This document shows, piece after piece, positions 1 through 64,000 of a stretch of DNA of 64,000 nucleotides. How positions within the stretch are numbered: the stretch's first letter is position 1; every line of letters starts with the position of its first letter. The stretch spans positions 26,331-90,330 of the forward strand of contig JAMPAI010000007.1 of NCBI GenBank assembly GCA_023667315.1, read 5' to 3'. Both the position numbers and the translations under genes were made by a program. The notes beneath the pieces are model-generated. The model saw nothing but the letters and a program-made list of their open reading frames with translations, had not been told where the DNA came from and did no database searches. The stretch is from Ruminococcus flavefaciens (GTDB lineage: Bacteria; Bacteroidota; Bacteroidia; Bacteroidales; P3).

Positions 1-330
1 AAGTGGCCGGACGTGGCGCTGTCGTTTTTCGGCAAGCGGGATCTGGACTGGCGGTTCTTTCCCCAGCGGGAAGTGAGCGCGGGTATGGAGGAGTTCCTGG
101 ATTCCGACTACGACCTGCTGATGGATTTCAGTCCGGAGTTCCACTATACGGACGTGGCGGTTATGGCCATGTGTGTGTCGCATCTGAAAGTGGGCAAGTT
201 CACGCCCTGGAATCTGAAGGTGAACGACCTTTGCCTGGCGCCCGAAGAGGGGCAGGACTACGTGGCGGTCTTTATCCGTGCGTTGGAGACGTATCTGCCG
301 CTGTTCGACGGCGGCCGCGCGGACGTTTAA
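1..330 (+). CDS. DUF6913-like protein, 3' part only
   Basis: The reading frame is open from the first base of the window, so the N-terminus lies outside; about 109 residues remain. The part seen is a small soluble alpha/beta protein with the pattern FDLL-type strand (YDLLMDFSPEF), a conserved KVGKF segment and an acidic C-terminus. This resembles the DUF6913 family of Bacteroidetes, short cytoplasmic proteins of unknown function. It ends 32 bp before dapA on the same strand, so co-transcription with dapA is likely. The family call is from memory of the pattern, not from a search, and no biochemical role can be given. Confidence 0.6.
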   Translation, partial: KWPDVALSFFGKRDLDWRFFPQREVSAGMEEFLDSDYDLLMDFSPEFHYTDVAVMAMCVSHLKVGKFTPWNLKVNDLCLAPEEGQDYVAVFIRALETYLPLFDGGRADV

Positions 331-362
331 CGAAGTTCAAAGGCGAGTAAAAGCAGAATCTT

Positions 363-1253
363 ATGTCAGTACAGAAAAGATTGGGCGGTGTGGGAACGGC
401 TTTGGTCACGCCCTTCAGGAAAGACGGTCATCATATCGATTTCGAAGCCCTGCGGCGCATTGTGGATTACACCTTGGCGGGCGGGGCGGATTTCCTGGTC
501 GTGTTAGGCACCACGGGCGAAAGCCCCACCTTGGACGAGGCCGAAAAACGCGAGCTTTGCCGCGCGGTGGCCGACTATGCCGGTGGCCGGGTTCCGCTGG
601 TGATGGGCATCGGCGGCAACAATACCGCCCATGTGGTAAAGACCTTGCAGCAGACCGACCTTTCGGGCTATTCCTACATCCTTTCGGTGTCGCCTTTCTA
701 CAACAAGCCCGGGCAGCGCGGCCTGTACGCCCATTTCAAGACGGTGGCCGAAAATTCCCCGCTGCCGGTAATCGTCTATAACATCCCCTCGCGTTGCGGC
801 GCCAACGTGGAACCCGAAACGGTGGTGAAACTGGCGCAGACCGTGCCCAATATCGCGGCGGTGAAGGAAGCCTCCGGTATGGTGGGCAAGATCGGTGAGA
901 TTCTGCGCGACCGTCCGGAACATTTCTCGGTGTTCAGCGGCGATGATTCGCTCACCCTGCCCTTGGTGGCCATGGGGGCGGACGGGGTCATCAGCACGGC
1001 GGCCAATCTGATTCCCAAAGAGATGAAAACGATCGTGGAAAGTGTCAAGAAAGGGAATTTGGCCGAGGCGCAGGCGGTAAACTTCCGCATCATGAATCTC
1101 TTGCGGCTGCTCTTCGAGCAGGGCAATCCTCCCGGCATCAAGGCCGCCCTGCATATCCAGGGCTTCTGCGAAAATTCCCTGCGGCTGCCGTTGACCGCGG
1201 TTACGCGGAATCTCTACGGTAGATTGGAAGAAGAACTGAAAAAGGTTAATTAA
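363..1253 (+). CDS. dapA: 4-hydroxy-tetrahydrodipicolinate synthase
   Basis: This cytoplasmic class I aldolase condenses pyruvate with aspartate semialdehyde, the first committed step to lysine and meso-diaminopimelate for peptidoglycan. The 296-residue length is normal for the family. Visible signatures are GTTGE at residues 49-53 (pyruvate carboxylate binding), the catalytic tyrosine in YNIPSR (Tyr139) and the Schiff-base lysine in AAVKEASG (Lys168). The start ATG follows the upstream gene by 32 bp. The gene is followed at once by a strong bidirectional hairpin that separates it from the convergent argS. No feedback-regulation element is visible. Confidence 0.97.
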   Translation: MSVQKRLGGVGTALVTPFRKDGHHIDFEALRRIVDYTLAGGADFLVVLGTTGESPTLDEAEKRELCRAVADYAGGRVPLVMGIGGNNTAHVVKTLQQTDLSGYSYILSVSPFYNKPGQRGLYAHFKTVAENSPLPVIVYNIPSRCGANVEPETVVKLAQTVPNIAAVKEASGMVGKIGEILRDRPEHFSVFSGDDSLTLPLVAMGADGVISTAANLIPKEMKTIVESVKKGNLAEAQAVNFRIMNLLRLLFEQGNPPGIKAALHIQGFCENSLRLPLTAVTRNLYGRLEEELKKVN

Positions 1254-1279
1254 AAAGGCGCGGCGAATGCCGCGCCTTT
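1254..1279. terminator. bidirectional terminator dapA/argS
   Basis: Two perfect 11-base arms (AAAGGCGCGGC and its complement) enclose a GAAT loop. A-rich and T-rich flanks let it end both dapA (+) and argS (-). Confidence 0.85.
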
Positions 1280-1300
1280 CCTTTATCATCCGATATTTTC

Positions 1301-3106
1301 CTACATCTTTTCCGGCGCCGTAATCCCCAACAGGTGAAGCCCTTTCTTGAGCGTTACCCCCGTCTGTTGCACGAGGGCGAGGCGGAAGGCCTTCAACTGT
1401 TCGTTTTCTTCGCGCAACACGTTGGTGTCCTGATAGAAGCCGTTGAAGTCTTTGGCCAAGTCGTAGAGGTAATTGGCGATCAGCGCGGGGCTGAACTGTT
1501 CGCCCGCCTGACGTAATACGGCGGGGTAGGCCGTCAGGTTCTGGATCAGGCTCTTTTCCTTGCCTGAAATGCTCAATCCCTTGGTGTCGTAGGCAATGGC
1601 TTCGTCGGGATTGAAGCCGCTCTTGCGCAGCAGCGAGCGGATTCGCGCGTGAGTGTATTGCAGGAACGGGCCGGTGTTGCCGTTAAAGTCGATCGATTCC
1701 TTTGGATTGAACAGCATGTTCTTTACCGGATCCACCTTCAGGATAAAGTATTTGAGCGCGCCCATGCCCAGTTCGAAATAGAGTTGCTCCATTTCGTCCT
1801 TGTTTCCGTCTTGGGGCGAGATGCCTTTGGCGGCGCGGATTTCCTCGCTGGTCTCGCGGGCGGTCTCGGTCATCTTCACCATCAAATCATCGGCATCCAC
1901 CACCGTGCCTTCGCGCGACTTCATCTTGCCTTCGGGCAGTTCCACCATGCCGTACGAAAGGTGCGTTATCTTCTCGCCCCAGGCATAGCCCAACTTGCGC
2001 AGCACGCGTTTGAGCACGTCGAAATGGTAGTTCTGCTCGTTACCCACCACATAAATCAAGCGGTCGGCATCGAAATCCTGCTGACGCAGACGCGCCGTGC
2101 CCAGATCCTGGGTCATATATACCGAGGTGCCGTCCTTACGCAGCAAAAGTTTCTCATCTAATCCCTCATCGCGCAGGTCCGCCCACACCGAACCGTCTTC
2201 GCGCTTCACCAACACACCCTTTTCCAATCCCTCCATCACCATGCTCTTGCCCAACAGATAGGTGTCCGATTCATAATAAATCTTGTCGAAGTCCACGCCC
2301 AATTTCGCATAGGTGGCATCGAAACCCGCATATACCCAGGTGTTCATCTTCCGCCACAAGGCGCGGATTTCTTCGTCTCCGTCCTCCCATTTCTTGAGCA
2401 TGGCCTGAGCCTCCTGCATCAACGGGGTCTGTCGTTCGGCCTCGTCTTTCTCCATGCCGGGGTGGGCGGCCAGTATCTTGTCGGTCTCTTCCTTGAGGTG
2501 ATTGCTGAAAATCACATAGTATTTGCCCACCAGATGGTCGCCTTTCATGCCGGAACTCTCGGGCGTCTCGCCGTTGCCCCAACGTAGCCACGCCAACATC
2601 GACTTGCAGATATGCACGCCGCGGTCGTTCACTAAGTTCACTTTCTTTACCGCATAGCCGTTGGCCTTGAGGATTTCAGCCACCGACCAGCCGAGCAGGT
2701 TGTTGCGGATATGCCCCAGGTGCAGGGGTTTGTTGGTGTTGGGCGAAGAATATTCGATAACGATGGGTTCGGAACCCTTGGCTTCGGGCGCTTTTTCGCG
2801 GCGCAGGGCGTCCAGGTGGTTCACCCAGTAGGCATCGCTTATCGAGAGGTTCAGGAAGCCTTTCACGGTATTGAATTCCGTGATGTCGGGGCAGTTTTCC
2901 TTAAGGTATTCGCCGATCAGCCTGCCCGTTTCCTCGGGGCTTTTCCTGGCTGCCTTTACAAAGGGAAACACCACCAGGGTAAGGTCTCCCTCGAATTTCC
3001 TGTCGGTTTTCTGAAACTGAACACATCCTTCTTTCGCTTCAAGATCAAACAATTGCTTAACGGCCTGAACCGTAAGTTTTTCCAAAACACTTTCAATGCT
3101 TGCCAT
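1301..3106 (-). CDS. argS: arginyl-tRNA synthetase
   Basis: This enzyme charges tRNA-Arg with arginine in the cytoplasm; it is a class I synthetase of 601 residues. The N-terminal Add1-type domain is followed by the HIGH-type signature HLGH at residues 129-132 within SSPNTNKPLHLGHIRNN. The KMSKS-equivalent appears as KMKSREGTVV, and an alpha-helical anticodon-binding DALR domain ends the protein. The ATG at 3106 was chosen because the frame upstream of it (19 more codons) is not family-like and overlaps the probable promoter at 3138-3145. It stands alone, convergent with dapA. Confidence 0.96.
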   Translation of the reverse strand: MASIESVLEKLTVQAVKQLFDLEAKEGCVQFQKTDRKFEGDLTLVVFPFVKAARKSPEETGRLIGEYLKENCPDITEFNTVKGFLNLSISDAYWVNHLDALRREKAPEAKGSEPIVIEYSSPNTNKPLHLGHIRNNLLGWSVAEILKANGYAVKKVNLVNDRGVHICKSMLAWLRWGNGETPESSGMKGDHLVGKYYVIFSNHLKEETDKILAAHPGMEKDEAERQTPLMQEAQAMLKKWEDGDEEIRALWRKMNTWVYAGFDATYAKLGVDFDKIYYESDTYLLGKSMVMEGLEKGVLVKREDGSVWADLRDEGLDEKLLLRKDGTSVYMTQDLGTARLRQQDFDADRLIYVVGNEQNYHFDVLKRVLRKLGYAWGEKITHLSYGMVELPEGKMKSREGTVVDADDLMVKMTETARETSEEIRAAKGISPQDGNKDEMEQLYFELGMGALKYFILKVDPVKNMLFNPKESIDFNGNTGPFLQYTHARIRSLLRKSGFNPDEAIAYDTKGLSISGKEKSLIQNLTAYPAVLRQAGEQFSPALIANYLYDLAKDFNGFYQDTNVLREENEQLKAFRLALVQQTGVTLKKGLHLLGITAPEKM

Positions 3107-3137
3107 AGTCGTTGTTCTTTTGCCGGGGTGAAACTCA

Positions 3138-3145
3138 CAAAGGTA
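3138..3145 (-). promoter_or_regulatory. -7 box for argS
   Basis: TACCTTTG on the minus strand matches the Bacteroidetes TAnnTTTG consensus about 32 bp upstream of the argS ATG. No -33 TTTG is found at the ideal distance, so this is moderate evidence. Confidence 0.5.
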
Positions 3146-3226
3146 CGAATAAACCCAAAGCAAAATAAACCGCCACTTTTTTGGACACCTCAGACTGTGG
3201 TCTTTTTGTGATAAATTTGGAAAAAA

Positions 3227-4381
3227 TTAGATGAAATCAGTAAACTGAAACAAGGAGGGTTGTTCAGGCGTCTGGATGGAGTTGCGTTTATTGTCAACAA
3301 ATTCCAATATCTCTCTAACCGATATGGCTATTTTTTTCGCAAACAAAACAGGAACTGCATTTCCTATCTGCAATTGAACATCTCGCTTGTTTTCTCCAAT
3401 AAAAACCCAATCATCAGGGAATGTCTGCAATCGGGCATATTCTCGTGCGGTAAAAGCCCGTAATCTACTTGCAGATATTCTCCATAACTTTGCACATGAT
3501 TCTGGGTTTCTTACATACAGTTCATCTGTTCTATCTTTTTGAATCCTTTTTGCTGTTACATGACCTTGAGCCCACCCCCATACAGTAGCAGTATCAACAG
3601 CAGGAAATGGCGAATTGAAATCGCGGATGGGATTCCCCTCAGAGGCGGTTCTGCTAAATCTGACAGGAACAGCTATTTCATTACTGTCAAAATTTTCTCC
3701 AGTCTCGGTATGAGCATAACTTTTGAAACCCCATTCAGGATTATGATTTGGCAAAGATATGTTAAAATCCTGTCCTATGTCGAATAAAAAATCCTTTATA
3801 GGTGTATCCTTCTCTCCTTTTGGAAAACAAAATGCTGAAAACTTTGGATTCTTATAAGCAAAAAAGATAAACCTCCTTCTTGTCTGTGGAACCCCGTAAT
3901 TAGAAACCCTAAATGATTGAAAAACAGTTGTGTATCCTATCTTTGAGAGTTCTTCTGCTATCTGAATTGCAAATGGTTTCCCTGTTTCAGGGTGGTTCAT
4001 TGTCCTTAAATTAAGAACATTCTCCATTACAATTAGCCTTGGTTGAACAAATTCTGCAATCCTTATTACATGTCGATATAAGGAATTTCTTTCATCATAT
4101 GCATCTCTTTTACCTCCAAGTGAAAATCCTTGACAAGGGAAGCCTGCAAGAAGGACATCTACATCATTTTTATACTGGGGCTTATATTCTCTAACATCTT
4201 GCAATAAAACATTCCAATTGGGTCTATTGTATTGCATCGTGCGAACGGCAACATCGAGAATATCACTCGATTCAATGTGTAAAAATCCCGCCTTTTCGAA
4301 TCCTAAGTCAAGCCCGCCAGCACCTGAAAAGAGACTCAAAAAGGTATATGAAGATTTCTCTTTTTGCTCTATTAAAAACAT
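3227..4381 (-). CDS. type II DNA (cytosine-5) methyltransferase
   Basis: This enzyme methylates cytosine at C5 in its recognition sequence and protects the host from the endonuclease encoded just upstream. From the ATG at 4381 (384 residues), motif I FSGAGGLDLGFE is near residues 18-29. Motif IV PCQGFS carries the catalytic Cys83, and motif VI ENV and motif VIII QTRRR follow. A target-recognition region precedes motif X (IGNAVPV). The longer open frame begins with a TTG, whereas this ATG lies one base after the endonuclease stop (TGATATG), so translational coupling is likely. The recognition sequence cannot be read from the protein alone. The region is AT-rich compared with argS, suggesting transfer. 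Confidence 0.93.
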   Translation of the reverse strand: MFLIEQKEKSSYTFLSLFSGAGGLDLGFEKAGFLHIESSDILDVAVRTMQYNRPNWNVLLQDVREYKPQYKNDVDVLLAGFPCQGFSLGGKRDAYDERNSLYRHVIRIAEFVQPRLIVMENVLNLRTMNHPETGKPFAIQIAEELSKIGYTTVFQSFRVSNYGVPQTRRRFIFFAYKNPKFSAFCFPKGEKDTPIKDFLFDIGQDFNISLPNHNPEWGFKSYAHTETGENFDSNEIAVPVRFSRTASEGNPIRDFNSPFPAVDTATVWGWAQGHVTAKRIQKDRTDELYVRNPESCAKLWRISASRLRAFTAREYARLQTFPDDWVFIGENKRDVQLQIGNAVPVLFAKKIAISVREILEFVDNKRNSIQTPEQPSLFQFTDFI

Positions 4382-4382
4382 A

Positions 4383-5228
4383 TCACAATACTGGAATTTC
4401 TGGAATATAGGCAACCCGCTCTTTGGATTGCCTCTTTTTACAACTACTAAAAATGTCCTTCAATATAGTCAACTCCTCATTTGGCGATTTGGGGCTGTTT
4501 GTTTTATCTACCAAAGAATAGTAAAATGAGTTACCATATTTGTCGGTTCTCTCAACTTCCTCTTTAACAAAGAGGTTAAGATGTGAACCATCAATTAAAG
4601 CTCTTTTTGCAACAAACAGTTGCCTAAAAGAAAAGAATGAAAGATCTGAGTTCAATGGATTGGGATAGGTATACATTTTTCTGTGGCGGACAGAACCCTC
4701 ACCATAAGATCCATGATTGTATTCTGTGAAATTTGAATATTTAGCTTCCTTATGAAGTTCAAAATCATAATTAAGGAAATCCCCATCCATTATGATCAAT
4801 GTTATTATCTCTGTACTATTGGGATTGAGCAGTGCGAATAAATAATAACAAGGCACAATGGTTGTGTCTTTACCGACTTTTACCATTGCACGCCCACAAG
4901 GTAGGCAGCTATTATAATCAATTGTCAAGCCTCTTGGGTCTTTTCCATTAGCCTTTTGAATTAATTTTTTTATTTCTAAACCGACTATGGTATTGGTTTG
5001 CTTTTCTCTTATGATTATATCAGGGGTTGTGAGTTTCCCTGCATGAACAACTTCATAGTTATCTGGAAGAACTTGTTTTAATTGTTCTTCTATCCAACAA
5101 TCAAAAGGGTCATCCTGCACGGTTCCCACAACATCTGCTGGTCTTAGACAAACAGGTATGCCATCATTGGTCTTTGTGGCAATCAATCCTTCGTATAGAG
5201 AAAGAACAACTTCAAGTTCCTTGTTCAT
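4383..5228 (-). CDS. type II restriction endonuclease, PD-(D/E)XK type
   Basis: The 281-residue protein is encoded immediately before a C5 methyltransferase, the usual type II arrangement. A PD-(D/E)XK nuclease core can be seen: Pro69-Asp70 in TTPDIIIRE, then Glu85-x-Lys87 in VGLEIKKL, spaced as in Mg-dependent restriction enzymes. The remainder has no motif I recognise, and no family or cut site is claimed. No controller (C) protein gene is visible. The low GC matches the methyltransferase, so both probably moved as one cassette. Confidence is high for a partner nuclease from position plus motif, and low for specificity. Confidence 0.8.
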   Translation of the reverse strand: MNKELEVVLSLYEGLIATKTNDGIPVCLRPADVVGTVQDDPFDCWIEEQLKQVLPDNYEVVHAGKLTTPDIIIREKQTNTIVGLEIKKLIQKANGKDPRGLTIDYNSCLPCGRAMVKVGKDTTIVPCYYLFALLNPNSTEIITLIIMDGDFLNYDFELHKEAKYSNFTEYNHGSYGEGSVRHRKMYTYPNPLNSDLSFFSFRQLFVAKRALIDGSHLNLFVKEEVERTDKYGNSFYYSLVDKTNSPKSPNEELTILKDIFSSCKKRQSKERVAYIPEIPVL

Positions 5229-5469
5229 TGCGATTCTTTATGTACAAGAAAAACTTCCCAATAATTCTGACAGGCGACCAAACTTTTCGCGGCTATGGGG
5301 GAGTTTCCCTTTATGTTGTTTGTATTTCTACATTATGTCTTGGCCAGTTTGACAGCGACAAACCGCATTCAAACCACAAAGATAATCAAATTTTTTGAGA
5401 TGGTTTAATTGAAAATCAAGATTAAAATTATCAGTATCAGAATATTACATTATGTCAACCCAGTGTGGT

Positions 5470-5700
5470 TCAGCACAAACTTCGGGATGCAATGCGTTTG
5501 TTGATTGCATAACCTTGGAACAGGTATTGCTTCAACACCTTGTTGGCTCAAATGCGAAACCGGGTGCCGCGTTTTGATTTGACGCGATAACCGACGGAGA
5601 TGATGATATCAAGATTGTAAAACTTTGTTTCTGTTTGCTGTGTAAAGCTCTTTCTACGACACCTTATTTTTTGGTGTGTGCAAATTTTGCACATGCCAAG
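5470..5700 (-). pseudogene. RhuM-family (virulence protein) fragment
   Basis: Reading the minus strand from about 5700 to 5470 gives a continuous protein-like stretch around FYNLDIIISVGYRVKSKRG. It then reads TRFRI, an in-frame TGA, and ANKVLKQYLFQGYAINKR. This is the central signature of RhuM/Fic-associated DNA-binding proteins (YNLDxIIxVGYRVxSxRGTxFRxWA). The TGA stands exactly where the family has the conserved Trp, so one substitution (TGG to TGA) breaks it. Both the N-terminal and C-terminal parts are missing. Such genes are frequent accessory cargo, consistent with decay at the edge of the restriction-modification insertion. Confidence 0.75.
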
Positions 5701-5750
5701 GATTCATCGAGTTCACTTTCTTAAATATGTTGTTTATGTGGCATCCGATA

Positions 5751-6683
5751 TCAGTCCTGTCTTTTGGAATAACTCTGCCATCTGTGCTTGCGGAAGCCAC
5801 TCATCTTCCCGGCCAGATAGACCCCGCCGATGGTGAGTGCCGCGCCCAGCAGCATGACGGGCGTTACCGGCTCATGCAGCACGAAAAAGGAAGCCGTGGC
5901 CGTTACCACGGGCGAGAGGTAGATGTAGTTGGTGGCCCGGATGGGGTCGAGGTTCTTGAGCACCTTGTTCCAGAAGAAAAAGCAGAGCAGCGAGGCCACG
6001 ATGCCCAAAAAGAGCAGGTTTCCGAACACCACGGGGCGTTGCAGCAGCGACAGGTCTTCCGCCCGGAACGAGCTGATATAGAGCGGCAGGATCGTGAGCA
6101 GTCCGTAGAAGAACACCTTGCGGGTGATGAACAGGTTGTTGTAGCCGCGTTCCAGTTTCTTGACCAGTACCGTGTAGAAGCCCCAGCAGAGTGCGGCGGC
6201 CAGGCAGAGCAGGTCGCCCTTGGGCGAGAGGTGCAGCACGAAATGCCCGTTCAATATCACGCAGGCAACTCCTGAAAGGGCGATGAGCGAGCCGGCCCAG
6301 AACCGTTTGCGCAGGGGCGAGGTGTCCGAAGGAGAGAAAAGGCGCAACAGGAGCGCAGTAACAAGGGGCGCGATGCAGAGGATCAGCGCGATATTGTTGG
6401 TGGCGGTGTAGGTGAGCGCCGAATTTTCGGTGTAGAAATACAGCGAGCCGCCCGTAATTCCAGCCAGGGCGCACAATAGCTCGTCTTTTCCGCTCTTGGC
6501 ACGCCATTGCTTCGGATAGCAGACGGCCATGAGCAGGTAGGCGAGTAGGAAGCGGTAAAAGAAGATTTCCTGCGGGTTGAGCCCGTGGTTCAGCAGCAGC
6601 TTGGTGGAAACGAAGGTGGAGCCCCATACCGTCACGATGCCGAGCGCCAGAAGATGATAGCCCCAATGCGGTTTCGTGTTCAT
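5751..6683 (-). CDS. EamA/DMT-family permease
   Basis: This is a predicted inner-membrane metabolite transporter of 310 residues with about ten hydrophobic segments in two EamA repeats; the substrate is unknown. Repeat 1 begins VWGSTFVSTKLLLNHGLNP, the typical WGSxF start with a PxxxxFxR segment. Repeat 2 starts at ALCWGFYTVLVKKL and ends in the familiar YLSPVVTA / GAALTIGGVYLA pattern. The start ATG at 6683 lies 2 bp after the end of lptD on the same strand, so both may be on one transcript. The longer frame to 7028 runs inside lptD and was rejected. Confidence 0.9.
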   Translation of the reverse strand: MNTKPHWGYHLLALGIVTVWGSTFVSTKLLLNHGLNPQEIFFYRFLLAYLLMAVCYPKQWRAKSGKDELLCALAGITGGSLYFYTENSALTYTATNNIALILCIAPLVTALLLRLFSPSDTSPLRKRFWAGSLIALSGVACVILNGHFVLHLSPKGDLLCLAAALCWGFYTVLVKKLERGYNNLFITRKVFFYGLLTILPLYISSFRAEDLSLLQRPVVFGNLLFLGIVASLLCFFFWNKVLKNLDPIRATNYIYLSPVVTATASFFVLHEPVTPVMLLGAALTIGGVYLAGKMSGFRKHRWQSYSKRQD

Positions 6684-6685
6684 GC

Positions 6686-9427
6686 CTAATAGTAATTGTC
6701 GATATACGACTTGCTCTTCTGCGCCTTGAGGCTCTGGAAGATGCCGCTCTTTACGCGGATGTGGAAATTCCACTCGGTGCGGTAGCCGAAAGGCACCCAG
6801 TAGAAGCCCATTTCCCAGCAGTGCAGGTCGCGGCTGAAGCTGATGGTGGTGATCGTGAATTTCTTGGCCTGCACGTCGAAGCCGGTGCCGAAATTGATGT
6901 CGAACTTGTCGGTTATCTTTACGTTGCCCGAAAGCGTGATGGTCTGCACCAGGTCGTGGCTCAACTTGCCGTTGCGTGCATCGGGCGTGACGATGTAGTT
7001 CAGGTTGTAGCCGATGTTGAGGTTCCACGGAGCCTTGAAGTCGATCGGCTGCAGGAAGATGTCGGTGGGGTCGTACAGGTCGGAGGCGTAATAGGGGTGC
7101 TGCGGTTTTTCCTGCGTCTGTCCGTTCTGCTTGGGATTGGCCTTGGGGTTCAGGTTCCAGGCCAGCGACACCGAAAGGTCGGTGCGGGTGAACCGCAGCC
7201 CCTTGTATTTGTTGTCGACCCAGAAGAATTCGTTGTAGCGCCGCCCGTCCTTGTCGGCCTTGTAGAAGTCGAACGACGCGCCCACATTCACGTTGAGCCG
7301 TTGGAACAGCACGGTGCGCGCGCTGATGGTGATGGGCGCCCAGCGCAGGGAGTCGGCCGCCATGTTGTAGGAGGTGCTCACGGTAAGGTTGTCGATCAGC
7401 TTTATCTTCTTCTCTCCGCTCACGGTGTCTTTCTTGCTGCGCACCTTCATGTCGAAGGTGTTCTTGAGCGAGAGGTTGATGCTGCCCACCATGCCGGAGG
7501 CCGGGCCGCCGTAGATGTTGTTGGCGTATTTGGAGTAGAGGTGTTCCACGCCGTTGGGATCGGTGTAGGTGGCGTACGCGCCCCAGAAAGGCTTGCTGAA
7601 ATCGGGACGGTAGGTGATGCCGACGGTGGGGGTCATTACGTGGCGGAACGCCTTGATCCAGCCTTTGCGGAACTTGAAGATTCCGTAAACGTTGAACGAA
7701 AGGTTGGTGTTGTAGCTGAACTGGCGCGTGGTCTTGAATCCCTTGTTCTTGATGTCGATGAGGTTCTGTTCGGGATCATAGCCCTTGGTGGTGTTGTTGA
7801 GGTACCACATTTCGTTGTAGTCGAACGAATTGGTCCAGTTCAGGTACTTGAATATCTTTACCGTGCTGGCCAGTCGGGCGGTCTGCTTGATGCCGTTGTT
7901 CATGTTGTCCAGCGTCTGCTGGCTGAAGAAGTTGGTGTCGAACGCGCGGATGTTGTTTTGCGCCAGCAGGCTGTAGTTGAAGCTGATGGTCTCGTACCAG
8001 CGGCGCTTGCCCACGGCTTTCTTGCGGCGGAAGGGGTAGAGCTGATCCACCGAGAGGCTCACCGTAGGCAGCGTGAGGTTGAAGGCCCGCGTGTAGGTGT
8101 TGTAGTCGGCCGAGGCGTTGAGCGCCAGATGCAGTTTCTGCGCGAAGTCGAGCGAGTAGGAGATGTTGGAGGTGGTGGAACTGGTAAGGTAGTCGCTCAG
8201 GTTGCCCGAGTACTTGCTGTAGGAACTGTTGGTGAAGTTCACGTTGGCCGAAAAGCGGCTGTTGGGGCGGGCCTTTGAATCCTGCGAGTGCGACCACTGG
8301 ATCTTGAAACCGTTCTGATGGGCGCGGTGCGGAAGCCCGCGTTCGTCCTGATAGATCCATGAGTAGCCGAAGTTGAGGGCACCGCTGAACTTGTAGCGCA
8401 CCGCGTAACGGAAATCGGCGCGTATCTCCCAGTTGCCGCCCGTGTAGGCGTCGGCTTCCGCCTTCAGGTCGAAGAAGTCGTTGAAGTTGAGGTAGGCACC
8501 GAAACCCTTGAAGAAGAAGCCGGCGCGGCGGGTCTGCCCGAAACTGGGGAAAAGGATGCCCGAACGGTGCTTCTTCTGGTTGGGGATGGCGGCGAAGGGC
8601 AGCACCAGGGGCGTGGGAACATCTTCGATAAACATCATGGCCGAACCCAGGATGATTGCCTTTTGCGGCACCACCTTGGCCTTGAACGCGCGCAGGTCGT
8701 AGTGCGGGTTCTCCAGGTCGCAGGACGTAAAGCGCGCCCCCTTGATGAACGAAACGTCGTTCTCGTATTTCTTGACCACGTTGCCGTGCACATAGACTTC
8801 TTCCTGAATCGTCATCACGTCTTTGATGATGCCTTTCTTGGTGTTGAAGTTGTAGCGTATCTCCTTGGCGTCGAACTGGTTCTTGCTGTCTTCGAAATGG
8901 GGAACGCCCACTTCGAGCCCCAGGCTGTCGAAGGTGGGTTGCGCCAGCACTTCCGAACCGGGTAGGTTCACCTCCATATAGTCCGATTCCAAGTGAAAGC
9001 CGCTGTAGTTGACCACAGCTTCCGAGAACAGGTGTGCGATGCGGGTGTTCAAATCTACATACACCGAATCGACGGCGGTGTAGTCCAGCACGTCTTCGAT
9101 GGTGGAGCTTTGGTGGAGGAATCCGGCGCTGTCGGTGGAAAATTCGGCGGAACCGTCGGGAAAATCGAGGGAATCGGCGGCGAATCCCGTAGTGTCGGAA
9201 GCCGGGACGGAAAGGCTGTCCGTAAGGGGCAATGCGGAGGAATCCTGTGGCAGGGAAAGGCTGTTGCGGGACGATACGGCCGCAGTGTCGCCCAAGGGAA
9301 GGGCTTCGGCGGGCGATACGGTGGGGGCGTTGCCCGACACCGCGTTGCGGCTGCCGGAACAGGCACACAGAAAGCAGAGCGCCAGTCCCGTTAACCACAA
9401 TAGGGAATAAGGGGAGTGGAGATTCAT
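6686..9427 (-). CDS. lptD: LPS-assembly protein LptD (OstA-like)
   Basis: This is the outer-membrane translocon that inserts lipopolysaccharide into the outer leaflet, with LptE as partner. From the ATG at 9427 it has 913 residues; an ATG five codons upstream (9442) is also possible. A signal peptide with a lipoprotein-like end (ALCFLCACSGS) is followed by a Ser/Asp-rich stretch. An OstA/LptA-like jellyroll follows around DVMTIQEEVYVHGNVVKKYE. The junction VPTPLVLPFAAIPNQKKHRS then leads into a long Tyr/Phe/Asn-rich beta-barrel ending in aromatic residues (SYIDNYY). The amidase gene diverges from it across a 110-bp gap. Size and architecture match Bacteroidetes LptD. Confidence 0.9.
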   Translation of the reverse strand: MNLHSPYSLLWLTGLALCFLCACSGSRNAVSGNAPTVSPAEALPLGDTAAVSSRNSLSLPQDSSALPLTDSLSVPASDTTGFAADSLDFPDGSAEFSTDSAGFLHQSSTIEDVLDYTAVDSVYVDLNTRIAHLFSEAVVNYSGFHLESDYMEVNLPGSEVLAQPTFDSLGLEVGVPHFEDSKNQFDAKEIRYNFNTKKGIIKDVMTIQEEVYVHGNVVKKYENDVSFIKGARFTSCDLENPHYDLRAFKAKVVPQKAIILGSAMMFIEDVPTPLVLPFAAIPNQKKHRSGILFPSFGQTRRAGFFFKGFGAYLNFNDFFDLKAEADAYTGGNWEIRADFRYAVRYKFSGALNFGYSWIYQDERGLPHRAHQNGFKIQWSHSQDSKARPNSRFSANVNFTNSSYSKYSGNLSDYLTSSTTSNISYSLDFAQKLHLALNASADYNTYTRAFNLTLPTVSLSVDQLYPFRRKKAVGKRRWYETISFNYSLLAQNNIRAFDTNFFSQQTLDNMNNGIKQTARLASTVKIFKYLNWTNSFDYNEMWYLNNTTKGYDPEQNLIDIKNKGFKTTRQFSYNTNLSFNVYGIFKFRKGWIKAFRHVMTPTVGITYRPDFSKPFWGAYATYTDPNGVEHLYSKYANNIYGGPASGMVGSINLSLKNTFDMKVRSKKDTVSGEKKIKLIDNLTVSTSYNMAADSLRWAPITISARTVLFQRLNVNVGASFDFYKADKDGRRYNEFFWVDNKYKGLRFTRTDLSVSLAWNLNPKANPKQNGQTQEKPQHPYYASDLYDPTDIFLQPIDFKAPWNLNIGYNLNYIVTPDARNGKLSHDLVQTITLSGNVKITDKFDINFGTGFDVQAKKFTITTISFSRDLHCWEMGFYWVPFGYRTEWNFHIRVKSGIFQSLKAQKSKSYIDNYY

Positions 9428-9457
9428 CTTACAGAGCCGCATGCCCGAAATTTTGCG

Positions 9458-9465
9458 TATTTTTG
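9458..9465 (+). promoter_or_regulatory. -7 box for amidase operon
   Basis: TATTTTTG in the lptD/amidase divergent gap fits TAnnTTTG, with a leader of about 65 bases to the amidase ATG. A correctly spaced -33 element is not clear. Confidence 0.45.
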
Positions 9466-9537
9466 CCTTCTATACGAAAAGTGCATAAAGGGCAAATTTA
9501 CGTAAATCCCCAAACTTAATAAAACGACAGCCCGTTG

Positions 9538-10887
9538 ATGAACTGTTTAAGAATATTGTGCTGCACGCTTCCACTTGTACTCGGCCTGCTGATGCCGGGA
9601 CAGGCGCAGGTGGTGTCGGACAAGGTGGACGTTTTGGTAATCGATCCCGGTCATGGAGGCAAAGACCCCGGCTGTGTGGGCAAGAAGGCGCGCGAGAAAG
9701 ACGTGGTGCTGGCCGTGGCCCTCAAGTTCGGCAAGATGGTAACGGAAAGGTTTCCTGACGTAAAGGTGGTCTATATCCGCAGCGACGACCGCTTTATCGA
9801 ACTTTGGAAACGTGGCCAGATCGCCAACGACCACCATGCCGACCTTTTCGTGTCCATCCACTGCAACGCCGCCAAATCGACTTCGGCGCGGGGCATGGAA
9901 ACCTGGCTGCGGGGGGCGCAGAAAAACGACGCGAACCTGGCCGAGGTGCAGCGCGAGAACGCCGTAGTGTATCAGGAACAGAACCACGAGAAGAACTACA
10001 GCCAGAGCTGGATGGACGTGGTTACGGCCACCGTGCACCAGGACGCGGGTTTCGAGAACAGTGTCTATTTCGCCCAGGAACTGCAGGGGCTTTACAAGAA
10101 GAATATATCCTCGCCCAACCGGGGTATCAAGCAGGGGCCTTTCTATGTGCTGTGGAAGTCGGCGCGCCCCTCCATCCTTACCGAACTGGGTTTTTTGAGC
10201 AATCCTGAAGACGAGAAGTTCCTGCTTTCCGAAGAAGGTCAGAAAACGGTGGCCAAGTGCCTGCTGGAAGCCTTTGCCAAGTACAAGCAGCGTATCGACA
10301 AACGTTCGGCGGCGCAATCCGCGCCCGCTTCGGAACCTGCAGCGAAACCCGTTCCCGAAAATCCGAAACCCGCTCCTGAACCTAAGCCCGTGGAACAACC
10401 GCAGGCACCCGTAAAGGAAACGCCCGCCGAAGAGATACGGGCCGAGAGTGCGGCACCTGAATTCGCCAAGGAGGAATCCGTACAGGAAGCGAAACAGGAA
10501 ACCAAACAGGAAGGGCAACAGGAAGCGAAGTCGGAATCCAAAACGGAAAATCAACCGGAAGCAAAACCCGAAATTCAGCCTAAACCGGCCGATACCCTTA
10601 AAAAATGCACGATAGAATTCCGGGTGCAGCTGGCCGCCTCGAGCAAGGATCTGGAACTTAAACCCTACAATTTCAAGGGGCTTTCAAATCTAAGCAAGTA
10701 TTACGACAAGACACAGTCACTCTACAAATACTATTATTCGCGTTCAACCACTTTCGAAGGCATACAGCAGGCCGTCCAGGAAGCAAAGAACGCGGGCTAT
10801 GCCTCGGCATTCGTGGCGGCTTTCGAAAACGGGGAGCCGGTGGCCTTGCAGCAGGCTCTCGATAAACTCAAAACAGACAGGAAATGA
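9538..10887 (+). CDS. N-acetylmuramoyl-L-alanine amidase with SPOR-like tail
   Basis: This exported Zn amidase removes stem peptides from peptidoglycan. The ATG at 9538 is preferred over the TTG one codon before it; 449 residues. A signal peptide (cleavage near GQAQ) precedes an Amidase_3 domain with the zinc-site motifs VIDPGHGGKDPG, SIHCNA and the catalytic-end motif LTELGFLSNPEDE. A low-complexity Pro/Glu/Lys/Gln linker covers roughly residues 265-355. A C-terminal SPOR-like fold follows (FRVQLAASS ... GYASAFVAAFENG), which would bind denuded glycan at the septum. It overlaps the MCE gene by 4 bp (ATGA), so the two are coupled. The linker length suggests it spans the wall. Confidence 0.93.
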   Translation: MNCLRILCCTLPLVLGLLMPGQAQVVSDKVDVLVIDPGHGGKDPGCVGKKAREKDVVLAVALKFGKMVTERFPDVKVVYIRSDDRFIELWKRGQIANDHHADLFVSIHCNAAKSTSARGMETWLRGAQKNDANLAEVQRENAVVYQEQNHEKNYSQSWMDVVTATVHQDAGFENSVYFAQELQGLYKKNISSPNRGIKQGPFYVLWKSARPSILTELGFLSNPEDEKFLLSEEGQKTVAKCLLEAFAKYKQRIDKRSAAQSAPASEPAAKPVPENPKPAPEPKPVEQPQAPVKETPAEEIRAESAAPEFAKEESVQEAKQETKQEGQQEAKSESKTENQPEAKPEIQPKPADTLKKCTIEFRVQLAASSKDLELKPYNFKGLSNLSKYYDKTQSLYKYYYSRSTTFEGIQQAVQEAKNAGYASAFVAAFENGEPVALQQALDKLKTDRK

Positions 10888-11873
10888 GTACAGAAAAGAA
10901 GATAAGGTTTTCCAAAGAATGGAAGATAGGCTTGGTTTCGGCCGCCGTGATCGCCATGTTCGTGTGGGTCTGCTTTTTTCTGGCGGGCAGGAACATCTTT
11001 TCGAGCGAGAACACCTATTACGCCGTGTTCGAGAATTCGGGCGGCATCAATGTGTCATCGCCCGTGGTGGTGAACGGCAAGAAAGTGGGGCGGGTAAGTT
11101 CCATCGAGTTCGTTTCGGAAACCGACCATAACATCAAGATCGCGCTCGGCATCAAGAAAAAATATCCCATTCCCCAGGGTACGGTGGCATCCTTGGAATC
11201 CTTGGGGCTGATGAGCGGTTCGGGTATCGTGCTGCATCTGGGCAACAGTGCGGAAATGATGAAGACGGGGCAGACCCTGCAAGGCAGGCAGGTTCCCGAC
11301 CTGATGGCGCAACTGGCTCCGATGGAGAGCACGATAAGCAGTATTCTCGGTTCGTTGGACAGCATTCTGGGCAAGATGAACTCGGTGCTGGACACCAAGA
11401 AAGTGGGGGATTTGGGCGAGAGCCTGGACGCGCTCCATGCCAGTCTCACCAATGTGGAAGGCATCACCTCCCAGGCCAACGCACTTTTGGCCGAAAACCG
11501 CCCGCGCCTCAACAGAATGATCGCCAATATCGAGAATCTGAGCGAGATGCTCAAAGACAAGAAGGGCGATCTGGCCAACGCCATCTCCAACTTCTCGGCC
11601 ATCAGCGATACCTTGGCCAAGGCCGAATTGGGCGAGGCGGTGCGTTCGTTGAAGGAATCCCTTTCGCAGGCCGAAGCGCTCCTTGCAGGCGTGAACACGG
11701 GCAAGGGAAGCGTGGGGCAGCTGCTTACCAACGACACTCTCTACGAAAACCTCGAAAAATCGAGCAAGCAGCTGAGCCTGCTCTTGCAGGACCTGCGCAT
11801 CAACCCCGAACGCTACGTGCATATCTCGGTGTTCGGACGCAAGGAAAAGAAGAAAGACAAACCCACGGAATAA
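10884..11873 (+). CDS. MlaD-family (MCE domain) lipid-transport protein
   Basis: The product is predicted to be anchored in the inner membrane by one N-terminal helix (about residues 12-30, GLVSAAVIAMFVWVCFFLAG) with the MCE domain in the periplasm. There such proteins bind phospholipid for transfer between membranes. The MCE core is visible as VFENSGGINVSSPVVVNGKKVG and later LGLMSGSGIVLHLG. The rest is long alpha-helical/coiled coil ending in a basic tail; 329 residues. It is translationally coupled to the amidase and ends 12 bp before hutU. Matching MlaE/MlaF genes are not in the window, so it may serve an ABC system encoded elsewhere. Confidence 0.88.
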   Translation: MSTEKKIRFSKEWKIGLVSAAVIAMFVWVCFFLAGRNIFSSENTYYAVFENSGGINVSSPVVVNGKKVGRVSSIEFVSETDHNIKIALGIKKKYPIPQGTVASLESLGLMSGSGIVLHLGNSAEMMKTGQTLQGRQVPDLMAQLAPMESTISSILGSLDSILGKMNSVLDTKKVGDLGESLDALHASLTNVEGITSQANALLAENRPRLNRMIANIENLSEMLKDKKGDLANAISNFSAISDTLAKAELGEAVRSLKESLSQAEALLAGVNTGKGSVGQLLTNDTLYENLEKSSKQLSLLLQDLRINPERYVHISVFGRKEKKKDKPTE

Positions 11874-11885
11874 AACCATAAAGAG

Positions 11886-13883
11886 ATGAATATTGCAGAA
11901 TTTCAAGCGGCAATCCGGGAAGGCATTCCCGATGTGTTGCCCGAACCGCGTGCCTACGACAAAACGGTGAGCCACGCGCCCAAGCGCAAGGATGTACTGA
12001 GCAAGGCCGAAAAGGAACTGGCTCTGCGCAACGCCCTGCGTTATTTCCCCGCCAAGCACCATGCAGTGCTCGCGCCCGAATTCGCGCACGAACTGGAACA
12101 GTACGGCCGCATCTATATGTACCGTTTCCGTCCCACCTACGATATGTTCGCCCGCCCCATCGAGGAATATCCGGCCAAGAGCCGTCAGGCGGCGGCCATC
12201 ATGCTGATGATTCAGAACAACCTCGACCCGGCGGTGGCCCAGCATCCCCACGAACTGATCACCTACGGCGGCAACGGCGCGGTGTTCCAGAACTGGGCGC
12301 AATACCGCCTGGTAATGAAGTACCTCTCGGAAATGACCGACGAGCAGACCCTCGTGATGTATTCCGGGCATCCGATGGGGCTGTATCCCTCGCATAAGGA
12401 CGCGCCCCGCGTGGTGGTGACCAACGGCATGATGATTCCCAACCACAGCAAGCCCGACGACTGGGAACGTTACAACGCCCTCGGCGTGACCCAATACGGA
12501 CAGATGACGGCCGGTTCGTATATGTACATCGGACCGCAGGGCATTGTGCACGGCACCACGATCACGGTGCTCAACGCCACCCGCCGTATCGGGAAGAAAG
12601 CCGCCGGAACACTGTTCGTTACCTGCGGACTGGGCGGTATGAGCGGCGCACAGCCCAAGGCCGGCAATATTGCCGGCGTGGTTTCGGTGACTGCCGAAAT
12701 CAATCCGCTGGCGGCGCACAAACGCCACGACCAGGGTTGGGTAGATGAAATCCACGAAGACCTTGACGAACTGTTTGCCTGCGTCAAGAAAGCGCGCGAG
12801 GAAAAGGTGGCGCGCTCCTTCGCCTACCTCGGCAACGCGGTGGATATGTGGGAATATATCGTGAAACACGACATTCAGGTGGATTTGGGCTCCGACCAAA
12901 GCTCGCTCCACAACCCCTTTGCCGGCGGCTATTACCCCGTGGGATTGAGTTTGGAGGAAAGCAACCGCATGATGAGCGAGGAACCCGAAAAGTTCAAGGA
13001 ACAGGTATATGCTTCCTTGCGCCGTCAGGTGGCCGCCATCAACGCCTTGGCCGCCAAGGGCATGTATTTCTTCGACTACGGTAACGCATTTTTGCTCGAA
13101 AGCAGCCATGCGGGTGCCGACGTGATGAAGGCCGACGGCACGTTCAAGTATCCTTCCTATGTGCAGGACATCATGGGGCCGATGTGTTTCGACTACGGTT
13201 TCGGGCCTTTCCGCTGGGTCTGTACCTCGGGCAAGCCGGAAGACCTGGATGTTACCGACCACTTGGCGATGGACGTGTTGGAAAGCCTCGCCAAGGAATC
13301 GCCCGCTGAGATACAGCAGCAGATGCACGACAACATCACGTGGATTAAGGGTGCCAAGGCCAACAAACTGGTGGTGGGGTCGCAGGCGCGTATCCTCTAT
13401 GCCGATGCCGAAGGCCGTACCCGTATCGCGGCGGCTTTCAACAAGGCCATTGCCAACGGGCGTTTGAGCGCGCCGGTGGTGTTGGGCCGCGACCACCACG
13501 ATGTGTCGGGTACGGACTCGCCTTACCGCGAAACCTCCAATATCTACGACGGTTCCATGTTCTGTGCCGATATGGCGGTGCAGAACGTAATCGGCGACTC
13601 TTTCCGCGGCGCCACCTGGGTAAGTATCCATAACGGTGGCGGCGTAGGCTGGGGCGAAGTGATGAACGGTGGTTTCGGCATGGTGCTCGACGGCAGCGCG
13701 GACGCCGACCGCAGGTTGCGCAGCATGCTCTTCTGGGACGTGAACAACGGCATTTCCCGCCGCTCGTGGGCGAGGAACGAAGGCGCGATGTTCGCCATCA
13801 AACGCGCTATGGAAGCCTGCCCGGAATTGAAAGTTACCCTGCCGAATCTGGTGGATGACAGCGTGCTGAAGGGGCTGTTCTAA
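11886..13883 (+). CDS. hutU: urocanate hydratase
   Basis: This NAD-dependent cytoplasmic enzyme converts urocanate to imidazolone propionate, the second step of histidine breakdown. The 665-residue length is the long form usual in Bacteroidetes. Recognisable stretches are YSGHPMGLYPSH, the NAD-site region FVTCGLGGMSGAQPKA, DQSSLHNPFAGGYYPVG and near the end NGGGVGWGEVMNGGFG. Unusually for a catabolic step, hutH, hutI and a formiminotransferase are absent nearby. The gene sits 12 bp behind mlaD, with which it probably shares a transcript. A strong terminator follows. Confidence 0.95.
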   Translation: MNIAEFQAAIREGIPDVLPEPRAYDKTVSHAPKRKDVLSKAEKELALRNALRYFPAKHHAVLAPEFAHELEQYGRIYMYRFRPTYDMFARPIEEYPAKSRQAAAIMLMIQNNLDPAVAQHPHELITYGGNGAVFQNWAQYRLVMKYLSEMTDEQTLVMYSGHPMGLYPSHKDAPRVVVTNGMMIPNHSKPDDWERYNALGVTQYGQMTAGSYMYIGPQGIVHGTTITVLNATRRIGKKAAGTLFVTCGLGGMSGAQPKAGNIAGVVSVTAEINPLAAHKRHDQGWVDEIHEDLDELFACVKKAREEKVARSFAYLGNAVDMWEYIVKHDIQVDLGSDQSSLHNPFAGGYYPVGLSLEESNRMMSEEPEKFKEQVYASLRRQVAAINALAAKGMYFFDYGNAFLLESSHAGADVMKADGTFKYPSYVQDIMGPMCFDYGFGPFRWVCTSGKPEDLDVTDHLAMDVLESLAKESPAEIQQQMHDNITWIKGAKANKLVVGSQARILYADAEGRTRIAAAFNKAIANGRLSAPVVLGRDHHDVSGTDSPYRETSNIYDGSMFCADMAVQNVIGDSFRGATWVSIHNGGGVGWGEVMNGGFGMVLDGSADADRRLRSMLFWDVNNGISRRSWARNEGAMFAIKRAMEACPELKVTLPNLVDDSVLKGLF

Positions 13884-13908
13884 GCGAATCTACAAGTGAT
13901 TCTGGTGG

Positions 13909-13940
13909 AAGCCGGGAGCCTTGGTTCCCGGCTTTTTTTG
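13909..13940 (+). terminator. rho-independent terminator after hutU
   Basis: AAGCCGGGA pairs with TTCCCGGCTT around a short GCCTTGG loop and is followed by a T-run. It separates hutU from the AbiEii cassette, whose -7 box begins 9 bp later. Confidence 0.85.
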
Positions 13941-13948
13941 TTTTTGCC

Positions 13949-13956
13949 TACCTTTG
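13949..13956 (+). promoter_or_regulatory. -7 box for DUF6922-abiEii
   Basis: TACCTTTG lies 17 bp before the ATG at 13974, giving a very short leader. It is placed directly after the hutU terminator. Confidence 0.55.
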
Positions 13957-13973
13957 CATACTATTTCTATGCG

Positions 13974-14300
13974 ATGACAATCTTTGACGATTATAGGAAT
14001 TATGCCGGGAAATGTTCTGTATCGCCCACTTTGCTGTGGGAGTACGACCTTTCGGGTTTCGACTGGTGGAAATCCCGTAGGATTGTCGTGCAACGGGTCA
14101 TCGAAAGAGGGCGGTTGACCGATTATTATGCAGCCTTGAACCTGTATGGAGGAATGGAGGCGTTTCGTTCCATTATCAAGGAAATTCCTTTCTTGTCGGC
14201 GCATGATATGGAGTATGTCTGCCTGGTGTTTCATTTAAAGAAAGAGGAGTTGCAATGTTACACACGGAAGTTGTTGAGGGAACGACACTTGAACTCCTGA
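13974..14300 (+). CDS. DUF6922-like antitoxin-type protein
   Basis: This 108-residue soluble protein overlaps the following AbiEii-type gene by 46 bp. It has the pattern LLWEYDLSGFDWWKSRRIVVQRVIERG then DYYAALNLYGG, which I associate with the DUF6922 family. In Bacteroidetes that family often precedes nucleotidyltransferase toxins, and the inferred role is antitoxin or regulator. The start at 13974 was chosen because it follows the -7 box; the longer frame begins inside the terminator. It lacks the winged-helix domain of classical AbiEi antitoxins such as the one at 61399. The family name is from memory. Confidence 0.65.
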   Translation: MTIFDDYRNYAGKCSVSPTLLWEYDLSGFDWWKSRRIVVQRVIERGRLTDYYAALNLYGGMEAFRSIIKEIPFLSAHDMEYVCLVFHLKKEELQCYTRKLLRERHLNS

Positions 14301-14902
14301 AAAGGCTTCAGGCTGAAAAAGAATTGCAAGAATTTTGCTTGGCTGGAGGTACGGCCTTATCGTTGTATATGGGGCATCGTTACAGTGTGGATTTGGATTT
14401 GTTTACGCCCCGTCCATTCGATAATGAGGCTTTGGCCGATTTTTTGAAAACCAAATACGGTTTTGAACCCGGTTGGATGTCGAGGAATACTTTGAAGGGA
14501 ACCATCGCGGGAGTGAAGATTGATTGCATCAGGCACGGATATCCGCATTTGGCACCGTATTGCGAGGATGAGGGCATACGGCTCTATTCGGAGGAAGATA
14601 TCATCGCCATGAAACTGTCCGCCATAACGGACAATGGTACTCGCATGAAGGATTTTATCGATATCGCCTATCTTTCCACGCGTTTTTCTTTGGTGGAGAT
14701 GCTTGGTTTTTATAGAAAGAAGTTTTCTGAAGATTCAGTGCGTGCCTTAAAATCCCTTACCTATTTTAACGATGTGGACACAACGGAAAACATCGCGTTA
14801 ATCCATGGAGATTTTAATTGGGAGGCCATCGAACAACGCTTGCGGGCTATGACAGAAGATCAGGGAAAGGTATTTGAAGGGACTCCGTTGGTGGAAAGTT
14901 AA
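14255..14902 (+). CDS. AbiEii-type nucleotidyltransferase toxin
   Basis: This 215-residue nucleotidyltransferase-fold protein belongs to the AbiEii/AbiGii group, the toxin of type IV-like abortive-infection systems. Members of this group modify tRNA 3' ends or related RNA. The signature GGTALSLYMGHRYSVDLDLF (about residues 32-51) contains the GG and DxD metal site. EEDIIAMKLSAI and RMKDFIDIAYL follow in the usual order. The start has a good ribosome binding site (AAGAGGAG). Overlap with the upstream DUF6922-like gene indicates coupled translation. Base composition is lower in GC than hutU. Confidence 0.85.
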   Translation: MLHTEVVEGTTLELLKRLQAEKELQEFCLAGGTALSLYMGHRYSVDLDLFTPRPFDNEALADFLKTKYGFEPGWMSRNTLKGTIAGVKIDCIRHGYPHLAPYCEDEGIRLYSEEDIIAMKLSAITDNGTRMKDFIDIAYLSTRFSLVEMLGFYRKKFSEDSVRALKSLTYFNDVDTTENIALIHGDFNWEAIEQRLRAMTEDQGKVFEGTPLVES

Positions 14903-14950
14903 ATTAGACATTGGGAACTATATCCGTTCCACTCAATTCGCGCCTCGGCA

Positions 14951-15009
14951 TATTTTTGCGCAAAGCGGCTTCCCCTGTGGGGTACGTATCGCGTTTTTGC
15001 GTACCTTTG
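14951..15009 (+). promoter_or_regulatory. two possible -7 boxes before the 94-residue gene
   Basis: TATTTTTG (14951-14958) and TACCTTTG (15002-15009) both fit TAnnTTTG. The second gives a 40-base leader to the ATG at 15050. No good -33 is seen. Confidence 0.4.
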
Positions 15010-15049
15010 TTTAGTTACGCGATTAGACAATCAGGTATAGATACGTGAT

Positions 15050-15334
15050 ATGGAGGATTTGATACATACGGCGATGCAAGCCATGCTTATGACTCATGCT
15101 TGTTTGCGTAAAGTTTATAATGTGTTTCCCCAAAAAGAGCCAGTGTACACAAGGATCAGGTTGTATCGAAGCTGGAATCGATGTCGGGAAGCGGCGGCGC
15201 GTTTTGAATACGGAAGACTTCAGAAAGGATCTTTGACCAAGGAAGAATTAAAGGCGTACAAGGCATTGCAGAAGTGGAATGCCGCCTGTAAGCGCGTGGA
15301 GTGTTGGTTGGTTTGTGAAAACCGAGAGGAATAA
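15050..15334 (+). CDS. small hypothetical protein, 94 residues
   Basis: This is a basic, helical, soluble protein with five Cys and many Arg/Lys/Glu residues; I do not recognise a family. It is preceded by plausible -7 boxes. Its last codons (VCENREE, then stop) are supplied by the first unit of a 33-bp-period repeat array that begins at 15312, so the natural C-terminus may have been replaced. It faces the MFS gene tail to tail. It may be a real small gene or a remnant of a longer one. Confidence 0.45.
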   Translation: MEDLIHTAMQAMLMTHACLRKVYNVFPQKEPVYTRIRLYRSWNRCREAAARFEYGRLQKGSLTKEELKAYKALQKWNAACKRVECWLVCENREE

Positions 15335-15369
15335 TCCCCCAAAATTTGACAAAACCGAGAGGAAAGAGG
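15312..15369. repeat. 33-bp-period repeat, two units (array A)
   Basis: Units begin at 15312 and 15345: TTTGTGAAAACCGAGAGGAA plus TAAT, a 9-bp spacer, then TTTGACAAAACCGAGAGGAA plus AGAGG. The same units recur at 16764-16855 on the other side of the MFS gene. Confidence 0.85.
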
Positions 15370-15383
15370 CGGGCTGAAACAGG

Positions 15384-16532
15384 CTACGCCTCCCGGTCGT
15401 ATTTTCCGTAGAGCCAGAACAGCGCAACTGCGCCCACAATGCAGAACGGAACGCCCACGAGGGCGGGGGAGGCGAGGCCGAAACCGTGGTCGATGGCCAG
15501 GCCGCCTATGGAAACGGAAACGGCGTTCGACACGTTGAAGGCAATCTGGATGCCGGCGCCGCCCAACATCTCACCCCCTTTGGAATAGCGCACGATAAGG
15601 TACTGCAAGGGGCCGCCGATGCCGAAGAGGGCGCCGGTTGCGAGAAAGGTAAGCGCCAGCGAGGGAATCTTGAAAGGCGAAAGCACGTAAATCAACGGCA
15701 TCACCACCACCAACGAAGCGGCGATGCAGGCGCTTACGAGCGAAGGACGGTAGCGGTCGGCCAGTTTCCCCGCCGAGAGGTTCCCCGTCACCATGCCCAA
15801 TCCGGCCAGCATCATGATCCACGTCATCGAAGCCGTGGAAAATCCGCTTATCTGCGTCATCATCGGTTCCACATAGCTGAACCAGCAATAGACGCTTGCC
15901 TGACCGAAGAAAATACCCGTGTAGATGAGCCATGGCGCGGGTTTGCGCAGGAAGTTGAACTGCCCTTTGAGACCTTGGTCGGGAAGTGCCGGCAGATAGG
16001 GCAGCCAGCTCCGCAGGCAGAGGAAGGTGATCAGTCCGATGAGGGCCACGCCGCCGAAGGCCACCCGCCAGTTGAAGAGGTGGGTCAGGAAGGTGGAACT
16101 GGGCACGCCGATAACGTTGGCCACCGTCATGCCGGCCACCATAAAGGCCACCGCCTGCGCACCGCGGCCTTGTTCGGCAATGCGCGAGCATACGATGGCG
16201 CCCGCCCCGAAGTAGGCTCCGTGCGGCAGTCCGGCGATGAATCGGGCGCAAAGCAGCGTGGTGTAGTTGGGAGAGAGTGCGGCCAGCAGGTTGCCGCCGA
16301 AAATCACGAGGCTCAGCACAATCATCACCGTTTTAAGCGGCATCTTGCGCAGGAAAAGCAGCAGGGGCGAGCCGACGGCCACCCCGAGCGAGTAGGTGGA
16401 GATGAGGTGTCCCGCCTGCACGATGCTCACATGCAGGCTGTCGGCTACATCGCTCAAAATCCCCATCATGCCGAACTCCGTGATTCCCAGGGCAAACGTG
16501 CCCAAAGCCAAAGCAATCAAACTGCGTTTCAT
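15384..16532 (-). CDS. MFS efflux permease (AraJ/DHA1 type)
   Basis: This is a predicted 12-helix inner-membrane proton-coupled exporter of 382 residues; sugar or drug efflux is the typical guess for its group and the substrate is unknown. The start MKRSLIALALGTFALGITEF is the usual DHA1 opening with a GITEFG segment. Motif A-like ADRYRPS occurs in the second half, and the helix 4/5 region carries ARFIAGLPHGAYFGAG. The gene is alone, flanked on both sides by 33-bp-period repeats. A second, internally deleted copy of its 5' end and promoter lies at 19535-19827. Confidence 0.9.
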   Translation of the reverse strand: MKRSLIALALGTFALGITEFGMMGILSDVADSLHVSIVQAGHLISTYSLGVAVGSPLLLFLRKMPLKTVMIVLSLVIFGGNLLAALSPNYTTLLCARFIAGLPHGAYFGAGAIVCSRIAEQGRGAQAVAFMVAGMTVANVIGVPSSTFLTHLFNWRVAFGGVALIGLITFLCLRSWLPYLPALPDQGLKGQFNFLRKPAPWLIYTGIFFGQASVYCWFSYVEPMMTQISGFSTASMTWIMMLAGLGMVTGNLSAGKLADRYRPSLVSACIAASLVVVMPLIYVLSPFKIPSLALTFLATGALFGIGGPLQYLIVRYSKGGEMLGGAGIQIAFNVSNAVSVSIGGLAIDHGFGLASPALVGVPFCIVGAVALFWLYGKYDREA

Positions 16533-16565
16533 GGTCTCGAAAACCGAGGTTTTGAAAATCGGGCG

Positions 16566-16573
16566 CGAAGGTA
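16566..16573 (-). promoter_or_regulatory. -7-like box of MFS gene
   Basis: TACCTTCG on the minus strand (one mismatch to TAnnTTTG) lies 33 bp upstream of the ATG. It is conserved in the duplicated copy near 19785. Confidence 0.4.
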
Positions 16574-16763
16574 GGAAAAAATGAGATGTTGCCGTAGGGA
16601 AATTGGTTTCCCTACACGGCGATATGTTCGGAAACCTTTTCGAGGGTGGACATGCAGTAAAGAGGGTGAATGTAGATGTGTTTCACGGCGGTGGAATGGC
16701 GGTTGTCTGCGGAATTTGTAAATCATTCATTATTAACGGTGTCAGAATGATGGATGCGATTGT

Positions 16764-16855
16764 TTTGTGAAAACCGAGAGGAATAATAGGCCTGTTTTTG
16801 ATAAAACCGAGAGGAATAATATCTTTAAATTTGTGAAAACCGAGAGGAAAGAGGT
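16764..16855. repeat. 33-bp-period repeat, three units (array B)
   Basis: Units start at 16764, 16797 and 16830: a 20-base core (TTTGTGAAAACCGAGAGGAA with small changes), ending TAAT, TAAT and AGAGG, separated by 9-bp unrelated spacers. As in array A the last unit ends AGAGG. On the minus strand the period reads as an 11-residue repeat of the type IIPLGFxK, but no start or family supports a protein. The rest of the 16533-16990 gap shows only the MFS promoter region. Confidence 0.85.
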
Positions 16856-16990
16856 GGATTTCGGGAGGGGGCAGGAGCTTGGCGATTTTTTGATACATGT
16901 TGTAGAATTTTAGGCATCAAATTTTGTGACTGTGAATTCAAAGGGGTGAAGTTTCGGGGTGAGTGGATTAGGGAATGGTAAGCCTTCAAT

Positions 16991-17566
16991 CTATCCCACA
17001 ATCCGTTCAATGGCCAACGGCACGTTGGTATAGGACTGTCCATCCTTGCATTTTGAAGCGTTTTTGAGGGCGGTTTTCATTTTGTTGCCGTTGCATAACT
17101 CCTTGACCCATTCGGGGCGGCTTAGATATTGTTCGGTTTTGTTGTATCCCGGCAGATGTTTGGCTACTTCGCGGGTTACGGCTTTGGAGGTTGGAAACAA
17201 TCGGTGGATATCGGCAAAGTGCAAGAGAAACCAATATTCTATGGACGGTAGGCTGTCGCAAATTACAACGCAGGGATTGCTGGCGTACTTATTGCGTAAT
17301 TCAGTCAGTTTCTTTCGTTCACGTTCATCCCAAGAGGCCACATCGGCATCGAAAACGGCGATGGCGATACCCCCGTCAGACAAAACCGCTTCAATCTTTT
17401 TTGAAAGTTGAAAGATGTCTTCCTGGCCGAAGAAACGGGGTCGAATTTTTATGCGGTAACCCATTATCCGTTGAAGGTGAGTGAAATACCATTGTTCGGT
17501 AATTCCTGCACCGATAATGGTTGGAATAGGGGTTCTTTGTTGTAAGGTGTTTTGTTTGCGTGCCAT
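16991..17566 (-). CDS. RloB-family protein (AbiLii-like)
   Basis: This 191-residue protein has the RloB pattern: an N-terminal GxxTE (IIGAGITEQWYF), a central acidic FDADVASW, a CDSLPSIEYWFLLHF segment and a C-terminal NVPLAIERIV. RloB domains are TOPRIM-like presumed nucleases. They pair with AAA ATPases in type I restriction islands (RloA/RloB) and in the AbiL phage-abortive system. Here the partner ATPase gene ends 3 bp upstream, so both are one unit. I infer phage defence; the enzymatic activity has not been read from the sequence beyond the acidic motifs. Confidence 0.8.
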   Translation of the reverse strand: MARKQNTLQQRTPIPTIIGAGITEQWYFTHLQRIMGYRIKIRPRFFGQEDIFQLSKKIEAVLSDGGIAIAVFDADVASWDERERKKLTELRNKYASNPCVVICDSLPSIEYWFLLHFADIHRLFPTSKAVTREVAKHLPGYNKTEQYLSRPEWVKELCNGNKMKTALKNASKCKDGQSYTNVPLAIERIVG

Positions 17567-17569
17567 AGC

Positions 17570-18862
17570 CTATTTGATATTGGGTAGTGCGCCAAACACA
17601 CCGTTACGGTAGGATCGCTGAAAGGAGGAAATCTTGTTGAGCCCGTTGAAATCGCTGAGCGAATACAGCGAGGTGTTGCCGGATTCATCCTTTTCGGTAA
17701 ACCAAACGCTGTCTTTCCGCAGCAGGTCGTTAATCGTGTTGAGCAATGGGTCGTAATGGGTCGTTACCAAGAGCTGGCCTTGGTTTTTTGATTTCAAAAA
17801 ACCTTCGATAATGCATTCCACCAGGTCTGGATGCAGCGAGGCTTCCAATTCATCGATGGGGAGAAATGCGTTCCGTTCCGTCATATCGAAAATGGCCGCT
17901 TCGATGCCGAGGGTGCGCTGCGTTCCCTCCGATTGCAAATTGTTGGGAAGGTCGTAGGATTCCTTGCCGCGCGCATTGGTTACAACATGCCGGAATAAGG
18001 TTTTCAGTTGCGGGATGGCGCCGCTTGTCTTTATATGTTCTTTTTCTTCTGGTGAAATAATCAAGGAGTCTTCCTCAAGTATCATGTTCAGAACGTGGGG
18101 AGGCAGGGGCATTTCGATTTTGTCCGACCTGATATCCGATATGTTGAAGTCTGCCCGATGCACAAAATTCAACAGGTGAGCTTTCAGGGGTTTGCTGTCC
18201 ATCATCCTCTGTCTGGCATATTCAAATAAGTCCATTTGCGGCCCGATATTGTGGAGCACCATATATTTCATCCAATCCCGAGCCGTATCAATCGGGTTGA
18301 GCGAGACATTTACTTTGTTTCGGGCGGCAAAGAAAGAGATATTGGGCAGGCATTTCAGCGTTAATTCTTCCTGTGCAGCGGGGCTCGTCTTAACGGCGGC
18401 GGTGTTGAATTTGATTACGGATTGTCCGTTTTCGAAAAAACGGTGAAAGAGTAGGGTGGGCTGAACGGATTTGTAATAATAGAGCTTTTCTTCTATTACG
18501 TGTGTCTTGGTCAACTTTAGCAGGTACCAGTACCTTACGCCATCCACGAAGAATTTCAATTCAAATTCGGAGGGCTGTCCAGGCGTTTCTTTGTCAAGCA
18601 AAAAAGGAATGCTGCCCGTGGGGGCATCGAGCGATTGGGCATCTGCAAACCAAAACGACTTCAAGAAATCAAAGGCTTTAAGCGTGTTGGACTTTCCCGA
18701 AGCGTTGGCTCCGAAGATGATGCCAAAACGAAGCAACCGCACCTTGGGGGCAACTTCTACAACCTGATAGTCTTCAAAATCGGTGTCTTTCGTTGCCTCA
18801 AAACTCAACTTGGCTTCATCGCGAAACGAGAGGAAGTTTTTGATTTTCAACTCTTGTATCAT
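17570..18862 (-). CDS. AAA_15/21-type ATPase (RloA/AbiLi-like)
   Basis: The 430-residue protein has the SMC/ABC-like ATPase layout. It starts MIQELKIKNFLSFRDEAKLSF, then Walker A GANASGKSN near residues 53-61 and a long helical insertion. A signature region (NLQSEGTQRTLGIEAAI) and Walker B LPIDELEASLHPDL follow, then an H-loop TTHYDPLL. This is the usual sensor/ATPase half of AbiL-, PARIS- or OLD-like defence pairs. The next gene 3 bp away encodes the RloB-type effector, which points to an AbiL/RloAB pair rather than PARIS. The start gives the canonical N-terminus. Confidence 0.85.
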   Translation of the reverse strand: MIQELKIKNFLSFRDEAKLSFEATKDTDFEDYQVVEVAPKVRLLRFGIIFGANASGKSNTLKAFDFLKSFWFADAQSLDAPTGSIPFLLDKETPGQPSEFELKFFVDGVRYWYLLKLTKTHVIEEKLYYYKSVQPTLLFHRFFENGQSVIKFNTAAVKTSPAAQEELTLKCLPNISFFAARNKVNVSLNPIDTARDWMKYMVLHNIGPQMDLFEYARQRMMDSKPLKAHLLNFVHRADFNISDIRSDKIEMPLPPHVLNMILEEDSLIISPEEKEHIKTSGAIPQLKTLFRHVVTNARGKESYDLPNNLQSEGTQRTLGIEAAIFDMTERNAFLPIDELEASLHPDLVECIIEGFLKSKNQGQLLVTTHYDPLLNTINDLLRKDSVWFTEKDESGNTSLYSLSDFNGLNKISSFQRSYRNGVFGALPNIK

Positions 18863-19046
18863 TGCTTGTTAATGGTTTGAACGCTGTAAAGATAGTTTAT
18901 TTCATCCTATCGGAAAAATAAACTATGCCATAGCGGCAATTTTATTGTCATAAATTACGTCATTTTGTCTGAATTTCGGAATAAATTGTCATTGGAATGG
19001 ATTTTGTTTGGAAACAAGAGTATCCTAATAGAAAGGAGGTATGAAA

Positions 19047-19184
19047 ATGGGAAAGAAAGTTACATCGGCGAAAGTGGCGACTCAGGCCTCAAAGGCATTG
19101 CAAGATAATCGTTCGAGCGAAAGGACGAAAAGTATTGCAGGGAGCGCTTTGTCTCAACGTGAAACTGGTAAAAAGAAGAAATAG
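19047..19184 (+). CDS. very small basic protein, 45 residues
   Basis: An ideal ribosome binding site (AAAGGAGGT, 19032-19040) sits 6 bp before an ATG that encodes 45 residues with Lys-rich ends and the core KVTSAKVATQASKAL ... SIAGSALSQ. The pattern ASxxL-x(n)-KSxAGSALSQ recalls a widespread family of tiny uncharacterised proteins, but this is from memory and no function is claimed. It lies between the RloA/RloB pair and another small gene. The strong ribosome binding site is the main evidence that it is translated. Confidence 0.6.
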   Translation: MGKKVTSAKVATQASKALQDNRSSERTKSIAGSALSQRETGKKKK

Positions 19185-19329
19185 GTAAACTGTTTCTTGG
19201 GGATGCACTTGGATGTAAATTTGTCTGGGTGCATCTTTTTCTGTTGAAGATTGCATTTGACTATTAGCGAAAAAGTAATGATCTTGGACATCCTTTGTTG
19301 TTATTGTTTTTTTGTATAAAAATATAAAA

Positions 19330-19533
19330 ATGGCCAAGATAACACAGAGGCAAGCCGCAGATACACTTGCCGCGATAGCAAAAAAAATGATTGAAGATGA
19401 CGCTTCGATAGATGCCAAGATGAAAGAAGCGCAGAAAGAATGGGTGGATGCGGGCAAGGAATTGTGCATAAACAATAACAAGGAAAAAGCCCGGGTTCAT
19501 ATGCTGAAGGCGTTATCATATTTGGGAGGTTGA
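19330..19533 (+). CDS. small hypothetical protein, 67 residues
   Basis: The predicted product starts MAKITQRQAADTLAAIAKKM and is a charged amphipathic helical protein without signal peptide or Cys motif. It lies 145 bp after the 45-residue gene on the same strand. Its end meets the MFS relic on the opposite strand. The family is unknown. The even charge distribution and clean start support coding, but a chance frame cannot be excluded. Confidence 0.5.
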   Translation: MAKITQRQAADTLAAIAKKMIEDDASIDAKMKEAQKEWVDAGKELCINNNKEKARVHMLKALSYLGG

Positions 19534-19534
19534 G

Positions 19535-19750
19535 GCATTCCGTTTTGCAGACAACACCTAAGACTTGGTCGGTGGTCAGACCGCCCATGGAAACTGATAC
19601 GGCGTTGGAAAACGTTAAGAGCGGTTTGGCCGCCTGTACGATGCTCACATGCAGGCTGTCGGCCACATCGCTCAAAATCCCCATCATGCCGAATTCCGTG
19701 ATTCCCAAGGCAAACGTGCCCAAAGCCAAAGCAATCAAACTGCGTTTCAT
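19535..19750 (-). pseudogene. internally deleted copy of the MFS gene
   Basis: The first 40 codons (MKRSLIALALGTFALGITEF onward to DSLHVSIVQA) and the promoter side match the intact MFS gene almost base for base: 19632-19827 against 16412-16607. The frame then jumps to a decayed version of the distal segment SNAVSVSIGGLAIDHG (here SNAVSVSMGGLTTDQV) and loses sense. About 300 codons in the middle are missing. It is a relic of a duplication followed by deletion. Confidence 0.85.
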
Positions 19751-19883
19751 GGTCTCGAAAATCAGGGTTTTGAAAATCGGGCGCGAAGGTAGGAAAAATT
19801 GAGATGTTGCCGTTGGGAAATTACAGAGGTAATTTTGATAAGTCGTTAGATCAGACATTATCCTATAATTCGCACAAAAAAGG

Positions 19884-19920
19884 AAAGAGCCGTTATTTAG
19901 ACGGCTCTTTCTTTTTCTTT
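19884..19920. terminator. bidirectional terminator
   Basis: AAAGAGCCGT and ACGGCTCTTT form a perfect 10-bp stem with a TATTTAG loop and T-rich flanks on both strands. It lies just after the lipoprotein gene that ends at 19935. Confidence 0.8.
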
Positions 19921-19934
19921 ATAGGAGACAACCC

Positions 19935-20654
19935 CTAAAGTTTGACATTTCCCTCTGTTAAGGCTTGTTCTAATAAACTATCAATATCAGATTTCGCGTT
20001 AGTTCCTTTGGCGTATGCCACTAAGATGCCACCAAGTGATGAGTAATATCGCATACCCACCGCATAATCAATTTGAGGGTTATTCTTTTCCCCTGAACAA
20101 TGTGCAAAAGTTGCGGTATATGTATTCATATCCACACTGAGTGCGACATATCTTTCCATCAAGAAATTAGCAAGAGTTGAGGCTGCCGATACACGCACTA
20201 CAACTCCACTGGTATATAGCCCGGTATTGTTGAACGTATAAACATAGTATGGAACATCCGGATTGCTGCTTTCGTATATCAACGCAGTGCTTGAAGATGA
20301 ATATGGTGTACCATAACGGCTTTTTATTGTTGCGAGGGATGCTCCCCATTCAATATCGGGTTCATCGTATAGATTATATTGAGGAACAACATTTACTGAA
20401 AAAGAGAGGCCGTTATTCTTGGATTTAACAGATGTGTTACCGACATACTGCCCCTCTATCATTCCATTTGAAATGGTTGCAACAAAATCATTAGCAGACC
20501 GCCATTCAACATCCTCTACATTCTTTCCCTGTATTCTTTCTGTCTTTGAATGATACAAGGTGTAGTGCGTTTTTGACAATGTTGCTTTGTCTTCATCCGT
20601 GCATGATGTTACAAACATTACGGCTACGAAAGCCAACAGCATTACTTTTTTCAT
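19935..20654 (-). CDS. predicted surface lipoprotein with Ig-like segment
   Basis: The ATG at 20654 opens a lipoprotein signal (MKKVMLLAFVAVMFVTSC) with the lipid-modified Cys at residue 18, followed by an acidic TDED tract as in exported Bacteroidetes lipoproteins. The mature part of about 220 residues is Ser/Thr/Tyr-rich. It first contains a Big-like strand pattern (VEWRSANDFVATISNGMIEG) and then a second globular part (WGASLATIKSRYGTPYSSS). I do not recognise the family. The longer open frame upstream lacks a signal and overlaps the structured leader, so it was rejected. The sequence is AT-rich. Confidence 0.75.
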   Translation of the reverse strand: MKKVMLLAFVAVMFVTSCTDEDKATLSKTHYTLYHSKTERIQGKNVEDVEWRSANDFVATISNGMIEGQYVGNTSVKSKNNGLSFSVNVVPQYNLYDEPDIEWGASLATIKSRYGTPYSSSSTALIYESSNPDVPYYVYTFNNTGLYTSGVVVRVSAASTLANFLMERYVALSVDMNTYTATFAHCSGEKNNPQIDYAVGMRYYSSLGGILVAYAKGTNAKSDIDSLLEQALTEGNVKL

Positions 20655-20907
20655 TTTTCTGTGCTTATTTGAGTTTTTGTGCAATATTGCCTTTAGTCGG
20701 TCAACACACGCACAAAAAAAGCGTGTGTTGGTTATACGACTTAGAGGTACTGCCATACCCATACGACATATAAGCACAACCCACGCTAAGCGCAGGCGTT
20801 TGTGCCTATTGACCTTGTCGTATTTGAAAATTGGCAGTTTTCTAAGTCAAGTTCAATAGCAAACGCTATCCTATGTAAAAAGCGCACTACCTTTCGGTAG
20901 CGTGTTG
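20655..20907 (-). promoter_or_regulatory. structured leader of the lipoprotein gene
   Basis: This stretch of about 250 bases lies between the -7 box at 20908-20915 and the ATG. It holds three inverted repeats: CAACACACGC/GCGTGTGTTG (20702-20730, 10-bp arms), GCACAA/TTGTGC (20774-20805), and CTACC-TTTC-GGTAG (20887-20900). No riboswitch family is recognised. Confidence 0.4.
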
Positions 20908-20915
20908 CAAATGTA
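20908..20915 (-). promoter_or_regulatory. -7 box for the lipoprotein
   Basis: TACATTTG on the minus strand fits TAnnTTTG. It would give a leader of roughly 250 bases. Confidence 0.45.
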
Positions 20916-21011
20916 AGGATTTTTAGGATACGAATAAGATGCCTATTGTTAATGGCAGTCAATAAACAGCGGTTGCAGGCGTCATTTTTGATTTGTTTTT
21001 TGTCCCGAATC

Positions 21012-21040
21012 TTGCCAAAGTGCAAAATTCCGTAAATTTG
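21012..21040 (+). promoter_or_regulatory. promoter of the AlbA-type regulator operon
   Basis: TTG at 21012 and TAAATTTG at 21033-21040 are spaced as expected for a Bacteroidetes promoter. The ATG follows at 21066. Confidence 0.55.
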
Positions 21041-21065
21041 TGCAGAAACAGCAAGCAAGGTGCCT

Positions 21066-22721
21066 ATGACCATCAACGATATCAAGAAACTTATCGCTTC
21101 GGGCGAGTCGAGCACGCTGGAATTGAAGAAGACTACCGGCGAGTTGAAAGACGGCATGCATTCGGCTTGCGCGTTTCTCAATACGGGCGGCGGTTGGCTG
21201 ATATTCGGCGTGACGCCCACGTCTTTGAAGATTGTGGGGCAGGAAGTGTCCGACAGAACACAGCGCGAGATTGCGCAGGCATTGGCTGGGCTGGAACCGG
21301 CGGCAGACGTGCGGGTCGAGTATGTGGATGTGCCGGAACATCCTGGCAATAAGGTGATAGCCATGCACTTCGACGGTTGGGTGTGGGGCGAGCGTCCGCA
21401 TACCTTTCACGGTTGCCCGTATTACAAAGTGGAAAGCACCACCAAGGTGATGCCGCACGAGGTGTATGACGCCCGGATTCGTGCCTATAAGCCGCAGCAG
21501 TATGCATGGGAGCGGGAAATTGCCAACGGCGTTTCGATGGAAGACCTGAATGTAGACCGCATACGGGGGTGCGTCCGTGCCGGTGTGGAAGGCGGGCGTG
21601 TGCCGGAGAGTGCCATGAACGAACCCGTGGAGCAGATTTTGGCCAAGTGGCAGTTGCTTACCGACGGCAAGCCCAATAACGGTGCGGTGGTGCTGTTCTC
21701 CAACAACATATACGAATACCCGCAGTTCAGGCTTCGGTTGGCGCGTTTTATCGGTACCGACAAGAACGAGTTTCTGGATAATCAGCGGGTGGAGGGTAAC
21801 TTTTTCGACTTGCTGGATGCCGGTATGGCGTTTTTCTTTAAGCATCTTCCGCTCAGCGGCAAGATTACGAACCGTAGCCTGATGCGCGAGGAACGTCTTG
21901 AAGTGCCTTACCATGCGTTGCGGGAGGCGTTGATCAACAGCCTTTGTCATCGTCAGTGGGAAAACTATAAGCTTACCAATAGTATTGCCATCTACGACAA
22001 CCGTATCGAGATTGCCAATCCCGGGGTGTTTCCGCCGCAGATTACTGCCGACACCATCAAGAAGCCGCACGAATCGTATCCGTATAACCTTAAGATTGCC
22101 GAGGCCTTGTATAAGTCCAACTTGTTGGAAAGCTGGGGTTCAGGGGCAAGGCGCATTATGGATGCCTGTCGTGCTGATGGGGTGGAAGAACCGGTTTGGA
22201 GTTGGGACGGAGCTTTCGTAACGGTTACCTTCCGCCGTCCGCTAAAGTTTCAAGGAAAGGCCCTAAGTTCGCCCCAAGTTCGCCCTAAGTCCAGTCAAAA
22301 AAGCCCTAAGTTCGCCCTAAGTACCACCCAAGTACCACCCAAGTATGACCCAAGTACGACCCAAGTAAATGAAGCGGTATTCGGTGGCGGTAATAGCGTC
22401 GGTAATAATGGCGGTAATGTTGTTGGTGGTCGGATGAAGAAGGCCCTAAGTACGACCCAAGTACGACCCAAGTACGACCCAAGTACGACCCAAGTACGAA
22501 AATTAATAATGGCTATGTCTCTGGAATATATGGATATTGCGGAAATAATGTCTGTTTGTCAATTGGTTAGTCGGAAGAGATTTCGCGAAAACTACATTGT
22601 TCCGGCTTTGGCGGAGGGGGCTATCGAGCGTAAATATCCGGAACAGCCGAAACATCCCAGGCAGCAGTATAGGCTCACGGCCAAGGCCAAGGCGTGGAAA
22701 GCGGAACAGGAAGACCTATGA
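21066..22721 (+). CDS. AlbA_2/Schlafen-type ATP-binding transcriptional regulator
   Basis: The 551-residue soluble protein has an N-terminal AlbA_2 (Schlafen-like) domain (IASGESSTLELKKTTGELKDG ... ICAFLNTGGG-type pattern, seen as SACAFLNTGGGWLIFGV). A GHKL/HATPase_c_4 region follows (ALREALINSLCHRQW ... NPGVFPPQIT) with the WGSGARRIMDAC motif. A repeat-rich linker (codons from about 22261 to 22498) joins these to a C-terminal winged-helix part (LIMAMSLEYMDIAEIMSVCQ ... RKYPEQPKHPRQQYRLT). The ATG at 21066 is preferred over GTG 21060. Its stop overlaps the response-regulator start by 4 bp, making it the first gene of that operon. The linker DNA is an 11-bp tandem repeat, so slippage would shift the frame. 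Confidence 0.85.
   Translation: MTINDIKKLIASGESSTLELKKTTGELKDGMHSACAFLNTGGGWLIFGVTPTSLKIVGQEVSDRTQREIAQALAGLEPAADVRVEYVDVPEHPGNKVIAMHFDGWVWGERPHTFHGCPYYKVESTTKVMPHEVYDARIRAYKPQQYAWEREIANGVSMEDLNVDRIRGCVRAGVEGGRVPESAMNEPVEQILAKWQLLTDGKPNNGAVVLFSNNIYEYPQFRLRLARFIGTDKNEFLDNQRVEGNFFDLLDAGMAFFFKHLPLSGKITNRSLMREERLEVPYHALREALINSLCHRQWENYKLTNSIAIYDNRIEIANPGVFPPQITADTIKKPHESYPYNLKIAEALYKSNLLESWGSGARRIMDACRADGVEEPVWSWDGAFVTVTFRRPLKFQGKALSSPQVRPKSSQKSPKFALSTTQVPPKYDPSTTQVNEAVFGGGNSVGNNGGNVVGGRMKKALSTTQVRPKYDPSTTQVRKLIMAMSLEYMDIAEIMSVCQLVSRKRFRENYIVPALAEGAIERKYPEQPKHPRQQYRLTAKAKAWKAEQEDL
22261..22498 (+). repeat. 11-bp tandem repeats inside the regulator gene
   Basis: Two blocks occur, 22261-22366 (degenerate) and 22443-22498 (nearly perfect units of AAGTACGACCC). 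Three units make 33 bp and encode an 11-residue repeat containing PKYDPSTTQV. A change of one unit shifts the reading frame. Confidence 0.85.
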
Positions 22722-24076
22722 AACCCAAACAAACCATCTTAGTAGTTGACGACAATGCGGGGGTGCTTACGGCGGTGGAGATGCTGTTGCGGCCTTGCTT
22801 CGGCAAGGTCGTCACGCTTTCCGACCCCAACCGGATTCCCGCTGTGTTGCAGAGCGACAAGCCCGATGCGGTCTTGCTCGACATGAACTTTCACGCCAGC
22901 ATCAATAACGGCAACGAAGGGCTTTTCTGGCTTCGGGAAATCAAGAAACGAAGCCCCTCCACCGAGGTGGTGCTCTTTACCGCCTATGCCGACATCGACC
23001 TGGCCGTGCGCGGCATTCAGGAAGGCGCGGCCGACTTCGTGGTGAAGCCCTTTACCAACGAGAAACTGTTGGCCAGCCTGCAAAACGCCTGCCAGCACAA
23101 GAAAGGCCATGAACCCAAGTCCGCCCCGGCATCCGTCTCCGACAGCAAACCCCCGTTCTTCTGGGGCAAGAGTGCGGCCATGGAACGGATTCGCCTGATG
23201 GTGGAGAAACTGGCCTCCACCGACACCACCCTGCTCATTACCGGCGAGAGCGGCACGGGCAAGGGCATGCTGGCGGCCGAGATTCACCGGCAGTCCGACC
23301 GCCACGGCAAACCCTTCGTGACAGTGGATATGGGCGCCATCACCGAATCGCTCTACGAAAGCGAACTCTTCGGCCATGTAAAGGGCGCGTTCACCGATGC
23401 CCGGCAGGACCGCGCCGGCAAGTTCGAGACAGCCCATCAAGGCACGCTTTTCCTGGACGAAATCGGGAATCTTTCCTATCCACTTCAGGCCAAACTGCTT
23501 ACCGCCCTGCAATACAAGAACATCGTGCGGGTGGGCAGCAACGAGCCCATTACTGTGGACGTGCGCTTTATCTGCGCCACCAACCGCAATCTGTCCGATA
23601 TGGTGAAGAAAGGCGAGTTCCGCGACGACCTGCTGTACCGCATCGACACCATCACCCTTCAGATACCCGCCCTGCGCGAGCGCAAGGAAGACATAGAACC
23701 CCTGGCCAAGATGTTTGCCGAACGCTACGGCGCCCGCTACGGAAAACCCGGCGTTTCGTTGAGCGCCGAAGCCTTGAACGCCCTTAAATCCTATGCCTGG
23801 CCGGGAAATATCCGCGAGTTGGAACACGTAATGGAACGCGCCGTGATTATGGCCGAGGGCGAGGTGCTGGGGGCGTCCGATTTCGAGCTGAACCGCAAGC
23901 CCGCGGCAGTGCAGGCCGATGCGGCGGAATCGGACGACATGCGTATCGAAGACATGGAACGCCTCATGATTCAACGCGCCATCGCCAAGCACGGCGGCAA
24001 CCTCTCGGCGGTGGCCAACGCGCTGGGCATCGCCCGTCAGACCCTCTACAGTAAAATCAAGAAATACGGGCTGTGA
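22718..24076 (+). CDS. sigma-54-dependent response regulator (NtrC family)
   Basis: This 452-residue cytoplasmic activator has a receiver domain with the acidic pair in VVDDN and phospho-acceptor Asp55 (VLLDMNFH), plus Lys110 in VVKPF. The AAA+ domain carries Walker A GESGTGKG (176-183), the sigma-54 contact loop GAFTDA (223-228, variant of GAFTGA) and Walker B LFLDEIG. A Fis-type helix-turn-helix ends the protein (GGNLSAVANALGIARQTLYS). The start overlaps the upstream stop by 4 bp and the kinase start overlaps its own stop, so the three genes are translationally coupled. A likely target is the efflux operon at 29117, which has a -24/-12 promoter and paired palindromes. Confidence 0.95.
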   Translation: MKPKQTILVVDDNAGVLTAVEMLLRPCFGKVVTLSDPNRIPAVLQSDKPDAVLLDMNFHASINNGNEGLFWLREIKKRSPSTEVVLFTAYADIDLAVRGIQEGAADFVVKPFTNEKLLASLQNACQHKKGHEPKSAPASVSDSKPPFFWGKSAAMERIRLMVEKLASTDTTLLITGESGTGKGMLAAEIHRQSDRHGKPFVTVDMGAITESLYESELFGHVKGAFTDARQDRAGKFETAHQGTLFLDEIGNLSYPLQAKLLTALQYKNIVRVGSNEPITVDVRFICATNRNLSDMVKKGEFRDDLLYRIDTITLQIPALRERKEDIEPLAKMFAERYGARYGKPGVSLSAEALNALKSYAWPGNIRELEHVMERAVIMAEGEVLGASDFELNRKPAAVQADAAESDDMRIEDMERLMIQRAIAKHGGNLSAVANALGIARQTLYSKIKKYGL

Positions 24077-25230
24077 TGAAGTTGCGGGAAAAAATAAACC
24101 TGATGCTCGAAGCCGTGGAGAACGGCGACTACACCTTTCGTTTTCCCGAAAACAAGGGCGGCCGTCATCATCGGGAATTCAACGCGGCCTTGAACCGCAT
24201 CGCCCGTATCATTTCCGACACCAAGCAGGAGATAAGGCAGAACGAGATTTTCTACGAACAGGTGTTGCAGACCGTGGAGACGGGCATTGTCGTGTTGGAC
24301 GAAAGCGACGCGGTGGTGCAGTACAACAAGGCGGCCTCCAAACTGTTGGGCGTGAACATGCTTCGGGACTTGCGGCAGTTGGAGCGTTTGAGCGGCGATT
24401 TGGCCTCGGCCGTCTCCACGCTGGGGAACGGCGGTTCACAGACGGTTCAGATTCACAGCGAGCGCGGCAAGATACAGGTGGCGGTGCGGGTTTCGGAAGC
24501 GCAGATAGGGCAGAAGTGCTTGCGCATTGTGGCTTTGAACGATATCGAGAACGAGCTGGATGAAAAGGAAGTGGATGCCTGGATAAGGCTCACGCGGGTG
24601 TTGACGCACGAAATCATGAACTCGGTAACGCCCGTCACGTCTTTGAGCGATACGCTGTTGCACAACTACGCCGGCGGGGATGCCGCCCTGCGCACGGGCT
24701 TGCAGACGATACGCGACACGGGCAAGGGTTTACTCTCTTTTGTGGAATCCTACCGCAGGTTCACTCGTCTGCCCGAACCGGAACCGGCGCTTTTCTACGT
24801 GAACGCTTTTCTGAAACGGATGCTGGAACTGACGCGGCATCAGGCGGAGGATATGCCGGAAGTGGAGGTGAGGATGAGCGTGGAACCGGCCGATTTGATG
24901 GTGTATGCCGATGAACGCCTTATCGGGCAGGTGGTGCTCAACATCTTGAAGAACGCCCGTCAGGCCATCGGAAAGGAGCGTACGGATGGCAGGATTACGG
25001 TGCGCGCCTACGGCAATGAGTCGGGGGCGGTGCATATCGAAATCGGCAACAACGGCCCCAAGATAGATCCAGAACTGGCCGATGAAATCTTTCTGCCTTT
25101 CTTTACCACCAAATCCGACGGCAGCGGTATCGGTCTGGCGGTCTCCCGTCAGTTGATGCGCCTCTCGGGCGGTTCCATCAGCTTGAAATCGGATGATGAA
25201 AGCACCGTCTTTACCTTGCTGTTCCCGTAA
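24076..25230 (+). CDS. soluble PAS-type sensor histidine kinase
   Basis: The 384-residue kinase is the partner of the NtrC-type regulator immediately upstream (TGATG overlap). No membrane helix is present, so it senses in the cytoplasm or through a partner. Residues about 57-150 look like a PAS fold (ILYEQVLQTVETGIVVLDE-type start). The phospho-acceptor is His178 in RVLTHEIMNSVTPV. The ATP-binding end shows an N box (VLNILKNARQAI), a G1 box with GNNGPKI and an F/G2 box (FFTTKSDGSGIGLAVSR). The HEIMNS H-box is typical of NtrY-like kinases. Its stop codon directly abuts the end of the convergent M20 gene, with no terminator between. Confidence 0.93.
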   Translation: MKLREKINLMLEAVENGDYTFRFPENKGGRHHREFNAALNRIARIISDTKQEIRQNEIFYEQVLQTVETGIVVLDESDAVVQYNKAASKLLGVNMLRDLRQLERLSGDLASAVSTLGNGGSQTVQIHSERGKIQVAVRVSEAQIGQKCLRIVALNDIENELDEKEVDAWIRLTRVLTHEIMNSVTPVTSLSDTLLHNYAGGDAALRTGLQTIRDTGKGLLSFVESYRRFTRLPEPEPALFYVNAFLKRMLELTRHQAEDMPEVEVRMSVEPADLMVYADERLIGQVVLNILKNARQAIGKERTDGRITVRAYGNESGAVHIEIGNNGPKIDPELADEIFLPFFTTKSDGSGIGLAVSRQLMRLSGGSISLKSDDESTVFTLLFP

Positions 25231-27171
25231 TCAAGATTCTGAATTCGGTATATTCAATTTTCTACGAGTTATTGGAATTACGAAACTGCGAGGGGGTAAG
25301 GCCGAAATGTTTGCTGAAATATCTGAAAAGTGGGACAACGATTTGAAATTCATTTGTTCTGATAATAGTGTCAGGGACAGGTTTGTGTCAGAAATAGGCT
25401 GCTGCAACTCTGTTATCCATATAGGCTGTGGATTATGACCGCCGAGAATGTATATCTCCCTGTATTGGCTACCTGGTTTGACATTCTTCTCCTTCAGCCA
25501 TTTTTCAAGTTCGCTCCATGTCTTTCCGCAGGTTTTCAGATCCCCTCTGTGGACGGTCACGGCTGCTTGTCCCACTTCGGGCAATTCCATTATTCCATAA
25601 TCAGTTCCGGCGTTTATCTCCGGTGTTACGGGATATGCGGTGATGACCTCCACATCCGCACCTTTCTTCTCGTAGATAGCCATACCGACTGCTCCGATTG
25701 CCACGCCATCGCGGGTGAGCGTTGCATAGAGTTCTTCAAGACCTCTCTCTATCACAGGTGTCAGGTTCTTTTCGCTGAAATTTTTAGCACGGAGCCGTGT
25801 ATATGCCAACCGCTGTGACGGAAGACGTTTTATCTCGGCATTGAATCCATTGTCTGCCGGAGGGTAGCACATTATTTCGGTTCTCTCTTGACTGTTGTTC
25901 CCACGCATCAGAAACTTGACTGCTGTCAACGCATGGGTGGCTGCGATATGGAACAACTCATCAAGAGATATGTGTTCGTCTGCCGCGCTGCATAAGAAAC
26001 TGTCAGGACCATACCAATACGCAGGTATGCCACGGTAACGCCAGTATCGGCAATCGCTTATGGCAATGTCTGGGGTCATGACCGGACGCCTGCCGCTCAG
26101 TTCTTCTGCCGTATCCTGAATCAGTCCGGCTATCTCTGTAAAAGGAGAGCAGATGTCGGCTGAGTCTATGCCGTCCCAATACAATGATGCCTCGGGATAG
26201 CGGCTGACGATTTCCTCTACTTTCTTATAGACGGAATAAGGATCCGCACCCACCGGAATTACCGTGGCGGCGGAAAACTCGCAGTCAGGGGCTATGACAC
26301 ACAATAGACTTCCTCCGTTGACGGTACAGATGTCTGTCGTTATTTTGGCAAGTTGCTCGGCGTGACCGTTGCCACGGATCACTGTGTGGTAACTCACCCA
26401 TTCGGGGTCGTCAAGCATTGCGCGGAGCACCTCAGGCAGTCTTACCTCGATGTTCCCCACTGCATCAAGGTCACGGATTATGTCGGCGGCTATGCGTATG
26501 GCACTCTTTGAATCATTTGAATATCCGGCGATGGCTCCGGGTGTGGAAATTCTTACCGAGAACTGGACGTAGCCCTTTGACGCGAAACTGACAGCATCGA
26601 CACCTGACGGTTCAGCTGTCAGGACGGCGTCAGCCACCATTTCGTCCGGTATGCTCTCAAAAAGGAACCCTGTTCCACGACCATACCCCGTTTCTTCGTC
26701 CGACACAAGCGACAATGACACCTTCCCCGAAAGGTAGCCTTTCAGTTTGGTGACATACTTGTAAGCGAACATAAGAGCGGTAACACCGCCTTTCATGTCG
26801 CCGGCACCACGTCCCCATACCTTTCCATCTGCAATTTTACCACTCCACGGGTCATCACTCCATCCCGGTTCTTCTCCGGCAGGCATTGTGTCAAGATGTC
26901 CGTTGAACATCAGATGCCGTCCGTCATCCGTAAACTTCACTGATGAAAGCATATTCGGCATAGTTTCATTGACACCGAGTATCTTGTATGGTAAATCCGC
27001 ATCCTGCATGAAACGCTCAACAATCGCCATCGCATCACGGGTATCACCCGGCGGATCCTGCGTATTGCAGCGGACAAGGTCGGAACATAACCGCGCCATC
27101 TTCGTCTTGTCGTCCTCGACCCACTGCATGATCCGGGATTTAATCTCCTTATATGTCTTATCTGTTTTCAT
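25231..27171 (-). CDS. M20 peptidase fused to a GyrI-like domain, with a foreign 3' end
   Basis: The 646-residue protein begins with an M20/ArgE-DapE-type metallopeptidase. Metal ligands are His92 and Asp94 in MFNGHLDTMPAGEEPGW, Asp125 in GRGAGDMKGG and Glu159-Glu160 in SDEETGYG. It deacylates or cleaves small amide substrates. Residues about 450-592 form a GyrI-like/effector-binding domain (LAYTRLRAKNF ... PIWITELQQPI), normally found in AraC/MerR regulators as a small-molecule pocket. After residue 592 the sequence is no longer family-like: it runs into an AraC helix-turn-helix tail that is out of frame (25262-25395). The natural stop has probably been lost. The peptidase-GyrI join itself has no frame disruption. 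GC is lower than in the neighbouring kinase. Confidence 0.8.
   Translation of the reverse strand: MKTDKTYKEIKSRIMQWVEDDKTKMARLCSDLVRCNTQDPPGDTRDAMAIVERFMQDADLPYKILGVNETMPNMLSSVKFTDDGRHLMFNGHLDTMPAGEEPGWSDDPWSGKIADGKVWGRGAGDMKGGVTALMFAYKYVTKLKGYLSGKVSLSLVSDEETGYGRGTGFLFESIPDEMVADAVLTAEPSGVDAVSFASKGYVQFSVRISTPGAIAGYSNDSKSAIRIAADIIRDLDAVGNIEVRLPEVLRAMLDDPEWVSYHTVIRGNGHAEQLAKITTDICTVNGGSLLCVIAPDCEFSAATVIPVGADPYSVYKKVEEIVSRYPEASLYWDGIDSADICSPFTEIAGLIQDTAEELSGRRPVMTPDIAISDCRYWRYRGIPAYWYGPDSFLCSAADEHISLDELFHIAATHALTAVKFLMRGNNSQERTEIMCYPPADNGFNAEIKRLPSQRLAYTRLRAKNFSEKNLTPVIERGLEELYATLTRDGVAIGAVGMAIYEKKGADVEVITAYPVTPEINAGTDYGIMELPEVGQAAVTVHRGDLKTCGKTWSELEKWLKEKNVKPGSQYREIYILGGHNPQPIWITELQQPISDTNLSLTLLSEQMNFKSLSHFSDISANISALPPRSFVIPITRRKLNIPNSES
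25262..25395 (-). pseudogene. AraC-family C-terminal helix-turn-helix relic
   Basis: The minus strand reads LSLTLLSEQMNFKSLSHFS in the M20 frame. One frame over it continues YFSKHFGLTPSQFRNSNNS and a TAG at 25262-25264. Adding back a single base after SHFS restores the standard AraC ending (SHFSRYFSKHFGLTPSQFR). Confidence 0.8.
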
Positions 27172-27214
27172 TATATAATCATTGAATTATCAGGGAATTA
27201 TCTCATTCGAAATA

Positions 27215-27222
27215 CAAAGGTA
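27215..27222 (-). promoter_or_regulatory. -7 box for the M20-GyrI gene
   Basis: TACCTTTG on the minus strand lies 44 bp upstream of the ATG. The remaining gap 27223-27505 is AT-rich and I see no gene or clear structure in it. Confidence 0.45.
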
Positions 27223-27505
27223 AGCAATCTTGTCGGAAGAAAAATTTTATAAAAAATCTTTCTTCCGTATATTGACAACCTTTAATCTCTGTGATACTTG
27301 CCGATAGTTATCAGATAAATAACGCAGAAAAGTATGAAAACGGTCAATGCTGATACACGATTATATCATTGTCAGTAATTCCTGAACTCAAAGCGGTTGG
27401 GAAATGAAAGTATTTTGTTTTTATCCAGTTGTATTGCCATGATTTTAAATACGTTTGGGAAAGAACTGCCTTTGCTTTGCAAAATTAAAAAACGTGATAA
27501 TCCAC

Positions 27506-28699
27506 TCAATACAGGGAGAATAAGCGCAGGCTTTTGGCCTTTAGGTTTTCTTCCGCTTTTACTTCAATGGGAATGATGCGGTTGCCGCGTTGCAGCAAGA
27601 AGTCGATTTCTCCGTCCGATTTATCGGAAGACCAATAGTAGATGCTTAAATCTTTATAGGGGCGTAACTGTTGCATCACATATTGTTCGGCAAGTCCGCC
27701 CTTGAAACTGCCAATCAAGTTATTTTGTTCCACGATAGCCTGCGCGTCTAATTGGCACATGGCGGACAATAAACCGATGTCAAGCAGGAAGATTTTGAAA
27801 GTGGCCGGGTCTTCGTAGGCCTTCAGCGGCAATTCGCCTTTTTTTGTGCGGCTTACTTTGTAGAGCAAACCGGCATCGAAAAGCCATTCCAAGGCCAATT
27901 CGAATTCCCTTGCCCTTGCGCCCTCGCGCACCAAGCCGTAAACAAACTTCTTGTTTTCCTTGGTGAGTTGTGAAACCACCGAATTCCATACCAACTGGAT
28001 GCGAGGCACGAGGTTGAGCGGCGCATGTTTCGAGAAATCATTGTCGTAGGAATCCAATAATGCTCGCTGTACATTTCTTACGGCAGCATAATCATTGGTC
28101 AAGGTAAAGGTTTCCACGCACTTGGCATGCCGCCCACGTAATAGTAGGTGCGGAGCAGACGGATGATTTTCTCTTTTACGGTCTTTATTAAATCCCACTT
28201 CTTTTCGGAAATGATTTTGGCCAACCGGTGATTGCCCGTGGCAAGGAGAAATTCTTCGAAATCCATAGGGAAAACATCCATGAAATCCACTTTCCCGGCA
28301 GGAAACGAATCTCCGCGATGCATGGCGATACCCAAGAGGGAGCCGGCGGCGATAACCGGTTGCGCGGGAAGTTTTTCGGCAAAAATACTTCAATGCCGTA
28401 ATTCCATGTACGGCTTCTTGCAGTTCATCAAAAATGATAAGCGTGTCGGGTTTGATGTCAATGTCTTTTTGCACGCTGATTCTTTCGAGAATGCGCTGCA
28501 TGTCGAAATCGGCCTCAAAAAGATCTTGCAAAGGCTTGTCATCTTCAAAATTGATATAGACAAAAGGAGAGCCGAGTGTTTCGGCAAAATGGTTTATGAG
28601 CCAGGTTTTGCCTACCTGCCGCGCCCCGCGTACAATTAACGGCTTCCGCGTTTTGGCTTTATACCAATTGATTAAATCGTGGATGGCTTTCCTTTCCAT
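27506..28699 (-). pseudogene. DUF4143-type AAA ATPase with two compensating frameshifts
   Basis: The frame opens with Walker A VRGARQVGKTW and Walker B TLIIFDELQEA and later has the DUF4143 features (FKGGLAEQYVMQQL, GEIDFLLQRGNRIIPIEVK). Between, residues about 107-190 are out of frame. The proper reading AEKLPAQPVIAAGSLLGIAM ... LLRTYYYVGGMPSAW lies in another frame. A one-base gain in a five-A run (plus strand 28381-28385) and a one-base loss near 28120 account for it. The end KAKSLRLFSLY also stops about 40 residues early for the family. It is therefore most likely non-functional unless these are sequencing errors. Members are orphan ATPases of unknown role. Confidence 0.85.
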
Positions 28700-28727
28700 A
28701 GCCCGATGAATATCTGATTTCTAACGG

Positions 28728-28735
28728 CAAAAGTA
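28728..28735 (-). promoter_or_regulatory. -7 box of the DUF4143 pseudogene
   Basis: TACTTTTG on the minus strand lies 29 bp upstream of the ATG. Confidence 0.45.
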
Positions 28736-28759
28736 TAAACATGGAATGGATTGCCAAAT

Positions 28760-28825
28760 ATTCGTCCGAAAGATGTGTGAGCCATACACAAAATTCGTCC
28801 GAAAAATGTGTAATCGATACACAAA
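28760..28825. repeat. 33-bp tandem repeat, two units (array C)
   Basis: Two adjacent 33-bp units (28760-28792 and 28793-28825) share ATTCGTCCGAAA, ATGTGT and ATACACAAA. Within each, TGTGT and ACACA form a small dyad. It lies just upstream of the DUF4143 pseudogene promoter. The period is the same as in arrays A and B but the sequence differs. Confidence 0.85.
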
Positions 28826-28901
28826 AAGGGCAGGAAATGGGCTTTGAGGGAAGCCATTTCCGGTGGTGTTCTTTTGAAGTGCGGGTGCATGGCGGCTTAT
28901 G

Positions 28902-28942
28902 CTGTCTAATTTTTAGACAGCCGTTGTCTAAAAATTAGACAA
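28902..28942. promoter_or_regulatory. paired palindromes, putative enhancer sites for the NtrC-type regulator
   Basis: Two perfect 8-3-8 palindromes, 28902-28920 (CTGTCTAATTTTTAGACAG) and 28924-28942 (TTGTCTAAAAATTAGACAA), share TGTCTAA-N3-TTAGACA. Their centres are 22 bp apart, two helical turns. They lie about 55-95 bp upstream of the -24/-12 promoter, the position of sigma-54 activator sites. Confidence 0.75.
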
Positions 28943-28995
28943 TCTTTTGTAGTGGCTATTTTTTCTCTGTATTGATTTTCTTTTAATTACATCTT

Positions 28996-29010
28996 TGGCA
29001 CGCACTTTGC
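28996..29010 (+). promoter_or_regulatory. sigma-54 (-24/-12) promoter of the efflux operon
   Basis: TGGCACGCACTTTGC matches the consensus TGGCACG-N4-TTGC at every fixed position. Transcription would start near 29021, leaving a leader of about 95 bases before the TolC-like gene. Confidence 0.85.
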
Positions 29011-29116
29011 CATTAAATAGGAGCAGAGCTGATTAGGATAAGAGACGGAAGTTCTGGATTCGGAGCAGTTCGGATCCGGCTTCCGCTTCGAAATCCTTTT
29101 GAATTGACGCGAGAAA

Positions 29117-30475
29117 ATGAAAAGAGATAAGAGCTATGTTTTGGCGGCGCTCTGCCTTGCGCTCTGTTTCGCGACGGCAGGAACAAGGGCGTGGGCAAAG
29201 ACGGAAGCGAATCCCGAAGCGCCCTCCCTCTGGACAATGGAAGACTGCATGCGTTTTGCCGCCGAGAATTCCTATGCGGTGAAGCGGCAACGCTACGAAA
29301 CGGCTTCCTATCAGGCCGACCGCGACCAGGCCATCGCCTCCTTCTTCCCTTCGGTAAGCGGCAGTATCGGGGCGCAATACAGTTTCGGGCGCTCCATCGA
29401 CCCGAGCACCAACACCTACAGCGAAGTCGGTCGAACCTTCTACAATACTTACGGGCTTTCGGCCGCGCTCCCCATCTTTAACGGCGGGCGTTACGTAAAG
29501 CAGTGGATGCTGGCATCCTCCAACCTGAAAATGGGAAGGAACGAGATTCAACGCTTAGAAGCTGAGGCCGCCATGAACGCGATGCAGGCCTTTGCCGATG
29601 CGGTGTATTACCGCGAAACGGCGCGGCTTTCGGAACTCAAGCTGCACGAGAGCGAACGCAATCTGCAAAAGGTGAGGCGAGAGGAGGAATTGGGACTGCG
29701 CGGCAAGGCGGACGTGGCCCAGTTCGAAAGCCAGGTGGCCGCCGACGACTACGACCTGACCCATCAGCAGAACCTTTACCGCACCGCCCTCCTGACCCTG
29801 AAGCAGGTGATGAACTATCCCGCGGGCAAGGAACTGGCCTTGGACAGCGTCCTGCCCGAAATTCCCCTGACGGCCTTCGAGGAAGACGCGGACATGATCT
29901 TTGAACGCGCCCAGACCGCCAATCCCTCCGCCCTGCAGGCCAAATACCGCACAAGGGCGGCGCAACTGGAATACAAGATGCGCATCGGGGCGATGATGCC
30001 CAACATCTACGTGCAGGCAGGCTGGAACACCGACTATATAGACGGCTACACCCAAAGTTTCAAGAAGCAGTTCCGCAACAACATGGGCGAATACGTGGCC
30101 GTGGGCGTGAACATTCCCATTTTCGACGGATTGAGCCGCAACACGGCCCTGCGCAAGTCGCGTAACGATATGTTCATTGCCCGCGAGAACGAGAACGAAT
30201 CGCTGCGCCAGCTGCGCGACCTCATAGATCAGGCCTTGATGGACTGCGAGGGCTATGCCAAGGAGGCCGTGCAGATGCAGCGCAAGGTGGAGAGCGACTC
30301 CCTTTCGTATAGGATTGCGCTCCGCCAGTACGAGGAAGGCTTGGTGACGCCCCTGGACGTGCAGACCCGCGCCAACGCGCTCCTGCAGTCGCAGGCCGAG
30401 TTTTTGCAGAGGGTTTTGATGCTGGAGATGCGGCGCAGGACGGTGAATTATTACAAATCAGGTTCACTTTATTAA
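29117..30475 (+). CDS. TolC-family outer-membrane efflux protein
   Basis: This is the outer-membrane channel of a tripartite exporter, 452 residues. A signal peptide (to about AWAKTEA) is followed by two OEP repeats rich in long coiled-coil helices, with TMEDCMRFAAENSYAVKRQR as the typical start. SVSGSIGAQYSFGRS and NIYVQAGWNTDY mark the two beta-barrel strand regions. The adaptor gene follows after 11 bp. It is the first gene of the five-gene operon under the -24/-12 promoter. Confidence 0.93.
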   Translation: MKRDKSYVLAALCLALCFATAGTRAWAKTEANPEAPSLWTMEDCMRFAAENSYAVKRQRYETASYQADRDQAIASFFPSVSGSIGAQYSFGRSIDPSTNTYSEVGRTFYNTYGLSAALPIFNGGRYVKQWMLASSNLKMGRNEIQRLEAEAAMNAMQAFADAVYYRETARLSELKLHESERNLQKVRREEELGLRGKADVAQFESQVAADDYDLTHQQNLYRTALLTLKQVMNYPAGKELALDSVLPEIPLTAFEEDADMIFERAQTANPSALQAKYRTRAAQLEYKMRIGAMMPNIYVQAGWNTDYIDGYTQSFKKQFRNNMGEYVAVGVNIPIFDGLSRNTALRKSRNDMFIARENENESLRQLRDLIDQALMDCEGYAKEAVQMQRKVESDSLSYRIALRQYEEGLVTPLDVQTRANALLQSQAEFLQRVLMLEMRRRTVNYYKSGSLY

Positions 30476-30486
30476 AATCAACGACA

Positions 30487-31737
30487 ATGGACATCATACT
30501 GGAAAAGAAAAAAGGTATCCGCAAGAAACACATCCCCTATATCGTGGGGGGCGGCGTGGTGCTGTTGCTCCTGCTGTGGGTGATTTTCGGCAACCATTCC
30601 TCCACCTTGCGGGTGGAAAGGCGCGGCATTTCGGTGATGGAGGTGACGCGGGGCGAGTTCAACGACTTTATCCGTGTGGACGGGCAGGTTCAACCCATCG
30701 CCATCGTGCAGATAAGCCCTGAGGAAGGCGGCATCGTGCGCGAGAAAGTGGTGGAGGAAGGCGCGCAGGTAAAGAAAGGCGACGTGATCGTGCGGCTTTC
30801 CAACTCGAACCTGGAACTGCAGATTCTGGACGCCGAGGCGCAGCTGGCCGAGAAGCAGAACTTCCTGCGCAACACACAGGTGGCCATGGAGCAGGACAGG
30901 CTCAACAACCTTACCGAACGCCTGCAGCTGGATATGGAGATTTCGCGCAGCCGCCGCGCCTACGAACAGCAGAAACGCCTCTACGAAGAAGACTTGGTGG
31001 CCAGGGAAGTGTACCTCAAGGCCAAGGAAGACTACGAACTGGCCAGCCGCAAATACGGTTTGGTGGACCGCCGGCTCAAGCAGGATTCCCTTTCGCGCAG
31101 CATTCAGATGGAAGAGATGGAGAACAGTCTGGCCAACATGCGGCGCAACCTGCGTCTGGTGCGGGAGCGCAAGGCGCAGCTCGATATCCGTTCGCAGATA
31201 GACGGCGAACTGGGCTTGCTCGACGTGGAATTGGGGCAGAACGTGATGGCGGGGCAGAAGATAGGGCAGATAAACGACCTTTCGGATTTCAAGATTCAGG
31301 CGCAGATAGACGAACACTACATAGACCGCGTACACACGGGGCTTACCGCCACCTTCGAGCGGCAGGGCGCGAGTTTCTCGCTGGCGGTGCGCAAGATCTA
31401 TCCCGAAGTGCGCTCGGGCAAGTTCCGCACCGATTTCGTGTTCACCGATGCCCGCCCCGAAAACATACGCAGCGGTCAGACCTACTACATCAACCTCGAA
31501 CTGGGGCAGAGCGCCGAAAGCGTGCTGATACCCAAAGGCACCTTCTTTCAGAGCACGGGCGGCAGCTGGATCTACGTGCTGGACGCCGACGGAAAGAAGG
31601 CCTACAAGCGCAACATCCGCATAGGCCGTCAGAACCCGCAGTACTATGAGGTGCTGGACGGCCTGGAAGCGGGCGAGAAAGTGATTGTGTCGGGCTACGA
31701 AAGTTTCCGCGGGCACGACGTGTTGATACTGAACTAA
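30487..31737 (+). CDS. HlyD/MFP-family periplasmic adaptor
   Basis: This 416-residue membrane-fusion protein links the inner-membrane ABC part to the TolC-like channel. One N-terminal membrane helix (IVGGGVVLLLLLWVIFG) precedes a lipoyl-like half-motif (VQISPEEGGIVREKVVEEGAQVKKGDVIVRL) and a long helical hairpin. The second half-motif (GLLDVELGQNVMAGQKIGQI) and a beta-barrel region with a final ALxxGEKVIVSGYE-type end follow. It lies 11 bp after the channel gene and 19 bp before the first permease. Confidence 0.93.
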   Translation: MDIILEKKKGIRKKHIPYIVGGGVVLLLLLWVIFGNHSSTLRVERRGISVMEVTRGEFNDFIRVDGQVQPIAIVQISPEEGGIVREKVVEEGAQVKKGDVIVRLSNSNLELQILDAEAQLAEKQNFLRNTQVAMEQDRLNNLTERLQLDMEISRSRRAYEQQKRLYEEDLVAREVYLKAKEDYELASRKYGLVDRRLKQDSLSRSIQMEEMENSLANMRRNLRLVRERKAQLDIRSQIDGELGLLDVELGQNVMAGQKIGQINDLSDFKIQAQIDEHYIDRVHTGLTATFERQGASFSLAVRKIYPEVRSGKFRTDFVFTDARPENIRSGQTYYINLELGQSAESVLIPKGTFFQSTGGSWIYVLDADGKKAYKRNIRIGRQNPQYYEVLDGLEAGEKVIVSGYESFRGHDVLILN

Positions 31738-31756
31738 TCCCCCAAAAAACCATACC

Positions 31757-34153
31757 ATGAAAGATATACGGATGGCGTTCCGTACCCTGTTCAGGAAAGG
31801 CAGGTACAATGTGTTGAAAATCGTGTCGCTGGCCATCGGACTGGCGGTGAGCCTGATCCTGTTGGCGCAGGTGTTCTTTGAACGCTCCTTCGAGGCTTTC
31901 TGGCCCGATGCCGACCGGCTGTATATGATAGTGGACCGCTATTCGCTCAATCAGGAAGCCGAAAAGACCACGTTCAAGGTGAGCGGCGGGGTGCCGGCGG
32001 GCGTGAAGGCCGAGATTCCGGGCGTGGAAGACGCCATCCGCTACACGCCCATCCTGGGGGTCAACACCGTCTTGGTGGACGAGGAGGGGCACCGCATCAC
32101 CACCGACTTGCCCATCAATCTTGCCGACTCCAACTTTTTCGACCTGTTTCCGGTAAAACTGCTGGGCGGCGGGAATCCCAAGCAAGTGCTTGCCCGATTG
32201 ACGGACGTGATGATTTCCCGCTCGCTGGCCGAGAAGTTGGGCGGTGTGGAGGCGGCCTTGGACAAACGGCTGTCGGTGGAGTCGATGGAGGGTTTGACCT
32301 TTACCGTGGGCGGCGTGTATGAGGATATGCCCGAAAATTCATCGTTCCGGCGCGACGTTATCGGTTCCTGCGGCCTGATGGGCGAGTGGAGCCTCGGTAA
32401 CTGGGTGGGCAACGACCGCTATACGGGCGTGGTGAAATTGCAGGAAGGCGTTACGCCCGAATCCCTGCGCGGTGCCTTGGACGAGATGATGGCCCGCCAT
32501 GTGGATCCGGAGGAACTGCACGCGGCGGGCTATTCGATGAAGTACGAACTGTGGCCTCTGCGCGACCGTTACCTGATAAACGAGGATCTTCGCGCCCGCC
32601 ATGCCATGATGCTTTTGCTGGCGGTGGCGCTGCTGGCCACGGCCATGCTCAACTACGCGCTCATCAGCCTCTCCTCCATCGTGAACCGGGGCAGGGAAGT
32701 GGCCGTGCACAAGACCTACGGGGCGGGGAAGGGCGCGATATGCCGCAAGGTGTTTGCCGAAACGGCGGTGCATACCCTGCTGGCCCTGTGCCTGTCGGCC
32801 TTGTTGGTGCTGGCCGCCCGCGGGTGGATATACGAACTGCTGGGGGTGAAGGTCTCCACCCTGCTGGGCGCGCAAAGCTCGTGGGGCGTGGTGGCGATAT
32901 GCCTGGTGCTGATGTTCGTTACCGGCATCCTGCCGGGCGTGTTCATGGCGCGGATTCCGGTGTCGGATGTGTTCAGGCGTTTTTCGCAGAACAAGAAGAC
33001 GTGGAAATCGGCCTTGCTGGCCGTTCAGTTCGCCGTGTTCGCCTTTTTGCTGTGCCTGTTGGTGAATGTGGGGCGGCAGTACCGCATGATGGTTTCCTAC
33101 GACCCCGGCTACGAATTCGACAACCTGGCCTATTACGACATGAGCGGTCTGACGGATGGGGATTTGCGGATGAAATTAGTGGACGGACTGCAGCGTTTGC
33201 CGCAGGTGGACAGGGTCAGTTGCGGGTCCGAGCATTTTGCGGGAGGCCTGATGAGCGGCAACAACATCTCGTTTCGCGAGAACAGGATTCGGGACTTGTT
33301 CAACGTGGCCGACCTTTATTATGTGGGCAACGGTTTCATACAGACCATGGGCATGCGTTTGGCCGAGGGTGGGCCTTTTACCGAAAACGTGACGAATTCC
33401 GAACAGATCATGGTGTCGGAATCGTTTGTGGAGAAGATGGGGAATTTCGCCGACTGGAGCGACGGGGCGGTGGGCAGGGAAATCTGCATTACCGAGCATA
33501 ACCGCTGGGGCGATCCCTGCTACACGATATGCGGGGTGTATGAGAATGTGCTTTTGGGCGGTATCGGCGGGGAAGACCCGCGCCCGAGCGTGCTTTTCTA
33601 CAGCAGCGACCCCTCTTGGTACACCTATCTCTGGGTGAGGTTCCACGAACTTACGGGGAGCAACCTTGCCAAGGCCGATTCCGCGCTGGCGGCCCTCTTG
33701 CCCGACCGCGAGGCGAGCCTGCGGCCCTACCGCTTGGATGTGGTGGAGCAATACCGGGAATCGGCGCGTTTCCGCGACAAGGTGCTGGCCGGCGGCGTGG
33801 TGTGCCTGCTCATTACGCTGATGGGTCTGCTGGGTTATATCAACGACGAGGTGACCCGCCGGCGCAAGGAAATCTCGATCCGCCGCGTGAACGGGGCGGA
33901 CGAAAGCCGCATCCTGAAGATCTTTTCGCTCGACGTGCTTAAGGTGGCGCTTCCCGCCGCGGTGGCAGGTGCGGCGGCCTCCTATTGGGTGTCGTTCCGC
34001 TACCTGCAGCAGTTCTCGGTAAAGGTGTCGCTTTCGGCCTGGGTTTATCCCCCTGCCATCGCGGTGGTGCTGGCCATCGGCTACCTCTGCGTGCGCCTGC
34101 GTGTGCGCCTCTTCCTGCGCGAGAATCCCATCGAGGGCCTGCGCACCGAATAA
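31757..34153 (+). CDS. ABC transporter permease, FtsX/MacB-like (first)
   Basis: The 798-residue protein has the two-module form common in Bacteroidetes. An N-terminal membrane helix, a large periplasmic MacB_PCD-like domain and a three-helix FtsX block (MLLLAVALLATAMLNYALIS ... REVAVHKTYGAGKGAI) are followed by a second such set. The last block (GVVCLLITLMGLLGYIND, then RRKEISIRRVNGADESRIL) ends with FLRENPIEGLRTE. Such permeases act with a LolD/MacB-type ATPase in mechanotransmission-type export rather than classical transport. The ATPase is the next gene. Substrate unknown. Confidence 0.9.
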   Translation: MKDIRMAFRTLFRKGRYNVLKIVSLAIGLAVSLILLAQVFFERSFEAFWPDADRLYMIVDRYSLNQEAEKTTFKVSGGVPAGVKAEIPGVEDAIRYTPILGVNTVLVDEEGHRITTDLPINLADSNFFDLFPVKLLGGGNPKQVLARLTDVMISRSLAEKLGGVEAALDKRLSVESMEGLTFTVGGVYEDMPENSSFRRDVIGSCGLMGEWSLGNWVGNDRYTGVVKLQEGVTPESLRGALDEMMARHVDPEELHAAGYSMKYELWPLRDRYLINEDLRARHAMMLLLAVALLATAMLNYALISLSSIVNRGREVAVHKTYGAGKGAICRKVFAETAVHTLLALCLSALLVLAARGWIYELLGVKVSTLLGAQSSWGVVAICLVLMFVTGILPGVFMARIPVSDVFRRFSQNKKTWKSALLAVQFAVFAFLLCLLVNVGRQYRMMVSYDPGYEFDNLAYYDMSGLTDGDLRMKLVDGLQRLPQVDRVSCGSEHFAGGLMSGNNISFRENRIRDLFNVADLYYVGNGFIQTMGMRLAEGGPFTENVTNSEQIMVSESFVEKMGNFADWSDGAVGREICITEHNRWGDPCYTICGVYENVLLGGIGGEDPRPSVLFYSSDPSWYTYLWVRFHELTGSNLAKADSALAALLPDREASLRPYRLDVVEQYRESARFRDKVLAGGVVCLLITLMGLLGYINDEVTRRRKEISIRRVNGADESRILKIFSLDVLKVALPAAVAGAAASYWVSFRYLQQFSVKVSLSAWVYPPAIAVVLAIGYLCVRLRVRLFLRENPIEGLRTE

Positions 34154-34202
34154 TCACGCAAAATCACAGAAACAGCAAATAAAAAACATAAAACATACGG
34201 AT

Positions 34203-34892
34203 ATGGAAGCAATGATCAAACTGGAAAATCTGAGCAAGGTGTTCCGCACCGAAGAAGTGGAAACCGTGGCCCTGAACAAGGTGGACATGGAGGTGAAGGA
34301 AGGCGAGTTCGTGGCTATCATGGGGCCTTCGGGCTGCGGGAAATCGACCCTGCTCAACATCATCGGGCTTTTGGATAACCCCACTTCGGGCAGCTACCGC
34401 CTGCTCGACCACGAGGTGGCCGCGCTCAAGGAAAGCGAACGGACGCGGTTCCGCAAGGGCAATATCGGCTTCGTGTTCCAAAGCTTCAACCTGATTGATG
34501 AACTGAATGTGTTCGAGAACGTGGAACTGCCTTTGCTCTACCTGAACATCAAGGCAAGCGAGCGCAAGGAAAAGGTGAATGCCATCCTGAAAAGGGTAGG
34601 GCTGAGCCATCGCGCCAAGCATTTCCCGCAGCAGCTTTCGGGCGGACAACAGCAGCGGGTGGCCATTGCCCGTGCGGTGGTGAGCAATCCCAAGCTGATT
34701 CTGGCGGACGAACCCACGGGTAACCTCGATTCCAAGAACGGCGCGGAGGTGATGAAGTTGTTGGGTGAACTCAACGCGGAGGGCACCACGATCGTGATGG
34801 TGACGCACTCCAAGCACGACGCGGGTCTGGCACACCGGGTGGTGAACCTTTTCGACGGCAGTGTGGTGGCCTCGGTGGGCACTTTCGTGTAG
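34203..34892 (+). CDS. ABC transporter ATPase, LolD/MacB type
   Basis: This 229-residue nucleotide-binding protein contains Walker A GPSGCGKS, Q-loop VFQSFNLIDEL, the ABC signature LSGGQQQR, Walker B LILADEPTGNLD and the H-loop VMVTHS in the right order. The NLID-variant Q-loop fits the LolD/MacB/FtsE clade. The ATG at 34203 gives MEAMIKLENLS, and a second ATG three codons on is also possible. It sits between two FtsX-like permease genes that it probably energises as a heterodimer. The spacings of 49 and 52 bp keep it in the operon. Confidence 0.95.
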   Translation: MEAMIKLENLSKVFRTEEVETVALNKVDMEVKEGEFVAIMGPSGCGKSTLLNIIGLLDNPTSGSYRLLDHEVAALKESERTRFRKGNIGFVFQSFNLIDELNVFENVELPLLYLNIKASERKEKVNAILKRVGLSHRAKHFPQQLSGGQQQRVAIARAVVSNPKLILADEPTGNLDSKNGAEVMKLLGELNAEGTTIVMVTHSKHDAGLAHRVVNLFDGSVVASVGTFV

Positions 34893-34944
34893 TCGGAAGG
34901 CGGCAGTTTCCGTAAGGTTTCACTTCACCTTTAAATTTACAGCC

Positions 34945-37296
34945 ATGATTAATTTTCATTCCTTTCTAAAATTCTTGAACCGGAACAAGGTTTATACCGT
35001 CATCAATGTATTCGGGCTGGCCGTCTCGCTGATGTTCGTGATTCTGATTTTTGTCTATGCGTGGCAGGAATTCACTGTGGATAAATTTCAGGCGGACAGG
35101 GAACGGATTTATGTAGAATACGATTTCGGGGCGGATGGCGAAGATGGGCCGGGCGACGGGCTTCCCGTGGCCTATTGGCTCAAAGAGCGTTTTCCCGACA
35201 TTGAGGAAATCTGTCCGGTCATCACCACGCAATTCCACGGGGGCAAGAGCGTGATATGGCACGACACCAAGATAACCGCCAAGATGAGTTGTGCCGAAAG
35301 CAATTTCTTTACTTTCTTCTCGTTTCCCTTGAAAAGCGGCGCACCCGGGCAGGTGTTGCAGGATGAATACAGCGCGGTGGTTTCCGAGACCTTTGCCCGA
35401 AAACTGTTCGGCAGCGAGGAGCCGATAGGGCAGAGTATCAAGATTAGCGAAGAAACTTCGGTAACGGTTACCGGCGTGATGTACGACATTTCCCGTTCAG
35501 TGATTCCCTATGCCGATTTGATTGTGCGGGTGGAAAGGGCGGAGGAATTCAATCATTTCATCAGCAAGCAGAATGCCAGCAATGCCGGTGCCAGCGTGGT
35601 CTTTCTCAAGATGTATCCGGGCAAGGACATGAACGCGCATCGGGACGAAGTGTTGGAAATGTACAAGGAAAGGTATTGGATCTTTTACCGCGAATTTTGC
35701 ACGGATGTGTGCTGGAAACCCTTGCGGGAGGCTTACTTCTCTGCAGGAGGCTCGTTGATAGAAACGGGCGACAAACGTTTCGTGTCGGTGCTTTTTGCGG
35801 TGGGCTTGCTGATACTTTTCTTCGCCATCTTCAACTACATCAACCTTACCGTGGCCCAGTCGGGCAGCCGAGCCAAGGAAATGGCCACCCGCCGTCTGTT
35901 GGGTTCCTCGCGGGGCGGCATCGTGTTCCGCTTGGTGGTGGAAGCGCTCCTGCTTACGGCGGTTTCCTATCTGCTGGCCTTGTTGTTGGCCACGGCGGTG
36001 AAGCCGGTGTCGGAACGCCTCTTGCAGACCACGCTCGACTTTTCGCTTCTGCTTTCGCCCGCCTGCATCGCCCTTGCCGTAGGCTTTGTGGTGCTGATAG
36101 GTGCGCTCACGGGCATCCTGCCTGCTGTCTTGATCTCGGCCGCCAAGCCGGTGGAAGTGGTGCGCGGCTCGTTCCGCCGCCGTTCCAAGATGGTGTTCAG
36201 CAAGTATTTTATCGGCTTTCAGAACGCCATTACCATTGTGATGCTGGCCGTTTCGTTGGTCATGGTGTTGCAGATGCGCCACCTGATACACGCTCCCTTG
36301 GGCTACAATACACTCAACGTAATTGATATTACGTATGTCTTAGGGGTTGACGACAAGGTATTGATGGACAAATTGTCTTCGGTACCCAGCGTAAAGCGGG
36401 TGGGAACCTCCCAAGGGACGCCTTTCGACGGGGGCAATAATAGTTCGGGAGACTATTGCGGCAGGCAGTTGTCGGTGCAGTGGATCTTTATGGATACGGC
36501 GGCTTTCCATATGTTGGGATTCCAGAAGGTGTATGAGAACTCCCGAAAGCAGACAATGCGTCAGGACGACAGATATGATTTCGAAATTTATCCCACCGCA
36601 TTTGCCATGCAGGAAATGGGCTTGCCCCAGGATGCTGACGAATTTGATTTGGGCGGACAGGAAAAGATTCCTGTTTGCGGGGTAATCGGCAATTTCAGAA
36701 GGGCTAATATCCTGAGAAAGGAACAGCCTTTTGTGGTGGGGGTGACAAACGACGTGTTAGAAGATGCGTGGAATCTCTTGGTGGAGGTGCAGGGCGATCC
36801 GGTAAGGGCGTACGATGAGGTGATGGGCGCGATAAGGGAACTTACCGACGGGGAAGTGGAGGCCAAGTTTATCGACCAAGAGGTGCGGGAGTCGTTCGAT
36901 TCGCAACGCCGCATGACGCAGATTGTGTCCATCTTCACCTGTATGGCCATCCTTATTTCGGTGCTGGGACTGGTGGCGATGTCCATCTACTTTATCCGCC
37001 AGCGGGCGCAGGAAGTGGCGGTGCGCAAGGTGTTCGGCGCCGACAACCGCACGGTGCTCTTCCGCGTGGTGCGCTCGTTCCTGCTCTACGTGCTCTATGG
37101 CTTCGTGGTGGCCTTCCCCGTGTCGTGGTACATCGCGGTGAAATGGCGCTCGGGCTATTCCTACCGCATAGCCTTCAACCCGCTCTACATCGTGGCCGCC
37201 GGCCTCTTCTGCATGGCGGTCTCCTTCGTGGCCGTCTATTTCCAAAGCCGCCGTGCCGCCCACGCAAATCCTGTGGAGAGTTTGCGGGAGGTGTAA
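34945..37296 (+). CDS. ABC transporter permease, FtsX/MacB-like (second)
   Basis: The 783-residue protein resembles the first permease in layout, with an N-terminal helix (VINVFGLAVSLMFVILIFVY) and a periplasmic domain. An FtsX block follows (LLILFFAIFNYINLTVAQSG ... KEMATRRLLGSSRGGI), then a second periplasmic domain and a terminal block with QEVAVRKVFGADNRTVLF. It ends PVESLREV, as usual for the clade. The ATG at 34945 was chosen because the longer frame is the ATPase tail out of phase. It closes the sigma-54-controlled operon; a perfect hairpin follows. Confidence 0.92.
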   Translation: MINFHSFLKFLNRNKVYTVINVFGLAVSLMFVILIFVYAWQEFTVDKFQADRERIYVEYDFGADGEDGPGDGLPVAYWLKERFPDIEEICPVITTQFHGGKSVIWHDTKITAKMSCAESNFFTFFSFPLKSGAPGQVLQDEYSAVVSETFARKLFGSEEPIGQSIKISEETSVTVTGVMYDISRSVIPYADLIVRVERAEEFNHFISKQNASNAGASVVFLKMYPGKDMNAHRDEVLEMYKERYWIFYREFCTDVCWKPLREAYFSAGGSLIETGDKRFVSVLFAVGLLILFFAIFNYINLTVAQSGSRAKEMATRRLLGSSRGGIVFRLVVEALLLTAVSYLLALLLATAVKPVSERLLQTTLDFSLLLSPACIALAVGFVVLIGALTGILPAVLISAAKPVEVVRGSFRRRSKMVFSKYFIGFQNAITIVMLAVSLVMVLQMRHLIHAPLGYNTLNVIDITYVLGVDDKVLMDKLSSVPSVKRVGTSQGTPFDGGNNSSGDYCGRQLSVQWIFMDTAAFHMLGFQKVYENSRKQTMRQDDRYDFEIYPTAFAMQEMGLPQDADEFDLGGQEKIPVCGVIGNFRRANILRKEQPFVVGVTNDVLEDAWNLLVEVQGDPVRAYDEVMGAIRELTDGEVEAKFIDQEVRESFDSQRRMTQIVSIFTCMAILISVLGLVAMSIYFIRQRAQEVAVRKVFGADNRTVLFRVVRSFLLYVLYGFVVAFPVSWYIAVKWRSGYSYRIAFNPLYIVAAGLFCMAVSFVAVYFQSRRAAHANPVESLREV

Positions 37297-37317
37297 GGAT
37301 TGTAGTTTATTCCCTAA

Positions 37318-37358
37318 TTTGTGTCCGTTGCGGTAACCTATGCTGCAACGGACACAAA
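37318..37358 (+). terminator. terminator of the efflux operon
   Basis: TTTGTGTCCGTTGC and GCAACGGACACAAA form a perfect 14-bp stem 21 bp after the last permease. Confidence 0.8.
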
Positions 37359-37387
37359 ATAAATTAATGTACGTACCGGTGTAGTGA

Positions 37388-37621
37388 CTATAATTGAGGT
37401 GCAGATACGGGTGGTGCGGCTTTTTCCATGCGGTAGTCGTAGTCGGCAAGGTCTTCCGCCATCGAGAAGTGTTCGGTTTCATACGCCATCACCACTTCCG
37501 ACATAATGGAAAGTTCCATGGATTCGGGACTGGCGTCTATAGGCTCATCGGGTACGATATGGATGAGTTCATCAATCCTTTTACGGGCGTAGTCGTATTG
37601 TTCTTTCGTGTAGTTACACAT
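37388..37621 (-). CDS. short partner of HigB (possible antitoxin lacking a helix-turn-helix)
   Basis: This 77-residue acidic protein is encoded 12 bp downstream of the HigB-like toxin gene. The middle (ARKRIDELIHIVPDEPIDAS, then MELSIMSEVVMAYETEHF) resembles the N-terminal toxin-binding part of HigA-type antitoxins of this group. The DNA-binding domain that normally follows is absent. It may be a naturally short antitoxin or the remains of a longer one. Autoregulation by this protein alone would therefore be unlikely. Confidence 0.6.
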   Translation of the reverse strand: MCNYTKEQYDYARKRIDELIHIVPDEPIDASPESMELSIMSEVVMAYETEHFSMAEDLADYDYRMEKAAPPVSAPQL

Positions 37622-37633
37622 ATTGCCAAACTT

Positions 37634-37930
37634 TTAAAGGGTTGAACAATCTGTTATTTTATCGTATTCCGCATGCGTGCCCACAAAGCGCACAAATACA
37701 AACCGCGGGGTGAATTTCACAACAACTACAAGCCGATGGGTGTTTCCTTTAATGTTAAAAACATAATGCTGGTTGCCAACATAGTCAACCGATGGAAAAT
37801 CAGTTTTTATATCGGCCAAGTTACGCCATTCGGCTTGTGAAACTACTTTGACCCAATGTAACAACGGATCTTTGGCATCCGAATGTACATCATAGTACTT
37901 TTTCAACGTGGAGGTGCTGATTATTCGCAT
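37634..37930 (-). CDS. higB: HigB-family mRNA interferase toxin
   Basis: The 98-residue basic protein has the RelE/HigB pattern: MRIISTSTLKKYYDVHSDAK, ADIKTDFPSVDYVGN, FNIKGNTHRLVVVVKF, and the terminal FVRFVGTHAEYDKI. The HAEYD box is the hallmark of the HigB_toxin family, a ribosome-dependent mRNA cleaving enzyme. As in other higBA loci, toxin precedes antitoxin. A -7 box lies 41 bp upstream. Confidence 0.88.
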   Translation of the reverse strand: MRIISTSTLKKYYDVHSDAKDPLLHWVKVVSQAEWRNLADIKTDFPSVDYVGNQHYVFNIKGNTHRLVVVVKFTPRFVFVRFVGTHAEYDKITDCSTL

Positions 37931-37970
37931 GTGGACTGTTTTTGCAAATAGTCATCACCTTCTTTGCCCG

Positions 37971-37978
37971 CAAAGTTA
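37971..37978 (-). promoter_or_regulatory. -7 box for higB
   Basis: TAACTTTG on the minus strand fits TAnnTTTG and lies 41 bp upstream of the higB ATG. Confidence 0.5.
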
Positions 37979-38162
37979 GTAAAATATGCGGTGAAGAAAG
38001 CATGTGCCTTTTTCATGCTGTTTGTTCTATTTGTTTTGTTGGTGATAGAAAAACCTATCGGCAAGCCCGGCTTTCGGACTTATCATATAAATCCCGAAAC
38101 TTCGTTTTTATCGAAGCATTGTCTTAGATATTTTATGTAAACGATAGAATATAAGCGTGAAA

Positions 38163-38365
38163 ATAATTTCAGTTGGCTACAATTTGTAGTCAACTCGCCC
38201 TTGATATCGATTGTATCGCTTGCTTTTGCAAAATAAACTAATGAAAGCCCGGCGGAATAAACTAATGCTGATTTTATAATCCCGATTTTAACGGTATCGA
38301 ATTCGGGATAGTTAGCATCTTGTATGGATTCCCGATTGTGTTACCAGAATTGCTTTTTTTGTTTG
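38163..38365. repeat. intergenic repeats shared with 46425-46540 and 43176-43214
   Basis: The left part, from about 38163 to 38310, is a near copy of 46425-46540. It contains a palindrome around GTTGGCTACAATTTGTAGTCAAC and the tract CTAATGCTGATTTTATAATC. The right part, 38327-38365, is 39 identical bases with 43176-43214, upstream of the paralogous lipoprotein. No gene is seen between 37979 and 38507. Confidence 0.8.
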
Positions 38366-38446
38366 CAGTCCCTCGGCGGACGATAGGGCGGTGCAAGGAT
38401 TTTTGGTTTTCCGGAAATTTTGTATTAATTATTAGAATGATTTTCG

Positions 38447-38454
38447 TATCTTTG
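38447..38454 (+). promoter_or_regulatory. -7 box, lipoprotein copy 1
   Basis: TATCTTTG lies 53 bp before the ATG. The paralogue has TACATTTG at the same distance. Confidence 0.5.
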
Positions 38455-38507
38455 CGAGCGGATTGAGGAGTCTTGATTCGGATAAACTGAAAAAAACAAT
38501 AAAGAAG

Positions 38508-38912
38508 ATGAAGAATTGTGTAAAGGCGGGCTTGTTGGGCTTGCTGGCGATGGGCTTGTTTGCCGCGTGCGAGAAAGAAAAGGATAAAACCAAAGAACCC
38601 GTGGTCGAAGAATATGAAAAAACATTGTATTTTAACGCGTCTGAACTGGATTCTGTTACCCCGGCCGTTGTACAACATTTTGTTAACGACCCAAATTGTA
38701 AAAAAATATATTTGAGTTCAGAAGGTGCTTCAAATTTAAGAGTGTATAGTATTGATGATATGAATATATTGCGCAACAGGTGGTTGGAACCATCAATCAA
38801 CCTGTCGCCAAAGGTGACGGGCCGCGGCAATATATTGCGTGAACCAAATACAACATATAAATCGGACAGCATATGGTATGTTCAAAACGGTTGGATCATA
38901 ATGGTACGCTAA
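38508..38912 (+). CDS. small lipoprotein, copy 1
   Basis: This 134-residue predicted lipoprotein has its lipobox at LFAAC (Cys21), followed by a Lys/Glu-rich tether (EKEKDKTKEPVVEEYEKTLYF). The mature domain is of unknown fold and ends NLSPKVTGRG ... DSIWYVQNGW. It has a paralogue at 43326-43730: the first 42 residues differ at one position, but the middle is largely different. The promoter region is also duplicated. Function unknown; export to the cell envelope is certain only as far as the signal shows. Confidence 0.75.
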   Translation: MKNCVKAGLLGLLAMGLFAACEKEKDKTKEPVVEEYEKTLYFNASELDSVTPAVVQHFVNDPNCKKIYLSSEGASNLRVYSIDDMNILRNRWLEPSINLSPKVTGRGNILREPNTTYKSDSIWYVQNGWIIMVR

Positions 38913-38942
38913 TTCAATCCGCCATATAGCGTCAATCCGCCT

Positions 38943-38983
38943 TGCGCCGGATAAGTCGCAAATTTTGCGACTTATCCGGCGCA
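38943..38983. terminator. long perfect hairpin after lipoprotein copy 1
   Basis: Nearly the whole segment is self-complementary: TGCGCCGGATAAGTCGCAAA against its complement. A T-rich tail leads into the -7 box of the next gene. Confidence 0.75.
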
Positions 38984-38988
38984 TTTTG

Positions 38989-38996
38989 TATCTTTG
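38989..38996 (+). promoter_or_regulatory. -7 box for the DUF4143 ATPase
   Basis: TATCTTTG directly follows the hairpin, with the ATG at 39039. Confidence 0.5.
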
Positions 38997-39038
38997 CGGG
39001 TAAAAGTGCGGATATCCGCAAAAATTACCGCTACGTGT

Positions 39039-40337
39039 ATGCGCATAGAACGCAAAAGACTACTCAATAAACTGATTGACAGCCGTAATAATGGTCAGAT
39101 AAAGATTATAACAGGTATCCGACGGTGCGGCAAGTCGTACCTATTGGGTGTGCTATACCGTGATTATCTTCTGCAGGAAGGAGTTGCGCCGGAGCAAATC
39201 ATCACACTTGCTCTCGATAACGACATCCATGCACGCTACCGCAATCCATTGGAACTGGGGACATATATTCGGGAAAAGGTCGGCGATAGCACGAAAGACC
39301 ATTACGTTCTCCTCGACGAGATACAGATGGTGGAGGCGATAGGCAATCCTTATCTGCCCCCGGAATCTGATGCTAAAATCACCTTCGTCGATGTCCTTTT
39401 GGGGCTTAAAAGCCTGCCGAATGTCGATGTGTATGTAACGGGCAGCAACTCCAAGATGCTTTCTTCCGATGTGGCCACCGCTTTCCGCGGCAGGGGCGAG
39501 GAGATACATATCACACCGCTTACCTACGATGAATTTTATGCCGCCTATCCCAAGGAGAAACGTTTTGCCTGGCGAGAGTTCGTAACATACGGAGGCATGC
39601 CGTTCGTGATGCAGAAGGACACGCATGAGGAGAAAGCCAAATATCTGCAAGACCTTTTCCGGCTCACCTACATCAAGGATGTCATGGAACGGAACCGCTT
39701 GCGTGCCGATGCCGAAACCCTTGATGAACTGCTTAACGTAACGGCTTCTGCGGTGGGATCGCTTACCAATCCGACACGCTTGGCCAACACCTTTCAATCG
39801 GTTAAAGGATTGAAGGTAAAGAACGAAACCATTTCCACCTACCTCGACTGTTTTGTGGAGGCATACATACTGAGCAAATCGTACCGCTACGATATAAAGG
39901 GGCGATCCTATATCGATACGCCGCTTAAATACTATTTTACGGACATCGGTTTACGCAACGCCCGCCTCAACTTCAGGCAGCAGGAAGAAAACCACATCAT
40001 GGAGAACATCTTGTACAATGAACTCACGGCCAGGGGGTTTAATGTCGATGTGGGTGTGGTTGAGTATAACCACGTTGTAGCCGGGAAGAAAGTACGTACA
40101 CAACTTGAAATTGATTTTGTAATCAACCGGGCGGACAAACGTTACTACATACAGTCGGCGCTCTCGGTGGCGGACGAGGAAAAACGGTTGCAAGAGGTCA
40201 ATTCCCTTAACCGGGTGGATGATTCCTACACCAAGATTGTGGTGGTGCGCGACAATGTCCTGCCTTGGACGGACGACCGGGGAGTGCGGTATATCAACAT
40301 CGAAGACTTCTTGCTGGAAAAGATAAATGAATTATAA
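39039..40337 (+). CDS. AAA ATPase with DUF4143 domain (intact)
   Basis: The 432-residue protein has Walker A TGIRRCGKSYL near residue 26 and Walker B DHYVLLDEIQMV. The sensor segment VYVTGSNSKMLSSDVA and the C-terminal DUF4143 nuclease-like region (NELTARGFNVDVG ... QLEIDFVINRADKRYYIQ) follow. Such proteins are abundant, strain-variable and of unknown function in Bacteroidetes. The ATG at 39039 was chosen because the family starts MRIERKRLLNKLI. It is intact, unlike the copy at 27506, and it follows a strong hairpin, so it is a separate transcription unit. Confidence 0.9.
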   Translation: MRIERKRLLNKLIDSRNNGQIKIITGIRRCGKSYLLGVLYRDYLLQEGVAPEQIITLALDNDIHARYRNPLELGTYIREKVGDSTKDHYVLLDEIQMVEAIGNPYLPPESDAKITFVDVLLGLKSLPNVDVYVTGSNSKMLSSDVATAFRGRGEEIHITPLTYDEFYAAYPKEKRFAWREFVTYGGMPFVMQKDTHEEKAKYLQDLFRLTYIKDVMERNRLRADAETLDELLNVTASAVGSLTNPTRLANTFQSVKGLKVKNETISTYLDCFVEAYILSKSYRYDIKGRSYIDTPLKYYFTDIGLRNARLNFRQQEENHIMENILYNELTARGFNVDVGVVEYNHVVAGKKVRTQLEIDFVINRADKRYYIQSALSVADEEKRLQEVNSLNRVDDSYTKIVVVRDNVLPWTDDRGVRYINIEDFLLEKINEL

Positions 40338-40390
40338 GGATTTTCGTATTTCCAGGACCGCCGCCCGCCCCAAGTCCGCGGGTGATGTAA

Positions 40391-40453
40391 ATTATACCCT
40401 TTATGGTGTAGTTTGTGATAATTTTTATATTTTTGCACCTTAAAGGGTATAAT
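40391..40453. promoter_or_regulatory. hipBST operator and promoter
   Basis: A perfect 13-bp inverted repeat, ATTATACCCTTTA (40391-40403) and TAAAGGGTATAAT (40441-40453), brackets the -7 box TATTTTTG (40428-40435). The second arm touches the hipB start codon. This is a good candidate HipB operator. Confidence 0.7.
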
Positions 40454-40657
40454 ATGAATGGATTGGCCAGGTATATTAAGGAGAAGCGTAAGGAGTTCGG
40501 GCTTACGCAAGTGGAGCTGTCCCGGAAATCCGGGGTCGGCTTGCGGTTCGTGCGGGAACTGGAGCAGGGCAAGGAAACCTTGCGCCTCGACAAGGTGAAC
40601 CAGGTGCTCTCGCTCTTCGGCGCGGAAATGGCCCCCACATCCACTCATAACGCATAA
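40454..40657 (+). CDS. hipB: HipB-like helix-turn-helix antitoxin/repressor
   Basis: The 67-residue XRE-family protein consists almost wholly of a helix-turn-helix (FGLTQVELSRKSGVGLRFVRELEQGK). It is the DNA-binding member of HipBST and is expected to repress its own promoter through the flanking palindrome. It starts right after the downstream operator arm and precedes hipS by 11 bp. The small size, with no extra tail beyond the HTH, is as usual for HipB of tripartite loci. Confidence 0.88.
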   Translation: MNGLARYIKEKRKEFGLTQVELSRKSGVGLRFVRELEQGKETLRLDKVNQVLSLFGAEMAPTSTHNA

Positions 40658-40668
40658 CTATCGGCAGG

Positions 40669-41007
40669 ATGAAGAAAGCGGATGTTTATGTCGATGCAAG
40701 GTTGGCGGGCGTGCTGACCGAAGATGATTTGGGGTATGAGTTCAGATACGATGCCGGATTTCTATCGTCTGAGGATGCCGAGCCGGTGAGCCTGACTTTG
40801 CCGTTAACCGAAAAGCCATACCGGAGCAATGTGTTGTTCCCGTTCTTCGACGGATTGATTCCGGAAGGATGGCTCTTGGATATTGCCGAACAAAACTGGA
40901 AGATATCGGCGCGGGACCGATTTTCACTTTTACTGGCCTGCTGCAAGGATTGCATTGGCTGTATCAGTGTCGTGCCGAAGGAGGGAAAGGAGGCAACGCA
41001 TGTGTAG
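40669..41007 (+). CDS. hipS: HipS-like protein (HipA N-subdomain 1)
   Basis: This 112-residue protein corresponds to the N-terminal subdomain of HipA, encoded as a separate gene. It starts ADVYVDARLAGVLTEDDLG and holds the conserved SLTLPLTEKPYRS and FFDGLIPEGWLLD segments. In characterised HipBST systems HipS is the antitoxin that neutralises HipT. It overlaps hipT by 8 bp. The order hipB-hipS-hipT and the gene sizes fit the tripartite arrangement. Confidence 0.88.
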   Translation: MKKADVYVDARLAGVLTEDDLGYEFRYDAGFLSSEDAEPVSLTLPLTEKPYRSNVLFPFFDGLIPEGWLLDIAEQNWKISARDRFSLLLACCKDCIGCISVVPKEGKEATHV

Positions 41008-41947
41008 ATGTCTTTTTTGCTACAAACCCTTGGCCGAAGGGGAAGTGGATTACCATAAGGGATGCGCCCGCAAGATTTTCGAATCCACGGTCATTCCCAA
41101 GGTTCCATATACCCGTGCCAATATCAAGGAACTGGCGCGGGAGATTGTGGCGGCGAGTACGACGGTTACCGGGGTTCAGGCCAAGATTTCCCTCGACATT
41201 GCGCGTGGCGGCAAGAATGAGCCGCAACGTCTCACTATCGTCGGCTTATGGGGACGTTTTATCCTGAAGCCGCAGACCGACCGCTATGCCCATCTGCCCG
41301 AAAACGAAGACCTGACCATGCACTTGGCCGAGGCTGCCGGAATCAAGACGGTGCCGCATTCGTTGATACGGTTTACCGATGGCGAACTGTGCTACATCAC
41401 CCGCCGGGTTGACCGTACGAAAAAGGGTGGGAAGATAGCCATGGAAGATATGTGCCAGTTGTCGGAACGTCTTACGGAAGACAAGTACAAAGGCTCCTAC
41501 GAACGTATCGCCAGACTGATACGCCAGTATTCCGCCGCGCCGCTATTGGATGTGGTTAATTTCTGGGAAGTCGTGGTGTTTTCGTGGCTTACCGGAAATT
41601 CCGACATGCACCTGAAAAACTTCTCTCTGTTCCGTCCCACGGCTACTTATAGGCTAGCTCCGTCCTACGACCTTCTTTCCACTGCGCTTGTCATGCCGGA
41701 AGATGACGAGGAATTGGCGCTGACGCTGAACGGCAAGAAGCGGAAGATTCAACGGGGCGATTTCGAGAAAGTCATGGCCGATAGCGGAATGGATGAAAAG
41801 GCGATCGCCAACCTTTTCCATAAATTCGCGAGGGCATTGCCTGCGTGGTATGCCTTGATGGAGGTATCTTTTTTACCGAAAGGACAACAGGGCGCCTATC
41901 GCGAACGTATTGCGCGAATGGCCTCGATCTTGGGGCTCGTGGATTAG
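41000..41947 (+). CDS. hipT: HipT-like Ser/Thr kinase toxin
   Basis: The 315-residue protein lacks the N-subdomain present in HipA and is the kinase part. Characterised HipT phosphorylates an aminoacyl-tRNA synthetase (TrpS). Visible motifs are the phosphate-loop region TVTGVQAKISLD, the active-site segment NSDMHLKNFSL with catalytic Asp and Asn, and the metal-binding PSYDLLST. The N-terminus carries an extra CRCLFCYKPL ... HKGCARKIF, a C-x2-C/H-x2-C pattern suggesting a small zinc ribbon not found in the E. coli proteins. The start at 41000 keeps this ribbon and overlaps hipS; the longer frame is the hipS gene out of phase. Confidence 0.88.
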   Translation: MCRCLFCYKPLAEGEVDYHKGCARKIFESTVIPKVPYTRANIKELAREIVAASTTVTGVQAKISLDIARGGKNEPQRLTIVGLWGRFILKPQTDRYAHLPENEDLTMHLAEAAGIKTVPHSLIRFTDGELCYITRRVDRTKKGGKIAMEDMCQLSERLTEDKYKGSYERIARLIRQYSAAPLLDVVNFWEVVVFSWLTGNSDMHLKNFSLFRPTATYRLAPSYDLLSTALVMPEDDEELALTLNGKKRKIQRGDFEKVMADSGMDEKAIANLFHKFARALPAWYALMEVSFLPKGQQGAYRERIARMASILGLVD

Positions 41948-41965
41948 GGGTGTTTCGGCCGAGCC

Positions 41966-42826
41966 TCAGAATCCCACCTTCACCCCGCCGCGCACGGTTA
42001 CTTGCGGCATGGGGTAGCCGGCGTTGATTTCGTAGCGTTGGCCTAAGAGGTTCTCGCCGCAGACCCACAGGTCGAGCCATTTGGTAACGCGCACCTGCCC
42101 GCGCAGGTTCCACAGCACGAAATCCTCCTTAGATTCCACGCCCTGACCGTCGGTGCGGTTGTAAGACGCGCTCACCACGCTTGAGAAACGCCCTTTGCGG
42201 ATACGGTTCGTCGCCTCGGTCTCCAGGGTGTTGTAGGTGCCGTATCCGGCGTGGATGTCGGTGCGCACGCCGTCTTGGTGCATCTTGCGGGTAACGATGT
42301 TTACCACGCCGCCCATCGCGTTCGAGCCGTAGAGCACGGAGGCGGGGCCGCGCAGCACTTCCACGCGCTCGGCCAAGAGCGTCTGATAGGCGTCGGAAAT
42401 GGGATGCCCGAAGATGCCGGCGTATTGCGGATGCCCGTCGATAAGCACCATCAGGCGGGCGTTGCCGCCGCTCAGTCCGCGCAGCAAGATGCCGCCCGCC
42501 GCCCCGTTGGACACCCCGTAGCCCATCACGCCGCGGGAGGTCACGAACAGCCCCGGCACCTGCTCGGTGAGAATCGGCAGCAGGGAGGGCTGCATGGCTT
42601 CCTCAATCTGGGCGCGGCCGATCACCGAAACGGTCTGTGAGAGGTGGCGAAGGTCTATTTGGGTGCGGGTGCCCGTGATGACCACCTCCTGCAAGGCCCC
42701 GCCGCGCAATACGCTGTCGGCGGATTCCTGCGCCGAGGCCACAGACAACCCCGCGAACGCCAAGGCAATCGATAAAAGGATATGCTTCAACACAATTCGG
42801 ACTTTGCGGACGCAAAAATACTCCAC
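41966..42826 (-). pseudogene. TonB-dependent receptor with most of the barrel deleted
   Basis: The 286-residue frame opens with a signal peptide (ALAFAGLSVASAQ), a TonB-box-like region (LQEVVITGTR) and a complete plug with VEVLRGPASVLYGSNAMGG. After about three barrel strands (to NRTDGQGVESKED) it jumps to the last strands (WNLRGQVRVTKWLDLWV) and the expected terminal Phe (VKVGF). Typical receptors of this type have about 700 residues, so roughly 400 are missing, in frame. A barrel of so few strands cannot form a pore, so I regard it as a relic, although it may still be translated. Confidence 0.85.
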
Positions 42827-42847
42827 GAGACAAATCCTCCCCGAAAA

Positions 42848-43117
42848 CTACTTGTCCAAATCGATGATTTCGTATTCGAGCGAACCTAAGCCAATCTTGG
42901 CCGCGTGGTCGATGGTATGCGTGCCGTGGCGGCTGTTGATGCGCTCTATCAGCGGCGCGTTGTCGTTGCCCTCGCTGGCCTTCATATTGAAGATGATGTC
43001 CACGCAGGCCTTGTCGAGTGCCTCGGGCGAGATCTCGCGTGTCATAAATACTTTCGACTGGGCGGAAGCCGCCAGGGAAACGGTCATGGCAAGCATAAGG
43101 AAGATGAGTTTTTTCAT
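42848..43117 (-). pseudogene. DUF362-like exported protein with internal deletion
   Basis: The 89-residue frame has a signal peptide (MKKLIFLMLAMTVSLAASAQ) and then SKVFMTREISPEALDK, which resembles the start of the DUF362 family. It then reads VDIIFNMKASEGNDNAPLIE and HTIDHAAKIGLGSLEYEIID, which resembles the end of that family. The middle with the cysteine and metal motifs is missing. It ends 21 bp before the TonB receptor relic on the same strand. The two were likely one operon and show the same kind of loss. The family assignment is from memory. Confidence 0.6.
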
Positions 43118-43175
43118 GATTAACTTTTTTATCGGCTGCAAAAATATCACGACCCGCGGAATCCACATTTATACA

Positions 43176-43271
43176 GATTCCCGATTGTGTTACCAGAATT
43201 GCTTTTTTTGTTTGATGAAAATCATCGCAAAAAATTTATTAATATATAATGAAGTGTTTTTCGTACATTTG
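43176..43271 (+). promoter_or_regulatory. duplicated upstream region and -7 box, lipoprotein copy 2
   Basis: Positions 43176-43214 repeat 38327-38365 exactly. TACATTTG at 43264-43271 is the -7 box, 54 bp before the ATG. Confidence 0.6.
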
Positions 43272-43325
43272 CAGGCGGATTGAGAAAAACTTGATTCGGA
43301 TAAACTGAAAAAACAAACAAAGAAG

Positions 43326-43730
43326 ATGAAGAACTATGTGAAGGCGGGCTTGTTGGGCTTGCTGGCAATGGGCTTGTTTGCCGCGTGCGAGAAGGAAAAG
43401 GATAAGACAAAGGAACCTGTAGTCGAAGAATATGAAAAAACGTTGTATTTTGACCCAGTTAAAACGGATTCTGTTATGGCACCGGTGGTTCAACGCTTTG
43501 TAAATGACCCGAACTGTACAAAAATATATTTAACAACAACACGTGGTGCCCCTTTTGAGAGTTTGCCAGCGGATGCTATGTCCTATCTCCGTTCTGACAT
43601 ACTGGAACCCTGTATTAATTTATCGCCCAAGGTTACGGGTCGTGGTGAAATGTACCGCGAGCCGGGCCAAACAAACCCCGCAGACAGCATATGGTACATA
43701 CAAAACGGTTGGACATTTAAAATGCGATAA
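43326..43730 (+). CDS. small lipoprotein, copy 2
   Basis: This 134-residue paralogue of the gene at 38508 has the same lipobox (LFAAC) and an almost identical first 42 residues. The middle is divergent (SVMAPVVQRFVNDPNCTKIYL, then TTRGAPFESLPADAMSYLRS) and the end is conserved (LSPKVTGRG ... DSIWYIQNGW). Sharing of the signal and promoter but not the exposed part suggests diversification or gene conversion. A G-C-rich hairpin follows. Function unknown. Confidence 0.75.
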   Translation: MKNYVKAGLLGLLAMGLFAACEKEKDKTKEPVVEEYEKTLYFDPVKTDSVMAPVVQRFVNDPNCTKIYLTTTRGAPFESLPADAMSYLRSDILEPCINLSPKVTGRGEMYREPGQTNPADSIWYIQNGWTFKMR

Positions 43731-43759
43731 TAAAATCCGCCATACGGCGCGAATCCTCC

Positions 43760-43806
43760 TTGTGCCCGTTGCAGACACTACGCTGCAGCGGGCACAAATT
43801 TTTTGT
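43760..43806. terminator. terminator between lipoprotein copy 2 and DUF4143 ATPase
   Basis: TTGTGCCCGTTGCAG pairs with CTGCAGCGGGCACAA (one G-U), followed by a T-run. It serves the + strand gene and possibly the convergent ATPase. Confidence 0.75.
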
Positions 43807-43825
43807 GTCGGTAGAATTTGACCAC

Positions 43826-45070
43826 TTAAAAAAGGCTCACGGGCACGGCGCATATCGTTTTTCCGCGCCACTCCATTTTTTCTTCCTGGTTATTGGTGAT
43901 AACGAGAAGGTTGCGGCAGTGGAGTTCATCGGCGGCTTCGGCGAGGGCATCGAGTTCGCGCTTGCGGGTTTTCCCGGAAGCCATGTCGTAGCAGACTTGG
44001 ATAAGTTGCTCAACCTTTGTGCCCTTTCGGGTAACAAAGTCTATTTCCTTGTCGTTGCGGGTGCGGTAGTAAAACAAGGAATTGCCCGGCTCATAGCCTC
44101 GGCGCAGGAGCTCTACAAACACTTGATTTTCCAAAAGCCGTCCGAGGTTCTCGCTGAGGTTAAACGCCGTACTCTGCACGAAACCATTATCCACAATATA
44201 AACCTTGCGCGGCGCTTTCTTCATTAATTTCAATTTGTTATTGAAACGGGAAAGAAAGAAGAACAAGTAGGGTTCGGAGAGGTAGTCGCAGAATTTCTTT
44301 GTGGTGGCCACGCTCGACAGGCCTAATTCCCCGGCAAGTTCGTTGGTGGATATCGGGTTGCAGAAGTTGGAAAGGAGATAGGTGGCAAGGTTGTATAAAT
44401 CGGTTGTGTTTCTCACTTTGTGACGCTTGGCCACATCTTTCAGCAATATCGAATCGAATAGGGTTGAGAGGTAATTTCTGGTGATATTCCGCGCCTTTAT
44501 CGTTTCGGGATATCCGCCATTGCGCATATAGTCGTCGGCCAGTACGGCGGCTTTCTCCACCTGCTCCGCCCTGGGGGCGCGTATGTCAATATCATTCCAT
44601 CGCAGGGCTTCCTCAAGGCTGAAAGGAAGCATGTCTATCTTAAGGTAACGTCCGGTGAGCGATGTGGCCATCTCACTGCTCAGCAACCGTGCGTTACTGC
44701 CCGTAATGACGAGGTTTTTTCCACGACGGTATAACTTGCTTACCCACAGATCCCAGCCGGAAAGATTCTGCACCTCGTCGAGAAGGAGATAACCGTAGCC
44801 GGGATAAACGACGTCGAGCGTCTCCATCACCCTGTCTTCGTTCCAATTGTCCAACAGTTGCGTGTCGTCGAAATTCAGGTAGGCAAAATTCTTTCCTTGC
44901 AGCATCAGCAAGGCGAACACGGACTTACCGACACGCCGGGGGCCCGTAATCAGCTTGATTAGCGGACTGGAGAGAAGTTCTTCCGTATTATATTGCGTAT
45001 GCCGTTGTTGATAGGGACGCGCCATCAACGCATTGCGTTCCTCCTTTTGGCTGAAGATTATGTTTTTCAT
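43826..45070 (-). CDS. AAA ATPase with DUF4143 domain (intact, divergent type)
   Basis: The 414-residue protein has Walker A TGPRRVGKSVFALL, Walker B GYLLLDEVQNLSGW, and the sensor VITGSNARLLSSEMATSLTGR. The C-terminal DUF4143 part carries YRTRNDKEIDFVTRKG, the usual (D/E)xD...K nuclease-like core. It belongs to a different subgroup from those at 27506 and 39039, as seen by the spacing and the C-terminal NNQEEKMEWRGKTICAVP. The ATG at 45070 lies 19 bp from a -7 box. No role is known. Confidence 0.9.
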   Translation of the reverse strand: MKNIIFSQKEERNALMARPYQQRHTQYNTEELLSSPLIKLITGPRRVGKSVFALLMLQGKNFAYLNFDDTQLLDNWNEDRVMETLDVVYPGYGYLLLDEVQNLSGWDLWVSKLYRRGKNLVITGSNARLLSSEMATSLTGRYLKIDMLPFSLEEALRWNDIDIRAPRAEQVEKAAVLADDYMRNGGYPETIKARNITRNYLSTLFDSILLKDVAKRHKVRNTTDLYNLATYLLSNFCNPISTNELAGELGLSSVATTKKFCDYLSEPYLFFFLSRFNNKLKLMKKAPRKVYIVDNGFVQSTAFNLSENLGRLLENQVFVELLRRGYEPGNSLFYYRTRNDKEIDFVTRKGTKVEQLIQVCYDMASGKTRKRELDALAEAADELHCRNLLVITNNQEEKMEWRGKTICAVPVSLF

Positions 45071-45088
45071 TGCCGTCCGATTAGACCG

Positions 45089-45096
45089 CAAATGTA
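45089..45096 (-). promoter_or_regulatory. -7 box of the 43826 ATPase
   Basis: TACATTTG on the minus strand, 19 bp upstream of the ATG. Confidence 0.5.
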
Positions 45097-45121
45097 GCCC
45101 TTTTTATTCAATAATCACACT

Positions 45122-45156
45122 GTACTGAATAAAAAAGTACATATTTTATTCAGTAC
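45122..45156. repeat. 13-bp inverted repeat
   Basis: GTACTGAATAAAA (45122-45134) and TTTTATTCAGTAC (45144-45156) are perfect complements with a 9-bp spacer. It lies upstream of the DUF4143 gene, and its right arm is shared with the 41-bp direct repeat. Confidence 0.7.
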
Positions 45157-45186
45157 GGAATAGTTATTGGCTAAAATCGGGAGTTT
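45146..45186. repeat. 41-bp direct repeat, left copy
   Basis: Forty of 41 bases match 46541-46581 (core CGGAATAGTTATTGGCTAAA). The two copies enclose the truncated AlbA-type gene. Confidence 0.85.
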
Positions 45187-45259
45187 CATTTCGTTTCATA
45201 TTTTTAACCCGTGAAAGTTCGTCACGGGTTCGCTCTCCAAAGCCGCCCACGCCACGCCA

Positions 45260-46399
45260 TTGGAAGGTCCCGTTTATATCAATAATAATCCCGTTAAAGG
45301 AGCGTATATCAGGAATCATGAGGGAGACTATCACATGAGCCGTGCCTTGGTGGGTATGATGCTTCGAGACGCTAATCCGGAGGGTAACGATGGCAATATT
45401 CTTGAACACTATACCTTGGACGACATTGATGTACCGACACTGCAACGGTTTCGAAATCATTTCGGCACCATCAATCCTGATCATCCTTGGAGCGGATATG
45501 ACGACAAGGCTTTTCTTACGCAGCTGGGTGGCTATGGCATTGACCGAAAATCAGGGAAGGAGGGGGTTACCATAGCGGGACTCATGATGTTCGGGAAAGG
45601 ATTGCCTGTTCGTGAACGGTTTGACAATATTCGCCTGGATTATATCGATTATTCGAATGTTATAGGAGAGCAGCGTTATAGCGACAGGCTTACTTACGAT
45701 GGGCGTTGGGAGAATAATCTGTATAACTTCCTGATTACGGTGGTGCCTAAGTTGACTTTCGTGTTGCCGCGTCCTTTTCAGATGGACGGGATAATCCGAA
45801 ACGATGATACCAAACAGCATAAAGCCGTAAGGGAAGCTTTCACCAATATGATAATCCATGCTGATTTGATGTTGGAGGGTTTGATTCGCGTTAAGAAATT
45901 TGGTGATAGGTTTGAGTTGACAAATCCTGGATTGCTAAAACTTCCTATCGAACAAATTTATCAGGGAGGAGAGTCCAAGGCTCGGAATCCGCGTATTCAG
46001 AATATGCTACGGATGATAGGTTACGGCGAGAACATAGGCTCTGGGTTCCCTCTCATTCTTCAGGCATGGGATGAAAAACACTGGCAACGCCCCGAAATCG
46101 TTGAACAGCCGGAAATGGAGCAGACGACCCTTATTTTGAGGCTTTCCGACGCACAAAATGTCACAAAGGATGTCACAAAGGATGTCACAAAGGATATTTC
46201 TGATAGACAACGTGAAATAGTAAGGATGATTCAAGAAAATCCTATCGTCATAACAGCTGAAATAGCACAAAGAATGTCCGTGACCCGCCGAACCATAGCC
46301 AGGGATATAAAGCGCCTGCAGGAACTAGGAATTGTTACGCGCGAAGGCGGGAACACTTTCGGTAAATGGATTGTTCACGATACTGAAAATTGCTTGTAA
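45260..46399 (+). pseudogene. AlbA-type ATP-binding regulator lacking its N-terminal domain
   Basis: The frame enters the family in the middle: VYINNNPVKGAYIRNHEGDYH normally follows the AlbA_2 domain of about 120 residues, which is missing here. The frame upstream is closed by a TGA at 45212. The GHKL-like part (AVREAFTNMIIHADLM ... NPGLLKLPIEQI, GENIGSGFPLI) is intact. A three-unit in-frame VTKD repeat links it to a C-terminal DeoR-like wHTH (ITAEIAQRMSVTRRTIARDI). The only start is a weak TTG, so it is a truncated relic or a short variant. Direct repeats flank it. Confidence 0.75.
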
Positions 46400-46424
46400 C
46401 AAATTGATGCCGTTTTTATTTTCA

Positions 46425-46581
46425 GTCGACTACAATTTGTAGTCAACTCACTCTTTATGTCGATTGCAACGCTTGCCCGTGCAAAATCAACTAATGCTGA
46501 TTTTATAATCCCGATTCTAATGGTACCGAATTCGGTATATTTATTCAATACGGAATAGTTATTGGCTAAAATCGGGAGTTT
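46425..46581. repeat. intergenic repeat and right copy of the 41-bp direct repeat
   Basis: Positions 46425-46540 correspond to 38163-38310, including a palindrome around GACTACAATTTGTAGTC; positions 46541-46581 repeat 45146-45186. No gene is seen in 46400-46621. Confidence 0.8.
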
Positions 46582-46621
46582 GCAACCTGTATTCCCGCCC
46601 GGGGCAAGCCGATGAAAGACC

Positions 46622-47461
46622 TTACCTCCACCCCATGAACATGCGCGCCGTCTGGGCGTCGTGATGGTCGAAGAAAAGGCTCTTGCCCGTGTCGAGGCCG
46701 GCGATGGAAGCCATGTCTTCGTCGCTCAGCTGGAAGTCGAAGATGTCGATGTTCTGTTGCATCCGCTCCACGTGCGTCGATTTGGGAATGATGATTATAT
46801 CCCGTTGAATCAGCCACCGCAGGGCCACCTGCGCCACGCTTTTGCCGTATTTTCCACCGATTTCCGCCAGCAGGGAGTTGGAGAAGAACTGGTTGCGGCC
46901 TTCCGCGAAAGGCGCCCACGACATGGTTTTCGTGCCGAATTCCGCCATGATTTCCTGCGGTTCCCTCTGTTGGTTAAAGACATGCGTCTCCACCTGGTTC
47001 ACTGCAGGAACAATTTCCATATTGCTTGCCAGGTCGATAAAATGGTCGGGATAGAAGTTTGAGACGCCGATGGCGCGCAGTTTCCCGGCCTTGTACGCAT
47101 CCTCCAAGGCGCGGTAGGCACCGTAGCGGTCGCAGAACGGCTGGTGAAGCAGCATCAGGTCGATATGGTCGGTCTGCAGGCGTTGCAGGCTCTCGTCGAT
47201 AGACACCTTGGCCTTTTCGTAGCCGTAGTTGGAAATCCACACCTTCGACACCAAAAAGATTTCGTTGCGGTTGATGCCGCTTTTCTTTATCGCACGCCCC
47301 ACGCCCTCCTCGTTGTGGTAGGCCTGGGCGGTGTCTATCATACGGTATCCTGTTTTGAGAGCGTCACTCACACAGCGTTCGCATTCGTCCGGCGATACCT
47401 GATACACGCCGTATCCCATTTGCGGCATCTCCACGCCGTTGTTCAATTTTATGGTCTTCAT
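46622..47461 (-). CDS. aldo/keto reductase
   Basis: This is a NADPH-dependent oxidoreductase of about 279 residues with the (beta/alpha)8 fold. The catalytic tetrad is visible: Asp in YRMIDTAQAYHNE with the Tyr, Lys in LVSKVW, His in LMLLHQPF. The NADPH-binding C-terminal region reads IIIIPKSTHVERMQQNIDIFDF. The ATG at 47461 (MKTIKLNNGVEMPQMGYG) is the family start; a further ATG seven codons upstream (47482) is possible. It follows the flavodoxin-like lipoprotein gene, so they are likely co-transcribed and serve a related redox process. Confidence 0.93.
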   Translation of the reverse strand: MKTIKLNNGVEMPQMGYGVYQVSPDECERCVSDALKTGYRMIDTAQAYHNEEGVGRAIKKSGINRNEIFLVSKVWISNYGYEKAKVSIDESLQRLQTDHIDLMLLHQPFCDRYGAYRALEDAYKAGKLRAIGVSNFYPDHFIDLASNMEIVPAVNQVETHVFNQQREPQEIMAEFGTKTMSWAPFAEGRNQFFSNSLLAEIGGKYGKSVAQVALRWLIQRDIIIIPKSTHVERMQQNIDIFDFQLSDEDMASIAGLDTGKSLFFDHHDAQTARMFMGWR

Positions 47462-47501
47462 CGCGTTGTCTTTAGCCGTCATTTCATCACACTTTTTAAG
47501 G

Positions 47502-48179
47502 TTAGTTAATCATGCCGATATTCCGCAGCCAGGCACCGATGGTCTCGGCGTTGATGCGGCCGCTGGTGAGGCCTTCGCCGGTAAGGTGTTGGGCATCGGG
47601 CGTGAGTTCCACGATACGCGCCAGGGTCTCGTCGCGGTAGGTGGCGGCGTAGGTGCAGAAGGGAACCACCGTCTTGCCGTTAAAGTCATAGCTTTCGGCA
47701 AAGGTGCAGATGATCATCGGCGTGGTCCACCACCAGACGGGGCATCCGATAAACACGGTGTCGTAGCTTTCCCAGGTTTCCACCGCGTTGAGGATTTCAG
47801 GACGGGCGTCCGCGTCCTTTTCCTCGCGGGCCACTTCCGTGCAGGGCGTGTATTCGGTGGGGTAGGGGTTCACCGGCTCGATGCGGAAGATGTCGGCGCC
47901 TGTCTGACGCACGATTTCCTGCGCCATGCGCTGTGTGGTGCCGCCCCAGCTGAAATAGGCCACCAAGGTCTTGCTTGCGCCGCCCGCTGTGGTCGTGTCT
48001 CCGCCCGAAGTGCCGGGGTCGTCGGGAAGGGCGGGTTCATCGTCCCCGCCCTCGTCGGGAACAGCGGGTGTTTCGGTGCCGGGCATACCGGGTTCGGTTT
48101 TGGGTTCTTCGTCGGGAGAGCAGGCGGCAATGCTTACCAGAAACATGCCCGCCAACAGGGGAAGCAGATATTTTTTCAT
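47502..48179 (-). CDS. flavodoxin-domain lipoprotein
   Basis: The 225-residue protein has a lipoprotein signal (LPLLAGMFLVSIAAC) and an acidic Pro/Gly linker. A flavodoxin-like domain follows with the FMN phosphate loop YFSWGGTTQRMA, plus PVWWWTTPMIICTF and the terminal GAWLRNIG. It is therefore a membrane-tethered redox protein facing the periplasm, an uncommon place for flavodoxin but seen in Bacteroidetes. The ATG at 48179 is used; the longer frame has no signal. It is divergent from the AraC gene and upstream of the aldo/keto reductase. Confidence 0.88.
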   Translation of the reverse strand: MKKYLLPLLAGMFLVSIAACSPDEEPKTEPGMPGTETPAVPDEGGDDEPALPDDPGTSGGDTTTAGGASKTLVAYFSWGGTTQRMAQEIVRQTGADIFRIEPVNPYPTEYTPCTEVAREEKDADARPEILNAVETWESYDTVFIGCPVWWWTTPMIICTFAESYDFNGKTVVPFCTYAATYRDETLARIVELTPDAQHLTGEGLTSGRINAETIGAWLRNIGMIN

Positions 48180-48222
48180 GACAGTAAGTATTTTGCGCCG
48201 GTTTCTCGGCTTTGTACGGCGG

Positions 48223-48230
48223 CAAAGGTA
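48223..48230 (-). promoter_or_regulatory. -7 box of flavodoxin-reductase operon
   Basis: TACCTTTG on the minus strand, 44 bp before the ATG. Confidence 0.5.
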
Positions 48231-48354
48231 GGGTGTCCGTTTCACCTCCGCAGAACAAAAAATACGGATAGAATTTCCTTTTTTTCGGAAAACGATGCCG
48301 CCTCCGCCCGCCTTATTGAAGCATCAATACTTTTTTCAATCGGCTGCATTCGAT

Positions 48355-48362
48355 TATATTTG
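48355..48362 (+). promoter_or_regulatory. -7 box of AraC-SMR operon
   Basis: TATATTTG, 28 bp before the ATG at 48390. Confidence 0.5.
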
Positions 48363-48389
48363 CGTTGCAAACCCATAAGGAACGTGCTG

Positions 48390-49196
48390 ATGGAAGACCT
48401 GAAAGATATATTCGTAACCGATATACCCGGCGGGGCGAGCGTGGGGGCGGACGAGGACTACCTTTCGCATCTGTTTTGCCTGGGCGGCAGTTGCCGCTTT
48501 ACGTTCAACGGCAAGGATTTTTGCGTGGAGGCGGGCGACCTCTCAATTGTGCGCAAGAGGAACCTGATAGAAAACGTGCGCTATTCCAAGGATTTCCGCG
48601 CCAAGGTGATTTACGCCCGTCCCGGTTTCCTTGAGTTGTGCACGCCCCAGAGCAACTACGGCATGAAAGGCTCGCTGGCCCTGTTCCTGAATCCGGTCAT
48701 GCGCCTCTCGCCCGAACAGCAGGCGGTCTGCCTGCGCGATTTTGCTTTGCTGGAAGCGCGCATCAACGACACCGCCCACCGTTTCTATCGCGAGATGCTG
48801 ATAAACTCCATGCAGACGGCCATCCTCGACTTTTTCGATTTCCATGCCCGGATTTACGGCGAGAGCGACGTTTCCACGCAGAACGCCTTCATCATGAACC
48901 GTTTCCTTAAGATGTTGGAAGCGGGCACCTACCGCAAGCACCGCGAGGTGGCCTATTACGCCGACTGCCTGTGCGTAACGCCCAAATACCTCTCGGAAGT
49001 GTCGAAAAAGGTGAGCGGTTTCGCGGCCAACTACTGGATAAACCGCTACACGACCCTCGACATTTCCCGCCTCTTGCGCGACAAGTCGCTCACCTTCGTG
49101 GAGATTTCCGACCTCTTCGGATTCTCCTCCCAGGCCTACTTCAGCCGCTACGTGCAGAAGAACTTAGGGCTTACCCCCACCGATTACCGAAAATAG
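48390..49196 (+). CDS. AraC-family transcriptional regulator
   Basis: The 268-residue regulator has an N-terminal cupin-like sensing part (CRFTFNGKDFCVEAGDLSIV). The C-terminal double helix-turn-helix includes YADCLCVTPKYLSEVSKK and the diagnostic second motif DLFGFSSQAYFSRYVQKNLGLTP. It is divergent from the flavodoxin/reductase genes across a 210-bp gap and likely controls them, and it precedes the SMR exporter by 14 bp. The inducer is unknown. The much longer frame beginning at 47439 is antisense to two genes and was dropped. Confidence 0.93.
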   Translation: MEDLKDIFVTDIPGGASVGADEDYLSHLFCLGGSCRFTFNGKDFCVEAGDLSIVRKRNLIENVRYSKDFRAKVIYARPGFLELCTPQSNYGMKGSLALFLNPVMRLSPEQQAVCLRDFALLEARINDTAHRFYREMLINSMQTAILDFFDFHARIYGESDVSTQNAFIMNRFLKMLEAGTYRKHREVAYYADCLCVTPKYLSEVSKKVSGFAANYWINRYTTLDISRLLRDKSLTFVEISDLFGFSSQAYFSRYVQKNLGLTPTDYRK

Positions 49197-49210
49197 AAAC
49201 ACACGATACT

Positions 49211-49537
49211 ATGAACTGGCTTATCCTCATCATAGCGGGCTTGTTCGAAGCCGGATTCGCGTTTTGTCTGGGCAAGATGAAAGAAGTGTCGGGCACCGAA
49301 TACTATCTGTGGGGCGCGGGCTTCCTGCTGTGCCTCGCGCTCAGTATGCTGCTGTTGTCCAAGGCGGTGCAGACCCTGCCCATCAGCGTGGCCTATCCCG
49401 TGTGGACGGGCATCGGCGCGGTGGGCACCGTGTTGCTGGGCATTTTCTTCTTCCACGAACCGGTCTCCGTGGCCCGCATCTGCTTCATCGTGCTGCTGAT
49501 AGGCTCGGTAGTCGGGCTCAAATGCGTGTCGGCATAG
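49211..49537 (+). CDS. SMR-family small exporter (Gdx/SugE-like)
   Basis: This 108-residue four-helix inner-membrane protein has the central Glu in AGLFEAGFAF (residue 13). It also has the AYPVWTGIGAVGTVLLG segment that separates guanidinium exporters (Gdx, formerly SugE) from EmrE-type drug pumps. It should work as a dual-topology dimer. No guanidine riboswitch is seen; transcription appears to come from the AraC promoter. The assignment to the Gdx branch rests on the TGIGAVG motif only. Confidence 0.88.
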   Translation: MNWLILIIAGLFEAGFAFCLGKMKEVSGTEYYLWGAGFLLCLALSMLLLSKAVQTLPISVAYPVWTGIGAVGTVLLGIFFFHEPVSVARICFIVLLIGSVVGLKCVSA

Positions 49538-49545
49538 GGAATTTA

Positions 49546-50652
49546 TTACTCTTTACATTCATTAAATTCCTCTATCCATTCTTTCACCTTGGCCTGTAGC
49601 AAAGCCTTGTCCGGTAGATAAAGTTGGTAGGCCGAGGCATAGACATTGGCATTTTCGGGCAGGGTCAGCTCCACCAAGGCGTCGTTTTTGCGTTCACAAA
49701 GCAAGATGCCGATGGTGGGCTTTTCAAAGTCTTGTCTTATATAACGGTCGTAATAGTTTACATACATCTGCATCTGACCAAGGTCTTGATGAGAAAGTTT
49801 GTCTGTTTTCAAGTCAATGAGGACATAGCATTGCAGTAGCCGGTTATAAAAAACCAGATCTACATAGAAATGTTCTTCGTCGAAGGTGAATCTCTTTTGA
49901 CGCGCCTCAAAGAGAAATCCTTTACCGAGTTCCAGGAGAAATTGCTGCATCTTGTTGATGATGGCATTCTCTAATTTCGATTCCGAGTAGGCGGCATCGG
50001 GTTTCAGTCCAAGAAACTCCAATGTGATGGGGTTCTTGATTATATCCGATGGCTTTTCGATGGTCTGCCCCTCTCGCGCCAACCGCATTACTTCGTCTTT
50101 GTTGCGGCTTAGGACAAGACGTTCGTAGAGGCTACTGCCTACCTGACGGCTGAGTTGCCTTTTAGACCATTGCTGTTGGGTACATTCTATCTCATAGAAA
50201 CTGCGGGCATCCGGATTTTCCACCCTCATCAGTATAAGATAATGAGACCATGAGAGCGCGAATGTCGGCTCAGGGGCACGTTCACCTGTTTCCGGATAAT
50301 TGGCTAACCATTGGTTAGCCTTTTGGTTCTGATTTGGACAACCGCCGGTTAGCTTTTTGGCGAAAACAAGATAAAATTGCCGTATATTCTTGAGTGTTGA
50401 ATACGACCATCCGTCACCCAACCTTTCCGTCAAACGTTTGGAGAGTTCTTTCAGCACCGCCTTCCCGTATTCGGCTCTGGTTTCTCCCTTTTGTTCATAT
50501 TCCACTATATACTGCCCGATATGGAACTTGGTATAAACCTCGGCAAGGTTGACAGCTGTCGCCACACGTTCCCTTGCCTGCGTTACAAGGTCAACAACCT
50601 TTAGGAACAGGTCGTTTATATCTTTATCATTTGAGATGATGTCTTTTCCCAT
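49546..50652 (-). CDS. YhcG/DUF1016-family PD-(D/E)XK nuclease
   Basis: The 368-residue protein combines the DUF1016 N-terminal part (HIGQYIVEYEQKGETRAEYG, YSTLKNIRQFYLVF) with a C-terminal PDDEXK nuclease-like domain. That domain has EHFYVDLVFYNRLLQ and the IDLKTDK core. Members are widespread; roles in DNA repair or competition have been suggested, but none is firm. The ATG at 50652 begins MGKDIISNDKD, preceded by an AG-rich site. It is convergent with the SMR gene. It is somewhat AT-richer than tag and ruvA. Confidence 0.88.
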   Translation of the reverse strand: MGKDIISNDKDINDLFLKVVDLVTQARERVATAVNLAEVYTKFHIGQYIVEYEQKGETRAEYGKAVLKELSKRLTERLGDGWSYSTLKNIRQFYLVFAKKLTGGCPNQNQKANQWLANYPETGERAPEPTFALSWSHYLILMRVENPDARSFYEIECTQQQWSKRQLSRQVGSSLYERLVLSRNKDEVMRLAREGQTIEKPSDIIKNPITLEFLGLKPDAAYSESKLENAIINKMQQFLLELGKGFLFEARQKRFTFDEEHFYVDLVFYNRLLQCYVLIDLKTDKLSHQDLGQMQMYVNYYDRYIRQDFEKPTIGILLCERKNDALVELTLPENANVYASAYQLYLPDKALLQAKVKEWIEEFNECKE

Positions 50653-50809
50653 TTCAGTCCTCCTCGATTTCTCGGTGTTGTTAATAATTTCACCTTCAAA
50701 GGTAGGTTTTATTTGGTTCGGATACAACGCGGGCGGATGGGATTCCCAAAAAACGACATTTATGCCAATTTTTTGGAATGAGTGAGATGTGAAGCCGCGG
50801 TCGGGCGGG

Positions 50810-50842
50810 TTTGGCTCTGCACTCGGTTTATCCGTATTTTTG
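50810..50842 (+). promoter_or_regulatory. promoter of tag (-33 and -7)
   Basis: TTTG at 50810-50813 and TATTTTTG at 50835-50842 are separated by 21 bp, the Bacteroidetes optimum. The ATG follows 20 bp later. Confidence 0.65.
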
Positions 50843-50862
50843 CGCAGTAAAGAAGATCACCT

Positions 50863-51435
50863 ATGCAAACCCCGACCCCCAAGTCCGAGAAGCCCCGCTG
50901 TTTCTGGGCGAACCCCAGGAATCCGCTTTACATCGAGTATCACGACACGGAATGGGGTGTGCCCGAACACGACGACCGCAAGCTGTTCGAAATGTTGATT
51001 CTGGAAGGCTTTCAGGCCGGCCTGTCGTGGGAGTGCGTGCTCAACAAGCGCGAGGCATTCCGCCGCGTCTTCGCCGGCTTCGACCCCAGGAAAGTGGCCG
51101 CGTTCACCGAAGCGCAACAAGAAAAACTGATGGCCGAGCCCGGCATCATCCGCAACCGCCTCAAGATAAAGGCCGCCACCGTCAACGCGCAGATTTTCCT
51201 GAAAATCCGGGCCGAGTTCGGTTCGTTCGACACCTATCTGCAAGGCTTCACGAAAGGCAAGACACTTTACGAAACGGGCAAGGCCGGCAACGCCCTCTCG
51301 GACGCCCTTTCCAAAGACCTGAGGAAGCGAGGCATGAAATTCGTGGGCACCACCATCATCTACGCCTACCTGCAAGCCGTCGGCGCCATAAATTCGCACG
51401 AAAAGGATTGCTTCCTGTACTGCGGCAAGAACTGA
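50863..51435 (+). CDS. tag: DNA-3-methyladenine glycosylase I
   Basis: This 190-residue repair enzyme excises 3-methyladenine from alkylated DNA. The signatures are PLYIEYHDTEWGVPEHDD, the helix LEGFQAGLSWECVL with the catalytic Glu, and the zinc-snap end NSHEKDCFLYC together with the N-terminal Cys of RCFWAN. The length is typical. It stands on its own promoter between yhcG (divergent) and ruvA. Confidence 0.95.
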   Translation: MQTPTPKSEKPRCFWANPRNPLYIEYHDTEWGVPEHDDRKLFEMLILEGFQAGLSWECVLNKREAFRRVFAGFDPRKVAAFTEAQQEKLMAEPGIIRNRLKIKAATVNAQIFLKIRAEFGSFDTYLQGFTKGKTLYETGKAGNALSDALSKDLRKRGMKFVGTTIIYAYLQAVGAINSHEKDCFLYCGKN

Positions 51436-51503
51436 TACAGAAAGGCTTAATGACAGCCCGTTCCTATACACCCTGTATTGAACCGTTCCACGTATCGGAA
51501 AAC

Positions 51504-51535
51504 ATTGCAAAAATGCCCGTAAAAAGGTATATTTG
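51504..51535 (+). promoter_or_regulatory. promoter of ruvA-sprA
   Basis: TTG at 51504 and TATATTTG at 51528-51535 are correctly spaced; ATG at 51562. Confidence 0.6.
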
Positions 51536-51561
51536 CCGACTTTTAACAGCGCTATAAAAGC

Positions 51562-52149
51562 ATGTACGCATACATAGAAGGCAAGGTGGCCGAACAGAAC
51601 CCGGCTTGTGTTACCATCGACTGCGGGGGGGTCGGCTACGAGATTAACATATCGCTCCATACCTACTCGCAGATCAAGGACAAGGCTACGGCACGGCTTT
51701 GGGTGTATCAGGCGGTGCGCGAAGATGCCCTGTTGCTCTTCGGGTTTGCGGACAAGACGGAAAAGGAACTCTTCCTGCAGCTGATTTCGGTTTCGGGCGT
51801 GGGGGCCAATACGGCAAGGGTCATCCTTTCCACCCTGGGCCCCGAACTTACGGCGCGCGCCATCCTGGACGGCGACGTAAAGAAGGTTCAGTCCGTAAAG
51901 GGAATAGGCTTGAAGACGGCCCAGCGCATTATCGTCGATCTGCGCGACCGCCTGGCCAAGATGGACTTTTCCTCAGCCGATTCATCGCTTTTGCCGCAGC
52001 TCCGCCCCGAACGGGAAGAAGCCGTGGCCGCACTGGTTACATTGGGTTTCGCCCGCGCCGCCGTAGAAAAGACGGTGGACGGCCTTTTGGCGAAAGAACC
52101 CGGTTTGAACACGGAGAGCATGATCAAACAAGCGTTGCGGATGCTGTAA
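51562..52149 (+). CDS. ruvA: Holliday junction helicase subunit RuvA
   Basis: This 195-residue protein binds four-way DNA junctions as a tetramer and loads the RuvB motor. Domain I (MYAYIEGKVAEQNPACVTID, YEINISLHTYSQI) is followed by the two helix-hairpin-helix motifs (LISVSGVGANTARVILS and VKGIGLKTAQRIIVDL). The RuvB-binding domain III ends the protein (EAVAALVTLGFARAAVEKTV). It precedes sprA by 25 bp, a neighbourhood conserved in Bacteroidetes. Confidence 0.97.
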   Translation: MYAYIEGKVAEQNPACVTIDCGGVGYEINISLHTYSQIKDKATARLWVYQAVREDALLLFGFADKTEKELFLQLISVSGVGANTARVILSTLGPELTARAILDGDVKKVQSVKGIGLKTAQRIIVDLRDRLAKMDFSSADSSLLPQLRPEREEAVAALVTLGFARAAVEKTVDGLLAKEPGLNTESMIKQALRML

Positions 52150-52174
52150 GGGCATACTCCTTGAGTTATTTGTT

Positions 52175-55100
52175 ATGTGGAAGTATTGGTTCTGCAGCAT
52201 ATTGGCAATCGTAGCCGCCTGGGTCCTTTCCGCAGGGGTGGCCTTGTCGTATGCCGCCACGTCGGTCTATAAACCGCTTGCCCTGCCGCCCTCCTGGGAG
52301 GATATGCCGGGCGTGGCGGAGCGGCTGTATAACGCCTTTTACGAAAGCCCTGAGGCAACGGACTATCCCGCCGTGCCCTATGCCGCCGACTTCGTGCAGG
52401 ACGACTCCCTGCGCTATCCCATTCCACAGACCCCGCCCAACGAAGACCTTCCCGAAGACAAGAGCCTCTACCTCAAGACCAATATCGTGGAGGAAGCCTC
52501 CTACGACCCCAAGACGAACGAATACGTGCTGACCCGCAAGATGGGCGACGTGGTGCTCTCGCGCCGCCACATGACGATGGACGAGTACGTGAAGTTCACC
52601 AGCCAGAAGGCCGTGCGCGACTACTGGAAGAGCAAGGCCGACTATACCCCCACCACTTCTTCGGGTCTGAGCGGCCTCATACCGGGTCTGAACCTCGACT
52701 TCTTGGACGAAAAATTGGGCAAGGACCTGATTAAGTTCGACCTGAACGGATCCATCGGGCTGGAATTCGCCCTGGTGGGCACCCGCCGCGACGACCCCTC
52801 CCTGGACATCAAGCACCGCCGCACGTTCAACTTCGACTTCGACGCCGACATCAACGTGAACCTGAACGCCACGATAGCCGACCGCCTCAAGTTCAACATC
52901 AGCCACAACACGGAGGCCCTCTTTCAGTTCGACAACAAGTTCAAGCTTGAATACGAAGGCAAGGAAGACGAGATCGTAAAGAACATCAGTGCCGGTAACA
53001 TCGATTTTCCGTTGAACACCACCCTCATAAGCGGGGTGCAGGAACTGTTCGGCATCAAGGCCAAGCTGCAGTTCGGCAAGACCTTCATCACGGGCGTGTT
53101 TTCCGAGCAGCGTTCCGAAAGCACCAACGTGCGCGTGGAAGGCGGGGCGCAGAGCACCGAGTTCGAGCTCAAGGTGGACGAATACGAAGAAAACCGCCAC
53201 TTTTTCCTGGCGCAGTATTTCCGCGAACACTACCACGAGGCTTTGTCGGAGCTGCCCTTGGTGAACAGCCGCCTCAAGATCACCAAGATTGAAGTGTGGG
53301 TAACCAATATCGGCTCTCCGGTGCAGAACAACCGCAACATCGTGGCCTTTACCGACCTGGCCGAAAGCAATCCGGTAACCCCGGGTGTGAGTTCGCTCCC
53401 TTTTGCCCGCTATCCGGACGAGAATCGTTCCAATGACCTTTTGACACGGTTTCCCAAGAGCTCCCTGCGTAATCTCAATACGGTGGGGCAGTACCTGCAG
53501 GGGCGCGGCCTTACCAACGGCAAGGATTTCGAGAAAGTGGAGAGCGCCCGCCGTCTGGACGCGAACGAGTATTCGTTCAACCCCGCCTTGGGTTTCATCA
53601 CGCTGAACCAGACCCTCAACAGCGACCAGGTGCTGGCCGTGGCCTTCCAGTATCAGATTGTGGGCGACACCACCGTGTATCAGGTGGGTGAGTTCTCCGA
53701 CCAGGGCATCAACGACCCGCAGGTGCTGGTGGTCAAGTTGTTGAAGTCGTCGGTGCTCAATACCGAGACCCCGCTCTGGGACCTGATGATGAAGAACGTC
53801 TATTCGCTGAACACCTATCAGCTCAGCGGCGAGAATTTCCGCTTCAACATCATGTATTCGGGCAACGAGCGGGGCGTTCCCAGCGGCTATTTCACCGACG
53901 GGCCGAAAAGCGGCATCCCCCTGATCCAGGTATTCGGTGTGGATAACCTCGACACCCGGCAGAACCGCAATCCCGACGGTTTGTTCGACTACCTGGACGG
54001 CGCGGCGACCGGTGCGGGCTATATTCAGAGCGACAAGGGGCTGGTGTATTTCCCCTGGCCCGAACCTTTCGGCAAGGACATGGTGGAGATGTTCGACGGC
54101 GACAGCGTGTCGGCAGCCAAGTACCGCTACGACGAACTCTACCGCAAGACCAAGACCGAGGCGCAGCAATACAGCGAGAAGAACAAATACACCTTCGTGG
54201 GCAGTTACAAGTCGTCGGGCGGCAGCGAGATCAGCCTGGGCGCCTACAACCTGCCCGAAGGTTCGGTAACGGTGATGGCGGGCAACACGCCTTTGGTCGA
54301 GAACCAAGACTATACGGTAAACTATTCGGCCGGTATCGTGCAGATTATCAATCCCGGCGTGCTGGCTTCGGGCGTGCCCATCGACATCAAGACCGAAAGC
54401 CGATCCAACAGCCTGCTCACCAAGCGCATGATGGGCTTGCGCGTGGAACACTTCTTCGACGAGCACTTCTACGTGGGCGCCACGGTGATGAACCTGCGCC
54501 AGAGTACGCTGACCCAGAAGGTGAACTACGGCGAGGAACCCATCTCCAACACCATCTACGGCTTCGACGCCTCCTACGACCGCGAGAGCCGCTGGCTCAC
54601 CAAGGCCGTGGACGCCATCCTGCCCTTTGAGGACAGCAAGGCTCCCTCGCGCATCAGCCTCTACGGGGAGTTCGCCCATTTCCTGCCGGGACACTCCCGC
54701 GCCATCGGCAAGTCGGGCACCACCTATATCGACGACTTCGAGAGCAGCAAGAGCACCATCAACATCAAGGAACCCTATTCGTGGTATCTGGCCAGTACGC
54801 CGCAGAAGCAGAACGACCTTTTCCCCGAATCCCAAGACCAGTATTCCACCACCACGATTACGGGGCGCAACCGCGCCAAACTGGCGTGGTACACGGTGGA
54901 TCCCATCTTCTACAGCAGCGCGCGCCCCAAGAACATCAGCAAGGAAGACCTCTCCAACCACTATACGCGCCGGGTACTGGTAAACGAAGTGTTCCCCGGC
55001 CGCCAGCTTTCCTCGAACGAGGCGCAGGCGCTCACCGTCCTCAACGTGGCCTTCTATCCCTCCGAACGCGGGCCGTACAACTACGATGCAAGGCCGGTGG

Positions 55101-58100
55101 CGGGCGCCACGGCGGGGGCCAATGCCGACGGTAGCCTGAAGAATCCCGAAACCCGTTGGGGCGGGGTCATGCGCAAGGTAAGCAACACCGACTTCGAGGC
55201 GGCCAACGTGGAATACATCGAGTTCTGGGTCATGGACCCCTTTATCGGCACCGACGGCAGGAACGGCAACCCGAGGCATTCGGGCGGTAAGCTCTACTTC
55301 AACTTGGGGGACATTTCCGAAGACGTGCTGCGCGACGGGCGTAAGTCGTTCGAAAACGGCCTGCCCACCTCCGAGGTGGTGGAAAACGTGGACGAGACCC
55401 AGTGGGGGCGCGTGCCCACGATACAGGCCATCGTGAACAGTTTCGACAACGACCCGGCCGCCCGCAAGTATCAGGACGTGGGCTTGGACGGCCTTTCCTC
55501 CACCGACGAACGCACCTTTTTCCGCGACTTCCTTACCGAGATGGGCGAGATAGCCGGGCAGAACTCCGAGACCTACCGCAAGCTCTACGATGACCCCTCG
55601 TCCGACAACTATATGTACTTCAGGCGTGGCGTCTGGGATACGGTGCAGCATTCCGCTAACAAGATCGCCGACCGCTACAAATACTACAACAACCCCGACG
55701 GCAACTCGCCTTCGAACGACGACAATCCCGAAAGCTATCCCACCCAGCAGACCAACTATCCCAATACCGAAGACATCAGCGAAGACAACACCCTCAACGA
55801 GGCCGAGAACTACTACCAGTACGAGGTGGATCTCGACCCCGACAAGATGGAAGTGGGCGAGGGCTACATCACCGACGTGTATGAGGCCAGCGTGAAGCTG
55901 AGCAACAACAACACCGAAAAGGTGAAGTGGTATCAGTTCAAGATTCCCGTAAAGGAACCCGACAAGGTGGTGGGGCAGATGCAGAACCTGCAGTCGGTGC
56001 GCTTCGTGCGTATGTTCATGCGCGGATTCAAGGAACCGGTGATCCTGCGTTTCGCCTCGCTCGACCTGGTGCGCTCCGACTGGCGCAAATACGACAACGC
56101 CCTGGTGGAAACCGGCGAGGCGGCTCCAGGCGGTTCCAACACCACTTTCGAGGTGGCCACGGTGAATGTGGAAGAGAACGGACAGCGTACGCCTATCCGC
56201 TACGTGCTGCCTCCGGGCATCGAACGTATGCTCGACCCCTCCGACCAGAACAATGTGGAGATGAACGAACAGTCGTTGAGCCTTAAGGTGACCAACCTGG
56301 CCGACGGCGACGCGCGCGGCATCTACCGGAACACCTCCTACGACATGCGTCAGTTCAAGAAGATGGAGATGTTCGTGCACATGGAGAAGGTAAACGAGAT
56401 GGACAACGCCCGTGACGGCGACGTGCACCTGTTTATCCGCATGGGTTCCGACAACCAGGACAACTACTACGAATACGACATACCTCTGAGCTATACCGAG
56501 TGGGGGCAGAGCGCGCGCGATCTGGTGTGGCCCGAAGCCAACAAGGTGGAGATAGACCTGAACGCCTTGGTAAAGGTAAAGGAAACCCGCAACCGCCTCA
56601 TGCGTGAGTCGAACAGCGGTAGCGGTTACGCCACCGTGTATTCCGAGCAGATCGGCAAGGCCACCTATTCGGTAAAGGGAACGCCCTCCATCAGCGCGGT
56701 CAAGACCATTTTGATCGGTTTGCGCAATCCCCGTCAGGGCAGGCCGAACGAGGAAGACGACGGCCGGGCTAAGTCGGTGGAAGTGTGGATCAACGAGTTC
56801 AGCCTCAACGAGTTCAAGAAAGAGGGCGGGGTGGCGGCCACGGCGCGCGCCCAGTTGAGCCTGGGCGATTTGGGTTCGATTTCGGTGGCGGGTGCCTACA
56901 CCCAGGCCAACTTCGGACAGCTGGAACAGAAACTTACCGACCTCTCGCAGAGCAACACCGCCTCGTACGACATTGCCGTCGATCTGGAAATGGGGCGCTT
57001 CCTGCCCGAAAAGGCGGGGATCAAGCTGCCGGTGCACTACGACCTGTCCTCCACCATCAGCAATCCCAAATACAATCCGCTCGACCCCGACATCAAGACC
57101 AAGGACGAGCTTAAGACCTACACCACCAAGCAGGAAAAGAAAGAGTTCAAGAAAGCCATCCAAGACTACACGATACGGCAGAACGTCAATCTGATGAACG
57201 TGCGCAAGGAACGCACCAACGCCGAAAGGCAGCCGCAGTTCTGGGACATCGAGAACTTCAACATCTCCTACGCCTATTCGAGCACCCTGCACCGCGACGA
57301 AGACATGGAGTTCGACAACCAGACCATCCACCGGGGCGGCCTGGGCTACGACTATTCCACGGCCTCACGCTTCTTTACGCCCCTGGGCAAGACCAAGATG
57401 GCCTCGAACCCCTGGGCGGCCATCCTCACCGACTTCAACGTGAACTACATTCCCAATATGTTCTCGTTCAACATGGAACTGGAACGTGAGTATTCCGAGA
57501 GCAAGATGCGCAACAAGAACGCTGACTGGGACATCTTGATGCCCTCCACGATCTACAAGCGTTTCGACTGGAACCGCAACTATAATTTCCGTTACGACCT
57601 CACCAAGTCCATCAGCATCAACTATTCGGCCAACGCCAACAGCTACCTGCGCGAGCCGCCCGGCCGCATCAACAACGCCTCCCGCCGCGACTCGGTATGG
57701 CGCAGCTTTATCCAGGGCGGAAGCATGACCAACTACGACCAGAACTTAGGATTTACCTACACTCTGCCTATCAATAAGATACCCATCTTAGACTGGGTGG
57801 AAGGAAGCGCGGCCTACAACGCCGTTTACCGCTGGGAAGGCGGTTCGATCGCCACGCAGGAACGCCTGGGGAACGTGATCACGAACTCGATGGACGTGTC
57901 GGCCAACGGTTCGGTGAACCTGGTGGGGCTGTACAACAAGGTGCCCTTCCTCAAGAAGATAAACGACGGCAACCGCCGCAACCGCCGCGGCGGACGGAGC
58001 AACACCATCATGAGCCGCACCAACCAGAAGGAAGAAGAGGCCGAGGTGAAGAGCGCCTGGAAAACCATCTACAAGGGCGCGCTCCGATTCCTGATGATGG

Positions 58101-59464
58101 TGCGCGACGCCAATATCAGCTACAGCCGCAACGAGGGAACCTCTTTGCCCGGTTTTATGCCTGAACCCGACCTGTTCGGGGTCAACTTCGGCAAAGACGC
58201 GCCCGGGGCGGGATTCGCCCTCTTCGGCTCGCAGGCCGACATACGCCGCCGCGCCGCCAGAAACGGCTGGCTCTCCACCGACAGCCTCATGACCACGCCC
58301 TACTACAAGCAGTTTACCGAAAGCGTAACGGCGCAGGTATCGGTGGAACCCTTCGTGGATTTCCGCATCACGCTCAACTTCGGCTACAGCAAGGTGGAGA
58401 ACAAGTCGTCGTACTACACCTACAACAGCGGCCTGGGCGATTTCCGCGAGACCAACCCCTTGCTCAATGGCAGCTACAACGTTACCAACGTAATGATTGG
58501 AACGGCCTTCAGCAAGTTCGACAAGAAATATTTTGACAAGACCTATCAGAAGTTCCTCGACAACCGCATCGTCATTGCCGAGCGTATGGCCGCCGACAAC
58601 GCCGCCCCCGGCTACAATCCCCACAACCGCGTTTACGACACGGCGGCGCGGAGATATTTCCCGCAGGGCTATATGTCGAACAACCAGGACGTGATGATTC
58701 CCGCCCTGATTGCCGCCTACACGGGCCGCGACCCGCACAAGGTGTCGCTTTCGGCCATGGACAAGTTCCCGCTGCCCAACTGGTCGCTCACCTATTCGGG
58801 GCTCACCAAGATAAAGGGCGTGCGCAAGGTGTTCAAGAACTTCTCGATCTCGCATGCCTATTCCTCCTCCTACACGGTGGGATCCTATACGAACAACCTG
58901 CTCTACAAGGACGCGCAGGATTTTGTGGAGAACATCGATGCCGGGGGCAACTTCCGCTCCAAGTACATCATGGACGGAATCGTGCTCAGCGAGCAGTTCT
59001 CGCCCCTCATCAAGATCAACATGACCTTCGTGAACGACCTCTCGCTCAACTTCGAGTACCGTCAGAGCCGTCAGATAGGCTTGAGTTTCGTAAACAACCA
59101 GATTACCGAGATGCGCACCAAGGAATGGATCATCGGGGCCGGCTACCGCATCAAGAACGTGGGCTTCAAGGTGAATTCGGGTGGGGCGGGCAAACGCCGC
59201 ATCAGCAGCGACATTGTGCTGCGGGCCGACCTGAGCATCCGCGACAACATCCGCCTCCTGCGCAAGATCGACCAGCAGATCAACACGCCCTCCGAAGGGG
59301 CGCTCATCACCTCCATCAACGTGTATGCCGAATACGAGATCACGCGCCAGATCTCGGCCCGCGTGTTCTACGACATGACGCTCAACAAGCCGTATATCGC
59401 CAACCAGTTCTACAACAGCAACGGCAGGGGCGGCATCAGCCTCACCTACAAGTTCACGCAATAG
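52175..59464 (+). CDS. sprA: SprA, type IX secretion outer-membrane translocon
   Basis: SprA forms the very large (36-strand in the known structure) barrel through which T9SS cargo passes the outer membrane. The 2429-residue length is as expected. An N-terminal signal (AIVAAWVLSAGVALSYAA) is followed by the first strands (LIKFDLNGSIGLEFALVGTR, FDADINVNLNATIADRLKF). Further regions recognisable as SprA are LFGIKAKLQFGKTFITGVFSEQR and TYIDDFESSKSTINIKEPY. The C-terminus is strand-rich and ends GGISLTYKFTQ. It shares a transcript with ruvA and is followed by gcvH. The window-edge gene at 63159 encodes a T9SS-sorted protein that it could export. Confidence 0.96.
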   Translation: MWKYWFCSILAIVAAWVLSAGVALSYAATSVYKPLALPPSWEDMPGVAERLYNAFYESPEATDYPAVPYAADFVQDDSLRYPIPQTPPNEDLPEDKSLYLKTNIVEEASYDPKTNEYVLTRKMGDVVLSRRHMTMDEYVKFTSQKAVRDYWKSKADYTPTTSSGLSGLIPGLNLDFLDEKLGKDLIKFDLNGSIGLEFALVGTRRDDPSLDIKHRRTFNFDFDADINVNLNATIADRLKFNISHNTEALFQFDNKFKLEYEGKEDEIVKNISAGNIDFPLNTTLISGVQELFGIKAKLQFGKTFITGVFSEQRSESTNVRVEGGAQSTEFELKVDEYEENRHFFLAQYFREHYHEALSELPLVNSRLKITKIEVWVTNIGSPVQNNRNIVAFTDLAESNPVTPGVSSLPFARYPDENRSNDLLTRFPKSSLRNLNTVGQYLQGRGLTNGKDFEKVESARRLDANEYSFNPALGFITLNQTLNSDQVLAVAFQYQIVGDTTVYQVGEFSDQGINDPQVLVVKLLKSSVLNTETPLWDLMMKNVYSLNTYQLSGENFRFNIMYSGNERGVPSGYFTDGPKSGIPLIQVFGVDNLDTRQNRNPDGLFDYLDGAATGAGYIQSDKGLVYFPWPEPFGKDMVEMFDGDSVSAAKYRYDELYRKTKTEAQQYSEKNKYTFVGSYKSSGGSEISLGAYNLPEGSVTVMAGNTPLVENQDYTVNYSAGIVQIINPGVLASGVPIDIKTESRSNSLLTKRMMGLRVEHFFDEHFYVGATVMNLRQSTLTQKVNYGEEPISNTIYGFDASYDRESRWLTKAVDAILPFEDSKAPSRISLYGEFAHFLPGHSRAIGKSGTTYIDDFESSKSTINIKEPYSWYLASTPQKQNDLFPESQDQYSTTTITGRNRAKLAWYTVDPIFYSSARPKNISKEDLSNHYTRRVLVNEVFPGRQLSSNEAQALTVLNVAFYPSERGPYNYDARPVAGATAGANADGSLKNPETRWGGVMRKVSNTDFEAANVEYIEFWVMDPFIGTDGRNGNPRHSGGKLYFNLGDISEDVLRDGRKSFENGLPTSEVVENVDETQWGRVPTIQAIVNSFDNDPAARKYQDVGLDGLSSTDERTFFRDFLTEMGEIAGQNSETYRKLYDDPSSDNYMYFRRGVWDTVQHSANKIADRYKYYNNPDGNSPSNDDNPESYPTQQTNYPNTEDISEDNTLNEAENYYQYEVDLDPDKMEVGEGYITDVYEASVKLSNNNTEKVKWYQFKIPVKEPDKVVGQMQNLQSVRFVRMFMRGFKEPVILRFASLDLVRSDWRKYDNALVETGEAAPGGSNTTFEVATVNVEENGQRTPIRYVLPPGIERMLDPSDQNNVEMNEQSLSLKVTNLADGDARGIYRNTSYDMRQFKKMEMFVHMEKVNEMDNARDGDVHLFIRMGSDNQDNYYEYDIPLSYTEWGQSARDLVWPEANKVEIDLNALVKVKETRNRLMRESNSGSGYATVYSEQIGKATYSVKGTPSISAVKTILIGLRNPRQGRPNEEDDGRAKSVEVWINEFSLNEFKKEGGVAATARAQLSLGDLGSISVAGAYTQANFGQLEQKLTDLSQSNTASYDIAVDLEMGRFLPEKAGIKLPVHYDLSSTISNPKYNPLDPDIKTKDELKTYTTKQEKKEFKKAIQDYTIRQNVNLMNVRKERTNAERQPQFWDIENFNISYAYSSTLHRDEDMEFDNQTIHRGGLGYDYSTASRFFTPLGKTKMASNPWAAILTDFNVNYIPNMFSFNMELEREYSESKMRNKNADWDILMPSTIYKRFDWNRNYNFRYDLTKSISINYSANANSYLREPPGRINNASRRDSVWRSFIQGGSMTNYDQNLGFTYTLPINKIPILDWVEGSAAYNAVYRWEGGSIATQERLGNVITNSMDVSANGSVNLVGLYNKVPFLKKINDGNRRNRRGGRSNTIMSRTNQKEEEAEVKSAWKTIYKGALRFLMMVRDANISYSRNEGTSLPGFMPEPDLFGVNFGKDAPGAGFALFGSQADIRRRAARNGWLSTDSLMTTPYYKQFTESVTAQVSVEPFVDFRITLNFGYSKVENKSSYYTYNSGLGDFRETNPLLNGSYNVTNVMIGTAFSKFDKKYFDKTYQKFLDNRIVIAERMAADNAAPGYNPHNRVYDTAARRYFPQGYMSNNQDVMIPALIAAYTGRDPHKVSLSAMDKFPLPNWSLTYSGLTKIKGVRKVFKNFSISHAYSSSYTVGSYTNNLLYKDAQDFVENIDAGGNFRSKYIMDGIVLSEQFSPLIKINMTFVNDLSLNFEYRQSRQIGLSFVNNQITEMRTKEWIIGAGYRIKNVGFKVNSGGAGKRRISSDIVLRADLSIRDNIRLLRKIDQQINTPSEGALITSINVYAEYEITRQISARVFYDMTLNKPYIANQFYNSNGRGGISLTYKFTQ

Positions 59465-59546
59465 TGCCGGTTGCCGGTTTGCCAAAAAAAACGTACTTTT
59501 ACAACTTGTACGCTTAGAAACGCTAAACATTTAAACATATTACGAT

Positions 59547-59927
59547 ATGAACTTTCCTGAAAACCTCAAGTACACCGAAGACCACGAATGGATCAAGGTG
59601 GAAGGCGACACCGCTTTGGTAGGCATTACCGACTACGCGCAGAAAGAATTGGGCGACATCGTTTTCGTTGATGTCACCACCGAAGGCGAAACCCTCGCCA
59701 CGGGCGAAGTTTTCGGCAATATCGAAGCCGTGAAGACCGTTTCCGAACTGATGTTGCCCGCCGGCGGCGAAGTACTGGAACTCAACCCCGCCTTGGCCGA
59801 CGATCCCTCCTTGGTGAACAAGGATCCCTATGGACAGGGCTGGATCATCAAGGTTAAGCTGACCGATGCCGCCGAAGCCGCTTCGTTGATGAGCGCGGCC
59901 GACTACAAGGCCAAGATCGGTGCCTAA
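59547..59927 (+). CDS. gcvH: glycine cleavage system H protein
   Basis: This 126-residue lipoyl carrier shuttles the aminomethyl group between the P, T and L proteins of glycine cleavage. The N-terminus NLKYTEDHEWIKVEGD and the lipoylation site Lys in NIEAVKTVSELMLPAGGE are diagnostic, as is the end NKDPYGQGWIIKVKL. It lies 82 bp behind sprA in the conserved order; other gcv genes are not in the window. Confidence 0.97.
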   Translation: MNFPENLKYTEDHEWIKVEGDTALVGITDYAQKELGDIVFVDVTTEGETLATGEVFGNIEAVKTVSELMLPAGGEVLELNPALADDPSLVNKDPYGQGWIIKVKLTDAAEAASLMSAADYKAKIGA

Positions 59928-60142
59928 ACGTGTTGAAAAGCACTCGGCTGCTTCGTTTCTGATTTACGAACCCTCGGTCGCTTACCTCGGTAAGTTCCCT
60001 TGGCTTTGAAAAATCAAAGCCTTGCATCTGAGCGTTTTTTACACTTTAGTCCTTACCCCAAGGGGCTGCCTGCATGGACAGCCCCTCGGTTTTTATGGGA
60101 GGGCGTGTTTCGCCCCGATTGTTTTGCTAAAAATACCGGAAA
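59928..60142. other. gcvH-ychF intergenic region with hairpins
   Basis: This region contains GGCTTTGA-AAAA-TCAAAGCC (60002-60021), a CTTACCTCGGTAAG palindrome and the terminator listed separately. No gene is seen. Confidence 0.5.
60061..60095 (+). terminator. rho-independent terminator
   Basis: AGGGGCTG and CAGCCCCT with a 10-base loop, then CGG and a T-run. It ends the ruvA-sprA-gcvH unit before ychF. Confidence 0.75.
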
Positions 60143-61246
60143 ATGTCTTTGAACTGTGGAATTGTGGGCTTGCCCAATGTGGGGAAATCCACCTTGTTTA
60201 ACTGTTTGAGCAATGCCAAGGCGCAGGCGGCCAACTTTCCGTTCTGTACCATCGAACCCAACGTGGGCGTGATTACCGTGCCCGACGAGCGGCTCAACGT
60301 GCTCGTGGAAATCGACAAGCCCAAGAAGGTGATTCCCGCCACGATGGAGATCGTGGATATCGCCGGCCTGGTGAAGGGCGCCAGCAAGGGCGAGGGGCTG
60401 GGCAACAAGTTTCTGGCCAATATCCGCGAGACGGATGCCATCATCCATGTGTTGCGCTGCTTCGAGGATCCCAACGTGACCCATGTGGACGGCAGCGTGG
60501 ATCCGGTGCGCGACAAGGAAATCATCGATGCCGAGCTGCAGCTCAAGGACCTCGAGACCATCGAGAACCGTATCGGCAAGGTGGAGAAGCAGGCGCAGAG
60601 CGGCGGCGACAAGGAGGCCAAGCGCATGCTGGGCATACTGCAGAAATACCGGGAGGTGCTGAACCAGGGGCTGAGCGCGCGCACGGTGGAATGGGAGAGC
60701 AAGGACGACTGCCGTCTGGCCAGGGAACTGTTTCTCCTGACCAACAAGCCGGTGCTGTACGTGTGCAACGTGGACGAGGCATCGGCCAAGAACGGAAATG
60801 AATACGTGGAGGCGGTGCGCAAGGCCGTGGCGAGCGAGAACGCGCAGCTGCTGGTGGTGGCCGCCAAGACCGAGAGCGAGATCGCCGAGCTGGAAACCTA
60901 CGAGGAACGGCAGATGTTCCTGCAGGAGATAGGCTTGGAGGAATCGGGCGTGAACCGCCTTATCAAAGCGTCCTACGCTTTGCTGAACCTGCAGACCTAT
61001 TTCACCACTGGACCCGACGAAAGCCGCGCCTGGACGTTTGTCAAAGGCACCAAGGCGCCGCAGGCTGCGGGCATCATCCACACCGATTTCGAAAAGGGCT
61101 TTATCCGCGCCGAAGTGATCAAGTACGACGACTACGTGAAGTACCGCACCGAAGCCGCCTGCAAGGAAGCCGGCAAGTTAGGCGTGGAAGGCAAGGACTA
61201 CGTGGTGCAGGACGGGGATATCCTGCATTTCCGCTTTAACGTTTAA
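60143..61246 (+). CDS. ychF: YchF/OLA1-family GTPase (ATPase)
   Basis: This 367-residue Obg-related P-loop protein binds ribosomes and in most bacteria prefers ATP. It has G1 GLPNVGKSTLFN, G3 DIAGLVKGASKG and the NxxE-type G4 region (YVCNVDEA, in place of NKxD). A coiled coil precedes the TGS domain (AWTFVKGTKAPQAAGIIHTD), and it ends GDILHFRFNV. Length and motif order are those of the family. It stands alone between two terminators. Confidence 0.97.
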   Translation: MSLNCGIVGLPNVGKSTLFNCLSNAKAQAANFPFCTIEPNVGVITVPDERLNVLVEIDKPKKVIPATMEIVDIAGLVKGASKGEGLGNKFLANIRETDAIIHVLRCFEDPNVTHVDGSVDPVRDKEIIDAELQLKDLETIENRIGKVEKQAQSGGDKEAKRMLGILQKYREVLNQGLSARTVEWESKDDCRLARELFLLTNKPVLYVCNVDEASAKNGNEYVEAVRKAVASENAQLLVVAAKTESEIAELETYEERQMFLQEIGLEESGVNRLIKASYALLNLQTYFTTGPDESRAWTFVKGTKAPQAAGIIHTDFEKGFIRAEVIKYDDYVKYRTEAACKEAGKLGVEGKDYVVQDGDILHFRFNV

Positions 61247-61284
61247 TTAATGTCTTTCTTTTTTCTTTGAGCGACAAAGGAAAT

Positions 61285-61316
61285 GGGCGGTCGGCATTGG
61301 TTGACCGCCCCTTGTT
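61285..61316 (+). terminator. terminator after ychF
   Basis: GGGCGGTC and GACCGCCC with a loop, followed by CTTGTTT. Just before it, 61252-61283 is a partial copy of the TTTCTTT...AAAGAAA element seen at 62848. Confidence 0.7.
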
Positions 61317-61385
61317 TGAGGGTTGAAAAGGTAAAATTTTGAACAGTTAGTCAAGTTCTGTATGATTAAGTGTTCGGAAAATTAC

Positions 61386-61393
61386 TATCTTTG
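61386..61393 (+). promoter_or_regulatory. -7 box of the AbiEi/AbiEii operon
   Basis: TATCTTTG ends 5 bp before the ATG at 61399, so the transcript is expected to start at or next to the start codon (leaderless or nearly so). Confidence 0.6.
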
Positions 61394-61398
61394 CGGCT

Positions 61399-62022
61399 AT
61401 GAATGTGTTGGCTCAATTGGGCAATGTTCCGGTGGATAGCGGAAGTCTGGCGGCTCTTTATCCGGAAATCAGCGGTCGGAACCAGAAACTGAGCGGCTTG
61501 GAACGTTCCCGTCAGGTGCTGCGTTTAAAGCGCGGGCTTTACGTGGTTCACCCGGAGGTCAGCGGCAAGGCGCTTTCCACCGAACTGATCGCGAACCGTC
61601 TCTACGGCCCATCGTATGTTTCCATGCACTATGCCTTGCGCTATTACGGCCTGATTCCCGAAGCGGTCCACACCGTGCAGTCGCTCACGGTAAAGCATTC
61701 GCGCGCCTTCGAGACCCCGGTGGCCTATTTCGATTACCTGTCTTGTCCGCGCGATTATTTTCCGGTGGGCATCCGGCATGAAGTAAGAGACGGCTACTCC
61801 TTCGTGATCGCCACGCCTGAAAAGGCGCTCTGCGACCTTATAGCCTATACGCCCCGCCTGAACCTGCGTTACCGCAAGCAAATCTTGGCCTATCTGGAAG
61901 AAGACCTCCGTTTCGATATGGAAGCCTTCGCAAGGATGAACGCCGATATATTCCGGCAATGCGCCCGCACCGGCAAGAAGAAAACCGCCATGAACCTGTT
62001 GGCTCAAATTTTGGAACGATGA
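61399..62022 (+). CDS. AbiEi-family antitoxin (type IV)
   Basis: The 207-residue protein has the winged-helix N-terminal part (SGLERSRQVLRLKRGLYVV) and the AbiEi antitoxin core. That core reads LYGPSYVSMHYALRYYGLIP, then FVIATPEKALCDLI. In AbiE systems this protein represses the operon and counters the nucleotidyltransferase. It overlaps the toxin gene by 4 bp (ATGA). It is more typical than the DUF6922-type partner at 13974. Confidence 0.88.
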   Translation: MNVLAQLGNVPVDSGSLAALYPEISGRNQKLSGLERSRQVLRLKRGLYVVHPEVSGKALSTELIANRLYGPSYVSMHYALRYYGLIPEAVHTVQSLTVKHSRAFETPVAYFDYLSCPRDYFPVGIRHEVRDGYSFVIATPEKALCDLIAYTPRLNLRYRKQILAYLEEDLRFDMEAFARMNADIFRQCARTGKKKTAMNLLAQILER

Positions 62023-62843
62023 ACGATATTTATCAGGATATGCTCTCCGCTTACGACCTCTCGTCGGAGCAGGCTAGGCGGAATGCCACTTTCGAGGTGA
62101 ACCAGCAGGTGATTCTTGCCGGCTTGTATCGGGGCGGATTCTTTAATCGGGCGGCCTTCTATGGCGGAACCTGCCTGCGTATCTTCCACGGGCTGGATCG
62201 TTTTAGCGAGGATATGGATTTCTCCTTGCTCGCGCCCGATGCCGACTTCGATTTCGAGGCGTATTTCCCCTTTGTCATCGATGAATTCGCCTTGGTGGGA
62301 AGAAGCGTGGAGATAAAGAAAAAAGATAAGAAGGGTTTCGGCAAGGTGGAGTCCGCCTTTCTCAAAGACAATACGGAGGTGTACGACCTTACGTTCCAAA
62401 CGGAAAAGAGCATCCGTATCAAGATAGAGGTGGATACCTGTCCGCCGCTACACTTCAGCACGGAAGAACGCCTGCTGCTGCAGCCCAGTTCGTTTATGGC
62501 GCGTTGTTTTACGCTGCCCGACCTCTATGCAGGCAAGATGCACGCCATGGTGTTCCGGGCGTGGAAACACCGCGTAAAGGGGAGGGATTGGTATGATTTC
62601 GAATGGTATGTGCGCAAGAGGATTCCGCTCGATTTCACGCACCTGCAGGAACGGATCCGGACATTCAACGGCACGGAAACATCGAAGGAAGCCTTTATCC
62701 ACCTGCTAAAGGAAAGGATTGCATCGGCGGACATCCGTCAGGTGATCCAAGACGTGGAACCCTTTATCCGAAACCGGGAGGCCCTGAAGATCTGGTCGAA
62801 CGATTACTTTTTGCAGTTGGTCGACAGGATGGAATTCTTGTAA
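62019..62843 (+). CDS. AbiEii-family nucleotidyltransferase toxin
   Basis: The 274-residue toxin contains the nucleotidyltransferase signature AAFYGGTCLRIFHGLDRFSE followed by DMDFSLL (GG and DxD metal residues). The later motif LYAGKMHAMVFRAWKHRVKG is followed by the conserved RDWYDFEWYV. The start overlaps the antitoxin stop, indicating strict coupling. In AbiE the toxin acts bacteriostatically upon phage infection. It is a different subgroup from the 215-residue protein at 14255. Confidence 0.88.
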   Translation: MNDIYQDMLSAYDLSSEQARRNATFEVNQQVILAGLYRGGFFNRAAFYGGTCLRIFHGLDRFSEDMDFSLLAPDADFDFEAYFPFVIDEFALVGRSVEIKKKDKKGFGKVESAFLKDNTEVYDLTFQTEKSIRIKIEVDTCPPLHFSTEERLLLQPSSFMARCFTLPDLYAGKMHAMVFRAWKHRVKGRDWYDFEWYVRKRIPLDFTHLQERIRTFNGTETSKEAFIHLLKERIASADIRQVIQDVEPFIRNREALKIWSNDYFLQLVDRMEFL

Positions 62844-63105
62844 TGGTCTTTCTTTTTCTTTGTGCGACAAAGAAAAAGAAAGGACGCAAAGAAAAAGAAA
62901 GCGCTCCTCAGCGGAGGGCAAGTGGTGCTTGCCGGGGGCTTCGGCCTCTCGCGCACCCTGCGCACTTGGCCTGCGCCATGGAATAACTTACGGGGCTGCA
63001 CCCCGCAAGAACCCGCGCCCTACGCTGCGGTCGGTGCCTCCGGCGGTTGGTTGGCATGCTCGCTTCGCTTGCGCGCGGTGGGCGCCTTCAGCGAGGATGA
63101 AAAAG
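62844..63105. repeat. interspersed hairpin element
   Basis: The region starts with a perfect 15-bp inverted repeat (CTTTCTTTTTCTTTG / complement, loop TGCGA, 62848-62882). It continues with several GC-rich short stems and has no convincing gene. A degenerate copy of the first hairpin lies at 61252-61283 after ychF. This looks like a genome-wide repeat of the phylum rather than a gene. Confidence 0.6.
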
Positions 63106-63139
63106 AAGAAGGCGGTTTCCGACAGGAAGCCGCCTTCTT
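63106..63139. terminator. terminator of the T9SS cargo gene
   Basis: AAGAAGGCGGTTTCC and GGAAGCCGCCTTCTTG pair around GACA, with G-U tolerance. It lies 20 bp past the stop of the minus-strand gene. Confidence 0.7.
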
Positions 63140-63158
63140 GCTTTGCAGGGCGCAGAGG

Positions 63159-64000
63159 TTATCGTACAATCACCTTGTAACTCCTGTTCCCGGCCTTTAC
63201 GATATATAGGCCGCTCTGCCGTACCGGAATGGCGGTGGCGTGGCCGTTGTAGAGGCATTGCCCCACCGTGTTATAGACCTGAACGTTGCGGTATTCGGAA
63301 AGGTAGATAACGCGGTCTCGGGCGTACACGCGGAAGCCGTTTCCTTTCCGGCTTTCGTTGCCCACATTATTTTGGTCTTTCTCGAAATTGGCCGTCAGTT
63401 CCATATCTTCCGTTACGATAAAAACATGAACAGCATTGGTGCTGAACACAGAACCGTCCGCTGTTGTCCAGTTTACGAAGCGGTAGCCCTCTTTAGGGGC
63501 GGCGATAATCGTGGCCGTTTCATTTTCTTCGTACCAACCGTTGCCTATTTGAGAAACGGATCCCCATTCGGCATTGTTGGTGTGGAGACCGACAAAGATA
63601 GTTTTCGTGTCATCGTCATTGTCGGCAAGTTTCTCGAAATTGGCCGTCAGTTCCAAGTTTTCCGTTACCGTAAACGTGTAAACGGCTTCGGTGCAGAATA
63701 CCGTTCCGTCTTGTTTTTTCCAGTTTACGAAACGATAGCCCTTCTGTGCTTTGGCGGCAATCGTAGCCTCCTTGCCGCTTTGGTAAATGCCGTTGCCCGA
63801 AAGCACCGCACCCATTTCGGCATTATTGGAAGCAAGCCTTACCGAAAAGTGTCCTTCGGGAAGCTCACTCAATACCGAAATATGCCAGGTAAAGCTGGCC
63901 GGCTCTTCCATTCTCAGGTCAACATTGGTGTTTAGCAGTGTCAAAGTGTATTGGCGCGGTTTAAGGAATTGAAATACAAACCCGTCTTCCGTCCAGGAAT
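63159..64000 (-). CDS. T9SS-sorted surface protein with InlB-type B repeats, C-terminal part
   Basis: The open frame continues past the right edge of the window, so the N-terminus is missing; about 280 residues are seen. Two divergent InlB B-repeat domains are evident, one ending KGYRFVNWKKQDGTVF ... TENLELTANFEK and one ending EGYRFVNWTTADGSVF ... TEDMELTANFEK. The protein closes with a type A T9SS C-terminal sorting domain (FRVYARDRVIYL ... VQVYNTVGQCLYNG ... SGLYIVKAGNRSYKVIV). It is therefore an exported or surface-attached adhesin-like protein. It would be secreted through the SprA translocon encoded in this window. Confidence 0.88.
   Translation of the reverse strand, partial: SWTEDGFVFQFLKPRQYTLTLLNTNVDLRMEEPASFTWHISVLSELPEGHFSVRLASNNAEMGAVLSGNGIYQSGKEATIAAKAQKGYRFVNWKKQDGTVFCTEAVYTFTVTENLELTANFEKLADNDDDTKTIFVGLHTNNAEWGSVSQIGNGWYEENETATIIAAPKEGYRFVNWTTADGSVFSTNAVHVFIVTEDMELTANFEKDQNNVGNESRKGNGFRVYARDRVIYLSEYRNVQVYNTVGQCLYNGHATAIPVRQSGLYIVKAGNRSYKVIVR

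Follow-up and report, generated by a model that had tools for sequence, protein, structure and literature searches.

An exporter operon with paired palindromes and a -24/-12 element

The window, by which we mean the whole stretch of 64,000 nucleotides analysed here, stems from a Bacteroidales genome of 2.93 Mb in 88 contigs. The original prediction had placed a TolC/HlyD/FtsX exporter operon behind a sigma-54 promoter, and Pfam matches indeed give the order TolC, HlyD, FtsX, ABC and FtsX (Table 1), which comprises the MacAB-TolC-like set of outer membrane factor, adaptor, MacB-type permease and ABC ATPase. An NtrC-type activator and its kinase had been proposed to lie about 4 kb away (22718-25230). 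Both are present according to Pfam and sequence, with 3.7 kb between the end of the kinase gene and the first palindrome. The regulator has the architecture of the NtrC family, i.e. a receiver domain, an AAA+ sigma-54 domain with a GAFTGA-type loop (here GAFTDA) and a Fis helix-turn-helix (HTH). A sigma-54 gene is found in the host genome (PF04552 match). Other NtrC-type regulators are encoded in this genome (five matches in G000, some of them proteins without AAA+), and one of these could bind the palindromes instead.

Genes for an M20 peptidase and a DUF4143 ATPase lie between the kinase gene and the operon on the minus strand. The peptidase and a C-terminal GyrI-like domain share a single open reading frame (25231-27171). 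On the other side, an open reading frame with Schlafen AlbA_2/Fic-like_C similarity (21060-22721) overlaps the ATG of the regulator gene by 4 nt; no Schlafen match was found in loci L048-L054.

Table 1. Position of the regulatory genes, candidate control elements and exporter genes in the window
Feature	Position	Strand	Basis
NtrC-type response regulator (receiver, AAA+ with GAFTDA, Fis HTH)	22718..24076	+	Pfam, sequence, alignment
PAS histidine kinase; begins with GTG 24073 or ATG 24076 (uncertain)	24073..25230	+	Pfam, sequence
Distal candidate enhancer palindrome, 8-3-8	28902..28920	.	exact; kept in relatives
Proximal candidate enhancer palindrome, 8-3-8	28924..28942	.	exact; kept in relatives
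-24/-12 (sigma-54) promoter element TGGCACGCACTTTGC	28996..29010	+	exact match; position conserved
TolC-like outer membrane efflux protein; operon gene 1	29117..30475	+	Pfam
HlyD-type adaptor	30487..31737	+	Pfam
FtsX/MacB_PCD permease 1	31757..34153	+	Pfam
ABC ATPase; start from the mechanical ORF call, the real one probably further downstream	34101..34892	+	Pfam
FtsX/MacB_PCD permease 2; the real start is probably further downstream	34861..37296	+	Pfam

The predicted pair of perfect 8-3-8 palindromes with a spacing of 22 bp is exact. The distal core TGTCTAA-TTT-TTAGACA covers positions 28903-28919 and the proximal core TGTCTAA-AAA-TTAGACA positions 28925-28941; one extra complementary base per side turns both into 8-3-8 palindromes, which start 93 bp (distal) and 71 bp (proximal) upstream of the start of the -24/-12 element. 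The claim that the palindrome is absent elsewhere in the window also held, as the sole further match with up to three mismatches has all three (28807-28823). The rest of the genome contains no site with zero or one mismatch and three sites with two. When 28700-29116 was shuffled 1000 times with dinucleotides preserved, no tandem pair had fewer than 8 mismatches in 28 positions, compared to none in the real sequence. Two perfect 7-3-7 palindromes of any sequence at a distance of 20-24 bp appeared in none of 1000 separate shuffles, and a single one in 38 of this same set. As a separate observation, TGTGTGA/TGTGTAA...TACACA repeats with a common ATTCGTCCGAAA flank are located at 28775-28823, upstream of the DUF4143 ATPase gene; similar TGTGTGA-type repeats occur near DUF4143 in L050 (5499) and after the kinase gene in L048 (5561, 5594).

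The -24/-12 element agrees with the consensus as predicted: TGGCACGCACTTTGC has no mismatch, with the GG and GC of TGGCAC-N5-TTGC correctly spaced, and its position would lead us to expect a transcription start near 29021. By itself the match carries little weight. A second perfect match is present in the window at 35579-35593 (minus strand, intragenic), and matches with at most one mismatch number eight as compared to 5.0 expected, so near the control level that we rejected the element alone as evidence. A single exact palindrome was likewise rejected, as it is not enriched in the order (13 of 393 genomes) and stays below the count for the reversed control (21). The weight rests on the combination of the parts and on its conservation.

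Arrangement in the genus, and a subclade where operator and DNA-binding helix vary together

An orthologue-like regulator (at least 50% identity over its length) was found in only 8 of the 13 genomes of the genus, the window's own included, which speaks against a general link; in the 7 of the 12 others that have it, identity ranges from 50 to 96% over the length. In the genome with the closest regulator (G396, 96%), operators and promoter are kept and the DNA immediately upstream differs. Regulator and kinase genes directly precede the operon in G401, with the operators between the kinase and TolC genes, and in G400 a single DUF4143 gene separates them from it. Given this compact and near-compact arrangement, the M20 peptidase and DUF4143 genes look like insertions into a once-compact unit. 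In L049 (4580-4611, minus strand) the -12 element ends just 18 nt before the TolC ATG, and the predicted transcript would be nearly leaderless.

In the excrementavium-like group, the regulator is 58% identical and its HTH ends in LYRKMKKYG as opposed to LYSKIKKYG. The palindrome of this group is TGTAACAC-N2-GTGTTACA and starts 94 bp upstream of the TGG before TolC (L053, L058); a site of this type was not found in L051 with the pattern used. Ahead of the regulator gene, L052 and L053 have a similar, imperfect pair located 94 bp upstream of a TGGCAT, which may indicate autoregulation in this group. Because the operator sequence changes together with the DNA-binding helix of the regulator, the regulator is the predicted binder. 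We also considered the recognition-helix residue after LY as the specificity determinant. Rows with N or S at this position mostly have TGTC sites and rows with A, K or R mostly TGTA sites; given the exceptions (L184 and one site of L054) and the few independent cases, this trend is suggestive only.

Conserved geometry across Bacteroidales

Loci were sampled by an HlyD alignment scan of the order, keeping the best 80 of 451 relatives, and their genes were located by tblastn. As operator we accepted the best tandem pair with at most 8 mismatches in 28 positions, a spacing of 20-24 bp and a distance of at most 350 nt from TolC, widened to 800 nt for L053, L058 and L059. The rule was applied to 84 loci, of which six lacking a TolC start were skipped (L060, L067, L087, L088, L114, L132). 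Judged by length and content, L050 and L057 are one contig, as are L053 and L059; L077 is an artefact, its gene being truncated where the contig begins.

Among loci that encode the complete NtrC-type regulator, 21 of 25 (or 20 of 23 when each contig is counted once) had the tandem operator, at a spacing of 22 bp in 16, 21 bp in four and 20 bp in one, and the -24/-12 element started 70-73 bp from the start of the proximal palindrome in all 21. The misses are L053 and L059 (one contig), which carry another palindrome, L054 with nine mismatches and a weaker -12, and L105, where operators and -24/-12 were seen by eye before an FtsX gene. Where the sampled locus contains no regulator, 13 of 15 loci have the operator, all at 21 bp and all with the -24/-12 at 71-72 bp, the misses being L058 (variant palindrome) and the artefact L077. 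The operators thus go with the operon. They were further found in 2 of 2 loci with a broken or cut regulator and in 2 of 2 with a full-length regulator carrying GSFTSA. The latter two (L125, L126), with GSFTSA in place of GAFTDA, have degenerate -24/-12 elements (TGGCTC...TTTGG and TGGCCT...TTTGG). For each locus passing the rule, none of 100 shuffles was as good. Phocaeicola coprocola is an example of a cultured gut commensal whose locus is arranged in this way.

In the first two classes together, each of the 34 loci with operators has a -24/-12 (at most two mismatches), which starts 70-73 bp from the beginning of the proximal palindrome and 91-94 bp from that of the distal one. This bears on the possibility that the palindromes are operators of another regulator, e.g. 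a repressor, and lie near a sigma-54 promoter by chance. Perfect inverted repeats of such size are common repressor sites. We nevertheless consider this explanation improbable in view of the nearly fixed distances of 91-94 and 70-73 bp to the -24/-12 in these 34 loci of two classes, of the joint variation of operator and HTH in one subclade and of the finding, detailed below, that spacing and promoter type track the kind of regulator encoded beside the operon.

The original prediction had also placed both palindromes on the same face of the DNA. This argument is only approximate, because the spacing is 20, 21 or 22 bp in the operon family and 23 bp in a full-length paralogue of P. gordonii.

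Further promoters of this type

A search for the palindrome upstream of -24/-12 sites, as had been suggested, was run on 247 genomes of the order with the pattern 'palindrome, 51-57 nt, TGGCA'. It gave 21 matches in 10 genomes, the window's own site included, as compared to two for the reversed pattern. A second palindrome (at most 5 mismatches in 14 positions) lies 21-23 bp upstream in 19 of the 21, and 16 of these 19 paired sites lead into TolC, HlyD, FtsX or ABC genes. The first genes are TolC-like in five cases, HlyD in one, FtsX in eight and ABC in two; two others match no protein of the window and one is off the contig. G105 alone has eight such promoters. Two of this set (L207, L209) precede genes that match no protein of the window, namely one for a putative lipoprotein that looks, by eye, like a serine hydrolase and one for a small exported protein. 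Two sites of G257 (L191, L199) have a 23 bp spacing before TGGCA. The P. gordonii paralogue (L181) combines a full-length regulator, a 23-bp pair and TGGCACGTGTTTTGC with its own TolC-HlyD-FtsX-ABC operon. Among the 12 other loci with the exact palindrome (L006-L017), at least four (L007, L008, L012, L013) have TGGCA about 70-93 bp downstream.

A branch of regulators without the AAA+ domain

The regulator encoded next to this operon lacks an AAA+ domain in 34 loci, most of them Prevotella-like. It consists of a receiver and a Fis HTH only (Pfam on two), an architecture of the RegA/PrrA type, and is 174-202 residues long in 32 of the 34; L109 is longer with an odd tail and L131 is cut. A guess from short matches that the protein is of the LytTR type was dropped, as the Fis HTH is present. 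Many of these rows are close kin, and the counts that follow are therefore not independent events. The tandem operator was found in 28 of the 34 loci, all at 23 bp, and none of the 28 has a -24/-12 in place. Two of the misses (L090 and, by eye, L106) have a TGTATTA-type pair at 23 bp, one (L123) a pair before HlyD (by eye) and three (L095, L129, L131) at most one site. TAnnTTTG, which we take to be the housekeeping -7 element of Bacteroidetes, follows in 29 of the 31 loci examined, beginning 48-50 nt behind the palindrome (49 nt in 25), with a -33 TTG 20-26 nt before it in only 19 of the 31. Within this operon family the 23 bp spacing marks AAA-less regulators; as a general mark it was not upheld, given the 23 bp of the full-length paralogue L181.

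The kinases also differ. Of one scanned from each kind, the AAA-less one gave no PAS match and the full-length-type one did. The N-terminal part before the H-box comprises 80-84 residues in AAA-less kinases (31 rows) and 170-228 in the full-length type (10 rows), values valid only where the H-box pattern matched, as other values are script artefacts; where measurable, the stretch ahead of the H-box is thus some 140 residues shorter in AAA-less kinases than in most of the full-length type.

These findings bear on the promoter in the window. That its operon is run by a housekeeping promoter, with the -24/-12 match as a relic or a chance event, we regard as very improbable: TAnnTTTG is absent between 28942 and 29116 and occurs in 2 of 22 loci of the full-length class, where the -24/-12 is present in 21 of 21 loci with operators. 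In favour of a housekeeping promoter, the -24/-12 match by itself is near chance, the related AAA-less operons do use TAnnTTTG, and three of the 14 loci that lack a regulator in the locus have this element too (offset 49 in two).

Origin of the AAA-less branch

Loss of sigma-54 was rejected as the cause of the AAA-less branch because the cells still encode it: PF04552 was found in 27 of 28 AAA-less genomes searched and in 21 of 22 others, with misses for L109 and L135. In a quick-method HlyD tree of 81 rows, from which L057 and the six skipped loci were omitted among others, the 34 AAA-less rows form one clade (100) inside the sigma-54 operons, adjoining the Bacteroidaceae-type operons (94). 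Support for the outgroup branch is weak (71), and long branches come together at that point. In the kinase tree (72 rows, quick method, paralogue loci and L048 left out), 14 Bacteroidaceae-type full-length and 37 AAA-less rows split off together (100), 36 of the AAA-less rows as a group (100), and the AAA-less rows L185, L186 and L187 are placed elsewhere.

The regulator tree (71 rows, 181 columns, outgroup L042 and L043) places the main group of AAA-less regulators as a neighbour of the full-length clade and outside it. It left out L063, L127 and L131 (broken or cut), L026, L027, L030 and L033 (open reading frames lacking the HTH), the near copy L048, and L109 and L119 (tails; the omission of L119 was unneeded). 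Forcing the AAA-less group together with the Bacteroidaceae-type regulators costs 1.4 log units (AU p 0.47) in a comparison that left out eight more rows (L042, L043, L054, L181, L182, L183, L187, L189). The regulator tree alone does not decide between these placements. Regulators of 258-283 residues that lack the AAA+ core (L185, L186, L188) are nested among the full-length ones, a loss separate from that of the main group; such separate loss in related Parabacteroides regulators suggests that AAA loss recurs.

The HlyD and kinase trees suggest that the AAA-less form is likely one derived switch of this operon. In its full form, we give an even chance to the reading that control of the operon passed a single time from sigma-54 to the housekeeping factor, with the AAA+ domain of the activator and the PAS domain of the kinase deleted and operators and target kept, the spacing going from 20-22 to 23 bp and TAnnTTTG arising about 49 nt after the operator; the 23 bp spacing beside a full-length paralogue lowered our confidence in it. 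It is quite conceivable, if somewhat short of an even chance, that the AAA-less regulator is instead an old paralogue that replaced the full-length one and not the same protein minus AAA+. Among 19 genomes of the full-length type that were searched, two, P. gordonii and P. oris, have both kinds of regulator; their AAA-less loci have 23-bp operators followed by TACATTTG (P. gordonii) or TACTTTTG (P. oris), and the position of the main AAA-less group beside the full-length clade fits replacement as well. It is opposed by the nesting of the AAA-less clade among sigma-54 operons in the HlyD tree and by the common split of both kinds of kinase, and the regulator data do not reject the Bacteroidaceae-type placement.

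Proposed circuit and relation to known systems

On the basis of these sequence comparisons, we consider it very probable that the element in the window is the sigma-54 promoter of a MacAB-TolC-like exporter and that the palindromes form the enhancer for the nearby NtrC-type regulator. The kinase would sense a signal and phosphorylate the regulator encoded 4 kb upstream; the phosphorylated regulator would bind both palindromes and assemble an AAA+ ring, which would remodel the sigma-54 RNA polymerase waiting at the -24/-12. The exporter would then be made when the kinase senses its signal, and might export a toxic peptide or drug-like compound. The predicted circuit from kinase to activator to exporter is supported computationally, because regulator and kinase adjoin the operon in G401 and the geometry of the operators is narrow across Bacteroidales. 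The parts themselves, including the sigma-54 gene, their rarity in the genome, the link to the regulator family and the joint change of operator and helix were computed as well, and binding is predicted.

For a wide family of exporters in gut Bacteroidales, the analysis names an operator, an activator and a promoter that can be tested. The similar operators with and without an AAA+ motor amount to a natural experiment on the departure of an activator from sigma-54, and exchange between the classes could show what motor, operator spacing and core promoter each contribute. In a literature search of titles and abstract openings, with few subscription papers covered, we recognised none that dealt with this operator or with the switch to the AAA-less form; within this scope, the conserved operator and its AAA-less counterpart are the part not found in print.

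The circuit itself is a well-supported case of a known control type. With NtrC-family two-component control of sigma-54 promoters it shares the receiver, the AAA+ domain with GAFTDA, the Fis HTH, the adjacent kinase, the paired palindromes and the -24/-12; it differs from the typical case in its target, an exporter operon, in the operator TGTCTAA-N3-TTAGACA and in the narrow distance to the -24 across the order. The exporter has the TolC protein, HlyD-type adaptor, FtsX/MacB_PCD permeases and ABC ATPase of MacAB-TolC tripartite systems, with the difference that ATPase and permease are separate genes and that two permeases are present. Promoters of the -24/-12 type have been reported in a flavobacterium, according to passages of that paper (PMC9723704). 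Predicted sigma-54 sites precede FtsX-type peptide ABC exporters in Bacteroidia, the same link between sigma-54 and exporter in the same bacterial class as here; unlike the present analysis, the passages at hand from that study name no operator, activator or AAA-less form (PMC12316311). As described in passages on Rhodobacter capsulatus and Caulobacter, NtrC proteins without GAFTGA act at sigma-70 promoters (PMC10274813). Like the AAA-less branch they have left sigma-54, but in them the AAA+ domain is kept and the loop deleted, whereas in the branch described here the whole AAA+ domain is gone. By architecture alone, the AAA-less regulators may be likened to regulators of the RegA/PrrA/ActR type, which consist of a receiver and a Fis HTH only and so have the same domain content. 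Unlike these, the AAA-less branch shares its operators and its target with an NtrC-type sister system.
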